64,000 nt of DNA, from assembly GCA_913055785.1 (NCBI GenBank), contig CAJXLJ010000004.1:1-64000 (forward strand), read 5' to 3'. A program made the position numbers and the translations under genes. Each line of letters starts with the position of its first letter. Within the stretch, counting starts at the first letter, position 1. The notes under the pieces are model-generated. The model was not told the DNA's origin, did no database searches, and saw nothing but the letters and a program-made list of their open reading frames with translations. This DNA comes from an uncultured Parvularculaceae bacterium. Its GTDB lineage: Bacteria > Pseudomonadota > Alphaproteobacteria > Caulobacterales > Parvularculaceae. Positions 1 to 64,000 of the stretch are shown one piece after another.

Positions 1-1
1 C

Positions 2-385
2 GTACTGGCGACGCCAGCGCTCCTTTTTTCAACGATCGACCCGTCAAGCTGGACAACCGCTGGCCTGCTCAGCGTCACGGCGCTTGGGCTCGGGCCCACT
101 GGCTTCGCCGCCGTCCTGATCATCATCCTGATCCGGCGCACCGGCGCCGGCTTCATGTCGCTCGCCAATTACATCACGCCCTTATGGGCGGTCGCACTCG
201 GCGCCGTTCTTTTTCACGAACGCCTCGACGCCAATGCTTTCATTGCGCTCGCCGTCATTCTCACCGGCGTCGCCGTCGCTCAACGCTCTCCCGCCAAACC
301 GGACTTGCCGCCGGTAACCGGGGATGCGCTTGCTGGCGAACTCGAACCGATGGTTGAGAAAACAGAATCTCAAACGAAAAGCTGA
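2..385 (+). CDS. EamA-family transporter, C-terminal part (5' truncated by window)
   Basis: An open frame enters from the left edge and ends at 383-385, encoding about 127 residues. It contains hydrophobic segments and the GAGFMSLANYITPLWAVALGAVLFHERL stretch near 150-230, typical of the last helices of the second EamA repeat in drug/metabolite transporters. A hydrophilic, Glu-rich tail of about 35 residues follows. The substrate cannot be told from this piece; the family includes amino acid and metabolite exporters. It converges on the PhzF gene and overlaps its last 16 bases. The start lies outside the window. Confidence 0.85.
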   Translation, partial: VLATPALLFSTIDPSSWTTAGLLSVTALGLGPTGFAAVLIIILIRRTGAGFMSLANYITPLWAVALGAVLFHERLDANAFIALAVILTGVAVAQRSPAKPDLPPVTGDALAGELEPMVEKTESQTKS

Positions 386-1257
386 CCCTTCTGAACGGCG
401 ACGACGTTCCCGCCGATGCGCACCGAGCGTACGGCGCCGCCATCGGCTTCAATCTGCGCAATGATCCGACTCGGCCGCCCCATCTCGACGCCCTGCTCGA
501 TCACCCAGCGATGTGCGCCATCTTCGATCTTTTTACTGAGGGCGATCTGTCCCGGCAGCGCCGCCGCGGCTGAGCCGGTCGCCGCATCTTCGGGCACGCT
601 GGCGCCGGGCGCGAACATCCTGACATGATAATCAGCGTCCGGCGCATCCCCGCCTTCCGCATAGATCAGGACACCGATGACCTGCTCGATGTTCAACGCC
701 GTAAACGCCGCGCTGTCGACTGACGCTGATCGCACCGCTTCCAGCGGCGCACGCGCATAGATGAAATCGACGCCGGCCCCGACGCGCCGCGGTCGATGTT
801 TGTCCCTGTCTATTGACCCTTGAGGCAACGACAGCGCCGCCTCAAGCGCCTCGGCGGACGGAGCGCCGCCGCCTTCAACCGGCAGGTTCGGGTTTTTAAA
901 CTCCGCGAAAGGCGCATCCCCTTCGAGATCGATGCGCACCGGAAAGACGCCGGCGTTGAGCTCAAGCCGCACCTCATCATCAATGCCGCGCGCCGCAGCG
1001 ATCGCAATCGCCGTGCCGACGGTCGGGTGACCTGCAAATGGCATTTCGTAGCCCGGCGTGAAGATTCTCACTTTCGCAGTGTTCGCGGGATTGTCCGGCG
1101 GCAGCACGAATGTCGATTCCGCGTAATTGAACTCCCGCGTTATCGCCAGCATTTCCTCACCGCTCAGCCCTTGCGCATCCATCAACACCGCAAGCTGGTT
1201 GCCGGCGAAGCGGCGGTCCGTGAAGACGTCGAAAGTCTGAAACTCATAGGCGCGCAT
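370..1257 (-). CDS. PhzF family isomerase/epimerase
   Basis: 295 residues, normal length for the PhzF fold (two diaminopimelate-epimerase-like halves). Seen: N-terminal TFDVFTDRRFAGNQLAV, the NYAEST segment with the likely catalytic Glu47, GHPTVGTA around 76-83, and DAATGSAAAAL near the C-terminus, all PhzF signatures. PhzF itself isomerises DHHA in phenazine synthesis, but no other phenazine genes are nearby, so this is probably one of the many PhzF-like enzymes of unknown substrate. The ATG at 1257 starts directly with the conserved core. Its 3' end overlaps the convergent transporter gene. Confidence 0.88.
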   Translation of the reverse strand: MRAYEFQTFDVFTDRRFAGNQLAVLMDAQGLSGEEMLAITREFNYAESTFVLPPDNPANTAKVRIFTPGYEMPFAGHPTVGTAIAIAAARGIDDEVRLELNAGVFPVRIDLEGDAPFAEFKNPNLPVEGGGAPSAEALEAALSLPQGSIDRDKHRPRRVGAGVDFIYARAPLEAVRSASVDSAAFTALNIEQVIGVLIYAEGGDAPDADYHVRMFAPGASVPEDAATGSAAAALPGQIALSKKIEDGAHRWVIEQGVEMGRPSRIIAQIEADGGAVRSVRIGGNVVAVQKGQLFV

Positions 1258-1354
1258 GGATGTCCTCGCTCGATAAGGGGCTGACTATGACAGCGATATC
1301 GGCGCGCAAATACCGCCGATCAAGTCAGGATTTCTCCGTTTTCGAGCAGCAGCG

Positions 1355-2152
1355 CTAAAGCGGATCATCAGGCTCGACACGGCAGGCGTGATTGAGCGGA
1401 CCGGCGGCGGCGCCCAGCCCGGGGGCGGTTTTTATGGCTTCGCGCACATAGGCGATGGCGCGTTCAACGGCGCGCTCAAGCGTAAGCTTCTGCGCAAGGC
1501 CTGCGGCGATCGCTGACGCCAGGGTGCACCCGGTGCCGTGCGTCGAAGTAGCCTCTATTCGCGGATTCTTGAACGTGTTTTCCCCGTCTGGCGTGAGCAG
1601 CAGATCGCAAACCTCCGCTCCGTTCATATGGCCGCCTTTGACGAGCGCGTTTTGTACGCCGAGTTCCAGCAGCCTCGCAGCGGCGCGGCGCTGATCGCCG
1701 AGCGTGCGGATAACAATCCCGGTCAGCGCTTCGGCCTCGATGGCGTTTGGCGTCGCCAGATAGCATTTTGAAAGCATCTCGCCCTTGATGAACCCGGCGA
1801 GCGCTTCTTCCGCAAGCGCATCGCCGCTTGTCGCCGCCAGCACAGGATCGAGCACGATCGGCGCAGCGCCGTTAACGCCTTCGAGTATCGCTTCTCCCGC
1901 GGCAACGCTTCCGATCATGCCGATCTTGACGACATCGGCGCCAATGTCGGACATCACAGCCTCGATCTGCGCGCGAATAATTTCCGGCACGACCGCGTGG
2001 ACCGCGCTCACGCCGGTCGTATTCTGCACCGTCAGCGACGTGATCGCCGCCGCCGCGTAACCGCCGAGCACAGTGACGGTCTTGATGTCGGCCTGCACGC
2101 CGGCGCCGCCGGAGGGATCCGATCCTGCGATAATAAGAACGCGGCCTTTCAT
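1355..2152 (-). CDS. thiD: Hydroxymethylpyrimidine/phosphomethylpyrimidine kinase
   Basis: Phosphorylates HMP and HMP-P to supply the pyrimidine half of thiamine. 265 residues from the ATG at 2152, chosen over an upstream TTG at 2194 because AAAGGAAG sits just before it and because MKGRVLIIAGSDPSGGAG is the usual ThiD start. Ribokinase-fold features: the GSDPSGGAG substrate loop at 10-18, LDPV near 101-104, and the HGTGCT anion hole at 205-210 with Cys209. The gene stands alone; thiE lies 20 kb away at 21725. Confidence 0.93.
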   Translation of the reverse strand: MKGRVLIIAGSDPSGGAGVQADIKTVTVLGGYAAAAITSLTVQNTTGVSAVHAVVPEIIRAQIEAVMSDIGADVVKIGMIGSVAAGEAILEGVNGAAPIVLDPVLAATSGDALAEEALAGFIKGEMLSKCYLATPNAIEAEALTGIVIRTLGDQRRAAARLLELGVQNALVKGGHMNGAEVCDLLLTPDGENTFKNPRIEATSTHGTGCTLASAIAAGLAQKLTLERAVERAIAYVREAIKTAPGLGAAAGPLNHACRVEPDDPL

Positions 2153-2253
2153 CGCCCGCTTCCTTTCACAATTCACCTTAGTGTTTTCAAACAAGCGACA
2201 CGATTAGGCAATATGCGGGCGCCGCAGACGATAAATCAGATCGGGGAGAGCCA

Positions 2254-2451
2254 ATGACGATCAACAATCTCGTTTGGGTGGGTTTGTGCTGCTGCCTGGC
2301 GGCGCTGATGATTCAGGTGTTTCCCGATGCGGCCTTCAGGATCGGCGTCGATGTCGGAGCGTCCTGGCGGGTTTTCGGTTTCGGCGTGTTCCTGATCGTC
2401 GTCTCGGCCGTGATGAGCATCGGCGCGCGGCGCTGCGATCACAGGCGTTAG
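2254..2451 (+). CDS. Small hypothetical membrane protein, 65 aa
   Basis: A 65-residue ORF with a strong Shine-Dalgarno (GGGGAG) five bases before the ATG. It predicts two hydrophobic helices, about 6-23 (with a Cys-Cys-Cys run) and 41-58, joined by a short loop and ending in a basic tail RRCDHRR. No family recognised. It overlaps the convergent HxlR gene by four bases. The good ribosome site and two clean membrane segments support a real gene, but no function can be assigned. Confidence 0.55.
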   Translation: MTINNLVWVGLCCCLAALMIQVFPDAAFRIGVDVGASWRVFGFGVFLIVVSAVMSIGARRCDHRR

Positions 2452-2927
2452 CCTTTGACGCGAAACTGCGCGGCGCCGATGGAAACCGGCGCGCCCGCGT
2501 CGCTGACCAGCCCCACATGGCAGGCGGCCCCGGTATTACGCTCGACGACGTCCGCCGTCGACGCGCCGCCGCGGCAATATTTGTCGCCCCATTCCATCAG
2601 GGCGATCATCGGCAGGGCGAGTTCGACGCCTTTCGGCGTCAGGACATATTGATAGCGGATGCGCTCGCCCGCCTTTCGGTAAGGTCGCTGCTTCAGGACG
2701 CCTTCTGCAAGGAGCTTCTTCAGCCTGCCGGAAAGGACCGTGCGCGGAACGCCGAGCTCGGCCTGCATGGCGTCGAAACGGGTCACGCCGTAAAGCGCCT
2801 CGCGCAAAATGAGCAGCGTCCAGCGGTCGCCGATCACATTCGCCGCCGCCGCCATGCCGCAAGCGCTCAAGGGCGCTGGCGCAGCCTGACGTTGTTTCGT
2901 TTCATGTTCGCCGTCTGCATAAGCCAT
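2448..2927 (-). CDS. HxlR-type winged-helix transcriptional regulator
   Basis: 159 residues with the HxlR helix-turn-helix core at about 20-118: SACGMAAAANVIGDRWTLLILREAL, then TRFDAMQAELGVPRTVLSGRLKKLLAEG and the wing RYQYVLTPKG. A Cys at 23 sits where many HxlR proteins carry a redox- or aldehyde-sensing cysteine. The extra C-terminal 40 residues are unassigned. Members usually control a divergent neighbour; here the nearest divergent gene is the secreted basic protein at 3114, a possible target. Confidence 0.9.
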   Translation of the reverse strand: MAYADGEHETKQRQAAPAPLSACGMAAAANVIGDRWTLLILREALYGVTRFDAMQAELGVPRTVLSGRLKKLLAEGVLKQRPYRKAGERIRYQYVLTPKGVELALPMIALMEWGDKYCRGGASTADVVERNTGAACHVGLVSDAGAPVSIGAAQFRVKG

Positions 2928-3113
2928 GACCCGCTGCTAGCCTGATTTGCCCTGGTGCTGCAAAGCGAAATCACGAGCGCCGTCACGGCGATTTGAGCCC
3001 GCAAGGGCAATCATGTCGATTTTTGGGCGGGAAACGGCGCCATTCTCGCCGCATTCTCCGACTAAATCTCAAACCTATGGAAATCCGGCTGGGGCAAGCA
3101 CGGAGTTCTAAAA

Positions 3114-3593
3114 ATGAAGACCTTCCTGACATCACTCTTCGCTGGCGCTTTCGGGCTTTTCGCCCTCGGCGCAACAGCCGCGTCGGCGGATCACCGCCCG
3201 GCCTTTTGTGACAAGAATCACGACCACCGCACCCATGCGTCCAACTATTATGACTATTACCCGGCGGACAAATATTTTCGCAACGGCCCGACTGTTCAGG
3301 TTTCGCTCAGCATCGGCAATGACCGCAGGGCCGATCGCCGGCGCGGCGATCGCAACCGTTATCATAACAATCGCGGCGGTAAGGGACGCGTGGTGCAGCG
3401 CGAGGTCTATGACACGCGTTTCCGCGCCCGCATCCTCCTGACCGAAGAGGTTGTTCGCAGCCGCCGCGGCCCGCAACTGGTCTGCACGGTGCGCGCCGTC
3501 GGCCCGCAGGCGCATCGCGTGCCGGACCGCCGTCTTTACCGGATCGCCCACCGCGAATGCTCGCGCCGCGCGCAAATCCGCGTTTACGCGTAA
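3114..3593 (+). CDS. Secreted basic protein rich in Arg, His and Tyr, function unknown
   Basis: 159 residues with a clear Sec signal peptide (MKTFLTSLFAGAFGLFALGATAASA, cleavage likely after residue 25). The mature part starts with a His/Tyr-rich stretch (HDHRTHASNYYDYY), then an Arg/Asn/Gly-rich linker around 70-90, and a C-terminal region with two Cys that may pair. CGGAG lies eight bases before the ATG. An intrinsic terminator follows at 3620-3650, so it is probably a single-gene unit. I do not recognise the family. Confidence 0.75.
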   Translation: MKTFLTSLFAGAFGLFALGATAASADHRPAFCDKNHDHRTHASNYYDYYPADKYFRNGPTVQVSLSIGNDRRADRRRGDRNRYHNNRGGKGRVVQREVYDTRFRARILLTEEVVRSRRGPQLVCTVRAVGPQAHRVPDRRLYRIAHRECSRRAQIRVYA

Positions 3594-3619
3594 GCCATCT
3601 CTGAATTAGAGACCCAAGA

Positions 3620-3650
3620 CCGCCGGCGCGGGAAACCCGCCGGCGGTTTT
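3620..3650 (+). terminator. Intrinsic terminator of the secreted protein gene
   Basis: A 9-bp GC stem CCGCCGGCG (3620-3628) pairs with CGCCGGCGG (3638-3646), followed by TTTT, 27 bases after the stop at 3593. The U-run is only on the plus strand, so it serves the plus-strand gene; it touches the last codon of the convergent glmM gene. Confidence 0.8.
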
Positions 3651-5019
3651 ATTGCGCCGCTTTTTCTATCACCGCGCAGATATCGGAAACCACCGATTTC
3701 ACGAGATCGGCCTTCTCGCCCTCGCCCATAACACGGATCAGGGGCTCGGTCCCGGACTTGCGGATAACCAGCCGGCCGGTTTTGCCGAGTCTCGCCTCGC
3801 CCGCTTCAATCGCCTTGACGACGCTTTCGTCCGATAACGGATCGCCGCCGCGAAAACGGACATTTTGAAGAATGTTCGGATAGGGATCGAACTTGCGGCA
3901 AACCTCGCTAACGGGCTTGCCTTCTGCGGCGACCACCGCCAGCACCTGCAACGCCGTCACCAGCCCGTCGCCGGTCGTCGCGTAATCGCTCAGTATGACA
4001 TGGCCGGAAGGCTCGCCGCCGATGTTCGCGCCGGTCTTGCGCATTTCCTCGACCACATAGCGGTCGCCGACCTTGGTACGGTGTAGCTTCAACCCGTTGC
4101 CGGAAAGGAACTGCTCCAGCCCCATATTGGCCATGACGGTCGAGACGACGCCATCGCCTTTCAGCATGCCGCATGACCGCCAGAAAGCAGCGATGAGCGC
4201 GAGGATCTGATCGCCGTCGACGAGACGGCCCTTTTCATCGCAGATGATAACCCGGTCGGCGTCGCCGTCGAGCGCAACGCCAATATCGGCGCGGTACTCT
4301 TTGACCGCCGCCTGCATTCTTTTCGGCGCGGTGGAGCCAACCTCGTGATTGATGTTGAAGCCGTTCGGCTCAACGCCGATGCTTTTAACGTCGGCGCCAA
4401 GCTCCCACAGCACTGTCGGCGCCACCTTGTAGCCCGCGCCGTTAGCGCAATCGATCACGACGCGCATGTCGCTCACGGAACACTGGCGCGGAAACGCCGA
4501 TTTCGCGAACTCAATATATCGCGCGCCAGCGTCGTCGATACGTTTGACCCGCCCGAGATCGCCGGGCTCCGCCAGCCCCTTGTCCGGACCTTCGCGCATC
4601 AGCCGCTCGATTTCGAGCTCGGTTTCATCGGAAAGCTTGAAGCCGTCCGGCCCGAAGAATTTGACGCCATTGTCATGATACGGATTATGGGAGGCCGAGA
4701 TCATGACCCCGAGATCGGCGCGCATGGAGCGCGTCAGCATCGCCATCGCCGGGGTCGGCAGCGGCCCCAGGAGAAAAACGTCCATGCCGGACGCGGCGAA
4801 ACCGGCGGTCAGCGCCGGTTCGATCATATAGCCCGAAAGGCGCGTATCCTTGCCGATCACCACCCGGTGGCGATGCGCACCGTTCTTGAAAACCCGGCCG
4901 ACCGCCATACCGAGGCGCAATATCGCCTCCGGCGTCATCGCCCCGCGATTGGCGAGGCCGCGTACGCCGTCGGTGCCGAAAATTTCCCGCTTGCCCGTCA
5001 TCTGGTCGTCGCCCCGCAT
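3649..5019 (-). CDS. glmM: Phosphoglucosamine mutase
   Basis: Converts glucosamine-6-phosphate to glucosamine-1-phosphate for UDP-GlcNAc, hence peptidoglycan and LPS. 456 residues, full length. Seen: [11 protein letters not shown] at 11-21, the phosphoserine loop ISASHNP with Ser110, the metal-binding DGDAD motif, GGEPSGH, and the C-terminal phosphate loop [10 protein letters not shown]. The ATG at 5019 has GAGGAGG eight bases upstream, preferred to the in-frame ATG at 5001. It is the last gene of the metallo-beta-lactamase-folP-glmM run. Confidence 0.97.
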
Positions 5020-5073
5020 GGCGCCGCCCTCCTCAACTGAAGTAAAACCCTAGCATATCCGTTTGAAAAAGCC

Positions 5074-5898
5074 TTAACGCGAGAAATTGGCGTTTTCTAT
5101 GGCCCCTTCTATTGCGTGAGCGATTTTTAAGGCCTGCCGGGTCGCAGCGACGTCATGGACCCTGAAAATCGAGGCGCCGCGGGCCCGTCCGGCGAGCACC
5201 GCTGCGATGGAGCCGCCAAGCCGCTCCGCCGCCGGCCCCGCCCGGTCGAGAGCGGCGATGAACCGCTTGCGCGAGGCGCCGAACAGCACCGGAACCCCAA
5301 GCGCGCAAAACCGGTCGAGATTGGCGATCAGCGCAAGGTTATGGCCGAGCGCCTTGCCGAAGCCGATCCCCGGATCGACGATCAGCCTGGCTTCCGAAAC
5401 GCCCGCCTTGACGCACGCTTCCATTCGCCCCGCCAGAAATGCGTAAACCTCCTCGACCACGTCGCCATAGCGCGGGTCGTCCTGCATGGTTTTGGGATCG
5501 CCCCGGGCGTGCATGAGGACGATGTCGCATTGAAGCGCCGCCGCCGTTTCGAGACTTTCGGGCGCGTAAGCGAGCGCCGAGACATCGTTCCAGATCGAAG
5601 CGCCCGCGGCGACGGCGGCCCGCGCGACTTCCGGCTTTCGCGTATCGATTGACAATTTCGCTGTTGTCTCTCCGGCGAGTCCTTCAATGACCGGCGATAC
5701 ACGATTCAGTTCTTCTTCTAGGGAAACCGGTTCCGCGCCCGGCCGGGTCGACTCGCCGCCGATATCGAGAATGTCGGCGCCGTCTTCAGCGAGCTTCAAC
5801 CCTTGGGCGATAGCGGCTTCCGCGTCCGCATATGCGCCGCCGTCAGAAAACGAATCCGGCGTCACATTGACGACGCCCATGATGAGCGGCGATTTCAT
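5074..5898 (-). CDS. folP: Dihydropteroate synthase
   Basis: Joins p-aminobenzoate to the pterin pyrophosphate in folate synthesis; the sulfonamide target. 274 residues, TIM barrel. Seen: GVVNVTPDSFSDGG at 8-21 (diphosphate loop), the DILDIGGESTRPGA motif, IWNDVSAL, DPGIGFGK and the final GASIFRVHDV. The ATG at 5898 overlaps the stop of the upstream metallo-beta-lactamase (ATGA), which implies coupled translation. glmM follows 54 bases on. Confidence 0.96.
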   Translation of the reverse strand: MKSPLIMGVVNVTPDSFSDGGAYADAEAAIAQGLKLAEDGADILDIGGESTRPGAEPVSLEEELNRVSPVIEGLAGETTAKLSIDTRKPEVARAAVAAGASIWNDVSALAYAPESLETAAALQCDIVLMHARGDPKTMQDDPRYGDVVEEVYAFLAGRMEACVKAGVSEARLIVDPGIGFGKALGHNLALIANLDRFCALGVPVLFGASRKRFIAALDRAGPAAERLGGSIAAVLAGRARGASIFRVHDVAATRQALKIAHAIEGAIENANFSR

Positions 5899-6839
5899 TT
5901 ATTCTCCGCAGCTTCCGTCTGTTCGGCGAGCGCCTTTTCGAAAGCCCGTTCCTTGGCGGCGATATATTTCTGAAACGCGCCGCGATTGACGAAGGCGAGC
6001 GGGTCGCCGGCTTTCTGCTTTTCGCGGGTTTCCTTCATGAAAAAGACTTCCGGATGATTGGAGAGGAATACATCCGGATCCCATTCCTTCGTCTTATCAA
6101 AGGTCATCCGGTAGTCATCGACAATCCCTTCATACTGCTCAGGGACGAGGCTGTTGGCCGCGACGGTGGCGCTGCAGAAGAAGAGGACTTCATAGCTTTC
6201 CCCGTTCTCATTCACCGACTGCAATGCCCAAGTCGTACACCCGCGCGAATGACCCGACGTCAAACGCGAACCAAGAAGCTGTACATCAACACCGTACTGC
6301 GTTGCCGGCCCCCGAACGACTAGGACTAAATAGGGCAAAGCATCAGGGCCGCGATCCTCAATAATTTCATCGACTGTCACCGGCGGCACCGCAAAATTCG
6401 GATTGTCTTCCGACCCGAGATAAAATCCGCCCTCCAGCGCGGAAACGTCGCCCTCGCTGGCGATCAGTTCAGCGCCGGACGCTTTTTTGAGCGCCGCGAG
6501 GCCGCCGGAATGATCGAAATGCGCATGCGTGTTGAGGAGGTATTTGACGTCTTTTATGTCGAAGCCCAGTTTAGCGATGTTATCGATGATGATCTGTTCG
6601 TAGCCAGGCAGCCCGCCGTCAATCAGCGCATGTCCGCCGTCAACACCGGCAATCAAATAAACCGCCAGTCCTTCCGTCCCCACATAATAGACGTTGCCGA
6701 TGATGCGGAACGGCTCGAACGGCGCGACCATTTCGGGAAGTTCCGCCGCATAATCGAACGGCGCCCGCCACTTTTCGTCCTCGGCGACGGAAACGGCGGC
6801 GGCGAAAAATGAGAAAGCTAGGGCAAGAAATACGCGCAT
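5895..6839 (-). CDS. Subclass B3-like metallo-beta-lactamase fold hydrolase
   Basis: 314 residues with a signal peptide (cleavage near residue 19) so probably periplasmic. All B3 zinc ligands are visible: HAHFDH (His105, His107, Asp109, His110), His197 in TSGHSRGCTTW and His262 in SNHPE. The GCTTW after the third ligand is close to true B3 enzymes. Residues about 162-190 form an unusual longer hydrophobic segment before His197. It could hydrolyse beta-lactams or another cyclic substrate; sequence alone cannot decide. Position between ftsH and folP is atypical. The GGGAGG Shine-Dalgarno lies inside the ftsH terminator. Confidence 0.85.
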   Translation of the reverse strand: MRVFLALAFSFFAAAVSVAEDEKWRAPFDYAAELPEMVAPFEPFRIIGNVYYVGTEGLAVYLIAGVDGGHALIDGGLPGYEQIIIDNIAKLGFDIKDVKYLLNTHAHFDHSGGLAALKKASGAELIASEGDVSALEGGFYLGSEDNPNFAVPPVTVDEIIEDRGPDALPYLVLVVRGPATQYGVDVQLLGSRLTSGHSRGCTTWALQSVNENGESYEVLFFCSATVAANSLVPEQYEGIVDDYRMTFDKTKEWDPDVFLSNHPEVFFMKETREKQKAGDPLAFVNRGAFQKYIAAKERAFEKALAEQTEAAENK

Positions 6840-6840
6840 G

Positions 6841-6869
6841 AAAAAGCCTCCCGGTTCGGGGAGGCTTTT
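6841..6869 (-). terminator. ftsH terminator hairpin that also contains the beta-lactamase Shine-Dalgarno
   Basis: On the minus strand AAAAGCCTCCC (6869-6859) pairs with GGGAGGCTTTT, loop about six bases, ending in a T-run at 6845-6841. It lies 34 bases past the ftsH stop. The 3' arm holds GGGAGG at 6852-6847, seven bases before the beta-lactamase ATG at 6839, so folding would hide that ribosome site. Confidence 0.8.
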
Positions 6870-6902
6870 AGCACGGGAATCGGGGCGTGAAAGCGGCGAA
6901 AC

Positions 6903-8834
<1,932 letters not shown>

Positions 8835-8931
8835 TCGTCCTACTTTCCTGTTCCCGTTGTCGCCTCTTCCGGGCCGGTGCGCACAGGCTTTGAAATCTGC
8901 CCGCGGGACCGCTCACCCTACTAGATAGGCG

Positions 8932-10305
8932 TTAAGAAAGACCAGCGCCATGGGGCGGACTGCGAAAGCCCGGCCCTGGCGAAAACCTGATGATTCCGCC
9001 CCTGAAGCGTTCCGACGCCAGCTGCCTGGCGGCGAATTCGCCTGTGCTTGTAAATAAGCCTCCGGCGGCGGCGATCAATTCCCCGTTCCTATACGCCGCA
9101 GGCAGCGCCAACAGCCCCTCGGGAGGGCCGGCGAACAGATCCTTGCGGAAGCCCAGCGCCGACGATCCGGCCTCTCCGAGCGGCGCCACCGCAATGTTTT
9201 CGCCCGAAACCTCAATGATAAAGCGGCCGTCCCAATTCAGGACAGCGCCCGCCGCCGGGGTGATTTCACCTATCGCCGGCGCGCCGGCGCGTCCGAGAAC
9301 CGCCGCTGGCTCGCGCAGGAACCAGACCCGATCTCGCAGAGATTTGATGAGCGCGCCGCCGAGGGTCGCCGCGCCGCTCGCCAGCGTCGCATCGAGCGCG
9401 GCGGCGGCGGCATCCTCATCGGGCCGGTGCGCCTCGCCGCTGACTGCGTGAAGGAGCCGGGCGGCGAGCGCGCCGGCCTCTTCCGACCCCATGGCGGCGG
9501 CGGCCGAGCGCTGAAGCGCGGCGCCCCCCCAACCGTAAAAACAGCCCGCCGCCCGCCGGAACAGGTCTGCGCATTGGGCTTCAAGCCGCCGGTCTGCGGC
9601 GCGCATGCGTTCGGCCGTTTTCAAGAGCGCGCGCTGCATCAGGAGGCCCTGCTCCTCAAGCGCCGCGAGGAGCGCGCGCGTGCGGATACGCTCAAACGCC
9701 GGGTCGTCATTATACGGATCGTCTACATAGCCTTGGCCGGCCGCCTCGACCGTCGCCGTCAGCCGCGCTCTCGAAAAGCGCAGCAACGGCCTCAACAATC
9801 GAACCGGCGCGCCTGCGCCGGCGGCGATCAGGCTTTCCTCATCCATGGCGGCGAGGCCGCGCGGACCGGCGCCGCGCGCGAGGCGCATGAAAACGGTTTC
9901 CGCCTGATCGTCGGCGCTGTGTCCGGTGAGGATTGTATTAACGCCCGACGTTTCAGCCGCCGCCGCAAGCAGATAATAGCGAGCCTCACGCGCCGCCGCC
10001 TGTAGACCGGCGGTCGGCTTTTCGCCCTCCCAGCGAAGCGTTCGGTGGATAAGCCCGAGCGACTCGCACCAGCCCGCAGCCCGGCGCGCCTCGTCCGCCG
10101 CTTCGGGCCGCAGCCCGTGATCAACGGTAAACGCTGTTACGCGCGCGCCGGTTGTCCTTGCATACGATGCAGCGAGAAGCGCGAGCGCCATCGAATCGCG
10201 CCCGCCGGAAACCGCCACAGCGAACGGACCGCTCAGGTTTAAATCATCGCAGCGGGAGGCGAATTCCTCATCCGTAACAGGCCCAGCCGGACAATCAGCC
10301 GCCAA
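8932..10305 (-). CDS. tilS: tRNA(Ile)-lysidine synthetase
   Basis: Modifies the wobble C of the CAU tRNA-Ile to lysidine, an essential step for reading AUA. 457 residues. The PP-loop SGGRDS is at 33-38, followed by VDHGLRPEAADEA and TGHSADDQAETVFMRLARGAG, both TilS hallmarks; the C-terminal part is the less conserved substrate domain. The likely start is TTG at 10305, seven bases after the cpoB stop, as no ATG precedes the PP-loop. Located between cpoB and ftsH as in many alphaproteobacteria. Confidence 0.93.
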   Translation of the reverse strand: MAADCPAGPVTDEEFASRCDDLNLSGPFAVAVSGGRDSMALALLAASYARTTGARVTAFTVDHGLRPEAADEARRAAGWCESLGLIHRTLRWEGEKPTAGLQAAAREARYYLLAAAAETSGVNTILTGHSADDQAETVFMRLARGAGPRGLAAMDEESLIAAGAGAPVRLLRPLLRFSRARLTATVEAAGQGYVDDPYNDDPAFERIRTRALLAALEEQGLLMQRALLKTAERMRAADRRLEAQCADLFRRAAGCFYGWGGAALQRSAAAAMGSEEAGALAARLLHAVSGEAHRPDEDAAAAALDATLASGAATLGGALIKSLRDRVWFLREPAAVLGRAGAPAIGEITPAAGAVLNWDGRFIIEVSGENIAVAPLGEAGSSALGFRKDLFAGPPEGLLALPAAYRNGELIAAAGGLFTSTGEFAARQLASERFRGGIIRFSPGPGFRSPPHGAGLS

Positions 10306-10312
10306 GACCCGT

Positions 10313-11149
10313 CTACTTGCAGTCGATGCGCGCCATTTCGATGTCGGCGCGCTGGCTCACCGCTTGGGCGGCGTTCGGATATTTCGACTTCATCGTCTTG
10401 AAGACCGTGCAGGCTTCCTTCGGCTTGTCGAGCCGCGCGAAAGCGGTGCCGAGCTTGAGATAGGCTTCAGACGCATGCGGATCGCTCGGATAGCTGCGGA
10501 TATGGTCGATGAAGACATCGGCCGCCGCGGCATTCTCCCCGAGCGCCAGATGAATTTCGCCGAGCTTGAACTTGGCGTCGGGCGTGCGCGGATGATTGGG
10601 GAAAGCTTCGATATAAAGCTGGAACGCCGCTTTGGCTTTCGCATATTCGCCGCGAAGCAGAAAACCCGAGGCGTAATCGTAGGCGGCGTTGGGATTGAGC
10701 GGAAGCTCAACACCGGCCGTGTTCGCCGGAGCCGCAGACGCTGAGGAAAGCGATGAATCCGCACGCGTGATTTCCTGCGCAATGGCGTCGCCGCCGGTAA
10801 GGTCGACCGGTCCGCCGCCGCCGATGCGCGCGCCGCCGTCGCCGTCCGGCATCGCAGCGTACGCCATTTCATCGCCGGCGAGCGCGGCGGTTACGGCGTC
10901 GAGGCGGGCGTTCGCCTGGTCGAGCGCATAGGTGAGTTCCTCGATCTGGCCTGTGAGCTGTTGAATCTGGCTTTCAAGCTGGCTGATCCGCACGGTCGCC
11001 TGACTCTGGGCGGCGGCGGCCTGCTCGAGCCTTGCCACCTGCGCCTGCAAGGCGCGAACATCGTCCTTGGTGCCAGCCGCGGCGGGCCCCGAAATCGCAA
11101 CCAGCGCAACGGCGCCGATCAGGGCTTTTGAAAAGAAGTTCTTGCTCAT
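10313..11149 (-). CDS. cpoB: Cell division coordinator CpoB (YbgF), Tol-Pal associated TPR protein
   Basis: Periplasmic partner of TolA and PBP1B that links peptidoglycan synthesis to outer-membrane constriction (known for E. coli). 278 residues from the ATG at 11149; an ATG at 11158 sits too near the GAGGA site. Signal peptide ends near AAAG; a trimerising coiled coil follows at about 25-90 (LEQ/QIQQL heptads), a Gly/Ala-rich linker, then tetratricopeptide repeats from about 150 (AAYDYASGFLLRGEYAKAKAAF). Downstream of pal, but with an intrinsic terminator between them, so readthrough or its own promoter is needed. Confidence 0.92.
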   Translation of the reverse strand: MSKNFFSKALIGAVALVAISGPAAAGTKDDVRALQAQVARLEQAAAAQSQATVRISQLESQIQQLTGQIEELTYALDQANARLDAVTAALAGDEMAYAAMPDGDGGARIGGGGPVDLTGGDAIAQEITRADSSLSSASAAPANTAGVELPLNPNAAYDYASGFLLRGEYAKAKAAFQLYIEAFPNHPRTPDAKFKLGEIHLALGENAAAADVFIDHIRSYPSDPHASEAYLKLGTAFARLDKPKEACTVFKTMKSKYPNAAQAVSQRADIEMARIDCK

Positions 11150-11270
11150 ACTGACCATTCCTCGAATTGGCGCCTTCGCACTCCCGCCTCATTCTAGCGG
11201 ACGTTCGGCGCGGCGCCACCACCTTGTTTAGCGCGCGCTCGCGACAAAACTAAGGCGAAAAGGGCGAGAA

Positions 11271-11305
11271 AAAGAAAAAGCGCGCCGATTTCCGCCGGCG
11301 CGCTT
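11271..11305 (-). terminator. Intrinsic terminator after pal
   Basis: On the minus strand AAGCGCGCC (11305-11297) pairs with GGCGCGCTT (11286-11278), followed by TTTCTTT. It lies 25 bases past the pal stop and before cpoB, so it can reduce expression of cpoB-tilS-ftsH relative to pal. Confidence 0.8.
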
Positions 11306-11329
11306 CCTCAAGTCTCAAACGCGTTAGCG

Positions 11330-11833
11330 TTACGAACCGACGCCGACAATCGTCGTCGTCGCGTTCCGATTAAGCTGCCACGCGTCTTCTGTGGACCGCG
11401 GATCGATCGGCTTTTCCTTGCCGTAGGACACCGTCGTGATGCGCGAGGCGTCAACGCCAAGGCTGACGAGATAAGCGCGGGCGGCTTCAGCCCGACGAGC
11501 GCCGAGCGCAAAGTTGTACTCACGGGTGCCGCGTTCGTCGCAATTGCCGGCGAGCTTGATATTCAGCTCCGGATACTCGTTGAGCCATGCAGCCTGACGA
11601 GCCAGCGTGGCCTGAGCCTGCGGCGTCAGCGTGTACTGGTCGAAACCGAAGAAAACGCGATGGCCGGCGTTCTGCTCGAGGTCAGCCTGGCTGCCCGGCG
11701 TCGGACCGGACGGCCCCGTCGCGACCGTCGAACCCGAACCGGATGATGCATCAACGTCTGGTCCGTTGCTCGCACAAGCTGAAATCAGCACCAGCGATGC
11801 CGCGATCCCTGCGATTTTCATGAGTGTTTTCAT
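11330..11833 (-). CDS. pal: Peptidoglycan-associated lipoprotein Pal
   Basis: Outer-membrane lipoprotein that binds peptidoglycan and TolB/TolA during constriction. 167 residues: lipobox LISAC with acylated Cys20, a low-complexity Ser/Gly linker to about 45, then the OmpA-like domain (VFFGFDQYTLTPQA, NCDERGTREYNFALGARRAEAARAYL), including the Asp/Arg pair that holds diaminopimelate. Separated from tolB by 395 bases, so it probably has its own promoter. Terminator at 11271-11305. Confidence 0.96.
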   Translation of the reverse strand: MKTLMKIAGIAASLVLISACASNGPDVDASSGSGSTVATGPSGPTPGSQADLEQNAGHRVFFGFDQYTLTPQAQATLARQAAWLNEYPELNIKLAGNCDERGTREYNFALGARRAEAARAYLVSLGVDASRITTVSYGKEKPIDPRSTEDAWQLNRNATTTIVGVGS

Positions 11834-12228
11834 AATCTCTCTTGCTCCACTTCCCCTAATTACGTGTCCGCCAAGCCATCCCTGCGGGGGCGGGCGGTAT
11901 ACCGGGCGGGACAGTCACGCCCATCGTGAACCCCACGGTTACTCAACTATTTCAACGTCCTAAGACGTCATTAGCGCTCATCGTATGATACGGTGCCAGC
12001 GTTTAGATTCCGTGACGGCCAAATCCGAAAATTTAACCATCACTAGAGTCGTAGCTGTGTCCGCTCACCCGATCAAGCTTGGCCGTTCCGGGGCAAGAAT
12101 GAAATTTCGTTCTTCGGCCGCCCCTTCCCGCGCCTCCCGTGAGAGCATTAAACAGACATTTCACTTTTACATCAATGTCCTGAGCGAACGCCACGAAAAC
12201 CCGAATAAAACCAACGCCCTACCGGATA
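11834..12228. other. 395-base tolB-pal intergenic region with two inverted repeats
   Basis: No convincing gene on either strand. It likely holds the pal promoter, but I could not pick a clear one. Two short inverted repeats are visible: ACGTC-CTAA-GACGT at 11955-11968, and a 20-base near-perfect palindrome at 12095-12114 (AAGAA...TTCTT, one mismatch pair) that is itself flanked by GGCCG and CGGCC. These could be operators or small hairpins. Confidence 0.4.
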
Positions 12229-13560
12229 TTAAGGCAGAAGCGGCGACCACGCCGGATCGGATGCGTCTCCGGGCGTCCTGACGCGCCGCAGGTTGCGCCC
12301 GGTGAGATCGACCGACCATAGCGACGCGCCGCCGCCGGTTCCGTCGCGGCGGGTCGGCGTCTCGCGGAAGAACATCAAGACCCGCCCGTTCGGCGACCAG
12401 GTCGGGCCTTCTTCAAGATAGCTCTCGGTCAACAGCCGTTCGCCGGTGCCGTCGGGACGAATGACGCCGATATAGAACCGGCCGTTATATTGCCGCGTGA
12501 AGGCGATCAGATCGCCGCGCGGCGACCAGACCGGCGTTTGATACCGGCCCTCGCCGAAGGTAATGCGCTTCTGGTTCGACCCGTCGGCGTTCATTACATA
12601 AATCTGCTGGGTGCCGCCACGGTCAGACGTGAAGGTGATGCGCCGCCCGTCCGGCGACATCGACGGCGACACGTCAATCGCCGGATCGGCGGTGAGCCGG
12701 GTCAGCCGGCGCGTCGCGAGATCCATTTTGAAAACGTCGGAGTTGCCGTTCCGCTCGATCGCCATCAGCACCTGACGCCCGTCCGGCGAAAAGCGCGGCG
12801 CGAAGGTCATGCCCCGAAACGTGCCAAGCTGTTCCTGCTCGCCGGTTTCGATATTGAAGAGATAGACCTGACCCGGACGATCATCGAACAGCGCCATATA
12901 GGTGATCTGCTGCTGGGTCGGTGAAAAGCGCGGGGTGAGCGCCTTGTAGTTGAGCCCGTCCGTCAGCGGCACCGGATTGGCGCCGTCCTGATCCATGATC
13001 ATCAGCCGTTTCGTGCGGTCCTCCTTGGGACCCGTTTCATGAATGAAGACGACGCGGGTGTCGAAATAACCGTCCTCGCCGGTGAGCGTCTTGTAGATGA
13101 AGTCGGCGACCTTGTGCGCCGCGCGCCGCCAGTTGTCGGCGGGTGTCTTGAACGCCACGGCGCCGAGCTGCTGGTCGGAATAAACGTCCCAGATCCGGGT
13201 CGCGACCTGAATGCGGCCGTCGGAAAGCTCCGTCACTTCGCCGACCACCAGCACCTGCGCGTTGATGATCCGCCAGTTGGCGAAGGTCGGGCGCACATTC
13301 ACCCCTTCGGGCTTCTCGATATAGGCGCGCTGATCGATCACCGAGAAGAGCCCCGAGCGATCGAGGTCGTTCATCAGGACGCTGGTGATGTCGCGCCGCA
13401 GCTCCGCGACGCCTTCATCGGCGCCGAGGAAATCCGGCACGGCAATCGGCATCGGGTCGACATTGCCCTGCGTGATGTCAATGCGCACCTGCGCCAGCGC
13501 CGACTGCATCGTCGCAGCAAAAACCGCCGTCAAAATAATCGTAAAAAGTTTTTTCATCAT
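12229..13560 (-). CDS. tolB: Tol-Pal system beta-propeller protein TolB
   Basis: Periplasmic protein that shuttles between Pal and TolA. 443 residues: signal peptide MMKKLFTIILTAVFAATMQSALA, N-terminal domain with VPDFLGADEGVAELRRDITSVLMNDLDRSGLF, then a six-bladed propeller from about residue 190 with repeats such as PRFSPDGRQVLMA, PSMSPDGRRITFTSDRGG and PVWSPRGDLIAF. Start is one of two adjacent ATGs at 13560/13557. 34 bases after tolA in the tolQRAB operon. Confidence 0.97.
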   Translation of the reverse strand: MMKKLFTIILTAVFAATMQSALAQVRIDITQGNVDPMPIAVPDFLGADEGVAELRRDITSVLMNDLDRSGLFSVIDQRAYIEKPEGVNVRPTFANWRIINAQVLVVGEVTELSDGRIQVATRIWDVYSDQQLGAVAFKTPADNWRRAAHKVADFIYKTLTGEDGYFDTRVVFIHETGPKEDRTKRLMIMDQDGANPVPLTDGLNYKALTPRFSPTQQQITYMALFDDRPGQVYLFNIETGEQEQLGTFRGMTFAPRFSPDGRQVLMAIERNGNSDVFKMDLATRRLTRLTADPAIDVSPSMSPDGRRITFTSDRGGTQQIYVMNADGSNQKRITFGEGRYQTPVWSPRGDLIAFTRQYNGRFYIGVIRPDGTGERLLTESYLEEGPTWSPNGRVLMFFRETPTRRDGTGGGASLWSVDLTGRNLRRVRTPGDASDPAWSPLLP

Positions 13561-13594
13561 CCTACTCTCTTCCAGGCTCCCTGAAACGAAACTC

Positions 13595-14425
13595 TCAGCG
13601 CCCCACCATCTCGCTCGGATCGAAATTCAACAAGAACGACTTCCAGTCGTTGTAACGGTCCTGCGGAAAAAAGTCATAAGGCGCGCAATTGGCCACGGCG
13701 CGCAATGCCTGTTGCTCAGCAACTTTCCAGAACCTGTTTCCTGATAGATTGATTTGCAGGGCGTTCGTCACTTTTGGCTGCGCCGCCAATGAACCGTCGC
13801 GGTTGAGTTCAATAAGAATTTCAACCCGCAATTTTTCCGGCTCGGGCGCGCCGATAATCGAGCCCGCGTTCCAGCAACGCTCAACGGCGGCCTTCATTTT
13901 CGCCTTGTCGCTCGCCGTCAGGCGGTCGCCGGCGCCGATCGCCTGGCGCGTCTGATCGGCAGTCTCGACCGTCTCCGACGGCGTCTCGACAACGCGCGCG
14001 GTTTCTTCCTGACGCTCCTTGTCGATCAGCTTTTGCAGATCGTCGAAATTGAGCTCGTCGTCTTTTGGTTTCGGTTTCGGCGGCGTCGGTTTCGGGTCCG
14101 GCTTCTTTTCCGGCTCGATGATCACCGGCGCTTCTTTCGGCTTTTCCTCGACCACTGGATCAGGCTTTTTTTCTTCAACCGGCGCGGGCGGCTCTTCCTC
14201 GACCACCGGCTCGGGCAGGTCCGGCTTTTCCTCCTCGACCGGCTCAGGCTCTGGCCGCGCCGCCGGCACGCTGGTTTTGAGATCGAGATCGGCCTCGCGG
14301 ATCAACTCGAGCGGAATATAGGGCTCGGATACGAGGTCCGGTCTTGGCAAAAACGGCCACGACACGAACGCCGCGCCGATCACGGCGAGGTGCAGGAGGA
14401 TCGATGTTAAAAGGCCGAAACGCAT
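13595..14425 (-). CDS. tolA: Tol-Pal system protein TolA (energy-transducing, TonB-like C-terminus)
   Basis: Spans the periplasm and passes the TolQR proton-motive force to TolB-Pal. 276 residues: one N-terminal membrane helix (about 6-25), a long Pro/Glu/Lys linker at 55-130 rather than the Ala-rich helix of E. coli TolA, and a C-terminal domain with RCWNAGSIIGAPEPEKLRVEILIELNRDGSLA typical of alphaproteobacterial TolA. Between tolR and tolB; the ATG at 14425 has 39 bases to the tolR stop. Confidence 0.9.
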   Translation of the reverse strand: MRFGLLTSILLHLAVIGAAFVSWPFLPRPDLVSEPYIPLELIREADLDLKTSVPAARPEPEPVEEEKPDLPEPVVEEEPPAPVEEKKPDPVVEEKPKEAPVIIEPEKKPDPKPTPPKPKPKDDELNFDDLQKLIDKERQEETARVVETPSETVETADQTRQAIGAGDRLTASDKAKMKAAVERCWNAGSIIGAPEPEKLRVEILIELNRDGSLAAQPKVTNALQINLSGNRFWKVAEQQALRAVANCAPYDFFPQDRYNDWKSFLLNFDPSEMVGR

Positions 14426-14464
14426 CTACCCTGAGGCCCTATCTCGCCGGCGAACCGGCGTCGC

Positions 14465-14899
14465 TCACTGCTGTTCCTGATCGGTGACAAGACCGATCCG
14501 GCGAAATCCTGCGGCGTTGATACGACCCATCACACGCGCCACATCGCCGTAAGCGCGGTTTTTGTCGCCGCGAATCAAAATCTGCTGGTCGTAGCCGGCA
14601 TTCGCGACCGCCGTCAGATGCGCCGTGAGGTTTTCATATTCGACGGGCGTGTCCTGCACATAGATCGTGCCGTCGGCGGTGATCGAAACGGTCAGCGGCT
14701 CGCCCGAATCGGTGATCGGATTGGCAGCCGATTCCGGCGTGTCGACCTCGATGCCGACCGTGAGAAGCGGCGCGGCCACCATGAACACGATCAGGAGCAC
14801 CAGCATGACGTCAACCATCGGCGTGACGTTGATCTCCGCCATATGGCGGGTGCGCCCCGGACGGTGACGACCGCCGGCGGGATTGAGATTAACGCCCAT
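14465..14899 (-). CDS. tolR: Biopolymer transport/Tol-Pal protein TolR
   Basis: 144 residues, ExbD/TolR family. A cytoplasmic N-terminus leads to AEINVTPMVDVMLVLLIVFMV, a single membrane helix with Asp30 at the proton-path position (Asp23 of E. coli TolR), and a periplasmic domain ending in DVARVMGRINAAGFRRIGLVTD. Its ATG overlaps the tolQ stop (TAATG), so the two are translationally coupled, as expected for a fixed-ratio complex. Confidence 0.95.
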   Translation of the reverse strand: MGVNLNPAGGRHRPGRTRHMAEINVTPMVDVMLVLLIVFMVAAPLLTVGIEVDTPESAANPITDSGEPLTVSITADGTIYVQDTPVEYENLTAHLTAVANAGYDQQILIRGDKNRAYGDVARVMGRINAAGFRRIGLVTDQEQQ

Positions 14900-15612
14900 T
14901 AGCGCGACTTCTCATCGATCTGGCGCGACAGGATCGCCGAGAACTCATCGGCGAACCCCTGCAGCCGTACAGCGAAAGAATTCAAGGCCGAGGAATAGCG
15001 GTTATAACCCACCACCGCCGGGATCGCTGCGAGAAGACCGAGCGCGGTGGCGAAGAGGGCCTCGGCGATGCCCGGCGCGACAACCGCGAGATTGGTGTCG
15101 TTGGTGGCGCCGATCGCCTGGAATGCGTTCATGATACCCCAGACCGTGCCGAACAGACCGACAAATGGCGCGACCGCGCCAACCGTCGCAAGCAGGCCGA
15201 GACTGTGTTCGGTTTTTTCAAGCTCGCGCGCCACGGTGAGGTTCAACACCTTGTCGATGCGTTCCTTGGCGCCGATCACCAGCGCTTCGGATCGGCCGGT
15301 GTCTTTCGACCGCGACCATTCCTCCATGGCGGCGGTGAAAATCCGCGCCATCGGGTGGTCGGCCTTGTCGCGGGTGCGCCGGTAAAGATCGTCAAGCGGC
15401 TTGCCTGACCAGAACTGGTCCTCGAAGCGATTCGACACGCGCTTCAGCCGGCCGAAGGTGAACGACTTGTCGATGATCACCGCCCACGACCAGACAGAGG
15501 CGATCACAAGAACGCCCATGACGGATTTGACGATCGGGTCGGCGCGCAGAAACAAGCTCCAGAGGCTGAAATCGCCCCCCATCGCGACCGGTGCGACGAT
15601 ATCTGCTTCCAT
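14899..15612 (-). CDS. tolQ: Tol-Pal system proton channel protein TolQ
   Basis: MotA/TolQ/ExbB family inner-membrane protein, proton channel with TolR. 237 residues from the ATG at 15612, picked because AGGGGA lies eight bases before it and because [29 protein letters not shown] fits TolQ; longer in-frame starts would add an unrelated Arg-rich leader. Helices at about 26-48, 135-160 ([25 protein letters not shown]) and 170-195 ([25 protein letters not shown]). First gene of the tolQRAB operon, with CtrA boxes 210 bases upstream. Confidence 0.95.
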
Positions 15613-15821
15613 TTTGTAAATCCCCTGACTAGGGCCCGGAATCCGGGACATGACGATACGGACGCGCGCAAATACCGGCGCACTGATGCGGTTCGCGCGG
15701 AAAGCCCCGCGCGCTGGGCGGCCCATGGTTAACACTGATGGGCGTCGTGTTTAATCCCCCTTCGCCCGGAAATTAGGCGAATGCGGGGCGATCAAGCGCC
15801 AGCGGAATGGAATTACTAAAG

Positions 15822-15848
15822 CTTAACCGAGCGTTAACAGACGGTTAA
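15822..15848 (-). promoter_or_regulatory. Tandem CtrA-type boxes upstream of tolQ
   Basis: On the minus strand TTAA (15848-15845), seven bases, TTAAC (15837-15833) is a perfect match to the CtrA consensus TTAA-N7-TTAAC. A second, overlapping TTAA (15837-15834)-N7-TTAAG (15826-15822) follows. They sit at the ybgC stop codon, facing tolQ. CtrA is the alphaproteobacterial cell-cycle regulator; binding here is inferred from sequence only. Confidence 0.6.
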
Positions 15849-16264
15849 TCACGCCCGGCCGGGCTGAACGACGCCGCGACATCGGCCGGCAGGCGGCGGG
15901 GCTTGCCGGAAAGCGACATGCAGGCGGCCTCAACCTCCGCGCGTGCGATCAGCGTTTCCTCGCGCCAGATCTCCTGGTCGAGATACATCCGCGCGCCCTT
16001 GGCCCCGGCGAATTTCGTGCGCACCTCGAGCACGTCGTCGATCTTCGCGGGGGCGATCCATTCGGTCGTCATCTTCCTCACGGCGAAGGCGAGCGGCTCT
16101 TCTCGCTTTAAAAGCTCGGAGTGATGGACGCCGGAGGCGCGCAGCGCCTCGGTTCGTCCGCGCTCGAAAAATTTCAGGTAAGCCGCGTGATAGACGACGC
16201 CGGAAAAATCCGTGTCCTCATAATAGATGCGAACGGTGTGGGTGAAGGTTTTCGCCTCGCTCAT
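15845..16264 (-). CDS. ybgC: Tol-Pal associated acyl-CoA thioesterase YbgC
   Basis: Hot-dog-fold thioesterase encoded with tol genes in most proteobacteria, acting on short acyl-CoA and linked to phospholipid metabolism. 139 residues; the YYEDTDFSGVVYHAAYLKFFERGR signature is at 14-37 with catalytic Asp19 (Asp18 in E. coli). 232 bases separate it from tolQ; that gap carries CtrA boxes. Confidence 0.94.
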   Translation of the reverse strand: MSEAKTFTHTVRIYYEDTDFSGVVYHAAYLKFFERGRTEALRASGVHHSELLKREEPLAFAVRKMTTEWIAPAKIDDVLEVRTKFAGAKGARMYLDQEIWREETLIARAEVEAACMSLSGKPRRLPADVAASFSPAGRD

Positions 16265-16308
16265 GCCGCTTCATGACATTGCAGACAGGCCGGGCGCAAG
16301 AGCGGCGG

Positions 16309-16818
16309 TCAGCGCGAATAGACGACCATGTTCTCAAGCAGCGTCGTCGCGCCCTGTCCGCCGAGCCAGAACATGGCGACCATGCCGAGGGTGAACATCG
16401 TCCACACCGCGCCGAAGATCAGGAGAAACTTGATCGACTGGTTGACGCCGAAGGAGAGCACCGCGCGTTCGGGCTTTGACGGATCGTAACGCACGGCGAC
16501 CTGCGCGCCGGCCGGCAGCGCGTTGTAAATATCGCGGTGAAACTTTTCGCTCGACGAACCGGAATAGCCGAATGCGATCTTGTCGCCGGCGATCTCTCGG
16601 CCAAGCGCGTTGTAAGTGTATGAGACTTTCGTTCGATAGGTCGCGCCCTCGCTGTCGGAATCGACAATGAAATCGGATGCGGTGACGGTTCCCGGCGTCG
16701 TCGGCCAGTGCTCGGCCTGCCGCGACATGTTGAGGGCGTTAAGACCCCAGCCGAGAATGCCGAACCCGACCGCCAGAAACAGACCGAAAAACAGCGTCAG
16801 AAAAATCGAACCGCCCAT
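16309..16818 (-). CDS. DUF3592 domain membrane protein
   Basis: 169 residues with a membrane helix at each end (about 5-28 and 128-152) around an extracytoplasmic beta-rich part beginning WPTTPGTVTASDFIV and including VSYTYNALGREIAGDKIAFGY and VAVRYDPSKPERAVL, the DUF3592 pattern. Function unknown. It lies between ruvB and ybgC, genes normally adjacent in this cluster, so it is likely a later insertion. Confidence 0.85.
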   Translation of the reverse strand: MGGSIFLTLFFGLFLAVGFGILGWGLNALNMSRQAEHWPTTPGTVTASDFIVDSDSEGATYRTKVSYTYNALGREIAGDKIAFGYSGSSSEKFHRDIYNALPAGAQVAVRYDPSKPERAVLSFGVNQSIKFLLIFGAVWTMFTLGMVAMFWLGGQGATTLLENMVVYSR

Positions 16819-16904
16819 GACTAGTTCCCCTTGTTCGCCGAACCAAGACTAACGCCCAATCATCACCGGAATATGACCGGTGCGGAACAAATTACATACG
16901 AAAC

Positions 16905-16992
16905 CCGCTCATCCCGGTGCAGGCCGGGATCTCGTAAATAATAGCGGCGGGTCAGTGTGGTTGGAGACCCCGGCCTGCGCCGGGGTGAGCGG
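16905..16992. repeat. Long REP-like inverted repeat between ruvB and the DUF3592 gene
   Basis: Left arm 16905-16933 and right arm 16964-16992 are 29-base inverted copies with three mismatches, separated by 30 bases. Each arm itself contains a small palindrome around CCCGG-TGCAGG-CCGGG. It begins two bases after the ruvB stop, where it could stabilise or end the ruv transcript. A 20-base partial copy is at 29961-29980. Confidence 0.75.
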
Positions 16993-16994
16993 TA

Positions 16995-18038
16995 TTAATC
17001 AAACAAATCAGCGCCGGTTCCCTTCGGGGCGGCGAGACCGAGATGTTTCCAGGCGCTGGCCGACAGAACTCGGCCGCGCGGCGTGCGCTGGATAAGCCCG
17101 CACTGAAGAAGAAACGGTTCAACAACATCTTCCACCGCGTCGCGCGCTTCGGCGAGCGAGGCGGCGAGCGTTTCAACGCCCACCGGGCCGCCGCCGAAAT
17201 GCTCCGCAATCAGACGAAGATAGCGCCGGTCGAGCGGATCGAGGCCGAGCGCGTCGATCTCGAGGCGTTTGAGCGCCTTGTCGGCGACTTCTCGATCGAT
17301 CAGCGCCGCGCCCTCGACCGTCGCCACATCGCGCACCCGGCGCAGGAGGCGCCCCGCGACCCGCGGCGTTCCCCGCGCCCGCCGCGCAATCTCCATGGCG
17401 CCGTCATCGGACATTGCCGAGCCGAGCTTGTCCGCCCCGCGCCGCACGATGCGGGAAAGTTCCTCATGAGCGTAGAAATCGAGACGCACCGGAATACCGA
17501 AGCGGTCGAGCAGCGGTTTGGCGAGCAGACCCGAACGCGTCGTGGCGCCGATCAGCGTGAAGCGCGGCAGGTCGATCTTCACCGAGCGCGCCGACGGCCC
17601 TTCGCCGATCATCAGATCGAGCGCAAAATCCTCCATCGCCGGATAAAGCACTTCCTCGACGGCGGGCGTCAGCCGGTGAATCTCATCGATGAAAAGAACG
17701 TCGCCCGCTTCGAGATTGGTGAGAAGCGCCGCAAGGTCGCCGGGCTTCGTGATCACCGGCCCCGAGGTCGAGCGGAAATTGACGCCGAGTTCGTTGGCGA
17801 CGATTTGCGCCAGCGTCGTCTTGCCGAGGCCCGGCGGTCCGTGAAAGAGCACATGATCGAGGGCTTCGGCGCGCTTCACCGCCGCCTCGACGAAGACGCG
17901 CAAATTGTCTTTCGCCTGACGCTGGCCGACGAAATCATCGAGACGCTTCGGCCGCAACGCCGCGTCCGCGTCCTCGGGCTTGCGCGCCCCGTCGATCATC
18001 CGGTCGTCATTGAATGCAGGTTCAGCCATGTCCGCCAT
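16995..18038 (-). CDS. ruvB: Holliday junction DNA helicase RuvB
   Basis: Hexameric AAA+ motor that drives branch migration with RuvA. 347 residues. Seen: LDDFVGQ at 33-39, Walker A GPPGLGKT at 67-74, Walker B DEIH at 118-121, sensor [17 protein letters not shown], and the winged-helix end with [18 protein letters not shown] at 18038, 15 bases after the ruvA stop; a second ATG nine bases on (18029) is possible. Last gene of ruvC-ruvA-ruvB. Confidence 0.98.
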
Positions 18039-18053
18039 TCATTCGCATACAAA

Positions 18054-18680
18054 TTACGCAGCCGACAATTCTTTAAGCGCCGCCTTGATCAGCGCTTCGA
18101 CGCCGGGACTGTCGAGGGCTTCGGCCGCCTGCGCCACGGCGCGGCGCGCTTCAACGCCGTCATAACCGAGATTGGAAAGCGCCGAGACCGCGTCGGCTTT
18201 CGCGGAAAGCGCCGGGTCTGAAGGCTCGGCCGCAACTTTTTTACGCGCGGCGACCGTGAAGGTTTCGCCCGCCGCCGCGATGGCGCCGACTTTCGACTGA
18301 AGCTCCGTCGCAATACGCTGGGCGAGTTTCTTGCCGACGCCATGGGCCCGGCAGATCGCGGTTAAGTCTTCCGCGGCCACCGCGTCGTAAATCTCCGACG
18401 GTTTCAGCGCCTGCAGGATCGCCAGCGCGTGTTTCGCGCCGACGCCCTGCACCGATTGCAGGAGCCGGAAGCAGCGCCGCTCGGCTTCGTTTTCGAACCC
18501 GTAAAGCCGGATCATGTCTTCGCGCACGACGGTCTCGATCGCGAGCGTCGCGGTTTCGCCGACCGATAGCGCTTGCAACAGGCGCGGCGCGGCGTAGGCC
18601 TCGTAACCGACGCCGAGCACGTCGATCAGCAGCGTCTCTTCGCCGAGGGCGACGACCGATCCTTTAAGCCTGCCGATCAT
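18054..18680 (-). CDS. ruvA: Holliday junction branch migration protein RuvA
   Basis: Tetrameric junction-binding subunit. 208 residues: OB-fold domain I ([30 protein letters not shown]), helix-hairpin-helix domain II ([20 protein letters not shown] and [16 protein letters not shown]), flexible linker, and domain III that contacts RuvB ([23 protein letters not shown]). Its ATG overlaps the ruvC stop by four bases (ATGA). Confidence 0.98.
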
Positions 18681-19177
18681 GACGCTTTCAGCCTCCCTAT
18701 CGTCCCATGATGGGCGTGACAGATCGCGAGCCCGAGCGCGTCCGCCTCATCCGAAGCCAAGCTGCCGCATTTCGGCAGCAGCACTTTCACCATCGCCTGC
18801 ACCTGTCCCTTCTCCGCATGACCGCGCCCGACAACCGCCTTCTTGACCGTGTTCGCTGCATATTCGAAGACCTCAAGACCGCCGAGCGCCGGCGCCAGCA
18901 ACGCGACGCCCCGCGCCTGGCCGAGCACCAGCGCGTCGCGCGGAGAGGCGTTAACGAATGTCTCCTCAACCGCCGCTTCCGCCGGCTCATGGGCGACGAT
19001 GATTTCCTGCAGCGCTTCGAAAATCACCCGAAGCTTTTGCGCATGGGGCGCGCCCCGCTTCGGCCGGATGACGCCGGACGCGACATAGGCGAGCCTCGCC
19101 CCGTCGACATCGATGAGCCCCCAGCCGGTCGCCGCCGAGCCCGGATCAATCCCCAAAATGCGAATCACTGAAGCCAT
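18677..19177 (-). CDS. ruvC: Holliday junction resolvase RuvC
   Basis: Endonuclease that cuts the junction held by RuvAB. 166 residues from the ATG at 19177; the open frame continues upstream but that part is unrelated to RuvC and lies over ltrA. Catalytic acids are present: Asp11 in [12 protein letters not shown], Glu71/72 in AAVEETFVN, and Asp143/Asp146 in [15 protein letters not shown]. First gene of the ruvCAB unit, 44 bases after the ltrA remnant. Confidence 0.96.
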
Positions 19178-19221
19178 GCCGCATCGTAGGGCTGTTTGGA
19201 AAAAGAACAAAAGGCGAAAGT

Positions 19222-20408
19222 TTAACCAGCGTCTTCGGCCCTCAGCGCAGCGAACGGCGTCGGCGTCAGCGTCTCCCAGAAAGCGACGACGAGCAGCAAC
19301 GCCGCCAGCGCCGCGCCCGCGCCAAGAGGCGGCATGACGGCGCCCGCGAAATAGAGCCCCACCACGCCCAGCGCCCCGGCAAGGTGCGACGCCGGCCACC
19401 GCCCGAGCGCCATGCGCGAAAAACAGGCGTTGCCGGCAAGGAACAACAGCCCCCGGCGCAGAGAGCGGCGATGAGGGGCGGCTCCGTATGGCCGGTCGGA
19501 TGGGCGAGCAGAAGTTCGACGGCGACCGCGGCGATGATGACGCCCGCAACAATCGGAATATGCGCATAGGTGTAGGCGGCGCGCGCTACGCGGCCCGCAT
19601 CCGGGTGGTTTTCGAAGGCTTGCTCAGCGCGCTCGGCGGCGGTCGCGAAGTAAATCCACCACATCGAGATCGCGACGAGAAATCCAAGGGCGAAGGCGGC
19701 GATATGGGCGCCGTCCCAGGGCAGGCCCGTAAATGTCGCCCCGAGAATTATGATCGACTCCCCGAGCGACAGGATCACGAAAAGACCGCAGCGCTCGGCC
19801 ATATGGCCGGGATCGATCGTCCAGTCTCTTGTGGTCGATGCGCCCATGCCCGGCGTCCGGAACCCCCACCAAGGAGCGCCGATTTCAGCAAACAGCGCAA
19901 CGATCCAGAGCCCCCAGCGCATGTCGCCCTCAGCGAAGCCGCCGGCGATCCACAAGACGCCGCTGACAACAAGCCAGAACTGGATGCGCAGGAAATTGCG
20001 GCGCTCGCGCTTCTCGCCGTCCTTGAGCGCCCAGACCGTGAACGCGTTGCGGAGATTGTGCATGAACGCATAGGCGAGCGCGAATACGAGCCCACGCTCG
20101 CCAAACGCTTCCGGCAGCGCCGACGACATGACAAGCCCAGCCCCCATCAGCACAAGGAACAAGACGCGCACGATGCTCGCTCGTGAATCGAGCCAATTCG
20201 TCGCCCAGGTCGTCCACATCCACACTACCCAGACCGCGACCAGCAGAAACGCCGTCTGCGCAGCGCCTTCCAGGCTCTGATGTTCAAGCTGCAAATGGCT
20301 GAGCCGCGTCACCGCGAAAACGAAAACCAGATCGAAGAACAGCTCGATAAAGCCGACCTTGGCGTGGCCTGCTCCTTCGCGGGAGCGCAGGACGCCCGAT
20401 TGGCTCAT
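19222..20408 (-). pseudogene. Low temperature requirement protein A (LtrA), frameshifted
   Basis: The start (FIELFFDLVFVFAVTRLSHLQLEH), the helix with LGESIIILGATFTGLP and about ten membrane segments are typical of LtrA-family proteins of unknown role. The frame is lost at a G5 run on the minus strand (19454-19450): after LIAALCAGG it turns into an Arg-rich tail ending at 19266, while the frame one base away continues as LLFLAGNACFSRMALGRWPASHL with two more helices and stops at 19222. One extra G would restore a 395-residue protein. It may be a recent mutation, slippage site or sequencing error. Confidence 0.8.
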
Positions 20409-20448
20409 CGTTTCTCCTCTGAATGCTTTTTCTTTAAGGCGTTTGCGT

Positions 20449-21444
20449 TTAACGGCGCGCGATAGCGCGCGTCAATTCGGCATTCAGCGCTTCAGCGCCC
20501 TTTCGCATATCCGGATCAAGGGCACCGGGCTGGGCGAGCGCGCGTTCAACCCACTGTTTCGCATCTTTAACGTTTTTCTTGCGGCCGTCGCCTTCCTTGA
20601 GCGCCACGGCGTAGAGGAACTGGCCCTGCGCATCGCCGGCCTTTGCTGCGCGCTCAAACCAGTCGGCGGCGCTGTCGCCGCTGGCGCGTGCGTCATGCGT
20701 TAAGAGCCCCATCGCCACCATCGCGTTCGGCATGCCGGCGTCCGCCGCCGCGCGCATCCAGCGCACGGTTAGCTCGTCGTCGCGTTTCCCGAGCATGCCG
20801 CCATCATGGATCAGGGCGAGATTGAATTGCGCCGGCGCATAGCCCTGCAGCGCCGACTTTTCAAAAAGCGCGGCGGCCTTGTTGTAATCCTGCGGCCGGT
20901 CGAGGCCGCCGCCGACAAGATAGATCGAACCGAGCTGATATTGCGCTTCCGGTTCGCCGGCCGCCGCCGCTTCTTCAAAAAGCAGGAGCGCCCTGCGCCG
21001 GTCCGGCTTAACGCCCAACCCTTCCGCATACATGACGCCAAGCCGCGCCTTTGCGGTCGGATGCCCGCGCGAAACGGCAAGTTCGTACCAGCCTGCTGCG
21101 CGCTCATAATCCTGCCGGACGCCGTCGCCGGTGAACGCAAGCTCGCCGAGGGCGAATTGCGAATCCGCCTGCCCCTGCAACGCAGAGCGCGCATAAAGAT
21201 CGAGTGCGCGCGCCATATCCTTGGTGACGCCAAAACCCTTTTCAAAAAGATAGCCGAGGAGATGCTGCGCGTCGGCGTCGCCTTCGGCGGCGAGCGGTTG
21301 CGCGATTTCGTAGGACTGGCCGTACTCGCCATCAAGCAGGTGCTCGAACGCAGCGCGCACCGCCTCCTCGTTATCAGCCGCATGCAAGGGCGCGACGGCG
21401 AACGCCGCCGCCAGGGCTGCGAATATCAGCAGGCGTTTGAGCAT
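20449..21444 (-). CDS. Secreted Sel1-repeat (TPR-like) protein
   Basis: 331 residues with a signal peptide (cleavage near AAPLHA, residue 22) and six or seven Sel1 repeats of about 36 residues from residue 55 on, e.g. AQHLLGYLFEKGFGVTKDMARALDLYARSA, AKARLGVMYAEGLGVKPDRRRALLLFEEAA and AQYQLGSIYLVGGG. Such repeats scaffold protein contacts in the periplasm; the partner is unknown. 40 bases separate it from the ltrA start. Confidence 0.88.
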   Translation of the reverse strand: MLKRLLIFAALAAAFAVAPLHAADNEEAVRAAFEHLLDGEYGQSYEIAQPLAAEGDADAQHLLGYLFEKGFGVTKDMARALDLYARSALQGQADSQFALGELAFTGDGVRQDYERAAGWYELAVSRGHPTAKARLGVMYAEGLGVKPDRRRALLLFEEAAAAGEPEAQYQLGSIYLVGGGLDRPQDYNKAAALFEKSALQGYAPAQFNLALIHDGGMLGKRDDELTVRWMRAAADAGMPNAMVAMGLLTHDARASGDSAADWFERAAKAGDAQGQFLYAVALKEGDGRKKNVKDAKQWVERALAQPGALDPDMRKGAEALNAELTRAIARR

Positions 21445-21486
21445 GAAAATATTTTAGGCCGGTTTGGCGCCCGAGGCCAGCAAAGC

Positions 21487-21627
21487 CTAGCGGCTGGAAG
21501 CGACTTTGCTTTCGGCGGCGGGAACGGCATCGCGGACAGCGACATTGGCGCCTTCAAGCACGGCGAGCGAAAACGCCGCAGCGATCGCTGCGAAAGAGCC
21601 GAGAAAGACAACGAGGTTCGATTTCAT
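21487..21627 (-). CDS. Small hypothetical protein, 46 aa, one membrane or signal segment
   Basis: ATG at 21627, stop at 21487. The product begins MKSNLVVFLGSFAAIAAAFSLAVLEG, a membrane anchor or signal segment, followed by a short Ala/Val/Ser tail. An AAGG sits about ten bases before the ATG. It fills most of the gap between the Sel1 gene and thiE. Support is only the hydrophobic start and codon-like composition, so this is tentative. Confidence 0.4.
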   Translation of the reverse strand: MKSNLVVFLGSFAAIAAAFSLAVLEGANVAVRDAVPAAESKVASSR

Positions 21628-21724
21628 CACGGGCCCGCCTTTTGCGCGCATCGCCATGAAACAGCGCCGCGCCAGTCAGCCCAGTGTGTGCAAGGACCGT
21701 TCCGAAATCGTTTAAAAGCGTGGT

Positions 21725-22372
21725 TTATGCGGCGCGAATGGCTGTCTCAAACGCTTTCACCGCCGCCGCCGGCCCTTCCTCGCAGTTCCAGACCGCGGAT
21801 GAGACGGCGAGAAAATCCGCGCCCGCCCGGACCAGCGCACCGCAATTGCCTGGCGTGACGCCGCCGATCGCAACGCTCGGCACCGTGGTCGCAAAGCGCC
21901 ACCATTCGAGAATATCCGGGCTCGCCGCGGCCGGCGCATCCTTGGTTAGCGAAGGGTAAAAGGCGCCGAACGCGACATAGTCGGCGCCCGCTTCGCCGGC
22001 GATAAGCCCCAGATGTTTCGAGTTGTGACAGGTAACGCCGATAGTTGCGTCCTCGCCGAGCAGCGCGCGGGCTTTTTTATAAGAAGCGTCGGACTGCCCG
22101 ATATGCACGCCGTCAGCGCCGGCGGTCGCCGCGAGATCAGGGCGATCGTTGACAAGAAACGCCGCATCGGCCTCCTGAACGATCGGAATCAACCTTTCAG
22201 CGGCGGCGAGCACTTCATCGTCGCTTGCGGCGACGCCGTCGCGATCTTTCAAGCGAAGCTGCACGCATGCGATGTCGCCGGCGCCAAGCGCGGCGCGCAG
22301 CGCATCGGCGAATCCATCGACATCGTCGATGCGCGGCGGCGTGATGAGATAAAGCCGACAGGTCTCGGTCAT
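21725..22372 (-). CDS. thiE: Thiamine phosphate synthase
   Basis: Couples HMP-PP with the thiazole phosphate to give thiamine phosphate. 215 residues, TIM barrel: LYLITPP, VQLRLKDRD, FLVNDRPDLAATAGADGVHIGQSD (substrate and Mg site), TCHNSKHLGLIAGEAGADYVAFGAFYPSLTK and AIGGVTPGN. The TCHN in place of the usual SCHN/S-T-H loop is common in alphaproteobacteria. The phosphate loop looks intact, so it is likely ThiE rather than the TenI regulator. Confidence 0.9.
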   Translation of the reverse strand: MTETCRLYLITPPRIDDVDGFADALRAALGAGDIACVQLRLKDRDGVAASDDEVLAAAERLIPIVQEADAAFLVNDRPDLAATAGADGVHIGQSDASYKKARALLGEDATIGVTCHNSKHLGLIAGEAGADYVAFGAFYPSLTKDAPAAASPDILEWWRFATTVPSVAIGGVTPGNCGALVRAGADFLAVSSAVWNCEEGPAAAVKAFETAIRAA

Positions 22373-22421
22373 GGCGCGGTTATAGCGTCCGCGCGTCTTT
22401 TGGCGACAGGAAAATCCGCTG

Positions 22422-23276
22422 TCAGGCCGCTTGCTGTTGCGCCTTGCGAAGCTCGCGTTCGGCTTGGGTTTCCGTAACTTTCGGCTTCAGGAGATTGTCT
22501 TTCACGTCATCCGGAATGGTGTTGTAAAATACCGGATCCGCGATGTTCATCATCGCCCGCGCTTCCGAAAGCGGCATCGCCAGCAACTCTTCGACATCGA
22601 ATTCCGGCACCCATTTCGTGACATAGGCGTTGCGGCGCGCTTCTCCCAGCGCCTTCAAAATCGGCGCGGACGGCGCGTCGAGCTTTTGCGCGATCATGCC
22701 GATGAAGACGATGAACAGGAAACCGGGATTGCGGCTCTGGGCGTGGGTGAAAATGAGATTGCAGAGCTCGCCCAGCGCGTCCCGGCCATAACCGGAAAGC
22801 ACATGCCAGAGATCGTGGCTTACATCGAGATGCAGATAGAGCCGGCGATAATCCGGGAACTGGGTTTCGCCGCGGAAATCGATGCCGGCTTCCTCGCCGG
22901 CAGCGAGCAGCCCGTCCGGCGTCAGGTTCTCGCCTTCCATGAAATCCAGATAGACCCGTCCGACGCTGCCTTCAGGATGTTTGCGCAAGGCCTCGCGATC
23001 GCCGAGAACTTCTTCCAGCTTCACAGGACCGCCGATGACGCGCTTGCCGTAAGGGGTCGTCACGAAGCGCTTGAACATGCGCTTGCCGGAGTCGCCGGCG
23101 AGCGCCTGAACGATTTCGAAAACCTGTCGCGTGTCTTCCTTGTTCTGAATGAGCTTCAGCATCGAGTTGAATGCATGGACCGGCCGAACCGGCGGCGAAG
23201 GCGGCGTCGGATAGCCTTCGATCCATTCGATATCTTCCGGCGGGACCTCTTCGATGAATTCTCTCGGCGCTGTCAT
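22422..23276 (-). CDS. coq4: Ubiquinone biosynthesis protein Coq4
   Basis: Coq4 takes part in ubiquinone synthesis; eukaryotic COQ4 has been assigned oxidative decarboxylation at ring C1. 284 residues. The family metal motif is complete: HDLWH at 154-158 with the further ligand Glu170 (HDxxH-x11-E), in LYLHLDVSHDLWHVLSGYGRDALGE. The N-terminal 30 residues are acidic and Pro-rich, with no signal peptide. Stands alone, divergent from the lipoprotein at 23446. Confidence 0.9.
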   Translation of the reverse strand: MTAPREFIEEVPPEDIEWIEGYPTPPSPPVRPVHAFNSMLKLIQNKEDTRQVFEIVQALAGDSGKRMFKRFVTTPYGKRVIGGPVKLEEVLGDREALRKHPEGSVGRVYLDFMEGENLTPDGLLAAGEEAGIDFRGETQFPDYRRLYLHLDVSHDLWHVLSGYGRDALGELCNLIFTHAQSRNPGFLFIVFIGMIAQKLDAPSAPILKALGEARRNAYVTKWVPEFDVEELLAMPLSEARAMMNIADPVFYNTIPDDVKDNLLKPKVTETQAERELRKAQQQAA

Positions 23277-23445
23277 GGCGAACCTTTTATGAAGCGGGCG
23301 CTATGTGATTGGATAGCATTACACCAACCAGTTTACCTGCGGTTAATCTCACCCCAAACGGCGAGATTTTCAAGAGGGACGGGAATTTTTTCTGCTATAC
23401 AGGCGCTGGCCCGCCAGCGGGCCGCCCGGAAAACGGGGGATATCC

Positions 23446-23943
23446 ATGCGCAACTTGCTGTCATTCCTACTTTTCGCCGCCCTGACCGCCTGCGGCCCGG
23501 CGCCGCAAAACACCGCCTCAGGACCGCCCGATGAGCCTGAGATCGCCGCCGGCGTCACGGCGCTGGTCAATGACTGGGCGCAGGCCGGACCCGAGAGACG
23601 GTGGGAGGAGCTTAAAGATCTTTATGCTGACACAGCGGGCTTTACGTGGATCGAGCGCGGCGGCGTCGCCTATGCCGACCACGCCGCCATCACTGCCGGC
23701 ATCGATCAGGCCTCGCAAATGGAAGCCGACATTTCGAGCCGGGTGAACAACATTCGCGTTACGCCCCTCGCGCCTGACGCGGCGGCGGTTGTTGCGAACT
23801 TATCCCTGTCGGTCTCGTTTGGAGACTTCGGTTACGACTTCGACGGAATCTTTTCGGGCGTCGCGATCAAACGCAATGACAAATGGCGCTTCCTGCAAGG
23901 CCACATGTCCGAACCGGCCGCAGAAACCGACGACGGCGAATAA
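23446..23943 (+). CDS. Lipoprotein with NTF2-like (SnoaL/DUF4440-type) domain
   Basis: 165 residues. Lipobox LTAC with Cys16 after a short hydrophobic leader, then an NTF2-like fold at about 33-155: VNDWAQAGPERRWEELKDLYADTAGFTWIERGGVAYAD, and FDGIFSGVAIKRNDKWRFLQGHMSEP. GGGGGA stands before the ATG. The pocket ligand is unknown. Its stop is three bases from the convergent fba stop. Confidence 0.8.
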   Translation: MRNLLSFLLFAALTACGPAPQNTASGPPDEPEIAAGVTALVNDWAQAGPERRWEELKDLYADTAGFTWIERGGVAYADHAAITAGIDQASQMEADISSRVNNIRVTPLAPDAAAVVANLSLSVSFGDFGYDFDGIFSGVAIKRNDKWRFLQGHMSEPAAETDDGE

Positions 23944-23946
23944 CCT

Positions 23947-24978
23947 CTACGCCGCGTTTTCGAGTCCGTCCGACCACTCGCCGAGCTGGGCGAGGCCGTT
24001 CATCTTGGCGCGATGCGCGAAAGCGGCCTGCGCGGCCGGCACGTTTTCCGGTTTGCCGCCCCAGGCTTTCAACGGCGCGGCCTGCAGAGCGCGGCCGTAT
24101 GAGAAGGAGAGCGCCCAGGGCATCTTGTCCTTGTACCCGGCGTTCATGGCGTTGAGATGCGCCGTCGCTTCCTCATCGGACTGGCCGCCCGACAGGAACA
24201 CGATGCCCGGCAGAGCAGCCGGAACGCAGGCACGGAAACATTTGACGGTCATTTCCGCAACCTGCGCGACTGAAGCCTGATCCGGACATTTCTTGCCCGC
24301 GATCACCATATTCGGTTTTAAAATCGTCCCTTCGAGGGCGACATCCTGGGCGTAGAGTTCGTCGAACAGCGACTTCAATGTGAACTCGGTGACGTCGTAG
24401 CAGCGGTCGATATCGTGATCGCCGTCCATCAGGACTTCCGGTTCGACGATCGGCACGATGTTCGCTTCCTGACAAAGGGCGGCGTAGCGGGCGAGCGCGT
24501 GCACATTGGTCGAGATACAGTAGCCCGAAGGAATGTCGTCGCCTGCAATATCGATCACCGCGCGCCATTTCGCAAAGCGCGCGCCGAGGTCGTAATATTC
24601 CTTCAGGCGCTCGCGCAGTCCGTCGAGGCCTTCGGTGACTTTCTCACCCGGAGCGCCGGCGAGGTCTTTGGCGCCCTTGTCGACCTTGATGCCGGGAATC
24701 GAGCCCGCTTCTTCGATCAGTTTGACGAGCGGCGTTCCGTCCTTTGCACTCTGGCGGATCGTTTCATCGAACAGGATGACGCCGGAAACATAGTCCCGCA
24801 TCGCCTCGCTCGTACGGAACAGCATTTCGCGATAGTCGCGGCGCATGTCTTCCGTCGACTCCACATTAATCGAATCGAACCGTTTCTTGATCGTGCCGGA
24901 AGATTCGTCCGCCGCCAGAATGCCCTTGCCCGGAGCGACCATGGCGTTTGCGATTTTGTTGAGCGCCGTCAGATCCAT
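23947..24978 (-). CDS. fba: Fructose-bisphosphate aldolase, class I
   Basis: Interconverts fructose-1,6-bisphosphate with two triose phosphates through a Schiff base. 343 residues from the ATG at 24978 (AGGA upstream; five bases after the pgk stop); a longer in-frame start would overlap pgk. Seen: MVAPGKGILAADESSGTIKKRF at 13-34, FAKWRAV with Lys138, IVEPEVL at 178-184 and the Schiff-base Lys221 in GTILKPNMV. Class I type is metal independent, unlike the class II enzyme of E. coli. Last of tkt-gap-pgk-fba. Confidence 0.96.
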   Translation of the reverse strand: MDLTALNKIANAMVAPGKGILAADESSGTIKKRFDSINVESTEDMRRDYREMLFRTSEAMRDYVSGVILFDETIRQSAKDGTPLVKLIEEAGSIPGIKVDKGAKDLAGAPGEKVTEGLDGLRERLKEYYDLGARFAKWRAVIDIAGDDIPSGYCISTNVHALARYAALCQEANIVPIVEPEVLMDGDHDIDRCYDVTEFTLKSLFDELYAQDVALEGTILKPNMVIAGKKCPDQASVAQVAEMTVKCFRACVPAALPGIVFLSGGQSDEEATAHLNAMNAGYKDKMPWALSFSYGRALQAAPLKAWGGKPENVPAAQAAFAHRAKMNGLAQLGEWSDGLENAA

Positions 24979-24983
24979 TTCTT

Positions 24984-26204
24984 CTATCCTTCGTCCTGAT
25001 TGTTTGCGGCCGAGTCTTCGAGCGCCTTGACGCCCGGCAAGGTCTTGCCTTCGAGCCATTCGAGAAACGCGCCGCCCGCCGTCGACACATAAGTGAATTT
25101 TTTCATGACATCCGCCGCGCTGAGCGCCGCGACCGTATCGCCGCCGCCCGCAACCGCGACGAGATCTTTATCCTCGACCATCTTCGCAGCGAAACGCGCC
25201 GCTTCGACCGTGGCGGTGTCAAAAGGCGGCGTCTCGAAAGCGCCGAGGGGGCCGTTCCAGACAAGCGTTTTCGCCGCCTCAATCTTGGAGGCGATGAGAT
25301 CGGTGGTTTCCGGCCCAAGGTCGAGGATCATTTCATCGGCCTTAACGGCATCGAAGGCGCGCACTTCCCTGTCGGCGCCCTCCTTGAACTCCTTGGCGAC
25401 GACAACATCGACCGGCAGCACCAGCTCGCAACCCTTTGCCGCCGCCTGAGCGATAATTTCCCGCGCCGTGTCGGCGAGGTCGGGCTCGCACAGCGATTTC
25501 CCGACGCCGATCCCTTTCGCAAAGAGAAACGTGTTCGCCATGCCGCCGCCGACAGCGAGGATGTTCGCCTTGCCGACAAGGTTGAGGAGCAGTTCGATCT
25601 TGGTCGAAACTTTCGCGCCGCCGACCACCGCCATCAGCGGCCGCACCGGCTCGCCGAGCGCAGCTTTTAAATAGTCGAGTTCCTTTTCCATGGCGCGGCC
25701 CGCCGCCGACGGCAAAAGATGCGCGACACCTTCAGTCGAGGCGTGCGCGCGATGCGCGGCGGAAAAAGCGTCGTTGATGTAAAGGTCCGCATTCTCGGCG
25801 AGCGCGCTGGCGAAGTCCGCGTCATTGGCTTCCTCGCCCGGATGAAAGCGGGTGTTTTCAAGCAGCGCCACATCGCCGTCGAGCATGTTTTTCGTCAGCT
25901 TGCGAACGGGCTCGCCGATACAGTCGGCCGAAAACTCAACCTGTCCGCCAAGCCGCTCGCCGAGGGCGGCGGCGATCGGCCTCAAGGACATCTCCGGATT
26001 CGGCTGACCTTTCGGCCGCCCGAAATGGGAAAGCAGGAGAACCTTGGCGCCTTTTTTCGAAAGCTCCTGAATGGTCGGCAAGGCGCGCGCGATCCGGGTC
26101 GCATCCGTCACCTCGCCGTCCTTCATCGGCACATTGAAATCGACGCGGCAAAGCACGCGTTTGCCGGCGACGTCGAGATCGTCAAGAGTTCTCAGCCCAG
26201 CCAT
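24984..26204 (-). CDS. pgk: Phosphoglycerate kinase
   Basis: Makes ATP from 1,3-bisphosphoglycerate, reversible. 406 residues, normal for bacteria. Seen: [15 protein letters not shown] near the start, [23 protein letters not shown], the hinge [24 protein letters not shown] and the C-terminal [34 protein letters not shown] nucleotide loop. Nine bases after gap. Confidence 0.98.
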
Positions 26205-26213
26205 CGCCGTCCC

Positions 26214-27221
26214 TTAAAGATGGCGCGCCATCTCGAGCGCGACGTCGGTCATGCGGGTCGAGAAGCCCCATTCATTGTCATACCAGGTCAGGATGCGCAC
26301 CAGCTTGCCTTCCAGAATTTGCGTCTGCGGCAGGGCGAATATCGAGGAATGCGGATCATGGTTAAAGTCGGAAGAAACCAAAGGTTTGTCCGTATATCCT
26401 AAGACGCCTTTGAGTTTGCCGTTCGCCGCTTCGATGATGGCGTTGTTGACTTCTTCTTCCGTAGTGTCGCGCTTCGGGGTGAATACGAAATCGACAACGG
26501 AGACGTTCGCCGTCGGCACCCGGATCGAAGACCCGGCGAGCTTGCCGTTAAGGTCCGGCAGCACGAGACCGACCGCTTTCGCGGCGCCGGTCGAAGTCGG
26601 GATCATGTTCATCGCTGCGGCGCGCGCGCGGTAAAGATCCTTATGCATCGTATCGAGGGTCGGCTGGTCGCCGGTGTAGGAGTGCACCGTCGTCATGTAG
26701 CCGCGCTCAATGCCGATCGCATCATGCAACACCTTCACAACCGGCGAGAGACAGTTAGTGGTGCAGGAGGCGTTGGAAACGACGACGTCTTCCCCGGTCA
26801 GGACGCCGTGATTGACGCCGTAAACGACGGTCTTGTCGGCGCCCGACGCAGGCGCGGAAACGAGAACGCGCTTGGCGCCGGCCTCAAGGTGCAACGCCGC
26901 TTTTTCGCGCGCTGTGAAAATGCCGGTGCATTCATAGACGATGTCGACGTCGAGCTCGCCCCAGGGCAGTTTCGCCGGGTCGCGCTCGGCGAACACCTTG
27001 ATCGGTCCGGCGCCTACATCGATTGTATCGTTGGTAGTTTTGACTTCGTGCGGAAAACGGCCATGCACTGAGTCGAACTGAACGAGGTGCGCATTGGTCT
27101 CCACCGGTCCGAGATCATTGATCGCAACAACATCGACGCCCTTGCGGCCGTTCTCGATGATGGAGCGCAACGCAAGACGCCCGATGCGGCCGAAACCGTT
27201 GATTGCGATTTTTAAAGCCAT
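26214..27221 (-). CDS. gap: Glyceraldehyde-3-phosphate dehydrogenase, type I
   Basis: Oxidises glyceraldehyde-3-phosphate to 1,3-bisphosphoglycerate. 335 residues. Rossmann start MALKIAINGFGRIGR, cofactor-binding NDLG at 35-38, catalytic Cys153 in SNASCTTNCLSPV, and the C-terminal WYDNEWGFSTRMTD. Between tkt and pgk, nine bases each side, so clearly one transcript. Confidence 0.98.
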   Translation of the reverse strand: MALKIAINGFGRIGRLALRSIIENGRKGVDVVAINDLGPVETNAHLVQFDSVHGRFPHEVKTTNDTIDVGAGPIKVFAERDPAKLPWGELDVDIVYECTGIFTAREKAALHLEAGAKRVLVSAPASGADKTVVYGVNHGVLTGEDVVVSNASCTTNCLSPVVKVLHDAIGIERGYMTTVHSYTGDQPTLDTMHKDLYRARAAAMNMIPTSTGAAKAVGLVLPDLNGKLAGSSIRVPTANVSVVDFVFTPKRDTTEEEVNNAIIEAANGKLKGVLGYTDKPLVSSDFNHDPHSSIFALPQTQILEGKLVRILTWYDNEWGFSTRMTDVALEMARHL

Positions 27222-27230
27222 AAAGTCCTC

Positions 27231-29216
27231 CTAACCGATCAATCTCTTCGCCTCGGCGGCGACCGCCTCAGCCGTTATCCCAAAATGTTCGTAAAGCGCA
27301 GGCGCTGGCGCGGAAGCGCCGAAGCCGCGCATGCCGACAAACGCATCTTTCTTGCGCAGCACCTGATCCCAACCTTGCCGGATCGCCGCTTCGACCCCGA
27401 TGCGCGGTTTGGCTCCCAGCGTTTCCGCCTGATAGGCTTCCGTCTGCATAGCAAAGAGTTCGAAAGACGGCGCCGAGACGACCCGCGCCTTGACGCCCTC
27501 TTCCGCCAGAAGCGCCCGCGCCTGCATGGCGATCTCGACTTCGGAACCGGTTGCGATGATTGTCGCGTCAAAATCCGCCGCGTCAGCGAGGACATAGGCG
27601 CCTCGGCCGCAGAGATTATCGTCCGTATGGGAAGTGCGCAGCGGCTCAAGCCCCTGACGAGTGAGCGCAATCACAGATGGCGTCGCGATATTGGTCAGCG
27701 CAAGCTCCCAGCACTCAGCCGTCTCGACCGCATCACACGGACGAAAAATATTGAGGTTCGGGATGGCCCGCAGGGCCGCCAGATGTTCAACCGGCTGGTG
27801 GGTCGGCCCGTCCTCGCCGAGACCGATCGAATCGTGAGTCATGACGTAAACAACCCGCAGCCCCATCAACGCAGCGAGGCGGATCGACGGCCGGCAATAA
27901 TCGGTGAAGACGAGGAACGTGCCGCCATAGGGAACGACGCCGCCGTGAAGCGCCATGCCGTTCATGGCGGCCGCCATGCCGTGTTCGCGAATGCCGTAAT
28001 AGATATAGCGCCCGGCGTAATTCTCCGCATTGAGAATATCGAGCGCCTTTGTCTTGGTGTTGTTGGAACCGGTCAGGTCCGCTGACCCGCCAATCGCCTC
28101 GGCGATAACGCCGTTGACCACGTCGAGCGCCATCTCGGACGCCTTGCGGGTCGCAACCTTTTTTGGCTCTTCCGTCAGCGCTTTCTTATAGCTGCGGATC
28201 TCCGGCGCGAGCGCGCCGGCGTAATCTCCTGCGAGCGCCGTCTTGAACGCCTCGCATTGCGGGCTCGACTGGAGCGTTGCTTCCCAGGCCTCGCGCGCGC
28301 CCTTGCCTCTTGCGCCGGCGGCGCGCCACGCCGCCAGAATAGCTTCCGGCAATTCGAAAGGCGCGTGAGGCCAGTCGAGCGCCTTCCGCGCGCCGGCGAT
28401 TTCGTCACCGCCAAGCGGCGCGCCGTGGGCGGAGGACTTGCCAGCCTTGGTGGGGGCGCCAAATCCGATCTGCGTACGGCACGCGATGAGCGTCGGCCGG
28501 TCCGAGCCTTGCGCAGTCTTGATCGCATCTGCAACCGCCTCGGGATCATGGCCGTCGACGCGCATGCAGGCCCAGCCCGAGGCCGCAAAACGCTCAAGCT
28601 GGTTCGTCGAATCCGAGAGAGAGACCGGTCCGTCGATCGAAATGTCGTTATCGTCCCAGAGAACGATCAGTTTGCGGAGCTTCAAATGCCCGGCGAGCGA
28701 CAGCGCTTCCTGGCTCACCCCTTCCATGAGGCAGCCGTCCCCGGCGATGACATAGGTATAGTGATCGACGAGATCGCCGCCAAAGCGGGCGTTCAAATGC
28801 GCCTCCGCGAGCGCCATGCCGACAGCGTTGCCGAGACCCTGCCCGAGGGGGCCGGTGGTGGTTTCCACCGCCGGGGCGTGACCGTATTCCGGATGGCCCG
28901 CCGTCTTCGAGCCGAGTTGGCGGAAGTTCTTGATCTCCTCAAGGCTCATGCCGTCATAGCCGAGCAGATAGCCGAGGGAATAAATCAGCATCGAACCGTG
29001 GCCGGCGGAAAGCACAAAACGGTCGCGGTCCGGCCAGGCGGGGTTCGACGCATCGAATTTCAAAAACCGCGTGAACAGCACCGCGGCGACGTCCGCCATG
29101 CCCATAGGCATGCCCGGATGGCCGGACTTGGCTTTTTCCACAGCGTCCATGGAAAGCGCCCGGATAGCATTCGCCATATCTCGCATGCCGGCGCCGGCCG
29201 GAGCGGTTTCAGACAT
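27231..29216 (-). CDS. tkt: Transketolase
   Basis: Thiamine-diphosphate enzyme of the pentose phosphate pathway. 661 residues. Seen: [43 protein letters not shown], the TPP motif [33 protein letters not shown], and the pyrimidine-domain stretch [21 protein letters not shown]. First gene of tkt-gap-pgk-fba, which groups a pentose-phosphate enzyme with lower glycolysis. Confidence 0.97.
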
Positions 29217-29388
29217 CCATGAACCTCAAATCGCCGAAAAAAGAACGGTTTTATGCAGGGCCGCTTCATGCATCGGGGAGGTCTTAGGGTCAAGGGCGCA
29301 GAAGGCGACACGAGCGCCGCTCTGGACAGAATCACTCCGGCTCGCCAGACTGGCGGTTAAGCGCAACTGATGAGGGCGAACAGATTTT

Positions 29389-29607
29389 ATGAGCGTTGTT
29401 GAAAAAGCCGTGATCGACCTCGCCAACGCCCTCGATGCGCTTGAATCAAAACTGGACAGCCGCCTCGACGACCAGATGGCCAGCAGCGAGGACATCGACG
29501 CCGCGCGCCGCCAGGCGAAAGCGGCCAAAGCCCGCGCCGAAGAAGCGTCAAAGGATCTGGGCGAGGCCATCGCGGATGTGAAAGCGCTGCTCGAAGCGAA
29601 CGCGTAA
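29389..29607 (+). CDS. DUF4164-like short coiled-coil protein
   Basis: 72 residues, almost wholly helical: ANALDALESKLDSRLDD, then an Ala/Lys/Glu-rich heptad stretch. Short coiled-coil proteins of this kind precede zapA in many alphaproteobacteria. It is 17 bases upstream of zapA and probably co-transcribed, which suggests a link to division, but its role is not established. Confidence 0.75.
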   Translation: MSVVEKAVIDLANALDALESKLDSRLDDQMASSEDIDAARRQAKAAKARAEEASKDLGEAIADVKALLEANA

Positions 29608-29624
29608 AGTCGGAAAGGCGAACC

Positions 29625-29948
29625 ATGGCTCAGGTCGATATCAGGGTGAACGGGCGCGAATATAGGGTTACGTGCGAGGACGGGCACGAAGACCGCCTGC
29701 AAAGGCTCGCCGCCTATTTCGACAAATACGTGACCCAGCTGTCGGAAGATCTGGGCCAGATTGGCGATTCGCGTCTGATGCTGCTGTCAGCGCTCACCGT
29801 GTGCGACGAGCTGTTCGAGGCGCGCGAGCGCGTCGGCGATCTCGAAACCGCAACCGACAAGCTGGACAAAGAAACCGCCGGCGCCGCCAGCCGCGCCATC
29901 GAGGCGGCGACCAAGCGCGTCAACGAAATCGTCGAACGCCTGCAATAG
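29625..29948 (+). CDS. zapA: Cell division protein ZapA
   Basis: Cross-links FtsZ filaments at midcell. 107 residues: N-terminal VDIRVNGREYRVTCEDGHEDRLQRLAAYFDKYV (the ZapA globular domain) and a C-terminal coiled coil from about 55. In many proteobacteria the 6S RNA gene follows zapA; I could not recognise one here. Confidence 0.9.
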   Translation: MAQVDIRVNGREYRVTCEDGHEDRLQRLAAYFDKYVTQLSEDLGQIGDSRLMLLSALTVCDELFEARERVGDLETATDKLDKETAGAASRAIEAATKRVNEIVERLQ

Positions 29949-29960
29949 TCGCCTAACAGC

Positions 29961-29980
29961 CCGCTCATCCCGGCGCAGGC
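29961..29980 (+). repeat. Truncated copy of the ruvB-side REP-like arm
   Basis: Matches 19 of 20 bases of the left arm of the inverted repeat at 16905-16933, then diverges. It lies 12 bases after zapA, at the edge of the AT-richer stretch that holds the orphan gene at 30108. Confidence 0.6.
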
Positions 29981-30107
29981 TGTCAGTTGAATCAAATTAC
30001 GAAATTGGCCCGTTCAGGCATCAACTTCAGAGAGTCAACCGCATATCGGCGCCAAGCATGGCGTAATCCGTTCAGTCGCTATTCACCGGCACTGAAATTC
30101 TTGATGA

Positions 30108-30503
30108 TCACGCGGACCGTACAAAACCTGTCCATCCTAGGTTTTTTACACATTTCTCGACAAAAAACGCATCGTCAAAATTATCAAGAAACCAGCTAAA
30201 GGTAACCTTGACGATGTCCAGGAGACATTCACGGCGGCCTGCAGGCGGCAAGCGCAGATAATCTCTTGCCGAAAAATCGGCGTATTGCTTAATGCCCACG
30301 CCAAGAAGCTCAATATAATCTTGACTATATGATCGGGGCAGTCCGAGCCGAATTACAACTTTATTGATCCCGTGAAATCCGAATGGGTAGCGCAGCGCAT
30401 CATTGACTTCCCGTTCAACGGCGGCACCAACATCGTCCATCCGATAGCCCGCGGCGATAACGTCTTTTTCATTCGGGCAGAACTGGAATTTCCATTGACT
30501 CAT
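30108..30503 (-). CDS. Hypothetical protein of AT-richer composition
   Basis: 131 residues from the ATG at 30503 (a GTG at 30512 is possible). No family recognised. The product has no signal peptide; features are MDDVGAAVEREVNDALRYPFGFHGINKVVIRLGLPRSYSQDYIELLGVGIKQYADF and an aromatic C-terminal part with FSWFLDNFDDAFF. Base and codon use are visibly more AT-rich than the flanking zapA and gpmA genes, which suggests transfer. It is 20 bases upstream-side of the gpmA stop. Confidence 0.6.
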   Translation of the reverse strand: MSQWKFQFCPNEKDVIAAGYRMDDVGAAVEREVNDALRYPFGFHGINKVVIRLGLPRSYSQDYIELLGVGIKQYADFSARDYLRLPPAGRRECLLDIVKVTFSWFLDNFDDAFFVEKCVKNLGWTGFVRSA

Positions 30504-30523
30504 CACCTGCACCTATAAGCTAG

Positions 30524-31243
30524 CTACGCAACCGTTGGGATCTCCGCCGCACGTTCGACGTCAAGATACCGCGCTTTAATCGGCTTCAGCCCACCATCGA
30601 ATTCGAACAAAAGCGGATTGCCGGTCGGTATTTCGACATGAAGGATGTCGTCGTCGGACACTTCGAGCAGCAGTTTTACGAGCGCACGCAGCGAATTGCC
30701 ATGCGCAGCGACGATCAGCGACTGACCGGCTTTTAGCTGCGGTGCGATTTCCGCTTCGAAATAGGGAATGACGCGTTCAAGCGTCAGCTTCAACGATTCC
30801 GCCGCCGGAACCTCAACCCCGAGCATGGCGTAGCGCGGATCGTTCGCCATGTTGTGTTCGCTCGCCGAGTCGATCGGCGGCGGCGGCGTGTCGTAACTGC
30901 GCCGCCATATCTTCACCTGATCGGCTCCATGCTTTTCCGCCGTCTCCGCCTTGTTGAGACCGGTCAGCCCGCCATAGTGGCGCTCATTAAGCCGCCAGGA
31001 CCGCGCAACGGGGAGCCACATCCGGTCCATCTCGTCGAGCGCGATCCAGAGCGTGCGGATCGCGCGCTTCAGCACCGACGTATGGCAAGCGGAAAAATCC
31101 GCGCCCAGCGCCTTTAACAGCGCCCCTGCTTTTTGCGCTTCCGCGCGCCCCTTGTCGGTGAGGTCGACATCGACCCAGCCGGTGAATCGATTTTCGAGAT
31201 TCCACTGGCTCTGTCCGTGGCGTATCAAGGCGAGGCGCGTCAT
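30524..31243 (-). CDS. gpmA: 2,3-bisphosphoglycerate-dependent phosphoglycerate mutase
   Basis: Interconverts 3- and 2-phosphoglycerate. 239 residues, histidine phosphatase fold: [27 protein letters not shown] with phospho-His9, [16 protein letters not shown], and [14 protein letters not shown] with the second His. The length and the ERHYGGL motif mark the cofactor-dependent type. Not in the tkt-fba operon but nearby. Confidence 0.96.
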
Positions 31244-31349
31244 CGCTCTTTGTCCTTTCTCAGTCGACCGCCGTCATAAGCGTTCAAGACAGGATTGGCT
31301 AGGCGGCCTATTGCGCTAACATGCGCCAAAAACAAACGGGAAACGCCTT

Positions 31350-32246
31350 ATGACCAAACCTTCCAAAATCGCCCTCGCGCTTCATGGCGGCGCCGGCGCC
31401 CGCGCCGGACGGGACTATTCGACAGCCGAAGCGCATCTGCTCGCCCTCGCGGGCCGCGGCGAAGCGCTGCTCAAGGAGGGCGCCGATGCGGCGAGCGTCG
31501 TCGAGGTGATGGTCTCCGAGATGGAAGCGTCCGGCCTTTATATCGCCGGCAAGGGCTCGGCGCCGAACAAGGCGGGCTATGTTGAGCTCGACGCCTCGAT
31601 CATGGCGAGCGAGGCGCACGAACTGAAGCGTCGGGCCGGCTCGATCGCCGCCGTCAAGAATATCAAAAGCCCGATCAGGGCGGCGCGCGCGGTGATGGAG
31701 GAAACGCCGCATGTAATGCTCGCCGGTCTTGGCGCCGAAAATTTCTGCCGGGCGAAGGGCCTCGACTTCATCGACAATCCTGAGAGCTATTACGTCGTGC
31801 CCGTGGGCGTCGAAGCCGCAGAGATGACCGGCGACGAACTGCGCCACGGCACGGTGGGCGCCGTCGCGCTAGACAACGGCGGACGGCTCGCGGCAGCGAC
31901 TTCAACCGGCGGCGTTTTCGGCAAGCTTGAAGGGCGCGTCGGCGATACGCCGCTTATCGGCTCAGGCACATGGGCGGACGAATATGTCGCCGCCTCCTGC
32001 ACCGGTCTTGGCGAGTATTTCATCCTCGCCGGCGGCGCGCAGGATGTGGCGAGCCGCGTGCGTTATCAGGGCGCAGACCTCCACCAGGCCACAGCCGGCC
32101 TCATCAAGGACGTCGCCCGGCTCGGCGGCGACGGCGGCGTGATCGCGGTTTCGTCGGAAGGCGATATCGCCTTCGCCTGGAATTCCGACGGCATGAAACG
32201 CGCCGGCTTCGGGCCGGACCAGCCGTTGTTTGCCGCGACGTTCTGA
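31350..32246 (+). CDS. Isoaspartyl peptidase/L-asparaginase, Ntn-hydrolase
   Basis: Plant-type asparaginase family that hydrolyses beta-aspartyl dipeptides and asparagine. 298 residues, made as a precursor that cleaves itself before the nucleophile Thr168 in [10 protein letters not shown]. Also seen: [10 protein letters not shown] at the start, [47 protein letters not shown] with the substrate Arg, and GLGEYF. Cytoplasmic (no signal peptide). Divergent from gpmA. Confidence 0.93.
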
Positions 32247-32248
32247 AT

Positions 32249-33505
32249 TCAGTCTGCGGTGACGACGAGATCGCGCCAGACAAGGCGGTGATCGGAACTC
32301 TCGACCGGATAGCCAGGACCGACGAGCATGTAATGCTCATCATCAGGCCCCGGCCAGAAAACGCCCGATCCTGTTTCCTTGAGCCCGGCTTTTGAAAACA
32401 GCACATAATCGAGATGTAGATTGCCGACGCCGCCGCGCTCGGGATCGTCGCCGAAATCGGCGGTGTCCTCCGACGGATCGCCCTCATGCGCAAGGTTCGA
32501 GCCGCCCTGTAATACAGCTTGCTCCGCCCCGCCTTCGCTTTTCGGGAACGGCGCTTCGCGGACCGCCGCTGAATTCAGCAGTTGCGCGATAGCGCCGGGA
32601 TAAGCGTCCCCGTCATGAGGATCGGCGTTCATATCGCCCATGATGACGAAGCGCGCATTCGGCGCGAGCCCGCCTTTGGCGCCGGCGTCGTCATAAATGT
32701 AATCGCCCTTGCCCGAAATATAATCCGCCCAGAAACGAATCTCGTCGTGATTGCGCTTGCCGTTTCGATCTTCCTCTCCGTCGAAAGTCGGCGGCGTCGG
32801 ATGGCTCGCAAGGAGGTGCACGACGCCGGCGTCCGTTACAATCGGCACGTCCCAATGGCTTTTTGAAGAAAGGCGAAAATCTGCGAGCGCCGCCTCGCTA
32901 TACCAGTCGTCCGGCGCAGGCGTCGCCGGATCGTCAGGGATCAAGGCGCCCGGCATGTCTTTCCAGCGGAATGTCTGAAAGGTGCGGATGTTCGCCTCAT
33001 CAATCGGAAATTTCGACAGGATCGCCATGGCGTACTGGCCCGGAAATTCGCCATAGCCGAACGCGTCGCCGCCATATTCGCGGCTGCCGGGTTCGGCCAC
33101 AGCTTGCCCGTTGCGGTCCAGATCGCGCCCCGACGGCTCGCCGGTATTCACCGGCGCAATGAAGAAATAAGAATAAACCGCCGGATCGGCGCCGTTCCAG
33201 CCGGTTTCAAGATAGTTCTCGCGGAAAAGGCGCAGGCTTTCGCCTTCCGCATCATAGTCGAATTCGCTGATCAAAATAACGTCAGGAGCGACACGCTGGA
33301 TAATTTCAGCGACTTTTTGCGCCTGAACGTTTACGGGCGTTGAAAGATCGGTTTCAAGCTGCCCTGCAACCGGGCGGTTAAGATACGCATTGAACGCGGC
33401 GAACCGCACGGTTTGTTGGGGCGCGGCTTGCTCAGGCGCTTCTCCCGTTCGCCCGCAAGCAGCGATTGATGACAGAATTATTGCAGCAAAAAACAAACCC
33501 CGCAT
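32249..33505 (-). CDS. Endonuclease/exonuclease/phosphatase-fold lipoprotein
   Basis: 418 residues from the ATG at 33505, chosen because AGGGG lies nine bases upstream and MRGLFFAAIILSSIAACGRTG is a lipoprotein leader (acylated Cys17). The fold is visible: RFAAFNAYLNRP, APDVILISEFDYD (Glu ligand), HLLASHPTPPTFDGEEDRNGKRNHDEIRFW, FVIMGDMNADP (Asp/Asn) and SSDHRLVW (His). Such secreted enzymes may act on nucleic acids or phosphoesters for phosphate scavenging. Its end is two bases from the convergent peptidase stop. Confidence 0.88.
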   Translation of the reverse strand: MRGLFFAAIILSSIAACGRTGEAPEQAAPQQTVRFAAFNAYLNRPVAGQLETDLSTPVNVQAQKVAEIIQRVAPDVILISEFDYDAEGESLRLFRENYLETGWNGADPAVYSYFFIAPVNTGEPSGRDLDRNGQAVAEPGSREYGGDAFGYGEFPGQYAMAILSKFPIDEANIRTFQTFRWKDMPGALIPDDPATPAPDDWYSEAALADFRLSSKSHWDVPIVTDAGVVHLLASHPTPPTFDGEEDRNGKRNHDEIRFWADYISGKGDYIYDDAGAKGGLAPNARFVIMGDMNADPHDGDAYPGAIAQLLNSAAVREAPFPKSEGGAEQAVLQGGSNLAHEGDPSEDTADFGDDPERGGVGNLHLDYVLFSKAGLKETGSGVFWPGPDDEHYMLVGPGYPVESSDHRLVWRDLVVTAD

Positions 33506-33564
33506 GAAAGCAGCCCCTGATCGACGACGGCGGGACGCTACAAAGAACATCCCGCCGGGGCAAA

Positions 33565-33930
33565 CTATTTCGACTGCAGCCGCGCGAGCTGCAACTCCAC
33601 GCGTTTGATTTCACGCAGCATGCGGTTGGTTTCCATGCGCATCCAGAACCAGATTTTCAAAAAACCGACCATCACCATCAGCATGACGGCGCCGGCGCCC
33701 CAGCGCGCAGCCTCTATCGCCGCGCCGGCGATATAGAATTTCCAGCCGCAATAAGCCGCGCCCAGAAACAGCACAAAGGTCAGTATCGTGGCGAAAACAG
33801 CGAAAAAGCGCATTTTTCCGTCGTACACGCCGAAAAGCTGGCTGAACAATCCCTGCTCGCCGAACTTCTCGAAAAGCGCCCGGTCTTCTTCATCCAATGC
33901 TTGCTCAATTTGCCGATCAAGATCAGTCAT
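33565..33930 (-). CDS. DUF6768-type membrane protein paired with an ECF sigma factor
   Basis: 121 residues from the ATG at 33930, which has GGAGG eight bases before it. An acidic, soluble N-terminus (TDLDRQIEQALDEEDRALFEKFGEQGLFSQLFGVYDGK) precedes two membrane helices (about 44-65 and 73-93) and a basic amphipathic tail rich in Arg/Leu. It overlaps the sigma factor by eight bases. The layout resembles a small anti-sigma factor with a cytoplasmic binding end, but that function is inference. Confidence 0.75.
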   Translation of the reverse strand: MTDLDRQIEQALDEEDRALFEKFGEQGLFSQLFGVYDGKMRFFAVFATILTFVLFLGAAYCGWKFYIAGAAIEAARWGAGAVMLMVMVGFLKIWFWMRMETNRMLREIKRVELQLARLQSK

Positions 33931-34486
33931 CTGACTTTCCTCCTTCCAACGCGTCGCGCAATTTGCGCCGCGCATGCATGAGGCGGGTTTTGACGGTGCC
34001 CGCCGGCGTCTCCAGCACGGCGGCGATTTCCGCCACGCTGAACCCTTCGCGATAATGAAGCGCGATCACCGCGCGCTGTTCCGGCGGCAGCGCCCTGAGC
34101 GCCTGGTTGAGCGGACCTCTGTCCGCCGCCGCTTCGATTCCCTCCGCTGATAGCGACGCCGCCGCCGGCTCCGCTGCATAGGCCGCGCTTAGTTTTCTCG
34201 TACGCACTGTGCGACGGATAGCGTCCGTGGCGCGCCGTGTGACGATGCGATAGGCCCAGGCGGGAAACAGCGCCGCATCATTGAGACGCGGCAAACCCTT
34301 CACGATATCGCTCCAGCCGTCCTGCGCCGCGTCGCGCCCCATCTCGGCATCGCCCGTCAGCCGGCATGCATGCGCCAACAGTTTCGGCTGCCAGCGCGCC
34401 GCCAGACGGTTGAACGCGTCGCGATCGCCGGCGCGCGCCGAGGCGGCGAGATACTCGTCGAAAACGCGGGCCTTGTTCCGCCGCAT
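33923..34486 (-). CDS. RNA polymerase sigma factor, ECF (sigma-70 family)
   Basis: 187 residues from the ATG at 34486 (a GTG three codons upstream is too near the AAGGA). Region 2: FNRLAARWQPKLLAHACRLTGDAEMGRDAAQDGWSDIVKGLPRL with AWAYRIVTRRATDAIRR; region 4: ALRALPPEQRAVIALHYREGFSVAEIAAVLETPAGTVKTRLMHARRKLRDAL. No standard anti-sigma gene is adjacent; the overlapping DUF6768 gene is the only candidate partner. Confidence 0.93.
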   Translation of the reverse strand: MRRNKARVFDEYLAASARAGDRDAFNRLAARWQPKLLAHACRLTGDAEMGRDAAQDGWSDIVKGLPRLNDAALFPAWAYRIVTRRATDAIRRTVRTRKLSAAYAAEPAAASLSAEGIEAAADRGPLNQALRALPPEQRAVIALHYREGFSVAEIAAVLETPAGTVKTRLMHARRKLRDALEGGKSDD

Positions 34487-34595
34487 GGATCGCACATCCT
34501 TCCGCGAACAGCCTTGTTCAGACTATAAGTCGCCGCCTGGAGCAATCCGGTTCAATGCCGGGGAAATTTCTCAGCCTATGCGGGAATCCCGCCTT

Positions 34596-35624
34596 TTAGA
34601 CGGACTCGCCGGTCGTCCCGGCTTTGCCCGAATAAACCTCGTCCACAATATAAACAGGCCGCCGTTTCACCTCGACGAACAGACGCGAAATATACTCGCC
34701 GAGCACGCCGACCGAAACGATCTGCACGCTGCCGAAGAACAGAATAAGGGTCGCCAGCGACGCATAGCCCGGCACGCTGCGGCCGGATATCAGCGTTATG
34801 CCGATGATGATCGCCGCGTAAATGAATGAAAGAAACGCAACGACGCCGCCGAAATAACTCCAGACTTTGAGCGGCACCGTCGAGAAACTGACAAAACCGT
34901 CAAGCGCGAAATTCCAAAGACGCCAGAAATTGAACTTGGTCGTACCGGCGACACGCGTCGGCCGGGCGTAAGGAATGCCAATCGCCTGATAGCCGACCCA
35001 CGCAAACAGTCCTTTCATGAACCGCGAACGTTCCGGCAAAGTCTTGACGGTCTCAACGACGCGCCGGTCCATCAACCGGAAGTCGCCGGTGTTTTCCGGA
35101 ATCTTGATGGCGGAAATTTTATTGAACAGCCTGTAAAACCCTTCAGCCGTGAAGCGTTTCGCAAAGGTGTCGGATTGACGGTCTTCTCTGGTCGCATAAA
35201 CGACGTCATAACCTTCGCGCCATTTGCCGATAAACTCGAGAATGAGTTCGGGCGGGTCCTGAAGATCAACGTCGATCACGACGATGGCGTCGCCCCGTGC
35301 GTGATCGAGACCGGCGGTCAACGCCGCTTCCTTACCGAAATTGCGCGACAGGGAGACAACGCGAATATTAGGCTCGGCGTCGGCAAATGCTTCGAGCCGG
35401 TTCCTGGTGCCGTCCTTGCTGCCGTCATCAACAAAAACCAGTTCGACGCCGAAGTCTCCGCCGGCGAGCGACTTCTTCACGGTTTCGACAAACGCGCCGA
35501 CGCTGTCGACCTCGTTGTAGCAAGGGGCGACAATGGAAATCAGCGGGTGGTCCGGCCGCGCCGGGTGGCGCGAAAGCGGCGTGGCGAGCTCAGTTGAGTC
35601 AATCACAGGCGTATTTCCTCGCAT
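34596..35624 (-). CDS. Family 2 glycosyltransferase, polyprenyl-phosphate type (GtrB/DPM-like)
   Basis: 342 residues. GT-A domain: ISIVAPCYNEVDSVGAFVETV, VFVDDGSKDGTRN, SLSRNFGKEAALTAGLDHARGDAIVVIDVDLQDPPELI (DxD-type site) and FRLMDRRVVE; two C-terminal helices at about 262-285 and 295-320. Such enzymes move a sugar from a nucleotide donor to undecaprenyl phosphate for later periplasmic use. No partner flippase or polymer genes are adjacent. Confidence 0.92.
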   Translation of the reverse strand: MRGNTPVIDSTELATPLSRHPARPDHPLISIVAPCYNEVDSVGAFVETVKKSLAGGDFGVELVFVDDGSKDGTRNRLEAFADAEPNIRVVSLSRNFGKEAALTAGLDHARGDAIVVIDVDLQDPPELILEFIGKWREGYDVVYATREDRQSDTFAKRFTAEGFYRLFNKISAIKIPENTGDFRLMDRRVVETVKTLPERSRFMKGLFAWVGYQAIGIPYARPTRVAGTTKFNFWRLWNFALDGFVSFSTVPLKVWSYFGGVVAFLSFIYAAIIIGITLISGRSVPGYASLATLILFFGSVQIVSVGVLGEYISRLFVEVKRRPVYIVDEVYSGKAGTTGESV

Positions 35625-35737
35625 GCGAACGCAAGCAGGAACGTCCGCGCGCCGGAGCTTGGCGAACAGGCGTTAAGAAACGCTTTACCATAAGGAGAGG
35701 TTCAACTTGCCGCTGAAAACGCCTGCGCCACAATGGG

Positions 35738-36754
35738 CTAAGCGACGAAACCGACAATGTCCTTGACTTCCTTGACCACCGGGTCGGCGATCGCCGCCGC
35801 CCGTTCAGCGCCTCCATCGAGAACGCTTTGAAGATAGGCATGGTCGGCTTCGAGCCGGCGCATTTCATTTCCGATCGGCGCAATCTTATCGACCACCAGG
35901 TCGGCCAGCGCCGGCTTGAAAGCGCCGAACCCTTGTCCGCCGAACTCGGCGAGAACTTCCGCATTCGATTTGCCGGTGAGTGCGGCGTAAATGCCGACCA
36001 GGTTCGCTGCTTCGGGGCGATCTTCGAGACCTTTCTCCTCTGACGGCAACGGCTCGGGATCGGTCTTCGCTTTCTTGATCTTGCGCGCGATAGCATCTGC
36101 GTCGTCCCTCAGAAAGATGCAGGCGTTTTCTGATGGATCGGACTTCGACATCTTCTTCGAGCCGTCGCGCAATGACATGATCTTGGCGCCCGGCCCCTTG
36201 ATCAGCGGTTCCGGCAGCGGAAAGAAATCCGGCGCGTTGAAGTCGTGATTGAACTTGCCGGCGATGTCGCGTGACAGTTCAAGATGCTGCTTCTGATCCT
36301 GACCGACCGGCACATGGGTCGCCTTGTAAACGAGAATATCCGCAGCCTGCAGCACCGGGTAAGTGTAAAGTCCCACAGAGGCGCGCTCGGCGTCCTTGCC
36401 GGCCTTGTCCTTGAACTGCGTCATGCGGTCGAGCCAGCCGAGGCGTGCGACGCAATTGAAAATCCACGCGAGCTGCGCATGAGCGCGCACAGCCGACTGA
36501 TGAAAGATCGTCGCGATATTCGGATCGACGCCGGCGGCGAGATAAGCGGCTGCAATATGGAATGTCTGCGCGCGCAGCTTCTCCGGTTCTTGCCAGACCG
36601 TGATCGAGTGCATATCGGCGAGGAAATAAAGGCACTCATGTTCGTGCTGCAGATCGACGAACTTCCGGATCGCGCCGAGATAGTTGCCGAGATGCATGCC
36701 GCCGGAAGTCTGAATACCGGAGAGGACGCGCATCGGTCCTTGATAGCCGCTCAT
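35738..36754 (-). CDS. trpS: Tryptophanyl-tRNA synthetase
   Basis: Charges tRNA-Trp. 338 residues, class I. Seen: [20 protein letters not shown] (HIGH-type motif HLGN), [31 protein letters not shown] and the KMSKS loop in [19 protein letters not shown]. Last of glnD-murJ-trpS with a 40-base gap after murJ. Confidence 0.97.
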
Positions 36755-36794
36755 CTTCTTGAATTCTTTCTGTTTTTTAGCTTCCGCCGGAAAA

Positions 36795-38390
36795 TCAGCC
36801 CCGGCCGGTCAGGGTCTTGTAGTCGGAAGGCTTCGCGGCGCCAAGGACCAGCGCAAGAATTCCATAAACCACGGCGCCGGCGGCAGAAAGCCCGACGACA
36901 ACGATCCATTCCCGGTTCCAGACAAGCGCTGCTATTTGCTCTGTGTACGGCAGAGCGAACCACAGGAAGGCGCCGAGCCCGGCCGTTGCAAGCAGAATGC
37001 GCGCGATGCGTCCTGCGAGTCGCCCGCCCGGCTGGAATTGCCGCCGCTTGTGCAGCTTGTAAGCGAGCAAGCCGACCTGCAGCCAGGCGGCGAACGATGT
37101 CGCAAACGCAACACTCAAGAATCCGAATTTCGGAAACAACACGAGCGCCAGCCCGGTATTTACGGCGATTGCGATGAGCGCGTAATTCATCGGCGTTTTC
37201 GTATCCTCGCGGGCGAAATAGGCCGGCGAGAATATCTTGTGCCAGACGAATGCCGGAAGTCCTGCGCCGAAAATCGCCAGCGCGGCGCCGGTCATCGCTA
37301 CGTCATGCTCGGTAAAGGCGGACCGCCTCGCGCCGACAAGCGACAGGGCGTCGCTGGCGATCCCCCGGAACAGCGCGTCGCAGATCGGCGCGCCCATGAT
37401 CATGAACGCCGCGGCGGCGGGAAAACACAACAGCGCGGAAAATTCGAGCGCCCGATCGATCGCCCGGGCGGCGCCCTTCTCGTCGCCTTCCTTCACGCGC
37501 CGGGACAGCATCGGCAACAGAACGATTGCAAGCGCAATACCGATCACCGCCAGCGGCAACTGGTAAAGCTGATCGGCGTTCATCAGCCAGGAGACCGCGC
37601 CCGGCTCGCGGCTCGCGATATTGGTGCCGATGATCAGATTGATCTGGATGGCGCCGGCGCTGATGAAACCGGGCGCGCCGAGAATGAAAAGCCTTTTAAC
37701 GCCGGGCGTCAGGCGCGGGCGGCGCAGTTTCAGGAAAAACCCCTGCCGCGCGGCGCCGTAAACCAGCATCGCAAGCTGCAACGCGCCGCCGGCGAAAACG
37801 CCCCATGCGGCCGCCTGCCCGGTAATATGCGTATCGGCGTTCGCATAGAACAAGATCGCGGTGATGAGACAGATATTGAGAGCCAACGGCGCGGCAGCGG
37901 AGGCGGCGAAGCGGCCGAGCGAATTCAAAACGCCGCTTAACAGCCCGACCAGCGACATCATCATCAGATAGGGAAACATGATGCGCGTGTAGAGCGTCGT
38001 CAGGGCGAACTTCTCCGGATCATCCCCAAAACCGCCGGCGATCAGATAAACGAAAAACGGCGCAGCAAGTTCGACCAGCGCTGTCAGTAAAGTCAGGATA
38101 ACAACCAGCGCCGTTAGCACTTCTTCCGCAAACTGCTTCGCGTCCGCTTTATCGTCCCCGACAAGCTTGCCCTGAAAGAGCGGGATGAACGCCGCATGAA
38201 ACGCGCCCTCGGCAAAGAGGCGCCGGAACATGTTCGGCAGGCGGAAGGCGGCCCAGAACGCATCCGCCACCGGATTCCCGCCGGCGCCGATCACGCCCGC
38301 CATCAGAATCTGGCGCACGAATCCCAGAACGCGGCTCACCATGGTCATGCCGCTGACCGTCGCCATGGATTTGAAGAAATTGCCGCTCAT
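36795..38390 (-). CDS. murJ: Lipid II flippase MurJ
   Basis: Moves lipid II across the inner membrane for peptidoglycan synthesis. 531 residues from the ATG at 38390; a GTG at 38417 would add nine atypical residues. Starts [34 protein letters not shown], with conserved [25 protein letters not shown], about 14 membrane helices, and [17 protein letters not shown] and [14 protein letters not shown] in the middle. 57 bases after glnD. Confidence 0.96.
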
Positions 38391-38447
38391 ACGCCAGATG
38401 GGACCCTCTACCGCCACTGCGGCGGCAATGGGCCGGAATAACGGGGT

Positions 38448-41165
38448 TTATGCGCCGGAACCAGCAGAAAGAACGTCCATAAGGCGTTTCTCGATCTGCG
38501 CGAGCGTTTTCGGGTCGTCGATTTTCCGCCCGCCCGGGTAGCGGAGATAGAAGGCGTCGACGGCGCGTTCGCCATAGGTGGCGATATGAGCCGACGCGAT
38601 GGAAACGTTGAGATCGGCAAGGGCCGAAGCGAGTTCGTAGAGAAGGCCGGGCCGGTCGAGCCCTTCCGCCTCGATCACCGTCGCGTCTTCCGAAGCTGCG
38701 AGCTCGATTCTGACTTGCGGCGCGACACTGAAAATAGACCGGCGATCGCCGAGTCGGCGGCGCAACACGGGCGGCTTTTCCGGCGCAGCGCGCGCGGCGG
38801 CCAGAAGACCCGCATGCAAGCGCCTCCCCTGATCCGCACCGTCGATGTCGCCGTCATCGACCGACTGGACAGCGAACACATCGAGGGCTTTGCCGTCTTC
38901 TGTCGTCAAGGCCTGCACGGACCGCACGCTCAGGCCGGTTGCGGCGACCGCCCCGGCGAGATCGGCAAGAAGACCCGGCCGGTCATCCGCATAAACAATC
39001 GCCTCAAGATCGCCGTCCCGCGGCGTCACCGTCACCGCCGAGTCAGCCTTATCCTGTTCGGCGGCCCGCGTGAGATGTGCGAAGCGGACGATAATATCCG
39101 GATCGACCGACCGCAGCATGGCGTCGTTGAGCCGGCCCAGAAAGTTATCCTTTTCCTCGTTGGACCAGTCGCTGAGACGCGTCTTGGTCACCTTTCGCGC
39201 AAGTTTCGCCCGTTCGGCGAAGCGTTTTTCCAGCGCCGCCTCGCCGTCGTCGAACCATGCCGCCGTCGCCTGATAGAGTTCGGTGAGCTGGCGGCGCGTG
39301 ATCTCATCCCAGGAGTGAAGCCCGACAACGCGCAGATTGCAGACAGACAGCACCAGCATCAAATCGAGTCGGTCGCGCGAGCTGACTTTCCTTGCGAACG
39401 CCGAAATCGAGTCGATCTCGGTGAGATTGCGCCTTTCCGCGGTGCGGAACATCAGCGCGTGGTGGGCCGCCGCCCATCCTGCAAGAGCCGCCTCTTCAGG
39501 CCCCAGCCCCAGACGTTTCGTAACGCGTTCGACAAGGCTCTCACACTTTTCCGGCGACTTGTCCTTGAGCGACCACAAGGCCTCATGCAGCAGCACGGCG
39601 AGATAAAACAGCAGCGGATCTTTGGCGTTGGCGAGAATGCCGGCGGCGATCGGATGATCGTCCGCAAGCTCGCCGGCGCGAATACGCGTCAATACGCCGA
39701 CGCTGCGCAACACATGCTCGTCAATCGTGAAGCGGCGATAAAGGCCGTAATCGATGCGCCCGACAATAGACCCGTAAGCCGGAATGTATTTTCCCAGAAG
39801 GCCGGTTTCGGTCATGATGCGCAACACCCGCACCGGGTCGGCGGAATCGGTGAGGACGCCCGCGAAGATCTTCGCAACGACCGGATCCCGCCGAACATCC
39901 GACGTAACATTCGGAACCTGTTCGGCGACAATCGCCAGCGCATCGGGGTGAAAATCGATTTTCGGCTTTTTTGAATAGGCGCGAAACAGCCGGAAGAGGT
40001 CGCGCGGCTGACGCCTCGCCCGCGCCGCGCTGTCGAAGTCGAGCCGCCCGTGCCTGATGCGGATATTCGGCTTGCCCGGCGCTTCGTCGGACTGCAGCGC
40101 CTTCGGCAACAGGGCGGGAAAATGCGGCAGGCGTTTTGCGCGCTCTTCCTCAAGCCGCGCGCAGAGGATGCGCGTCAACCGGCCGACTTCGACCGTGTTG
40201 ACGAAATAATGCTTCATCAGCCTTTCGGCGGCCGTCATGTTCGAGCGGTCGGCGTAGTCGAGCCGAGCGGCGATTTCCGGCTGTATGTCGAAAGTAAGCT
40301 TTTCATCAGCCCGGCCGCGCAGATCGTGCAGGTGAATGCGCACGGACCATAAGAACCGTTCGGCTTTCGCCAGTGCCCGCCGTTCGGTCGCATCGAGTAT
40401 CTTGTCGATGGCCTTGTTCTCGCCGATGCCGCCGCCATAGACATATTTATAAAGCCAGCGAAGGGTCTGAAGGTCGCGCAAGCCGCCCTTGCCTTCCTTG
40501 ATATCGGGCTCGACGAGGTAACGGGTTTCCCCGGCGCGGGTCTGGCGCTCATCCTGCTCGGCGAGCTTGGCGGCGACAAACTGGCTCTGCGTACGCCGCC
40601 GGAGTTTTTCATATCCGCCGTGAAATTCATCAAACAGTTTGCGCGAACCGCAGAGATAGCGGGCGTCGAGAAATGCGGTGCGGCCGATCATGTCGTCTTT
40701 GGCGAACTGGACGGCGCTTTTCGGCGTGTGGACGCTGTGTCCGACCTTGAAGCCGCTGTCCCAGAGCGGATACAGCATGAAGTCCATGAGCGGCTGCAGT
40801 TCCGCCTCCACTAACGGATGATGCAGGAAAAGCAGGTCGATGTCGGAATAGGGCGCCAGCTCGCGCCTTCCATAGCCGCCGACCGCCACAATCGCCGCAT
40901 CGCCGACGGCGGCGGGCGCCAGCTTGAACAGCGCCTTGATGATCTCGTCGACGCCCCGGGCGATCCGCTTCACGGCCTGATCGCCGCGGTCGGTTTCCGA
41001 AACCGCCTCGCGCCTTATAACCGGCGCCGTCTCGCGCAGGAGCCGTCCCGCAGCGCCATGGCTTTGACCGGCGCGTTCGGCGGCGACCGCTTTTTCGAGC
41101 GCCGCCGCAAAGGCTTCGCTGTCAAAAACACCGGCTTTGCAGGTCGATGGAGAAGGCGCGTTCAC
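38448..41165 (-). CDS. glnD: Bifunctional uridylyltransferase/uridylyl-removing enzyme GlnD
   Basis: Senses glutamine and adds or removes UMP on PII proteins. 905 residues. Nucleotidyltransferase motif GGYGRRELAPYSDIDLLFLHHP near 95-116, the PII-uridylyltransferase helical part (EGKGGLRDLQTLRWL), an HD domain around 475-600 (FTIDEHVLRSVGVL and LLHEALWSLK), and two C-terminal ACT domains (VYADDRPGLLADLAGAVAATGLSVRSVQALTTEDG and EAEGLDRPGLLYELASALADLNVSIASAHIATYG). GTG start at 41165. The HD signature looks divergent: LHEALW where HDxxK is common. Confidence 0.93.
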   Translation of the reverse strand: MNAPSPSTCKAGVFDSEAFAAALEKAVAAERAGQSHGAAGRLLRETAPVIRREAVSETDRGDQAVKRIARGVDEIIKALFKLAPAAVGDAAIVAVGGYGRRELAPYSDIDLLFLHHPLVEAELQPLMDFMLYPLWDSGFKVGHSVHTPKSAVQFAKDDMIGRTAFLDARYLCGSRKLFDEFHGGYEKLRRRTQSQFVAAKLAEQDERQTRAGETRYLVEPDIKEGKGGLRDLQTLRWLYKYVYGGGIGENKAIDKILDATERRALAKAERFLWSVRIHLHDLRGRADEKLTFDIQPEIAARLDYADRSNMTAAERLMKHYFVNTVEVGRLTRILCARLEEERAKRLPHFPALLPKALQSDEAPGKPNIRIRHGRLDFDSAARARRQPRDLFRLFRAYSKKPKIDFHPDALAIVAEQVPNVTSDVRRDPVVAKIFAGVLTDSADPVRVLRIMTETGLLGKYIPAYGSIVGRIDYGLYRRFTIDEHVLRSVGVLTRIRAGELADDHPIAAGILANAKDPLLFYLAVLLHEALWSLKDKSPEKCESLVERVTKRLGLGPEEAALAGWAAAHHALMFRTAERRNLTEIDSISAFARKVSSRDRLDLMLVLSVCNLRVVGLHSWDEITRRQLTELYQATAAWFDDGEAALEKRFAERAKLARKVTKTRLSDWSNEEKDNFLGRLNDAMLRSVDPDIIVRFAHLTRAAEQDKADSAVTVTPRDGDLEAIVYADDRPGLLADLAGAVAATGLSVRSVQALTTEDGKALDVFAVQSVDDGDIDGADQGRRLHAGLLAAARAAPEKPPVLRRRLGDRRSIFSVAPQVRIELAASEDATVIEAEGLDRPGLLYELASALADLNVSIASAHIATYGERAVDAFYLRYPGGRKIDDPKTLAQIEKRLMDVLSAGSGA

Positions 41166-41290
41166 AAAATGCTTTTCCGGGCGACGGCGGCCTTGTTACG
41201 GTGATTCTATCATCATACGCCTCGCCGCCGAATTCAACAGCGCCGTTCCCGCGTATTTCGTCTCCACGCGGACAATTAGCGACGGCCCGG

Positions 41291-44014
41291 TCAGGAGGGC
41301 GCCAGCCCCTTCAACCGGTAAAGAATATCGAGCGCTTCTTTCGGGCTGACCGCATCAGGGTTAATCTCGTCCAGCGCGCGCTCGAGCGCGCTCCCCTCTT
41401 CCGCAGTGGGAGGAGCCGCCGATGCGGCGCCCGACGGCGCTGAAAATAGCGAAAGCTGATCCGCCGCGTCCCTCGCCTCGCGCTGCGCCTCCAGTTCGGC
41501 CAGCACCGCTTCCGCCCGGCGCACCACCGGCGCCGGCAAGCCGGCGAGCTTGGCGACCGCAACGCCGTATGACCGGTCGGCGGCGCCCGACGCGACTTCA
41601 TGCAGGAAGACGACATCGCCTTTCCACTCGCGCACCTTCATCGACATGTTGACGAGCCGCGGCAGTCTTTCAGAAAGCGCCGTCAGCTCATGATAATGGG
41701 TTGCGAAAAGACCTCGGCAGGCGATCTCGTTGTGGAGATGCTCGACCGCCGCCCAGGCGATGGAAAGGCCGTCGAAGGTCGATGTCCCGCGACCGATTTC
41801 ATCAAGCACGACGAGCGAGCGGTCAGTCGCCTGATTGAGAATGGCGGCGGTCTCGACCATCTCCACCATGAAGGTCGACCGCCCGCGCGCGAGATCGTCC
41901 GACGCGCCGACCCGGGAAAAGACCCGGTCGACGACGCCGATATGCGCCGAAGCGGCGGGAACGAACGCGCCGGCCTGGGCGAGGATTGCGATCAGCGCGT
42001 TCTGGCGCAGGAAGGTCGACTTGCCGGCCATGTTCGGCCCGGTGATCAGCCAGAGCCGCGCATCGCCTTTCTCGGCGAGTGTGCAGTCATTGGCGACGAA
42101 CCCCGCCTCGCCGGCGGCGCGCAACGCACGCTCGACCACCGGATGGCGGCCCGCCTTGATGTCGAACGCATTACTGTCGTCGACAACAGGGCGGACACAG
42201 ACTTCTTCCGCGGCCAGTTCGGCGAGGCCGGCGGCGACGTCGATTTCAGCAAGCGCCGCGCCCGCGGCGGCGATCGCCTCGCCGCGCTTGAGGATGCGCC
42301 CGGCGAGATCCTCAAACAACGCCAGTTCCCGCGCCAGCGCTTCATCGCGCGCTCGGGTGATCTTCGCATCCAGTTCGGCCAGTTCGCCGGTTGTGAAGCG
42401 CACGGCGCTGGCGAGCGTCTGACGATGAACAAAGGTTGCATCATGCGGCGCCGTCATCAGCTTGTCGCCATGAGACGGCGGCGTCTCGACGAAATAACCG
42501 AGCACATTGTTGTGCCGAACCTTCAGCGCCTTGACACCGGTCTGCTCGCGATACTTCGTTTCGAGCCCGGCGATGACGCGCCGGGATTCATCCCGTAGGA
42601 GACGCACTTCATCAAGGCCGGGATCATACCCCTTGGCGATGAAGCCGCCGTCGCGAGCGAGCATCGGCGGGTCTTCGCCTACTGCTTCCTGCAGCGTTTT
42701 GATAAGCGCGGAGAAACCTTCCCCGTCCCGGTCTTCCAGCGCATGCGCAGAGTCCGTGAGCGCCGCCGGCGGCGCATTGAGACCGTTTGCTTCGGCGACG
42801 GCGCCGGCGATCTTGCGCGCGGCGAGGAGCGCATCGCGGATCGCCGCGAGGTCGCGCGGGCCGCCGCGATCGAGCGACAGACGCGAAAGGGAGCGCGCGA
42901 TATCCGGGGTTTCTTTCAGGATAGCGCGCAAATCCGCACGCAGATCGGACGCATCGAGAAAAAACCCGACTGCATCGAAACGCTGATTGATGCGCGCCGG
43001 ATCGGTGAGCGGCGCGGAAAGGCGCGCCGCCAGCGCCCGCGCGCCGGCGCCGGTGACGGTCCGGTCAACCGCCCAGAGGAGCGAGCCCTTGCGCCCGCCG
43101 GTCTGCACTGCTGTCAGTTCCAGCGCGTTTCGGGTCGCCGCATCGATGGCCATGCTCTCACCGGCGCGGGCGCGGCGCGGCGGCCGCAGAGCGGGCATGC
43201 GCCCCGCCTGGGTCAGCTCCACGTAAGAAAGGAGAGCGCCCATGGCCGCGCATTCAGGCCGGGAGAAGTCACCGAACCCGTCAAGCGACGCAACGCCGAA
43301 CGCCTCCATCAAGCGGCGCTGACCGGCGGCGGAATCAAATTGCGACGCCGGCATATGAGTCAGACTGTCCTGGGCGCAAACCGAAGCGACGGCTTTTGCA
43401 AAAGCGCCTTCCATAGCCATATCCGGAACGATCGTTTCCTTCGGCGCAATCACCGCAAGGGCGGATGCGGCCTCTTTCGGCGTTGTCGCAGAAACGAAAA
43501 ATTCGCCGGTCGAGACATCGACCCAGGCGAGCGCCGCCTCTTCGCCACCGCGCAGAAGCGACAGAGCCGCCAGAAAATTATTGGCGCGCGCATCAAGGAG
43601 CGAATCCTCAATGATCGTACCCGGCGTGATCGTTCGCACGACTTCGCGGCGGACGACAGACTTCGAGCCGCGCTTCTTCGCCTCGGCCGGATCTTCCATC
43701 TGCTCGCAGATCGCAACCTTGAATCCTGCCTTGATGAGCTTTGCGAGGTAGTTTTCATAGGCGTGAAAAGGCACGCCGCACATGGGGATCGGTTCGTCCC
43801 CATGTTGGCCGCGCTTGGTCAGCGTGATGTCGAGGGCCGCCGATGCGGCGATGGCGTCGTCGAAAAACAGTTCGTAGAAATCGCCCATGCGGTAAAACAG
43901 GAGCGCGTCGCCGACGGTTTCCTTGATGGCGAAATACTGCGCCATCATCGGCGTCAAAGACGTCGCCGCCATGCGCCCGCCGGCCCCCGTTTTCAATGAA
44001 ACCGATTTTGTCAT
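41291..44014 (-). CDS. mutS: DNA mismatch repair protein MutS
   Basis: Recognises mismatches and recruits MutL. 907 residues. Mismatch-contact FYE at 46-48 in [10 protein letters not shown]; Walker [14 protein letters not shown], Walker [22 protein letters not shown], and the [13 protein letters not shown] signature. The C-terminal tail carries an Ala/Pro linker and a tetramerisation-type end ([25 protein letters not shown]). 125 bases upstream of glnD. Confidence 0.98.
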
Positions 44015-44131
44015 TTAAATTTACAACCGACCCTTAACCGGACAAACCATCCCTCGCCGGTTATATTGAAAAATCAAATTGATCTTTGCGCGAAACCGGC
44101 GAGGATGGGAGTTTAATATCGATTCTGGTTC

Positions 44132-44869
44132 ATGTCCGTAAGTCATATAAAACGCACTGAAATCAATCTCGGCGAGCGCGCCGCGCCGCTGGTCATCCGC
44201 GTCAATCGCCGCGCCAAGAGATTGATTTTAAAGGTAGACCCTATAGCTGGGGAAATTCATGTAACCGCGCCTACAAAACGCGCGATGCCCGAAGCCCTCG
44301 CCTTCGCCAATGAGCGGATCGACTGGATTGTCAGCCAGCTCAACGAAAAGCTGCAGGCGAGACCCTTCATGGAAGGCGACAGCATACCTTTTCAGGGCGC
44401 GCCGCACCGGATCGTGCGCAATGGCGGCCCCCGCGCGCCGGTGCGGGTCGATCACGACCTCATCCCGGTTATCCGGGTCGGCGGCGAGCCGGAGCATTTG
44501 AACCGGCGCCTGGTGGACTGGATGAAAAGCGAAGCACGACGGGAATTGACGGCGCGCGTCGACCGCTATTGCACGCAGCTTGATCGCAAGCGACGCTCGA
44601 TACGGGTTCGCGACACGCGTACGCGATGGGGATCATGTTCGTCGGACGGCGCCCTCTCTTTTTCCTGGCGGCTGATTATGGCCCCTCCGGATATTCTCGA
44701 CTATGTCGCGGCGCATGAATGCGTGCACCTTATCCACATGAACCATTCGCCGGCGTTCTGGCGGCAGGTCGCGGCGCTCGGGGTCGACGCCAGAGCGGCG
44801 GAAAACTGGTTCGAGGATAACGGCGCAGAACTCTTCACCTACGGCGTTCAGACGAAACAGGCCGCCTAG
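44132..44869 (+). CDS. YgjP/DUF45-type zinc metalloprotease (M48-like)
   Basis: 245 residues. N-terminal VIRVNRRAKRLILKVDP and GEIHVTAPTKR, central DTRTRWGSCSSDGALSFSWRLIMAPPDILDYV, then HECVH at 195-199 and NHSPAFW with His205: the WGSC...HExxH...NHS pattern of YgjP proteins. Cytoplasmic; the in vivo substrate is unknown. Divergent from mutS; its stop shares CTAG with the convergent PBP gene. Confidence 0.9.
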   Translation: MSVSHIKRTEINLGERAAPLVIRVNRRAKRLILKVDPIAGEIHVTAPTKRAMPEALAFANERIDWIVSQLNEKLQARPFMEGDSIPFQGAPHRIVRNGGPRAPVRVDHDLIPVIRVGGEPEHLNRRLVDWMKSEARRELTARVDRYCTQLDRKRRSIRVRDTRTRWGSCSSDGALSFSWRLIMAPPDILDYVAAHECVHLIHMNHSPAFWRQVAALGVDARAAENWFEDNGAELFTYGVQTKQAA

Positions 44870-46773
44870 CCGCTGGCGTTCAAGAGCGCCGCAATAGGGT
44901 CTTCCATAACGCCCGGTTCGACAGGCTTGATCGGCGCAACGAATTGCGGCGGCAACGCGCGGGTCATAATCTCGCTCCAGATCGTCGCCGGCTCCGCGCC
45001 TCCGGTGATTTTCTTCATCGGCGCATTATCGTCGCGGCCAAGCCAGACAACGCCCACCAGCCCGCCCGCATGCCCCGCAAACCATGCATCGCGATAGTCC
45101 TGCGTCGTGCCGGTCTTGCCCGCAACACGATAACCGGGAACGGCGGCGGCGCGGCCGGTGCCCCATTCGACGACGCTTTCAAGCATCGAGTTGAGTTCGG
45201 CAACCGCGGCGTAGGACGCCGCCTCGCCCACATAGTTGCCGTCGCGGCGGTAAACGAGATCGCCGTCGGCGGTTTCGATGCTGGTGATGACATGCGGTTC
45301 AACCCGGAACCCGCCATTGGCGAGCGGCGCATAAACGCCGGCGAGCTCAATGGGCGCAATCGCATCGACGCCTAGCGCCAGCGCCGGTCCCGCATTCAGC
45401 TCCCCGCGCCAGCCCATAGCCCGCGCCGTGCGGCGCACCGCCGACCGGCCGACCGTTTCCTGCACCCGAATAACGGCGCTGTTCAGCGAACGCGCCAGCG
45501 CCTCGCGAAACGTCACATCGCCGTAAAACTTGCTGTTGTAATTGTCGGGCGCCCATTTGCCGATAGCGAGAGGCGCATCGAGCACGATCGCATCAGCATG
45601 AAGACCGGCCTTGAGCGCCGCAAGATAAACCAGTGGCTTGAAAGCTGACCCCGGTTGGCGGCGCGCCTGAACGGCGCGGTTGAACTGGCTCGTGGCGTAA
45701 TCGCGGCCGCCGATCATCGCCCTCACCGCGCCTTCGCCGTCCATGACCACAACCGCGTTCTGTATGGTTTCAACATCGCCCCCGGCGCGGGCGAGACCGG
45801 CAATCAGGCCAATCTCCGCGGCTTCCTGCAGGGCAGGATCGAACGTCGTCCGCACCACAAGGTCTGCGTCGACGTCGCCGGCGTAAGCGCGAACCCTGCT
45901 GAGCGCGTAATCGATGAAATAAGGCGCGGCGGAAAACTGCGCGTCGGAAAGGCGGATCGGCTCGGCGATCGCCGCCGCCGCCTCTTCTCGCGAGATGAAC
46001 CCGACCGTTTGCATCTGGTCGATGACAAGCCGCGCGCGCTTGCCGGCGTCGAGCGGATTGCTGGTTGGCGCAAAACGCGACGGCGCCTTTAACAATCCCG
46101 CCAGCACCGCCGCTTCGCCGAGCGACAGGTTGCGCGCGGACTTGCCGAAATAGCGATAGCTCGCCGCGTCGATACCGTAGGCGCCCGCCCCGAAATAAAC
46201 GCGATTAAGATAGAGCGTCAGGATCTCATCCTTGGTGAACTTGTGTTCGAGCCACAAAGCGAGAATGAACTCCTGCGCCTTGCGCTTGAGCGTGCGGTCG
46301 GCGTTCAAAAAGACATTCTTGGCAAGCTGCTGCGTGATGGTCGAACCGCCCTGCACCACATCGCCGGTGCGCATATTGACGATCAGGGCGCGGGCGACGG
46401 AAACCGGATTGACGCCGAAATGGTGATAAAAATTGCGGTCCTCGACAGCGAGAATCGCCATCGGCACATGGGCTGGCAATGCCGCCAGGCGAACCGGCGC
46501 GCCGGCGCTTGAACCGTTTACGGTCAACGGCGATCCATCCGCCGCGAGCAGCTTGATTTTTGCGCCGCCGCCGTCGCGCCAAAGAGCGCTGGTGTCCGGC
46601 AGGTCGCGGGCGATGTAGGCGAATATCGCTGCAAACCCGATCAGGAGCGTCACAAAGAACACCCCGGCGTCGGCCACATAGCGTCCGTAGCCCGGCGCGG
46701 GCTTTCGGGCGCGCCGACGTTGAGACTGCCGGCGGCGGCTATTAGCTGATTTTCGGGCGGGTCTGCGAGCCAT
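44866..46773 (-). CDS. PBP1a-type bifunctional peptidoglycan synthase
   Basis: 635 residues. Very basic cytoplasmic tail (1-28), membrane helix about 34-54, GT51 transglycosylase with EDRNFYHHFG (Glu111), QGGSTITQQLAKN, KAQEFILALWLEHKFTKDEILTLYLNRVYFG; then the transpeptidase with SAFK (Ser376), SLNS (429-432) and KTGTT (553-557). Shorter than E. coli PBP1a, as the OB-like insert is missing. Polymerises and cross-links glycan strands. Divergent TetR regulator next door. Confidence 0.94.
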   Translation of the reverse strand: MARRPARKSANSRRRQSQRRRARKPAPGYGRYVADAGVFFVTLLIGFAAIFAYIARDLPDTSALWRDGGGAKIKLLAADGSPLTVNGSSAGAPVRLAALPAHVPMAILAVEDRNFYHHFGVNPVSVARALIVNMRTGDVVQGGSTITQQLAKNVFLNADRTLKRKAQEFILALWLEHKFTKDEILTLYLNRVYFGAGAYGIDAASYRYFGKSARNLSLGEAAVLAGLLKAPSRFAPTSNPLDAGKRARLVIDQMQTVGFISREEAAAAIAEPIRLSDAQFSAAPYFIDYALSRVRAYAGDVDADLVVRTTFDPALQEAAEIGLIAGLARAGGDVETIQNAVVVMDGEGAVRAMIGGRDYATSQFNRAVQARRQPGSAFKPLVYLAALKAGLHADAIVLDAPLAIGKWAPDNYNSKFYGDVTFREALARSLNSAVIRVQETVGRSAVRRTARAMGWRGELNAGPALALGVDAIAPIELAGVYAPLANGGFRVEPHVITSIETADGDLVYRRDGNYVGEAASYAAVAELNSMLESVVEWGTGRAAAVPGYRVAGKTGTTQDYRDAWFAGHAGGLVGVVWLGRDDNAPMKKITGGAEPATIWSEIMTRALPPQFVAPIKPVEPGVMEDPIAALLNASG

Positions 46774-46916
46774 GGCGCATGCTTCGGCGGCGAGGGTTAA
46801 CAGGCGGTAAATAGAGGCTTTTCCGGAGCGGGCGCACTATGTTCATTCGCCGCCAACCCCTCTATGATCGGTCGGTTCAGCGGACCGCAAGCGAACAGAG
46901 CCGAGAAGGGGCGTTC

Positions 46917-47549
46917 ATGTCTGCAAGCAGCCAGACGATCGAACAGGTAGAACAGGTCGATGAAAAAGCCAGCGCCATAGTCGAGGCGGCGAGGAAAACC
47001 TTCCTTGCCCGCGGCTTTGACGGCGCCAGCATGGACCAGATCGCGCTCACCGCCGGAGTTTCCAAGCGCACTGTCTATAACCGCTTCCGCTCAAAGGAAG
47101 AACTGTTCGGCGCCGCAATCGAGGAAACCTGCAAAACGCTTGTGCCGGTTAATGTCGACGTTATCGAAGCGAGTCTTCCTCCGAAAGAATTCATTCGCCA
47201 GCTGAGCCGGCAGTTCGTCGAAGGCATTCTTGAACCCGAAGCGATCTCCCTAAGACGCATCGCCGCATTCGAGGCGGAGCGAACGCCGGAAATCGGCCAA
47301 TCCTATCTGGCGCACGGCCCGGCCTGGATGGTCGATCACTGCGCGCCGATCCTCGAACGGATGGCCGCAAAGGGGATATTGACCGTCAGCGATCCCAAGG
47401 CGGCGCTGTGGCAATTGGGGGCGCTGATCACCGAACCGCTCTACACCAAGACCCTGATGGGCGCTGCGCCCGAAGACCTCAACGCCGCAATAGACGCCCA
47501 GGTGAATAGCGGGCTCGACGCGTTCTGGAAGCTTTACGCCGCCAGCTGA
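46917..47549 (+). CDS. TetR family transcriptional regulator
   Basis: 210 residues from the ATG at 46917 (AAGGGG just upstream; an upstream in-frame ATG at 46839 adds a leader unlike the family). DNA-binding domain at about 15-65: AIVEAARKTFLARGFDGASMDQIALTAGVSKRTVYNRFRSKEELFGAAIEE. The ligand domain has an AefR-like C-terminal pattern. Divergent from the PBP gene, 143 bases apart, so autoregulation or PBP control is possible. Confidence 0.9.
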   Translation: MSASSQTIEQVEQVDEKASAIVEAARKTFLARGFDGASMDQIALTAGVSKRTVYNRFRSKEELFGAAIEETCKTLVPVNVDVIEASLPPKEFIRQLSRQFVEGILEPEAISLRRIAAFEAERTPEIGQSYLAHGPAWMVDHCAPILERMAAKGILTVSDPKAALWQLGALITEPLYTKTLMGAAPEDLNAAIDAQVNSGLDAFWKLYAAS

Positions 47550-47603
47550 GACGGGCGGTGGCGACGCTCCATTTCCTTGATGTTTCGCGTGGATATAAGA
47601 CGC

Positions 47604-47637
47604 AAAAAAACGGCGCGGCCGGTAAGCCGCGCCGTTT
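47604..47637 (-). terminator. Intrinsic terminator of the OmpA-like gene
   Basis: On the minus strand AAACGGCGCGGC (47637-47626) pairs with GCCGCGCCGTTT (47619-47608), loop six bases, followed by TTTT. It stands 24 bases past the OmpA stop, and between convergent genes, so it may also slow TetR transcripts. Confidence 0.85.
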
Positions 47638-47661
47638 CCGGCTAATTCTGGTCCTTAGCCT

Positions 47662-48816
47662 TTATTCGAAAGAGATAACCACTTCCGAACGACGGTTCAG
47701 CGGTTCGCGAACGCCATCGGCCGTCGGCGTCGCCAGATTGGTCTCGCCGTAAGCTTCAGTGCGAATGCTGCTGGCCGGAACGCCGTTGGCGATCAGAGCA
47801 TCGCGCACGACAGCCGCGCGGCGCTCGGAAAGGGCCTGGTTATAGGCGGAAGAGCCTGACGTATCGGTGTTGCCGGAGACCACCACCGTGTCGATGTCGT
47901 TCTGAAGCGCCTGAGCGGCAGCCTGCGAAATCAGGGTCTGCGCCTGAGGCGTCAGGTTCGACTTGTCGTAGTCGAAGTAAACGGTGAGCTCGAGCGGATC
48001 GAGATCAGCCGACTGATCTTCGACCAGCTGCGGCGGGCACTCGGCCGTGACCGGTACGGCGCTGCCGTCCCAGCAATCCTTGTATTGAACAGGCGCCGCG
48101 CCGCCGCCAAAGTTCCAGCGCAGGCCAGCGAACACGCTGTGAGTTTCATATTCGGTCTTGATGCCGGAAGCCACGCCGTTCAGCGTCGCCGCAACGGTCG
48201 GCTTGTCGACGGCGAAGTAACGGTAGGAGATATCGAGCATCAGGTCTTCGGCCAGATGGAAGCCGAGGCCGGCGATGCCCTGATAGGCGAAGGCCGCCTT
48301 GTCAGCCGCATACGCAATCGTGAGCGGCGCAAGCGGAGCGCCCGCTGCGTTCATACCCACAATGTCATGATCGATGAACGCCACGCCGGCGCCGGCGCCG
48401 AGATAAGGCGTCACGACATCGGAAAGACCTTCGAAATCATAGATCAGGTTGGCCATGACCGCGTAGGTCTTGGTGTCGCCGGAGATGGTCGACGGCGGGA
48501 AGCCGCTATAGCCCGGAGCCTTGGTCGCAATGTGACGGATGTCGTTGTTGCGATAGGAGCCCTCGAGTTCGGCGCGGAAGCCATTGCCGATCCCCTTGCC
48601 GAGTGCGAGGTAGATGCCGATGCCGTTGTTATAATCGGCTTCGCTGTCGAAGGTGTAAGGCGGGGCGCCGCCGACGCTGTCATTGCTGACATCGTTATCT
48701 TCGGTCATGTAGTTGAGGCCGGCGCCGATCGCGCCATAAATGCCGTCATACGCATTTGCAGCAGGCGCAATCGCCAACGTCGCCGCCGCCGCCAGCAAGG
48801 TTGTCTTAAGCTTCAT
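47662..48816 (-). CDS. OmpA family outer-membrane protein
   Basis: 384 residues: signal peptide (cleavage near ANAYD, residue 22), an eight-stranded barrel to about 240 (YGAIGAGLNYMTED, GFRAELEGSYRNNDIRH, PYLGAGAGVAFIDHDIVG, MLDISYRYFAVDKPTV, HSVFAGLRWNFGG), a Cys-containing linker (CWDGSAVPVTAECPP), and a peptidoglycan-binding OmpA domain (LTVYFDYDKSNLTPQAQ, GNTDTSGSSAYNQALSERRAAVVRDALI). AGGAGGGG precedes the ATG. A strong-looking promoter lies 127 bases upstream, as expected for an abundant porin. Confidence 0.94.
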   Translation of the reverse strand: MKLKTTLLAAAATLAIAPAANAYDGIYGAIGAGLNYMTEDNDVSNDSVGGAPPYTFDSEADYNNGIGIYLALGKGIGNGFRAELEGSYRNNDIRHIATKAPGYSGFPPSTISGDTKTYAVMANLIYDFEGLSDVVTPYLGAGAGVAFIDHDIVGMNAAGAPLAPLTIAYAADKAAFAYQGIAGLGFHLAEDLMLDISYRYFAVDKPTVAATLNGVASGIKTEYETHSVFAGLRWNFGGGAAPVQYKDCWDGSAVPVTAECPPQLVEDQSADLDPLELTVYFDYDKSNLTPQAQTLISQAAAQALQNDIDTVVVSGNTDTSGSSAYNQALSERRAAVVRDALIANGVPASSIRTEAYGETNLATPTADGVREPLNRRSEVVISFE

Positions 48817-48942
48817 TTTTCCCCTCCTCAGGTGGACCAGAATTACAAGCCGCCGCGAAGCGCCCGGCCAAAAGGAATCTTACGCAAGCTCTAGCGTTTT
48901 TACGCCCGCCAAAACAGGCTTAAAGCCCGGAATTTCTCCAGA

Positions 48943-48971
48943 ATAATAATATCCCGTTAACCATGTTGCAA
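48943..48971 (-). promoter_or_regulatory. Sigma-70-like promoter of the OmpA gene
   Basis: On the minus strand TTGCAA (48971-48966), a 17-base spacer, then TATTAT (48948-48943). Spacing is ideal and both hexamers are close to consensus. It would give a leader of about 120 bases before the ATG at 48816, long enough for post-transcriptional control of the porin. Confidence 0.6.
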
Positions 48972-49216
48972 CAACGCATCGCTGCCCACAAGGCCGCACG
49001 CCATCCCCCTCAAGGCGTGGCCGCTACGCAACAGAGTCAGCCTGCCTCACGGGGGTCCGCTTATCGCGCCGAAATGACGCCTCTATGACAGCTTTGGGGC
49101 GATTTTGGCCACGTGGCGGCGAATCACGCGCCCCCTTCAGGAGCCTGTTTGCCCGCGACTTTGCGATTCACGGGTTTTCCACATCGCATCAGCGACACCC
49201 GCCGCCTTACCCAATT

Positions 49217-49250
49217 CAAAAACGGCCAGCAGCCGGATGACTGCTGGCCG
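49217..49250 (-). terminator. Intrinsic terminator of the POT transporter gene
   Basis: On the minus strand CGGCCAGCAG (49250-49241) pairs with CTGCTGGCCG (49232-49223), loop eight bases, then TTTTTG. It lies 24 bases past the transporter stop. Confidence 0.85.
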
Positions 49251-49273
49251 CCCTATTCAGTCTGTCCGCAGCC

Positions 49274-51055
49274 TCAGGCGCCGGCGGGTTCCAGCCGGTC
49301 TTTCCCGACCTGCCCCTCAACATCATCGCCGAGGGTTTTCGTCTGCATCAGCGCTTTGATGATCGGCGAGATAAGCAGCATCACGGCGGCAATGCCAAGC
49401 GCCACATAGGCGACATTGGTATAGACCTCAGCGTAGCCCGCTTTCGCTGCAGCGATATCCGTGAGCTGACCGCCGATGGTTTCCGCGCCAGTCGTTCGCG
49501 CGATGACGCCGGCGAGATAGTTGGAAAGGCCGGAATAAAGGAACCAGGCTCCCATGGTCAGCCCGACCACGCGAGCCGGCGCCATCTTCGTCACCGCAGA
49601 AAGCCCGACCGGCGAAACCAGCAATTCGCCCATCGTGTGAATCCAGTAAATCAGGAACACGAAATAGACTGCTGTCATGCCGCTCGCGCCCGACGCCTTC
49701 ATGCCGCCGACCAGCGCCAGGAATCCAAGCCCCGCCAGCGCAACGCCAAAGGCGAATTTAACCGGTGTCGAAGGCTCCATCTTGCGTTTGGCGAGCGCGA
49801 TCCAGAGCCAGGCGATGATTGGGGCGAAGATGAAGATAAAGCCCGCATTCAGGGACTGGAATATCGGCGCCGGGACTTCCCATCCAAAAACGTTTTTGTC
49901 GACAAGGCGGTCCGTAAAGAGGTTCAGAGACGAACCCGCCTGTTCAAACAACGCCCAGAAGGGAATTTGCGCGAGCACGAAATAGATCGCCGCGAACATG
50001 CGGCTGCGTTCAACGCCTCTAAGCTTCACGATGGAATAGCCCACCAAGCCCAGGAAAACGGCAATACCCAAACCAAGCGCGAATGTATCGGGAATAAGTT
50101 CCGCATTCATCACCAGAAGCATGGCCGCGCCGATCATCAAAAGGCCCGTCAGATAACAGGCAAATTCGACATTGATCGGCCCAAGCACCGACTGCTTGAG
50201 TTTTTCCGGGTTAGGCGGCTCAGCGCGCCCGCCAAGCCATTTCTGCCCGCCAAGGAAAACGAGCAAGCCAAGCAGCATGCCGATGCCCGCAAGGCCGAAA
50301 CCGTATTTCCAGCCATAGGCGATGCCAAGATAGCCGCAGAAAATCGATGACAGGAATGAGCCGAGATTGATACCCATATAGAAAATCGTAAAGCCCGAAT
50401 CCCGGCGAACGTCCTTGAGATTGTAGAGCGAACCGACAATCGTCGAGATATTGGCTTTGAGATATCCGACGCCTGCGATGATCAGCGCGAGGGACAAATA
50501 AAGGACGTTCATGTAGAACGGCTCGCGTTCGATGCGCGTCGTGTAATCGGCGACGTTGATCACAGCCGGCAGGCCGACAGCGTCGGGGCTCTCGACCATC
50601 ATCTGCGTGGCGCCGTCGTTAAATGAAATAATCGACGAACCGCTCTCGGAAACAATGATCTGATTGACATTGGAGCCGCTGCCCCGGCCATCGAGCGTCA
50701 CCTGATACTCCCCACCCTGATAGGTGAGGATTTCTTTCGAGCCTTCGCCTTCGAAGGCCATGCCGAAATGACCGAGCACCAGAAGAATAGCGCCGAAGGT
50801 CACCGCCTTTCGCTGACCCAGATAACGGTCAGCGAGATTCCCCCCGATAATCGTCATGATGTAAACGAGCGCGGTATAGGCGCCATACATCACCGCCGAG
50901 CGTTCGTCCGAAAACAGGAAATGCTGAGTCAGATAAATGATGAGGAGACCGCGCATCCCGTAATAGGAAAAACGCTCCCACATCTCGGTGAAGAACAAGA
51001 TGGCCAACCCTTTCGGATGGCCGAAGAAACTGGTGTCGGCTTTTGCCTCGCTCAT
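49274..51055 (-). CDS. POT/PTR family proton-coupled oligopeptide transporter
   Basis: 593 residues, longer than the usual bacterial POT of about 500. The proton-coupling ExxER motif is in EMWERFSYYGM (Glu24, Glu27, Arg28); the PTR2 motif GFTIFYMGINLGSF starts at 221, and HTMGELLVSPVGLS gives the late conserved Glu. About 14 helices. Residues about 102-180 form an extra hydrophilic, beta-like segment (Gly/Ser/Asn/Ile-rich) between helices 3 and 4. Imports di- or tripeptides with protons in known members. Confidence 0.94.
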   Translation of the reverse strand: MSEAKADTSFFGHPKGLAILFFTEMWERFSYYGMRGLLIIYLTQHFLFSDERSAVMYGAYTALVYIMTIIGGNLADRYLGQRKAVTFGAILLVLGHFGMAFEGEGSKEILTYQGGEYQVTLDGRGSGSNVNQIIVSESGSSIISFNDGATQMMVESPDAVGLPAVINVADYTTRIEREPFYMNVLYLSLALIIAGVGYLKANISTIVGSLYNLKDVRRDSGFTIFYMGINLGSFLSSIFCGYLGIAYGWKYGFGLAGIGMLLGLLVFLGGQKWLGGRAEPPNPEKLKQSVLGPINVEFACYLTGLLMIGAAMLLVMNAELIPDTFALGLGIAVFLGLVGYSIVKLRGVERSRMFAAIYFVLAQIPFWALFEQAGSSLNLFTDRLVDKNVFGWEVPAPIFQSLNAGFIFIFAPIIAWLWIALAKRKMEPSTPVKFAFGVALAGLGFLALVGGMKASGASGMTAVYFVFLIYWIHTMGELLVSPVGLSAVTKMAPARVVGLTMGAWFLYSGLSNYLAGVIARTTGAETIGGQLTDIAAAKAGYAEVYTNVAYVALGIAAVMLLISPIIKALMQTKTLGDDVEGQVGKDRLEPAGA

Positions 51056-51269
51056 GAAGAACTCCCTCTTGAGGGCGTCTTATCGCCGCCCTGTCGTTAC
51101 CCTCCGCTTTGCGCCTCGTCCCCGGCGCAAAATTAGCGCGCACTCTAGGCCGGATTATGCTGAAAAATCCAGCCTTTAAGCAATGATGCGCCAACAACGC
51201 GCGCATTGGTTGCAGCCAAGTGGAAGAATGCGGCGAAAAAGGGGCGTAACGCCCTAGCCTGCGGTTTCG

Positions 51270-51524
51270 CTACGATTTCCGCTTCAATATGAGCGCCCGG
51301 ATCAGGCCGACGATGGAAATCGTGAGCCAGAACGCCTCAATCACGAAGGAAGCGGCGTTGAATGTATGGGCGAGCGAAAACAGAATGAATATGGCGCCGA
51401 GACCGTTGAGCGCCGGATAGAGCGGACGGCTCACATCCATCCGACCGATCTGCGACAGAAAGTATGTGCCGACGACAAACGAAACACCGACGAGGCCGAC
51501 AAGATCTGCTGGGGTAAGCGTCAT
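51270..51524 (-). CDS. Small CBU_0592-like membrane protein
   Basis: 84 residues from the ATG at 51524 (GGGGCG upstream; the TTG at 51551 is less likely). Three hydrophobic helices (about 6-25, 36-55, 58-76) with YFLSQIGRMDVSRPLYPALNGLGA and NAASFVIEAFWLTISIVGLIRA, the pattern of the CBU_0592 domain. Function unknown. 42 bases after the ExoD-like gene's end on the same strand. Confidence 0.75.
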   Translation of the reverse strand: MTLTPADLVGLVGVSFVVGTYFLSQIGRMDVSRPLYPALNGLGAIFILFSLAHTFNAASFVIEAFWLTISIVGLIRALILKRKS

Positions 51525-51566
51525 GCGCGCCCCATAGGCGGTTTCCGCCAATAAGTCGAGGCGCGC

Positions 51567-52157
51567 TCAGAACAGGCGGGCTGCAAGATAAACGATCCCG
51601 GCGAACGCCGCTGTCGAGATCAGCATGAATAGCCCGTCACGCGCGGTGATCGCCACGCCGAAGAGAACGACGGTCCAGGCCGGTGCGGCGACCGCGAAAG
51701 GGATCGCATCGAATGGCGCCATCAACACGCCCAGAACAAACACGACGCCGGCGGCGATCCGGCGCATCAGCGCGCCAGCGAACCATGGCCACCGCTCCAT
51801 TATGAACCGGTCTATAGAAGCGAGGGCCGGCTGCATTTTATCGCGCGCATTCTTGAGCGCCTTTTCGGACACCGACTGTTTCAGCACCCATTTCGGCAGC
51901 CAGGGATGATTTTTACCGAGCATCATCTGCAGCGCAAGAAGCGCAATGACAATCCCGACCACCGCCGCGGCGCCCGGAACGATCGCGAGCGGCGTGCCAC
52001 CCATAAATCCGAGAATTACAAAAAGCGGCCCGTAACTTCTGTCATCCCACGCCGTGAGCATGGCGCCCATGGTGACGCGCCCGTTCTCCGACTGAGCGAG
52101 CGCCTCATCGACAATATCTTCAAGCGGCGCCGCGTCGTTTGAAGCAGCGCTATGCAT
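51567..52157 (-). CDS. ExoD family membrane protein
   Basis: 196 residues from the ATG at 52157. N-terminal soluble part (LEDIVDEALAQSENGRVTMGAMLTAWDDRSYGPLFVILGFMGGTPLAIVPGAAAVVGIVIALLALQMMLGKNHPWLP) and three or four membrane helices with RRIAAGVVFVLGVLMAPFDAIPFAVAAPAWTVVLFGVAITARDGLFML, typical of ExoD, linked to exopolysaccharide production in rhizobia. No polysaccharide genes are adjacent, so its exact role here is open. Confidence 0.87.
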   Translation of the reverse strand: MHSAASNDAAPLEDIVDEALAQSENGRVTMGAMLTAWDDRSYGPLFVILGFMGGTPLAIVPGAAAVVGIVIALLALQMMLGKNHPWLPKWVLKQSVSEKALKNARDKMQPALASIDRFIMERWPWFAGALMRRIAAGVVFVLGVLMAPFDAIPFAVAAPAWTVVLFGVAITARDGLFMLISTAAFAGIVYLAARLF

Positions 52158-52211
52158 CAAGCTTACTCGTCATTTGCCGGAGGAGTCCCGCTTGAAAAAC
52201 GAACTTCATCG

Positions 52212-52676
52212 CTACGTCCGCCAATTGCATTTTCCGATAATAGCAACCTTCGCGCCCAGGCGCTGATAAAACCGGATGGCCCGGTCATTTTGCGGCTGCA
52301 CCGTCCATGACAAGTCGGCGTCAATGTTCCTTGCTTCTTCTGACAGGCGCCGCATCAGCATCTCTCCGAGTCCAAGGCCTCTAAACGCCTTATCAACATA
52401 TAAGTCATCGATGTTGATGCGCTTGGCGGCGCTCCAGATGTGATATCCGTACGAATACGTCGCATAACCTATGGCTGACGACCCTTTTTCAAGTAACAGC
52501 GCCCGCCATTTCGGTTTATCGCCAAATCCTGACTCTCGAAGTTTTTCTTCGGTCGTTGTCAGATATTGCTTTTCGTTTTGATTTTCTGCGAGCGCGCCGA
52601 TGAGGCGCAGCAATGCAGGAACATCCCGTTCTTCGGCGGGTCTTATTGTAACCCCGTGCCCCAGCGCTGCGCTCAC
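52212..52676 (-). CDS. GNAT family N-acetyltransferase
   Basis: 154 residues, complete GNAT fold: VTIRPAEERDVPALLRLIGAL, then RALLLEKGSSAIGYATYSYGYHIWSAAKRINIDDLYVDKAFRGLGLGEMLMRRLSEEA with the acetyl-CoA loop R/Q-x-x-G-x-G/A as RGLGLG, and NDRAIRFYQRLGAK. It starts at a GTG that overlaps the lpdA stop (GTGA), so it is translated together with dihydrolipoyl dehydrogenase. The substrate (small amine, diamine or protein) is unknown. Confidence 0.88.
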   Translation of the reverse strand: MSAALGHGVTIRPAEERDVPALLRLIGALAENQNEKQYLTTTEEKLRESGFGDKPKWRALLLEKGSSAIGYATYSYGYHIWSAAKRINIDDLYVDKAFRGLGLGEMLMRRLSEEARNIDADLSWTVQPQNDRAIRFYQRLGAKVAIIGKCNWRT

Positions 52677-54076
52677 GCCTGCATCGTCCAGCCTTCAACA
52701 CCCATCGCCGCCTGACGCACGGCTTCCGAACGCGTCGGGTGCGCATGACAGGTGCGGGCGATATCCTCGGACGCGCCGCTGAACTCCATCACCGAAACGA
52801 CTTCGGCGATCATCTCGCCGGCTTCGACGCCGACAATATGAGCGCCCAAGACGCGATCCGTCTTGGCGTCGGCGAGGATTTTCACAAAGCCGTCGGTTTC
52901 GTGATTGGTTTTCGCCCGGCTGTTGGCCATGAACGGAAACTTCCCGACCTTGTAGTCAATGCCCGCTTCTTTCAGAAGCTCTTCGGTTTTGCCGACGCTT
53001 GCAACTTCCGGGTAGGTATAAACGACGCTCGGCACCGTATCGTAATTTACATGCCCCGCCTTGCCGGCAATGAGTTCAATACAGGCGACGCCGTCGTCTT
53101 CCGCCTTGTGAGCGAGCATGGGCCCGTGGGTGACATCGCCGATCGCCCAGACACCCTCGGCGCTGGTTTTGAAATGATCGGTTTCGATAAAGCCGCGCTT
53201 ATCGGTTTTAACCCCGACGGCTTTGAGGCCAAGGCCATCCGTATGCGGACGCCGACCGATCGCCACAAGGACCGCATCGCAATCGATTGTCTCCGCATCG
53301 CCGCCCGAGGCGGGCTCAACCGAGAGTTTCACTTTGGTCTTGAGTTTTTCCGCGCCCGTCACCTTGGACGAGAGTTTGAAGGCCATGCCCTGCTTCTTGA
53401 GAATGCGTTCGAACTGCTTTGAAATCTCGCCGTCCATTGTCGGCAGAATCTTGTCGAGAAACTCAACCACGGTCACCTCAGCGCCGAGGCGGCGCCAGAC
53501 GCTCCCAAGCTCAAGACCGATGACCCCGCCGCCGATCACGACAAGGTGCTTCGGCACGGACGGAAATGACAATGCGCCAGTCGAAGAAACAATCTGCGCT
53601 TCGTCAATCTCAACGCCCGGGAGCGGCGTCAGTTCCGAGCCCGTTGCGATCACGATGTTCTTCGCCGAGAGTTCCTGCGGCGCATCCCCGACAACCCTGA
53701 CTTTGCCCGGCGCGGCGATCTCTCCGGCGCCCATATAGACGTCGACCTTGTTCTTTTTCATCAGGAACTCGACGCCCTTGGTGAGCCCGTCGACCGCGTC
53801 GTCTTTCTGTTTCAGCATCTGGCCGAGATCGAGGCCGAGTTTGCCGGTCTTGATGCCAAGCGCTTCGAACTGTTTTTCCGCCTTTTCGTAAAGCTCGGAT
53901 GCGTGGAGCAGCGCTTTCGACGGAATGCAGCCGACATTCAGGCACGTCCCGCCAAGCTTCTTCGTGTCGCGCTTTTCGATGATCGCGGTTTTCAGGCCCA
54001 GCTGGCCAGCGCGGATCGCCGCATTATAGCCGCCGGGTCCCGCGCCGATGATGACGACGTCGTATTGATCTGACAT
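52673..54076 (-). CDS. lpdA: Dihydrolipoyl dehydrogenase (E3)
   Basis: FAD enzyme that reoxidises the lipoyl groups of 2-oxoacid dehydrogenases. 467 residues. FAD motif GAGPGGYNAA at 11-20; redox pair Cys45-Cys50 in GGTCLNVGCIPSKALL; NAD motif GGGVIGLELGSVWRRLGAEVTVVE; and the interface HAHPTRSEAV with the catalytic His-Glu. Lies after sucA-sucB in the same direction, so probably the E3 of 2-oxoglutarate dehydrogenase. Confidence 0.97.
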   Translation of the reverse strand: MSDQYDVVIIGAGPGGYNAAIRAGQLGLKTAIIEKRDTKKLGGTCLNVGCIPSKALLHASELYEKAEKQFEALGIKTGKLGLDLGQMLKQKDDAVDGLTKGVEFLMKKNKVDVYMGAGEIAAPGKVRVVGDAPQELSAKNIVIATGSELTPLPGVEIDEAQIVSSTGALSFPSVPKHLVVIGGGVIGLELGSVWRRLGAEVTVVEFLDKILPTMDGEISKQFERILKKQGMAFKLSSKVTGAEKLKTKVKLSVEPASGGDAETIDCDAVLVAIGRRPHTDGLGLKAVGVKTDKRGFIETDHFKTSAEGVWAIGDVTHGPMLAHKAEDDGVACIELIAGKAGHVNYDTVPSVVYTYPEVASVGKTEELLKEAGIDYKVGKFPFMANSRAKTNHETDGFVKILADAKTDRVLGAHIVGVEAGEMIAEVVSVMEFSGASEDIARTCHAHPTRSEAVRQAAMGVEGWTMQA

Positions 54077-54212
54077 GGGATTCGCCTTCGTCTTTTCTTT
54101 CGCCGTGAGGAGTTAGGCGCGGGCGGCCTGAAGGTCAACAAGCCTCGTCCCGGACCGTCATCGCCTTAGCGTAAGGGCCATGAGACAGCGGTGAAGCGAC
54201 CAACCGCTGCGA

Positions 54213-55691
54213 CTAAAGATCGAGCAGCAGTCGCTGCGGGTCTTCGAGGTTTTCCTTAACGCGTACGAGGAAAGTGACAGCGCCCTTGCCGTCGACAATC
54301 CGGTGATCATAGGAAAGCGCCAGATACATCATCGGCCGGACGACAACTTCGCCATTCCGCACGACAGGGCGCTCTTCAATACGGTGCATGCCGAGAATGC
54401 CTGATTGCGGCAGGTTGAGGATCGGCGTCGACAGAAGCGATCCGTAAATGCCGCCATTCGAAATCGTGAACGTGCCGCCCTGCATCTCTTCGAGTTTAAG
54501 GTCACCCGAACGCGCCCGCCGGCCGTAATCGGCGATGGCGAGTTCGATCTCCGCGAGCGACATCATGTCCGCATCGCGCACCACCGGCACGACCAGCCCC
54601 TTGTCGGAGCCGACCGCGACGCCAATGTCGTAATGGTTCTTGTAGATGATGTCGGTTCCGTCGATCTCGGCGTTGACGTCCGGCACTTCTTTCAACGCGT
54701 GAACGCAGGCCTTCACGAATAGCGACATGAAGCCGAGTTTGATCCCGTGCTTCTTCTCAAAAAGCTCCTTGTACTGCTTCCGAAGGTCCATCACCGCCGT
54801 CATATCGACGTCGTTGAAGGTGGTGAGCATCGCCGCCGTGTCCTGCGCCTCCTTGAGGCGCGTCGCGATAGTCTGGCGCAGGCGCGACATGCGCACCCGC
54901 TCCTCGCGGAGGCCGAGATCTTTCGGCGCCGAAGGCGCGCGGGCCGAGGCGGGCGCGGATTTTTGAGCAGCAAGGGCGTCGCCCTTGGTGATGCGCCCGT
55001 CCTTGCCCGTGCCGTGAATGGTCGAAGGATCAAGATCCCGTTCAGCGACGACCCGGCGCGGCGCTGGCGAAAGCGGCGCGCCGGAAGCGGCCTGCGCGGG
55101 CGCGTGGGCGGCGCCGTTGGTTTTAGCCGGCGCTGGTTTTGCGCCGCCGGCGCCTTGCTGAACGACCGCAAGCACGGCGCCGACCTCAACCGTATCGCCC
55201 GCTTTCGCCCGGATTTCCTTGAGGACGCCAGAAACCGGCGACGGCACGTCCATCGCCGCCTTGTCGGTCTCAAGGCTGACGATCGGCTCGTCCGCCTCGA
55301 CGCGATCGCCTTCCTTCTTGAGCCACTCGCCAACATCCGCCTCGGTGACAGACTCGCCAGCGGCCGGCACCTGAATTTCAACTTCTTCGCCGCCGCCCTG
55401 TACGGTCGCCGCCGGCGCCGGTTCGGCGGCAGGTTTTGCTTTTGCAGCGGAGCCGCCGGCCTCTATGGCGCCGAGCAGCGCATTGACTTCAACCGTGTCG
55501 CCTTCCTTCGCAGCAATGCTGGAAAGAACCCCCGCCGAGGGCGCCGGGACCTCGACCGAAACCTTGTCGGTTTCGAGTTCGACCAGCGGCTCGTCCGCGG
55601 AAACGGCGTCGCCTTCCTGCTTGATCCACCGGGCGATCGTCGCTTCGGTAACGGACTCGCCTAAAGCCGGTACGCGAATTTCGGTCGTCAT
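54213..55691 (-). CDS. sucB: 2-oxoglutarate dehydrogenase E2, dihydrolipoyl succinyltransferase, two lipoyl domains
   Basis: Transfers the succinyl group to CoA in the 2-oxoglutarate dehydrogenase core. 492 residues: lipoyl domain 1 (1-78, Lys43 in ETDKVSVEV), Ala/Pro linker, lipoyl domain 2 (about 103-178, Lys144 in ETDKAAMDV), linker, peripheral subunit-binding domain about 208-243 ([30 protein letters not shown]), catalytic domain to the end with DHRIVDG (His463). Most SucB proteins have a single lipoyl domain. 29 bases after sucA. Confidence 0.95.
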
Positions 55692-55720
55692 TCTTCTTGC
55701 TCCGTATCGTGGGCGAGCGC

Positions 55721-58684
55721 CTAAAGCGTCAGCGCCTCATCCAGAAAGGTTTCGAGTTCTTGCTTGTGCCGGCTCATCAGGCCGGTCGCGGGGGACGCAA
55801 AAGACGGACGCCCCACATAGCGCGCGCGCTTGTGTTTGGCGCCAATCTGATCAAGCGCCCATTCGAGATTAGGGTCCATAAAGAACCAGGCGCCCATGTT
55901 TTTCGGCTCTTCCTGACACCAGACCATCTCGGCGTTTTTAAAGCGCTGCAGCTCGTTAATGAGCGAATGAGCCGGGAACGGATAAAACTGCTCAACGCGC
56001 AGAAGATAGACATTGTCGATCCCGCGCTTCTCGCGCTCTTCAAAAAGGTCGTAATACACCTTGCCGGCGCACAGAACGACCCGCTTGATTTTGGCGTCGG
56101 ATACCAGCTTGACGGTTGAGCCCGGATGATACTCGGCATCGTCCCACAAAACCCGGTGGAAAGAAGAGCCCGGCCCCATTTCCTCCAGAGTCGAGACGCA
56201 GCGCTTGTGGCGGAGCAACGACTTCGGCGTCATCAACACCAGGGGTTTCCGGAAATTGCGGCGCATCTGACGGCGCAGGATATGAAAGTAGTTCGCCGGC
56301 GTGGTGCAGTTGGCGACCTGCATATTGTCCTGCGCGCAAAGCTGAAGGAAACGTTCAAGGCGCGCAGAGGAATGTTCCGGCCCTTGCCCTTCATAGCCAT
56401 GCGGCAACAATAGCACGAGCCCGCAAAGGCGCAGCCATTTGCGCTCCCCGGACGACAGGAACTGGTCGATGATGATCTGCGCGCCGTTCACGAAGTCGCC
56501 GAACTGCGCCTCCCACATCACCAGGAATTTCGGGTTGGCGAGCGCATAGCCGTATTCAAAGCCCATCACCGCAAATTCGGAGAGGTTGGAATCGTGCACT
56601 TCAAAGGTCGCGTTGGCGCCGTTTATATGGCGCAGCGGCGTATAGGTTCTTTCGGTTTCCTGATCGATGAAAACCGCATGACGCTGGGAGAAGGTCCCGC
56701 GGCGGGAGTCCTGTCCGGAAAGCCGGACGCCGAAACCGTCTTTTAGCAGCGACCCGAACGCCAGCGCTTCGGCTGTCGCCCAGTCGATCCCCTCGCCGGC
56801 TTCAAGCGTCTTCTTCTTCTGCTCGAGGATACGCGCCAGCGTTTTGTGGATATTGAAATTCTGCGGATAGTGCGTCAGCGCCGCACCGATTTCATTGAGA
56901 TCATCCAGCTCCACCGCGGTATCGCCGCGGCGATCGTCGTCGACCGGCGGCACGAACCCCGACCATTGCCCGTCGAGCCAGTCGGCCTTGTTGGGGCGGA
57001 AGGAATCGGCCGCATCGAATTCATCGCTCAGATAGGCCTTGAAACGCTCGCGCTCGGCTTCGGCTTCACCTGAGGCTATGACGCCCTCGTCTTCCAGTCG
57101 TTGCGCATAAATTTTCCGCGTCGTCGGAAGCGAGCGGATCTTCTTGTACATGAGCGGCTGCGTGAAGCTCGGCTCGTCGCCTTCATTGTGCCCGAACCGG
57201 CGATAACAGAACATGTCGATGACGACGTCCGCGCCAAATTTCTGACGAAACTCGGCGGCGATTTTCGCGGCGTACACGACCGCTTCAGGATCATCGCCAT
57301 TGGCGTGAAAGATCGGCGCTTCGACCGCCTTCGCAACATCCGACGGATAGGGCGAGGAACGCGCGAATTTCGGGCTCGTCGTAAACCCGATCTGGTTGTT
57401 GACGATAAAATGAATGGTCCCGCCGGTCCGATAACCGCGAAGACCCGACAGACCGAAACACTCAGCAACGATTCCCTGACCGGCGAAGGCGGCGTCGCCA
57501 TGCAGCAGAAGCGGCAAAACATGGGTGCGCGGCGTATCGAGGTCGGGCGCTTCGATACGGTCCTGCTTCGAACGCGCCTTGCCGAGCACCACCGGATTGA
57601 CCGCCTCAAGGTGAGACGGGTTGGCCGTCAGCGAAAGGTGAACCTTGTTGCCGTCAAATTCCCGGTCCGATGAGGCGCCGAGGTGATATTTAACGTCGCC
57701 CGATCCGCCGACATCGTCGGGCGTGACCGAGCCGCCGTGAAACTCGTGAAAGATGTGATGGTAGGGCTTGCCCATAACGGCGGCGAGCACATTGAGGCGG
57801 CCGCGATGCGGCATGCCGATGACGATTTCCTTAACGCCGAGGGCGCCGCCGCGTTTGATGATCTGCTCCAGCGCCGGCACCATCGCTTCGCCGCCATCGA
57901 GCCCAAACCGCTTGGTGCCCGTGTATTTGGTGTTGAGAAAGTTCTCGAAACCTTCCGCCTCGATCAGCTTGTTGAGGATCGCCTTCTTGCCTTCCGGCGT
58001 GAAGGATATGTCCTTGTCCGGCCCCTCGATACGCTGCTGCAGCCAGGCCTTCTGTTCCGGGTCGGTGATATGCATGAACTCGACGGCGAAAGTTCCGCAA
58101 TAAGTCCGTCGCAGGATCGCCAGAATTTCCCGAAGGCTCGCAGTTTCAAGACCGAGAACATTATCGATGAAAATCGGCCGGTCCATGTCCGCCTCAGTGA
58201 ACCCGAGCGAGGCGGGATCGAGCTCCGGATGGACTTCGACATTCTCCGGGCGGATGTTCAACGGATCGAGATCGGCGATCAGATGGCCGCGAATGCGATA
58301 GGCGCGGATCAGCATCAGGGCGCGCAGCGAATCCTTCGTCGCCTGATGGATATCTTCAGGCGAGGCGGCCGGGACCCGGTTTTCGATCTTCTTCCTGAGA
58401 ACCTGCTCGGCTTCGCCCCAGTTTCCGTCGAGGGCGGCTGTAAGCTCGCCGTTGCGCGCTGGCGGCCAGTCCTTGCGCGCCCAGCTCGGCCCGGTCGCGC
58501 CCGCCGCGCCGTTGGGCCGGCCCGCTTCTTCCTCGAAAAACCGGCGCCAGTCCTCGCCTACCGCAGCGGGGTCCTGAACATACTCCGCATAGAGTTTTTC
58601 AAGATACTGCGCGTTAGCGCCTGAAAAAATCGTCCGTTCGAGGGCGCTACCGCCTGGCCGGGGCGCCTCGCCATCCTTTGCCAT
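55721..58684 (-). CDS. sucA: 2-oxoglutarate dehydrogenase E1
   Basis: Thiamine-diphosphate decarboxylase of the complex. 987 residues from the ATG at 58684; a TTG at 58735 would add 17 residues of doubtful value. N-terminal [25 protein letters not shown] docks E2; then [11 protein letters not shown]-like segment ([29 protein letters not shown]), [59 protein letters not shown] and [33 protein letters not shown]. First of sucA-sucB in this direction, after sucD. Confidence 0.97.
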
Positions 58685-58785
58685 CACGCGTTCCAACTCT
58701 TCCGCATCGCCGGTTGGCCTACCTAGATACGCCAACCGCTGCGCGTTTCAACGTCAAATCGGCGAGAGTCTGCGCTTTGAGCAGT

Positions 58786-59685
58786 TTATTTTTTGACAAG
58801 CTCGAGAAGTGTCCGGCCCATCGCCGCCGGCGTCGGCGCGACCGCGACCCCGGCCGCGTTCAGGGCCTCGATTTTCGCCGCCGCCGTGTCGTCGGCCCCG
58901 GACACGAGAGCGCCCGCATGGCCCATGCGCCGCCCCGGCGGGGCGGTGACCCCGGCGATGAAGCCGACCGTCGGCTTCTTGACCCTGTTTTCCGCGAGGA
59001 AGCGGGCGGCGTCGGCTTCCGCCGAACCGCCGATCTCCCCGATCATGATAATCGAATGGGTGTCATCGTCGGCGAGGAACATCTCGAGGACCTCGATGAA
59101 GTCGGTCCCCTTGACCGGGTCGCCGCCGATGCCGACGCAGGTTGACTGGCCGAGCCCCGCCATCGTGGTCTGGTGCACCGCCTCATAGGTGAGCGTGCCG
59201 GACCGCGAGATTATGCCCACATGACCTTTCCGGTGGATGTGACCCGGCATGATGCCAATCTTGCACTCTTCGGGCGTGATGACGCCCGGGCAATTGGGGC
59301 CGACAAGCCGGGTCTTTGAGCCGTCGAGCGCGCGCTTGACCTTGACCATGTCGAGAACCGGGATGCCCTCGGTGATGCAGATCACCAGGGGAATCTCCGC
59401 GGAAATCGCCTCGAGGATCGAATCGGCGGCGAAGGGGGGCGGCACATAGATGACGGACGCGTCGGCACCCGTCTTCTCGCGCGCTTCGGCGACCGTATCG
59501 AAAACCGGCAGCGTCGCGCCAGAAGCGGGCTCGCCCGCCTCCCAGGTCACGCCGCCCTTGCCCGGCGTCACGCCGCCGACCATCCTCGTGCCGTAAGCGA
59601 TCGCCTGTTCGGTATGGAAGGTGCCCTGGCTGCCGGTGAGCCCCTGGCAAATGACTTTCGTGTTCTTGTCGACGAGAATGGACAT
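58786..59685 (-). CDS. sucD: Succinyl-CoA synthetase, alpha subunit
   Basis: Makes succinate, CoA and a nucleoside triphosphate from succinyl-CoA. 299 residues. CoA-binding part ([39 protein letters not shown]), Rossmann motif VGPNCPGVI, and phospho-His256 in [17 protein letters not shown] precedes the ATG. It lies 101 bases before sucA but 2.5 kb from its partner sucC, which is unusual. Confidence 0.97.
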
Positions 59686-59829
59686 GAGGTCTCCGGCCGC
59701 AGCGGGTGAGGAATTTTGCTGGTCTTAGCGGCGCCGGCGCGCCGGAGCAACCGTTCCGAACGGGCGTCAGCGCCGCATCCCGCCCGGATTTCGCTTTCAT
59801 CGAGACGTCACGAAACCTTCTTGGCCATG

Positions 59830-59932
59830 CAACACTTCTCTGCGAGAGAGCCCGCGCTTTGGACAAATCCTCCGAGTTCGAAGCCCTCCCGAACTTGACG
59901 CCGCATGAGGATTTTTCCTCATGCGGCTTTTT
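59830..59932 (+). ncRNA. Candidate small RNA with a CCCUCC loop and intrinsic terminator
   Basis: No plus-strand gene lies upstream, yet a full terminator stands at 59901-59932. Going 5' to 3': hairpin TCTCT-GCG-AGAGA (59837-59849); unpaired CCTCC at 59869-59873; hairpin AGTTCG (59875-59880)/CGAACT (59890-59895) with the loop AAGCCCTCC; then the terminator. CCUCC loops that pair with Shine-Dalgarno sites are known from alphaproteobacterial small RNAs. Promoter and 5' end are not identified, so the left limit is a guess. It could instead be a leader attenuator for the gene at 59980. Confidence 0.45.
59901..59932 (+). terminator. Orphan intrinsic terminator
   Basis: An 11-bp perfect stem, CCGCATGAGGA (59901-59911) with TCCTCATGCGG (59916-59926), loop TTTT, followed by CTTTTTC. 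The U-run is only on the plus strand. It is 48 bases before the ATG at 59980 and follows no plus-strand CDS. Confidence 0.85.
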
Positions 59933-59979
59933 CTTGCGTTGCTCTGCGCCTCCTCCATAGTTCGGAAAAAGGAGAAGCC

Positions 59980-60411
59980 ATGACCGCCGATCTCGCCGCG
60001 AAACGCATGGAAACCGTCCGCACGCATATGGCGGAGGAAATCGTCCATAACTTTGACGAGGTGATTGGAACCTTCTCCCATCCGAGATACGAACTCATGG
60101 CGTCCGGGCAGGTGTTCGACGGCGAGGCGGAAGTGCGCGAGTATTATCGCCGTTCCCGCGAGGCGTTTCCCGACCAGCGCAACGAGGTCATCAGCATGCG
60201 CCATGCGGACGATGCGGTGTTCGTCGAATTCTGGCTTATGGGGACCCATAAAGCCCCCTTGCAGACCCCCAATGGGGAATTGCCGCCGACCGGACGCGCC
60301 TTTAAAACGCAGATCTGCGCGATCTTTTTCTTCGAAGGCGAAAAAATCGTCTGCGAGCGCATCTATTACGACCAGCTCAGCATCATGCAGCAGCTGACAG
60401 GCGCGGCCTAG
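59980..60411 (+). CDS. NTF2-like (SnoaL-type/ester cyclase-like) protein
   Basis: 143 residues from the ATG at 59980, with AAGGAG just upstream. NTF2-like fold: MAEEIVHNFDEVIGTFSHPRYELMASGQVFDGEAEVREYYRRSREAFPDQRNEVISMRHADDAVFVEFWLMGTHKAP, LPPTGRAFKTQICAIFFFEGEKIVCERIYYDQLSIMQQLTG. This resembles the ester cyclase/SnoaL polyketide-type subgroup; the substrate is unknown. The only plus-strand gene within the suc region; overlaps the convergent cupin gene by four bases. Confidence 0.85.
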   Translation: MTADLAAKRMETVRTHMAEEIVHNFDEVIGTFSHPRYELMASGQVFDGEAEVREYYRRSREAFPDQRNEVISMRHADDAVFVEFWLMGTHKAPLQTPNGELPPTGRAFKTQICAIFFFEGEKIVCERIYYDQLSIMQQLTGAA

Positions 60412-60782
60412 AGCACGGGCAAATCGGATTTCGTTCGGCCGGAGACATGCTCGCCGGTGTTAAGCGTGCCGGCGCTCTCGATGAGCATGATCCAGCACTC
60501 TTTATCAGCGACCGGCATATGCTCGACGCCGGCGGGCACGACGATGAAATCGCCCTCTTCCATCGCCACATCGTGATCTCGAAAACGCATAGTGAACGCG
60601 CCTTTGACAACGAAGAACGCCTCCTCCACGCCATCGTGATGGTGCCACTCGAACGCACCCTCGATCTTGGCGAGACGTACGTCCTGATCGTTGACCCGCG
60701 CGGCGATATGCGGGGACCACGGCTCGGGGATGCGCTCAAAAGCGGAGAGAATGTTGATTTTCTTCGCAGGCCCGTCGGTCAC
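60408..60782 (-). CDS. Cupin domain protein
   Basis: 124 residues, single cupin barrel: FEWHHHDGVEEAFFVVKG gives the metal motif (His47-49, Glu53) and EGDFIVVPAGVEHMPVADKE the second motif with its His. Small cupins of this type include sugar isomerases and metal-dependent dioxygenases; function unknown. Starts at a GTG overlapping the upstream thioesterase stop (GTGA), so the two are coupled. Confidence 0.85.
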   Translation of the reverse strand: MTDGPAKKINILSAFERIPEPWSPHIAARVNDQDVRLAKIEGAFEWHHHDGVEEAFFVVKGAFTMRFRDHDVAMEEGDFIVVPAGVEHMPVADKECWIMLIESAGTLNTGEHVSGRTKSDLPVL

Positions 60783-61207
60783 ATCGACTTCCTTTCCGGC
60801 GGCGTTTTCTCATAGGCGAGTACGCGCTCGACAAACGCGGGCGGCAGCGGCGCGGTCTCACCGGCGCCGCCGGTCGAATAGACATAAGTGAGCAAGCCTT
60901 CGGCGAGCAGCTCATCGCTGCGATAGATCGCCGTGCGGATGGTCATGGACTTGGTCCCGAGCCTCACGCAGCGCGCTTTCACCTCAAGCATATCGTCGAA
61001 TTTCGCCGGAGCGCGATAGTCCGCTTCAGCATGAACAGTGAAGAAGTCGACCTGATTGCCCGCATCGAAGCCGAGCGCGCGCATCCATTCGGTCATGGCG
61101 ACGTCGAAATAGAGGAAATAGTTGACGTTGAAGACGATCCCTTGCGCGTCGCACTCCCCCCAGCGCACGCGAAGGGGATGGGAGAAGGTGAAATTATCGT
61201 CATTCAT
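60779..61207 (-). CDS. Acyl-CoA thioesterase, 4HBT hot-dog family
   Basis: 142 residues: PLRVRWGECDAQGIVFNVNYFLYFDVAMTEWMRALGF with the catalytic Asp in CDAQGIVFNVNY, the YbgC/4-hydroxybenzoyl-CoA thioesterase pattern, and DYRAPAKFDDMLEVKARCVRLGTKSM. A second such enzyme besides YbgC at 15845. Its substrate is not evident. Overlaps the cupin gene by four bases. Confidence 0.88.
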   Translation of the reverse strand: MNDDNFTFSHPLRVRWGECDAQGIVFNVNYFLYFDVAMTEWMRALGFDAGNQVDFFTVHAEADYRAPAKFDDMLEVKARCVRLGTKSMTIRTAIYRSDELLAEGLLTYVYSTGGAGETAPLPPAFVERVLAYEKTPPERKSM

Positions 61208-61221
61208 AAAACTGCGGGCCG

Positions 61222-62136
61222 TCAGGTTTTTTGATACTTCGCCATGATGGTATGACCGTCTATGGTCTCATGGACGTCTTCGAGATACCGCCGGAAGGCG
61301 TTGCCGCCGCCGAGACGGTAATAGAGCGAACGCAAAAGCCTCGATTTCGGCAAATACTTTTCTTCCATCACTGATTGATACCAGCCGATGCACGCTTTCG
61401 ATAATGGCTCTTTTTCGATTGAAACAAGCTTGATGTCGAAAAAACGCTCAAGCGTCTCCAGCGTCTTCCACCCCCAAAGCGTAACATGGTGCGGCGGCGA
61501 ATTCAGCGGCAAGAGCGGACAATCGCTTAAAAAGGAATCGTTGTTCGGCACGCTCAGCACCAGCGTCCCGCCCGGGCGCAGCGCTCTCAACATCGAATTG
61601 ATAAAGCTCCTGGGGTCATCGACATGTTCGAGAACCTGAAAGGACGCGACGGCGTCATAAGCTTCAGGGTGCTCTTCAGCATGCTGTTCAATCGTCTGGT
61701 CGACGACTGTCAGATTACGCGACTGCGCATTGGACCTGCTGAAGGCGTTGGTTTCGAGCCCTACAGATCGACCGATGTCGTCGCGCGCCAGATCGAGAAA
61801 ATACCCGAAGCCGCAGCCCACATCCAGAACCGCCTCAGCGCCCCGGACCCAGTCGCGCGCCCGCGAAAACTCCCAACGCCTTTCATTATAGTCTTTTTGT
61901 TCCGCATCCCTGGAATAGAGCATCTCGTAGAATGCAGGCGGCCCCGCAAGGCCGCCAGGCCGGAAAAACTCAAGCCCGGTTTCCTCGCATCGCCAGCGCT
62001 CTATCGTCTCAACGCCTGCAAGGAACGGGCTGATATCAGCATCATGCTCGCGCGCATAGGCGGCAATCAACCGGGCTTTATCCAGCTCTCCGACTTTCAC
62101 CGCCGGACCGCCCGTGAGGATGCTGCTGACACTCAT
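61222..62136 (-). CDS. Class I SAM-dependent methyltransferase
   Basis: 304 residues. An N-terminal part with WRCEETGLEFFRPGGLAGPPAFYEMLY precedes the methyltransferase core: AVLDVGCGFGYFLDLARDD (SAM-binding motif I), SFQVLEHVDDPRSFINSMLRALRPGGTLVLSVPN (motifs II-III). Resembles enzymes that modify sugars or glycolipids. Sits between sucC (18 bases) and the thioesterase (14 bases) in the same direction, thus probably read with sucC. Confidence 0.88.
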   Translation of the reverse strand: MSVSSILTGGPAVKVGELDKARLIAAYAREHDADISPFLAGVETIERWRCEETGLEFFRPGGLAGPPAFYEMLYSRDAEQKDYNERRWEFSRARDWVRGAEAVLDVGCGFGYFLDLARDDIGRSVGLETNAFSRSNAQSRNLTVVDQTIEQHAEEHPEAYDAVASFQVLEHVDDPRSFINSMLRALRPGGTLVLSVPNNDSFLSDCPLLPLNSPPHHVTLWGWKTLETLERFFDIKLVSIEKEPLSKACIGWYQSVMEEKYLPKSRLLRSLYYRLGGGNAFRRYLEDVHETIDGHTIMAKYQKT

Positions 62137-62154
62137 CTGAAATTTCTCGTCAAC

Positions 62155-63348
62155 TCACCCCTGCACCGCAGCGACAACCTTCTGCGCAGCGTCTTCGAGA
62201 TCGTCGGCCGGCGTGATCTTGAGGCCGGACTGGCTGAGGATCTCCTTGCCCTTTTCGACATTGGTGCCTTCAAGGCGCACGACCAGCGGGTCTTCGAGGC
62301 CCACTTCTTTCACCGCCGCGACAATGCCGTCAGCGATGATGTCGCATTTCATGATGCCGCCGAAAATGTTGACGAGGATGCCTTTGACGTTCGGGTCGGT
62401 GGTGATGATCTTGAAGGCTTCGGTGACTTTTTCCTTGGTGGCGCCGCCGCCGACATCAAGAAAGTTCGCCGGCTCCGCGCCGTAATGCTTGATGATGTCC
62501 ATGGTCGCCATGGCGAGCCCGGCGCCGTTGACCATGCAGCCGATATTCCCGTCGAGCTTGACGTAGGAAAGGTCGAACTCCGAGGCCTTAAGCTCCATCG
62601 GGTCTTCTTCCGTTTCGTCGCGCATTTCGAGAATGTTCTGGTGGCGGAAGAGCGCGTTGGAATCGAACCCCACCTTCGCATCGAGCACCAGCAAATCGCC
62701 GCCCTTGGTGACGATCAGCGGGTTGATTTCAAGAAGGCTCATGTCTTTTTCGGTAAACGCTTTATAGAGCGTCGGGATCAGCTTGCCGCACTGTTTCGCC
62801 GCCGCGCCTTTAAGGCCGAGCGCCTGCGCGATGCGCCGCGCATGATGCGGCATGCAGCCGGTCGCCGGGTCGATCCTGACCGTCACGATCTTCTCTGGCG
62901 TTTCTTCGGCGACTTCCTCGATGTTCATGCCGCCCTCGGTCGAGGCGATGAAGGCGACCTGACCGGCGCCGCGATCGACCAGCGCCGAGAGGTAGAGTTC
63001 GGTTTCGATGTCCGAGCCGTTCTCGATATAGAGGCGATTGACGACCTTGCCTTCTGGGCCGGTCTGCTTGGTGACCAGCGTCGCGCCGAGCATCTCCTTG
63101 GCGTATTTCTCAACGTCTCTCACCGACTTCGCCAGACGGACCCCACCGCCGTCGCCGGCCGACTTTTCCTTGAACTTGCCCTTGCCGCGGCCGCCAGCGT
63201 GGATCTGCGCCTTCACTACATAAAGCGGCCCGGGGAGTTCCTTGGCCGCTTTCTTCGCCTCGTTCGCCTTGAAAATGACTCGGCCTTCGGAGACCGGCGC
63301 CCCGAATTCTTTCAGGAGGCGTTTGGCTTGATATTCATGGATATTCAT
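62155..63348 (-). CDS. sucC: Succinyl-CoA synthetase, beta subunit (ADP-forming type)
   Basis: 397 residues from the ATG at 63348 (GGAG seven bases upstream; [12 protein letters not shown] is the family start). ATP-grasp domain with [18 protein letters not shown], and the CoA-ligase part with [43 protein letters not shown]. Separated from sucD by five genes' worth of sequence, though on the same strand. Confidence 0.97.
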
Positions 63349-63476
63349 GGGGGAGCTCCGGCTGAATGGTGTGGCGTTTATAACGCGGCCCCTCAACCGA
63401 TCAACCGACTTGGGAACCCCGAAATTGGCGCCGCTCCAGAAAAACGCCTAGGCTGGCCCCCGCTGGAAAGGCTCAC

Positions 63477-64000
63477 ATGAACTGGAAATGGCATCTCCTC
63501 TATCTGGTCGTCGCGCCGCTCTCCTTTGCCATGCATGAGGGCGCGCACTGGCTCGCCGGCACCCTGCTGGGGTACGAGATGGAGGCCGGCATCAATCACG
63601 TCCGGCTGATCAGCGGCGAATACACCTCAGTGCTTCATGAGAATATCGTCAGCGGCGCGGGGCCGGCGGTTACGGCCGCACAGGCCGTCATCGCCTACCT
63701 GTTCGTGGTCGCCAGACAATCCCGTCTCGCTTTCGTCTTTCTCTTTACCGCCCTCGCGATGCGGCTTCTCGCTTTTGGGGTCAGCTTCGCCAACCTAAAC
63801 GATGAGGCGCGGATCAGCCTCTCTCTCGGGTGGCCATGGCAACTCCTGCCGGCGATTGTCGTTACGGCGCTTCTGGCGATGACGCTTATCGCATCATACA
63901 GGCTCCGCCTTGGATGGCGGAGCTGGGCGGCAAGCTATGTTGCGATTTCAATCGCTATCGCGGCGATTGTCTTCGGCGAGGCTTTTCTGCCGACGCTCAG
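63477..64000 (+). CDS. Membrane protein with HEGAHW motif (M50-like), 3' truncated by window
   Basis: Opens at the ATG at 63477 (GGAAAGG upstream) and stays open to the window end, 174 residues. HEGAH at residues 20-24 (HExxH zinc-protease pattern) lies in the first membrane helix, as in site-2/M50 proteases, and SGAGPAVTAAQAVIAYLFVV follows at about 59-78, like the PxG region of some M50-type proteins. Later helices at about 83-102, 121-140 and 148-170. The distal Asp motif (LDG/NxxPxxxxDG) is not seen, so activity is uncertain. Confidence 0.65.
   Translation, partial: MNWKWHLLYLVVAPLSFAMHEGAHWLAGTLLGYEMEAGINHVRLISGEYTSVLHENIVSGAGPAVTAAQAVIAYLFVVARQSRLAFVFLFTALAMRLLAFGVSFANLNDEARISLSLGWPWQLLPAIVVTALLAMTLIASYRLRLGWRSWAASYVAISIAIAAIVFGEAFLPTL

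Follow-up and report, generated by a model that had tools for sequence, protein, structure and literature searches.

C-rich anti-Shine-Dalgarno motifs are exposed by the AbcR (alpha-r15) and CUCCUCCC 'cuckoo' (alpha-r14) RNAs, as they are by the element described here. A further family, alpha-r8 (SisA-D of Caulobacter, MmgR of Sinorhizobium), is defined by the 10-mer 5'-UUUCCUCCCU-3', and SisA represses targets in Caulobacter, likely via this anti-Shine-Dalgarno 10-mer (PMC12559287, accessible part). ChvR of Caulobacter can be likened to the element by description, not by sequence: it is a small RNA (sRNA) under a two-component response regulator that pairs through two sites, one of them with the ribosome-binding region of the target, but the regulator is another one and ChvR is reported to be Hfq-independent and to have a single target (PMC6237742, accessible part). 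Here, we describe what is, in our judgement and not by computation, almost certainly a real and conserved sRNA gene beside sucD of a member of the Parvularculaceae. Judged in the same way, it very likely encodes a trans-acting anti-Shine-Dalgarno sRNA. The overall reading that we favor on balance is that of such an sRNA with an alpha-r8-like layout, induced by PhoB at low phosphate.

The window, i.e. the whole 64-kb stretch of DNA analyzed, belongs to a genome (G000) of 3.26 Mb in 85 contigs. Read from the right, its minus strand carries sucC, genes for a methyltransferase, a 4HBT thioesterase and a cupin, sucD and sucA; the suc names were assigned by sequence and not through a family search. 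Between the cupin gene and sucD, the plus strand carries a SnoaL-like gene (59980-60411) and the sRNA element with the following features:

59794..59822, plus strand: PhoB-type half-site array with 11-bp period, from the comparison of 13 promoters and the block common to G022 and G025
59794-59800, 59805-59811 and 59816-59822, plus strand: half-sites CTTTCAT, ACGTCAC and CCTTCTT, the last one degenerate in the own genome
59830..59835, plus strand: -10-like hexamer CAACAC in conserved alignment columns, with a presumed role as -10 element
59842..59932, plus strand: sRNA gene of about 90 nt, with a putative 5' end and the T-run as 3' end
59856-59864 with 59876-59884, plus strand: conserved hairpin H1, from covariation; its loop AAATCCTCCGA exposes CCUCC at 59869-59873
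59873-59880 with 59890-59897, plus strand: alternative hairpin of the first-pass annotation, from the minimum-energy fold; loop AAGCCCTCC
59884..59898, plus strand: second anti-Shine-Dalgarno core CCCTCCCGAACTTGA, from alignments A1 and A3 and a constrained fold
59900..59932, plus strand: intrinsic terminator with a 12-bp stem (59900-59911/59916-59927), a TTTT loop and a T-run (59928-59932)

The first-pass annotation had proposed an orphan sRNA at 59830-59932 that ends in a perfect 11-bp terminator. The 3' end, the perfect stem and the T-run hold, but the stem has 12 pairs and the 5' end is more likely near 59842, with the -10-like hexamer at 59830-59835. As had been claimed, the terminator follows no plus-strand gene: sucD and the genes for the cupin, the thioesterase and the methyltransferase as well as sucC are all on the minus strand, no plus-strand gene ends at the terminator and the SnoaL-like gene begins only after it. 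The T-run follows the stem on the plus strand only. In the window, each strand has a single place where a perfect stem of at least 11 pairs is followed by a T-run, and none of eight first-order Markov copies of one strand has any; a coarse terminator scan of 58500-61500 gave no excess (3 found vs 3.3 ± 2.0 in shuffles). The other such stem of the window, at 47637-47604 on the minus strand, is also the second-best match of R2, an RNA-only model, at 11.8 bits. R2 finds 59835-59933 at 84.3 bits, the window copy being one of its 11 training sequences. A block like GGTCTTAACNGCGCC...GGNGCAACCG (window 59700-59770) lies upstream of sucD and was seen by eye at many loci of the genus, with or without the sRNA; read along the minus strand, this block is a possible sucD promoter.

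Folding z-scores were -4.9 for 59810-59945 and -5.0 for a stretch of 99 nt, with 0/200 equally stable shuffles each. The first-pass annotation was right about the CCTCC at 59869-59873 and about the loop AAGCCCTCC, which lies at 59881-59889. The second upstream hairpin that it had drawn around this loop is the minimum-energy fold in the window (-39.3 kcal/mol), 0.7 kcal/mol from a constrained fold in which H1 extends to 9 bp (-38.6 kcal/mol). Either fold puts a C-rich motif in a loop, but the second core is fully single-stranded only with H1, from 59885 on in the constrained fold. In the relatives, the covarying fold is H1 instead. Of the seven other single folds, that of L065 alone forms a hairpin (4 bp) at the place of the alternative one, and H1 is wholly or partly the minimum-energy structure in five of eight single-sequence folds as read, not in L038, L049 and L065. 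The single-fold z-scores range from -5.0 to -0.05, the latter for the G031 copy, which is no better than shuffles. RNAalifold with eight sequences recovers H1 and the terminator, with a slightly unfavorable covariation term (+0.56 kcal/mol). In an alignment of 11 sequences, 83.8% of cells pair and 9 of 14 pairs are changed on both sides: 4 of the 7 modelled pairs of H1 (84.4% of cells paired) and 5 of the 7 of the terminator helix. All five measures of covariation were above those of 500/500 shuffles and of all six slid versions, some by a narrow margin; slid partners were 33-55% paired and never above the real structure, one slide coming near it on counts of pairs or types. The slid control leans toward the structure because the latter was derived from the same sequences. 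The covariation supports H1 over the alternative hairpin as the conserved fold.

Eight copies were first recognised by eye upstream of sucD, among 30 sucD loci fetched from the genus and family (one of them, L057, without upstream sequence). R1, a model of promoter and RNA from eight sequences, was run over 62 genomes of the family and gave 12 matches at E ≤6.4e-7: the eight training copies and four new ones in G025, G008, G005 and G065 (E 5.7e-23, 4.7e-15, 1.0e-14 and 6.4e-7; E-values rough). A weak match in G003 (E 0.006) is at the expected place. The block was accepted in 13 of the 62 genomes, with 10 strong copies and a weak one among 28 genomes of the genus and two among 34 outside it. 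Nine R1 matches at E 0.01-0.1 (G027, G020, G022, G080, G029, G004, G028, G018, G025) were not accepted; all but that in G018 were viewed and look protein-coding or generic, the G080 match being a lone Pho-box-like stretch. Applied to 12 further stretches (L070 with only 76 bases) and to 21 sucD loci of the genus and family without a close unit, R1 gave matches below E 0.1 only in L039-L042, the already known copies of G008, G025, G003 and G005. A direct nucleotide search in 60 genomes, the own one included, had two clear matches beside sucD (G004, G020), and most of the other matches in its list, which extended to E 10, look fortuitous.

Over 398 genomes of the order, R2 returned its 11 training copies (10 from the genus, one from G031) and otherwise weak matches. 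The copies held out of its training reached 23.9 bits (G065, E 0.001 in 196 kb) and 14.2 bits (G003, E 0.26). R2 matches were found in 35 genomes, 11 with the training copies and 24 others; 19 of the latter loci were read (L279-L297; those of G009, which is in the genus, G114, G174, G138 and G204 were left out) and look mostly like 3' ends of genes with ordinary terminators. L284 (1493-1584, G232) and L295 (1499-1584, G050), from other families of the order, combine a terminator with TTCCTCCC and are possible alpha-r8-like or 3'-UTR sRNAs; the former follows the end of an ORF that we take to resemble an ammonium transporter. On 24 of 80 named sucD loci, only the copies of G008 and G019 stand out under R2, with L107 at E 0.12.

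The first-pass annotation had named loss of the stems and the loop in relatives that keep the flanking genes as an argument against an sRNA. None of the 13 genomes with a copy shows such a loss. However, R1 has no match in 15 of the 28 genus genomes, several of them incomplete, and sucD was found in 26/28. The unit is absent from G006 and G009 despite alignable flanks and present in G019. In G022 and G025, the shared block starts just before the half-sites and runs through the terminator, and the sequence upstream is not alignable. The unit is kept as a discrete block where the flanks diverge. What is conserved exceeds the element of the first-pass annotation and has a fixed order: half-sites, -10-like hexamer and an RNA of about 90 nt made of H1, single-stranded CCUCCCGAACUUGA and terminator. 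This, together with conservation and covariation, supports the proposal of an orphan sRNA gene with exposed anti-Shine-Dalgarno motifs.

What kind of sRNA is it? The AbcR and 'cuckoo' types favored by the first-pass annotation are not supported: Rfam 15, whose library presumably holds models for both families, gives no match at gathering in the window and four unrelated ones at E up to 10 in 59700-60050, and a sequence search did not find CUCCUCCC in 59842-59932. The closest layout is that of alpha-r8, i.e. hairpin, single-stranded CCUCCC, ACUU-A and terminator, with an anti-Shine-Dalgarno core. Like alpha-r8 genes, the element has a Rho-independent terminator and, in the conserved fold, a single-stranded stretch between hairpin and terminator (the alternative fold of the window is 0.7 kcal/mol better). 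Of the 10-mer, however, only CCUCCC is kept (6/10; the window has AGCCCUCCCG), and there is an extra CCUCC in the hairpin loop. Moreover, the promoter is of PhoB type, and the neighbors are sucD, SnoaL and cupin instead of the N-formylglutamate amidohydrolase gene, whose adjacency is not required of paralogues. A canonical alpha-r8 gene coexists in the own genome (G000:C7:76053-76072, minus strand; hairpin, TTTCCTCCCTATATACTTGA, terminator), and the ORF adjoining it is, by a motif, presumably amidohydrolase-like.

R3, a covariance model from seven canonical alpha-r8 genes of this bacterial family, gives five of the 13 copies 16.7-25.0 bits. The own copy gets 9.8 bits (E 0.6) and ranks third in the window. 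Among 19 control loci with a terminator, five score 15.8-21.2 bits, and two of these are possibly alpha-r8-like. In the reverse test, the own canonical alpha-r8 gene scores 20.6 bits under R2 (E 0.0045 in 135 kb). The R3 scores thus point neither way, and the element is therefore called alpha-r8-like and not a member; strict membership fails. Its descent from alpha-r8 is possible but unproven, and we would judge the chances as even. The alpha-r8 core pattern, with at most one mismatch, occurs in 5/28 genomes of the genus and 3/34 others (one of the three, G035, shows no terminator). The alpha-r8 core in G022 and G025 reads TTTCCTCCCTAACGACTTCA vs CCCTCCCGACTT in several copies of the new family, and both lie between hairpin and terminator. 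Upstream of canonical alpha-r8 genes (L303-L307; G000:C7 near 76053) there are repeated TTGC-N3-GCAA or TGC-N3-GCA palindromes that resemble the reported Caulobacter ChvI motif. The AniA/PhaR sites, said to control mmgR, also resemble these palindromes.

The promoter, on which the first-pass annotation had not committed itself, points to phosphate because its half-sites are of the PhoB type. Their consensus over the 13 promoters, CTGTCACGAAACCGTCGC, is that of a PhoB box with 11-bp spacing; the published consensus is CTGTCAT(N4)CTGTCAT (PMC2573895, accessible part). When the promoters are aligned by a fixed spacing to the RNA, the 18-mer CTGTCAY-N4-CTGTCAY scores 141 of 182 at one offset, vs 81 ± 7 in column permutations (0/5000 as high). 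Moving the offset by 11 bp in either direction gives 128 (up) and 112 (down); these offsets share half-sites with the main one, yet show the repeat array. Across copies, half-site pairs have 9 to 13 of 14 positions in common with the PhoB consensus, the own copy 9/14 at the common offset, where its third half-site is degenerate, and 11/14 for the upstream pair. Two or more CTGTCAY-type half-sites with an 11-bp period are thus present over the 13 promoters taken together, which are not a fully independent sample because R1 included the promoter. The -10-like hexamer is CAACAT in several relatives and CTATAT in G020. If the start is near 59842, the box would overlap the -35 region about 20-25 nt before it. 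In S. meliloti, 33 genes have both a predicted box and a mapped start, and in 16 of them the box covers the -35 region and lies 22-25 nt before the start (PMC3616915, accessible part). Half-sites and spacing thus resemble those of alphaproteobacterial Pho-box promoters, as would the position if our start is right, but here they precede a non-coding RNA and the downstream half-site is GTCGC, not GTCAY.

PhoB (TIGR02154) is above cut-off in 27/28 genomes of the genus, including the own one; there was no match in G005 (89% complete, about 830 contigs), although the sRNA is present. The own genome has 38 Pho-box patterns with at most two mismatches, vs 15 for the reversed pattern, and by inspection at least four precede TonB-receptor-like ORFs (L231, L237, L242, L250); TonB receptors are also included in the PhoB regulon of Caulobacter (PMC11208175, accessible part). 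The G080 stretch matched by R1 has three half-sites with the same spacing before a lipoprotein-like ORF. No convincing Pho box was seen in the 12 phoB stretches scanned. TIGR02136, a phosphate-binding family, failed as a guide to pst genes: it had no match in the own genome, E 1e-10 in 8/28 and cut-off in 0/28. At L237/L238 (G000:C1:56150-56211), two Pho-box-like sites on opposite strands are separated by 44 bp; a TonB-receptor-like ORF lies in front of one, and no ORF of at least 80 residues starts within about 340 bases of the other. In L218 (G000:C3:65000-79500), phoR-, phoU- and phoB-like ORFs follow one another with no pst transporter ORF in between; phoR and phoU were named by inspection.

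On this promoter, we judge it likely that the sRNA is PhoB-controlled. Alternatively, the half-sites are not PhoB sites, and transcription depends on a different response regulator of the OmpR family, such as ChvI or CenR, or on a housekeeping promoter. OmpR-family regulators often use direct repeats, but the reported CenR motif TGA-N8-TGA (PMC9275681 for both, accessible part) does not describe the half-sites; likewise, ChvI drives ChvR in Caulobacter (PMC6237742), but its motif TTGC-N3-GCAA (PMC9731502) does not describe them either. The weak third half-site of the own copy and the presence of phoB in all 15 genus genomes without an R1 match would be easier to understand with another regulator; against this stand the 9 to 13 of 14 positions that the half-sites share with the PhoB consensus. 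We consider another regulator unlikely.

The location of the copies bears on the remaining alternatives. Twelve of the 13 are situated between sucD and the cupin gene or sucC, and in G020 the unit is directly between sucC and sucD on the opposite strand, as expected of a cis-acting antisense RNA acting on the sucC-...-sucD transcript. However, the plus-strand SnoaL gene breaks the row in the window, the unit is about 0.6-1 kb from sucD in G025, G008, G005 and G003, with a gap ORF of 271 residues in G025 and 297 in G005, and perfect antisense pairing would not need conserved CCUCC motifs. In G065, none of the seven query genes matches at the locus and the unit lies between dnaQ-like and secB-like ORFs (named by inspection). 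Antisense action is therefore quite improbable. Because G065 carries the unit away from all seven neighbor genes tested, the guess of the first-pass annotation that the position near sucCD would suit a regulator of uptake or carbon flow is also weak. An even less probable reading is that of a 5' leader or attenuator of the SnoaL-like gene, whose start codon is about 47 nt past the T-run on the same strand; among the 12 copies near sucD, a SnoaL match is found only at the locus of the window, and in the others the next query gene past the terminator is a convergent cupin gene or sucC. Finally, a selfish or chance repeat, or a terminator serving neighbors, is hardly credible. Taken alone, the inverted repeat does give sub-threshold matches to plastid intron models, but the own genome has one full copy (the runner-up, E 0.04, is its stem read from the opposite strand), the T-run is on the plus strand only, and promoter and core are conserved.

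For the trans-acting, PhoB-induced sRNA, we infer expression, PhoB binding, participation of Hfq and direction of regulation as follows. Low phosphate would activate PhoB, which would bind the 11-bp-spaced half-sites standing in for a -35 element. Transcription would begin near 59842 and the RNA would stop at the intrinsic terminator at 59932. The H1 loop would display one CCUCC and a second CCUCCC would be unpaired ahead of the terminator. The two exposed motifs and the analogy to SisA suggest anti-Shine-Dalgarno pairing: the sRNA, probably with Hfq, would pair its CCUCC motifs to GGAGG-type ribosome-binding sites, leading to a translation block or decay for a set of mRNAs. This would be an alpha-r8-like RNA, in the mode of SisA and MmgR, placed under phosphate control.

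Target prediction with the CCUCC motif, as the first-pass annotation had advised, did not bear this out. A search for the exact pattern TCGGGAGG-N(4-9)-ATG covered 11 sRNA-bearing genomes, all but G065 and G003, and gave 96 sites vs 19 in the reversed control; 75 ORF entries of at least 40 residues (shorter only when cut by the end of a stretch) were kept. The most widespread cluster, in 4/11 genomes, is presumably pckA. In a control with 26 starts of this cluster (no match in G010, only a partial one in G027), TCGGGAGG preceded 5/11 in sRNA-bearing and 10/15 in sRNA-lacking genomes, where the starts of G011 and G012 are possibly misplaced. The pckA sites are therefore no evidence of targeting. 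The largest cluster consists of TonB-receptor-like starts (6 sites in 2 genomes) and was rejected; the core of G022 has an A where the C of the pattern needs a G.

In the literature searched, mostly without subscription papers, neither a PhoB-controlled alphaproteobacterial sRNA like this element nor an sRNA study in Parvularculaceae was found; predictions of S. meliloti sRNAs with PhoB-like sites exist (PMC2573895, accessible part). The model predicts an RNA band of about 90 nt that is induced at low phosphate, which is testable. The PhoB response is known mainly for turning genes on. If the model is true, an sRNA in the PhoB regulon would be a means to turn genes off post-transcriptionally, and the case suggests a way in which an RNA layout of the widespread anti-Shine-Dalgarno kind can come to respond to a new signal.
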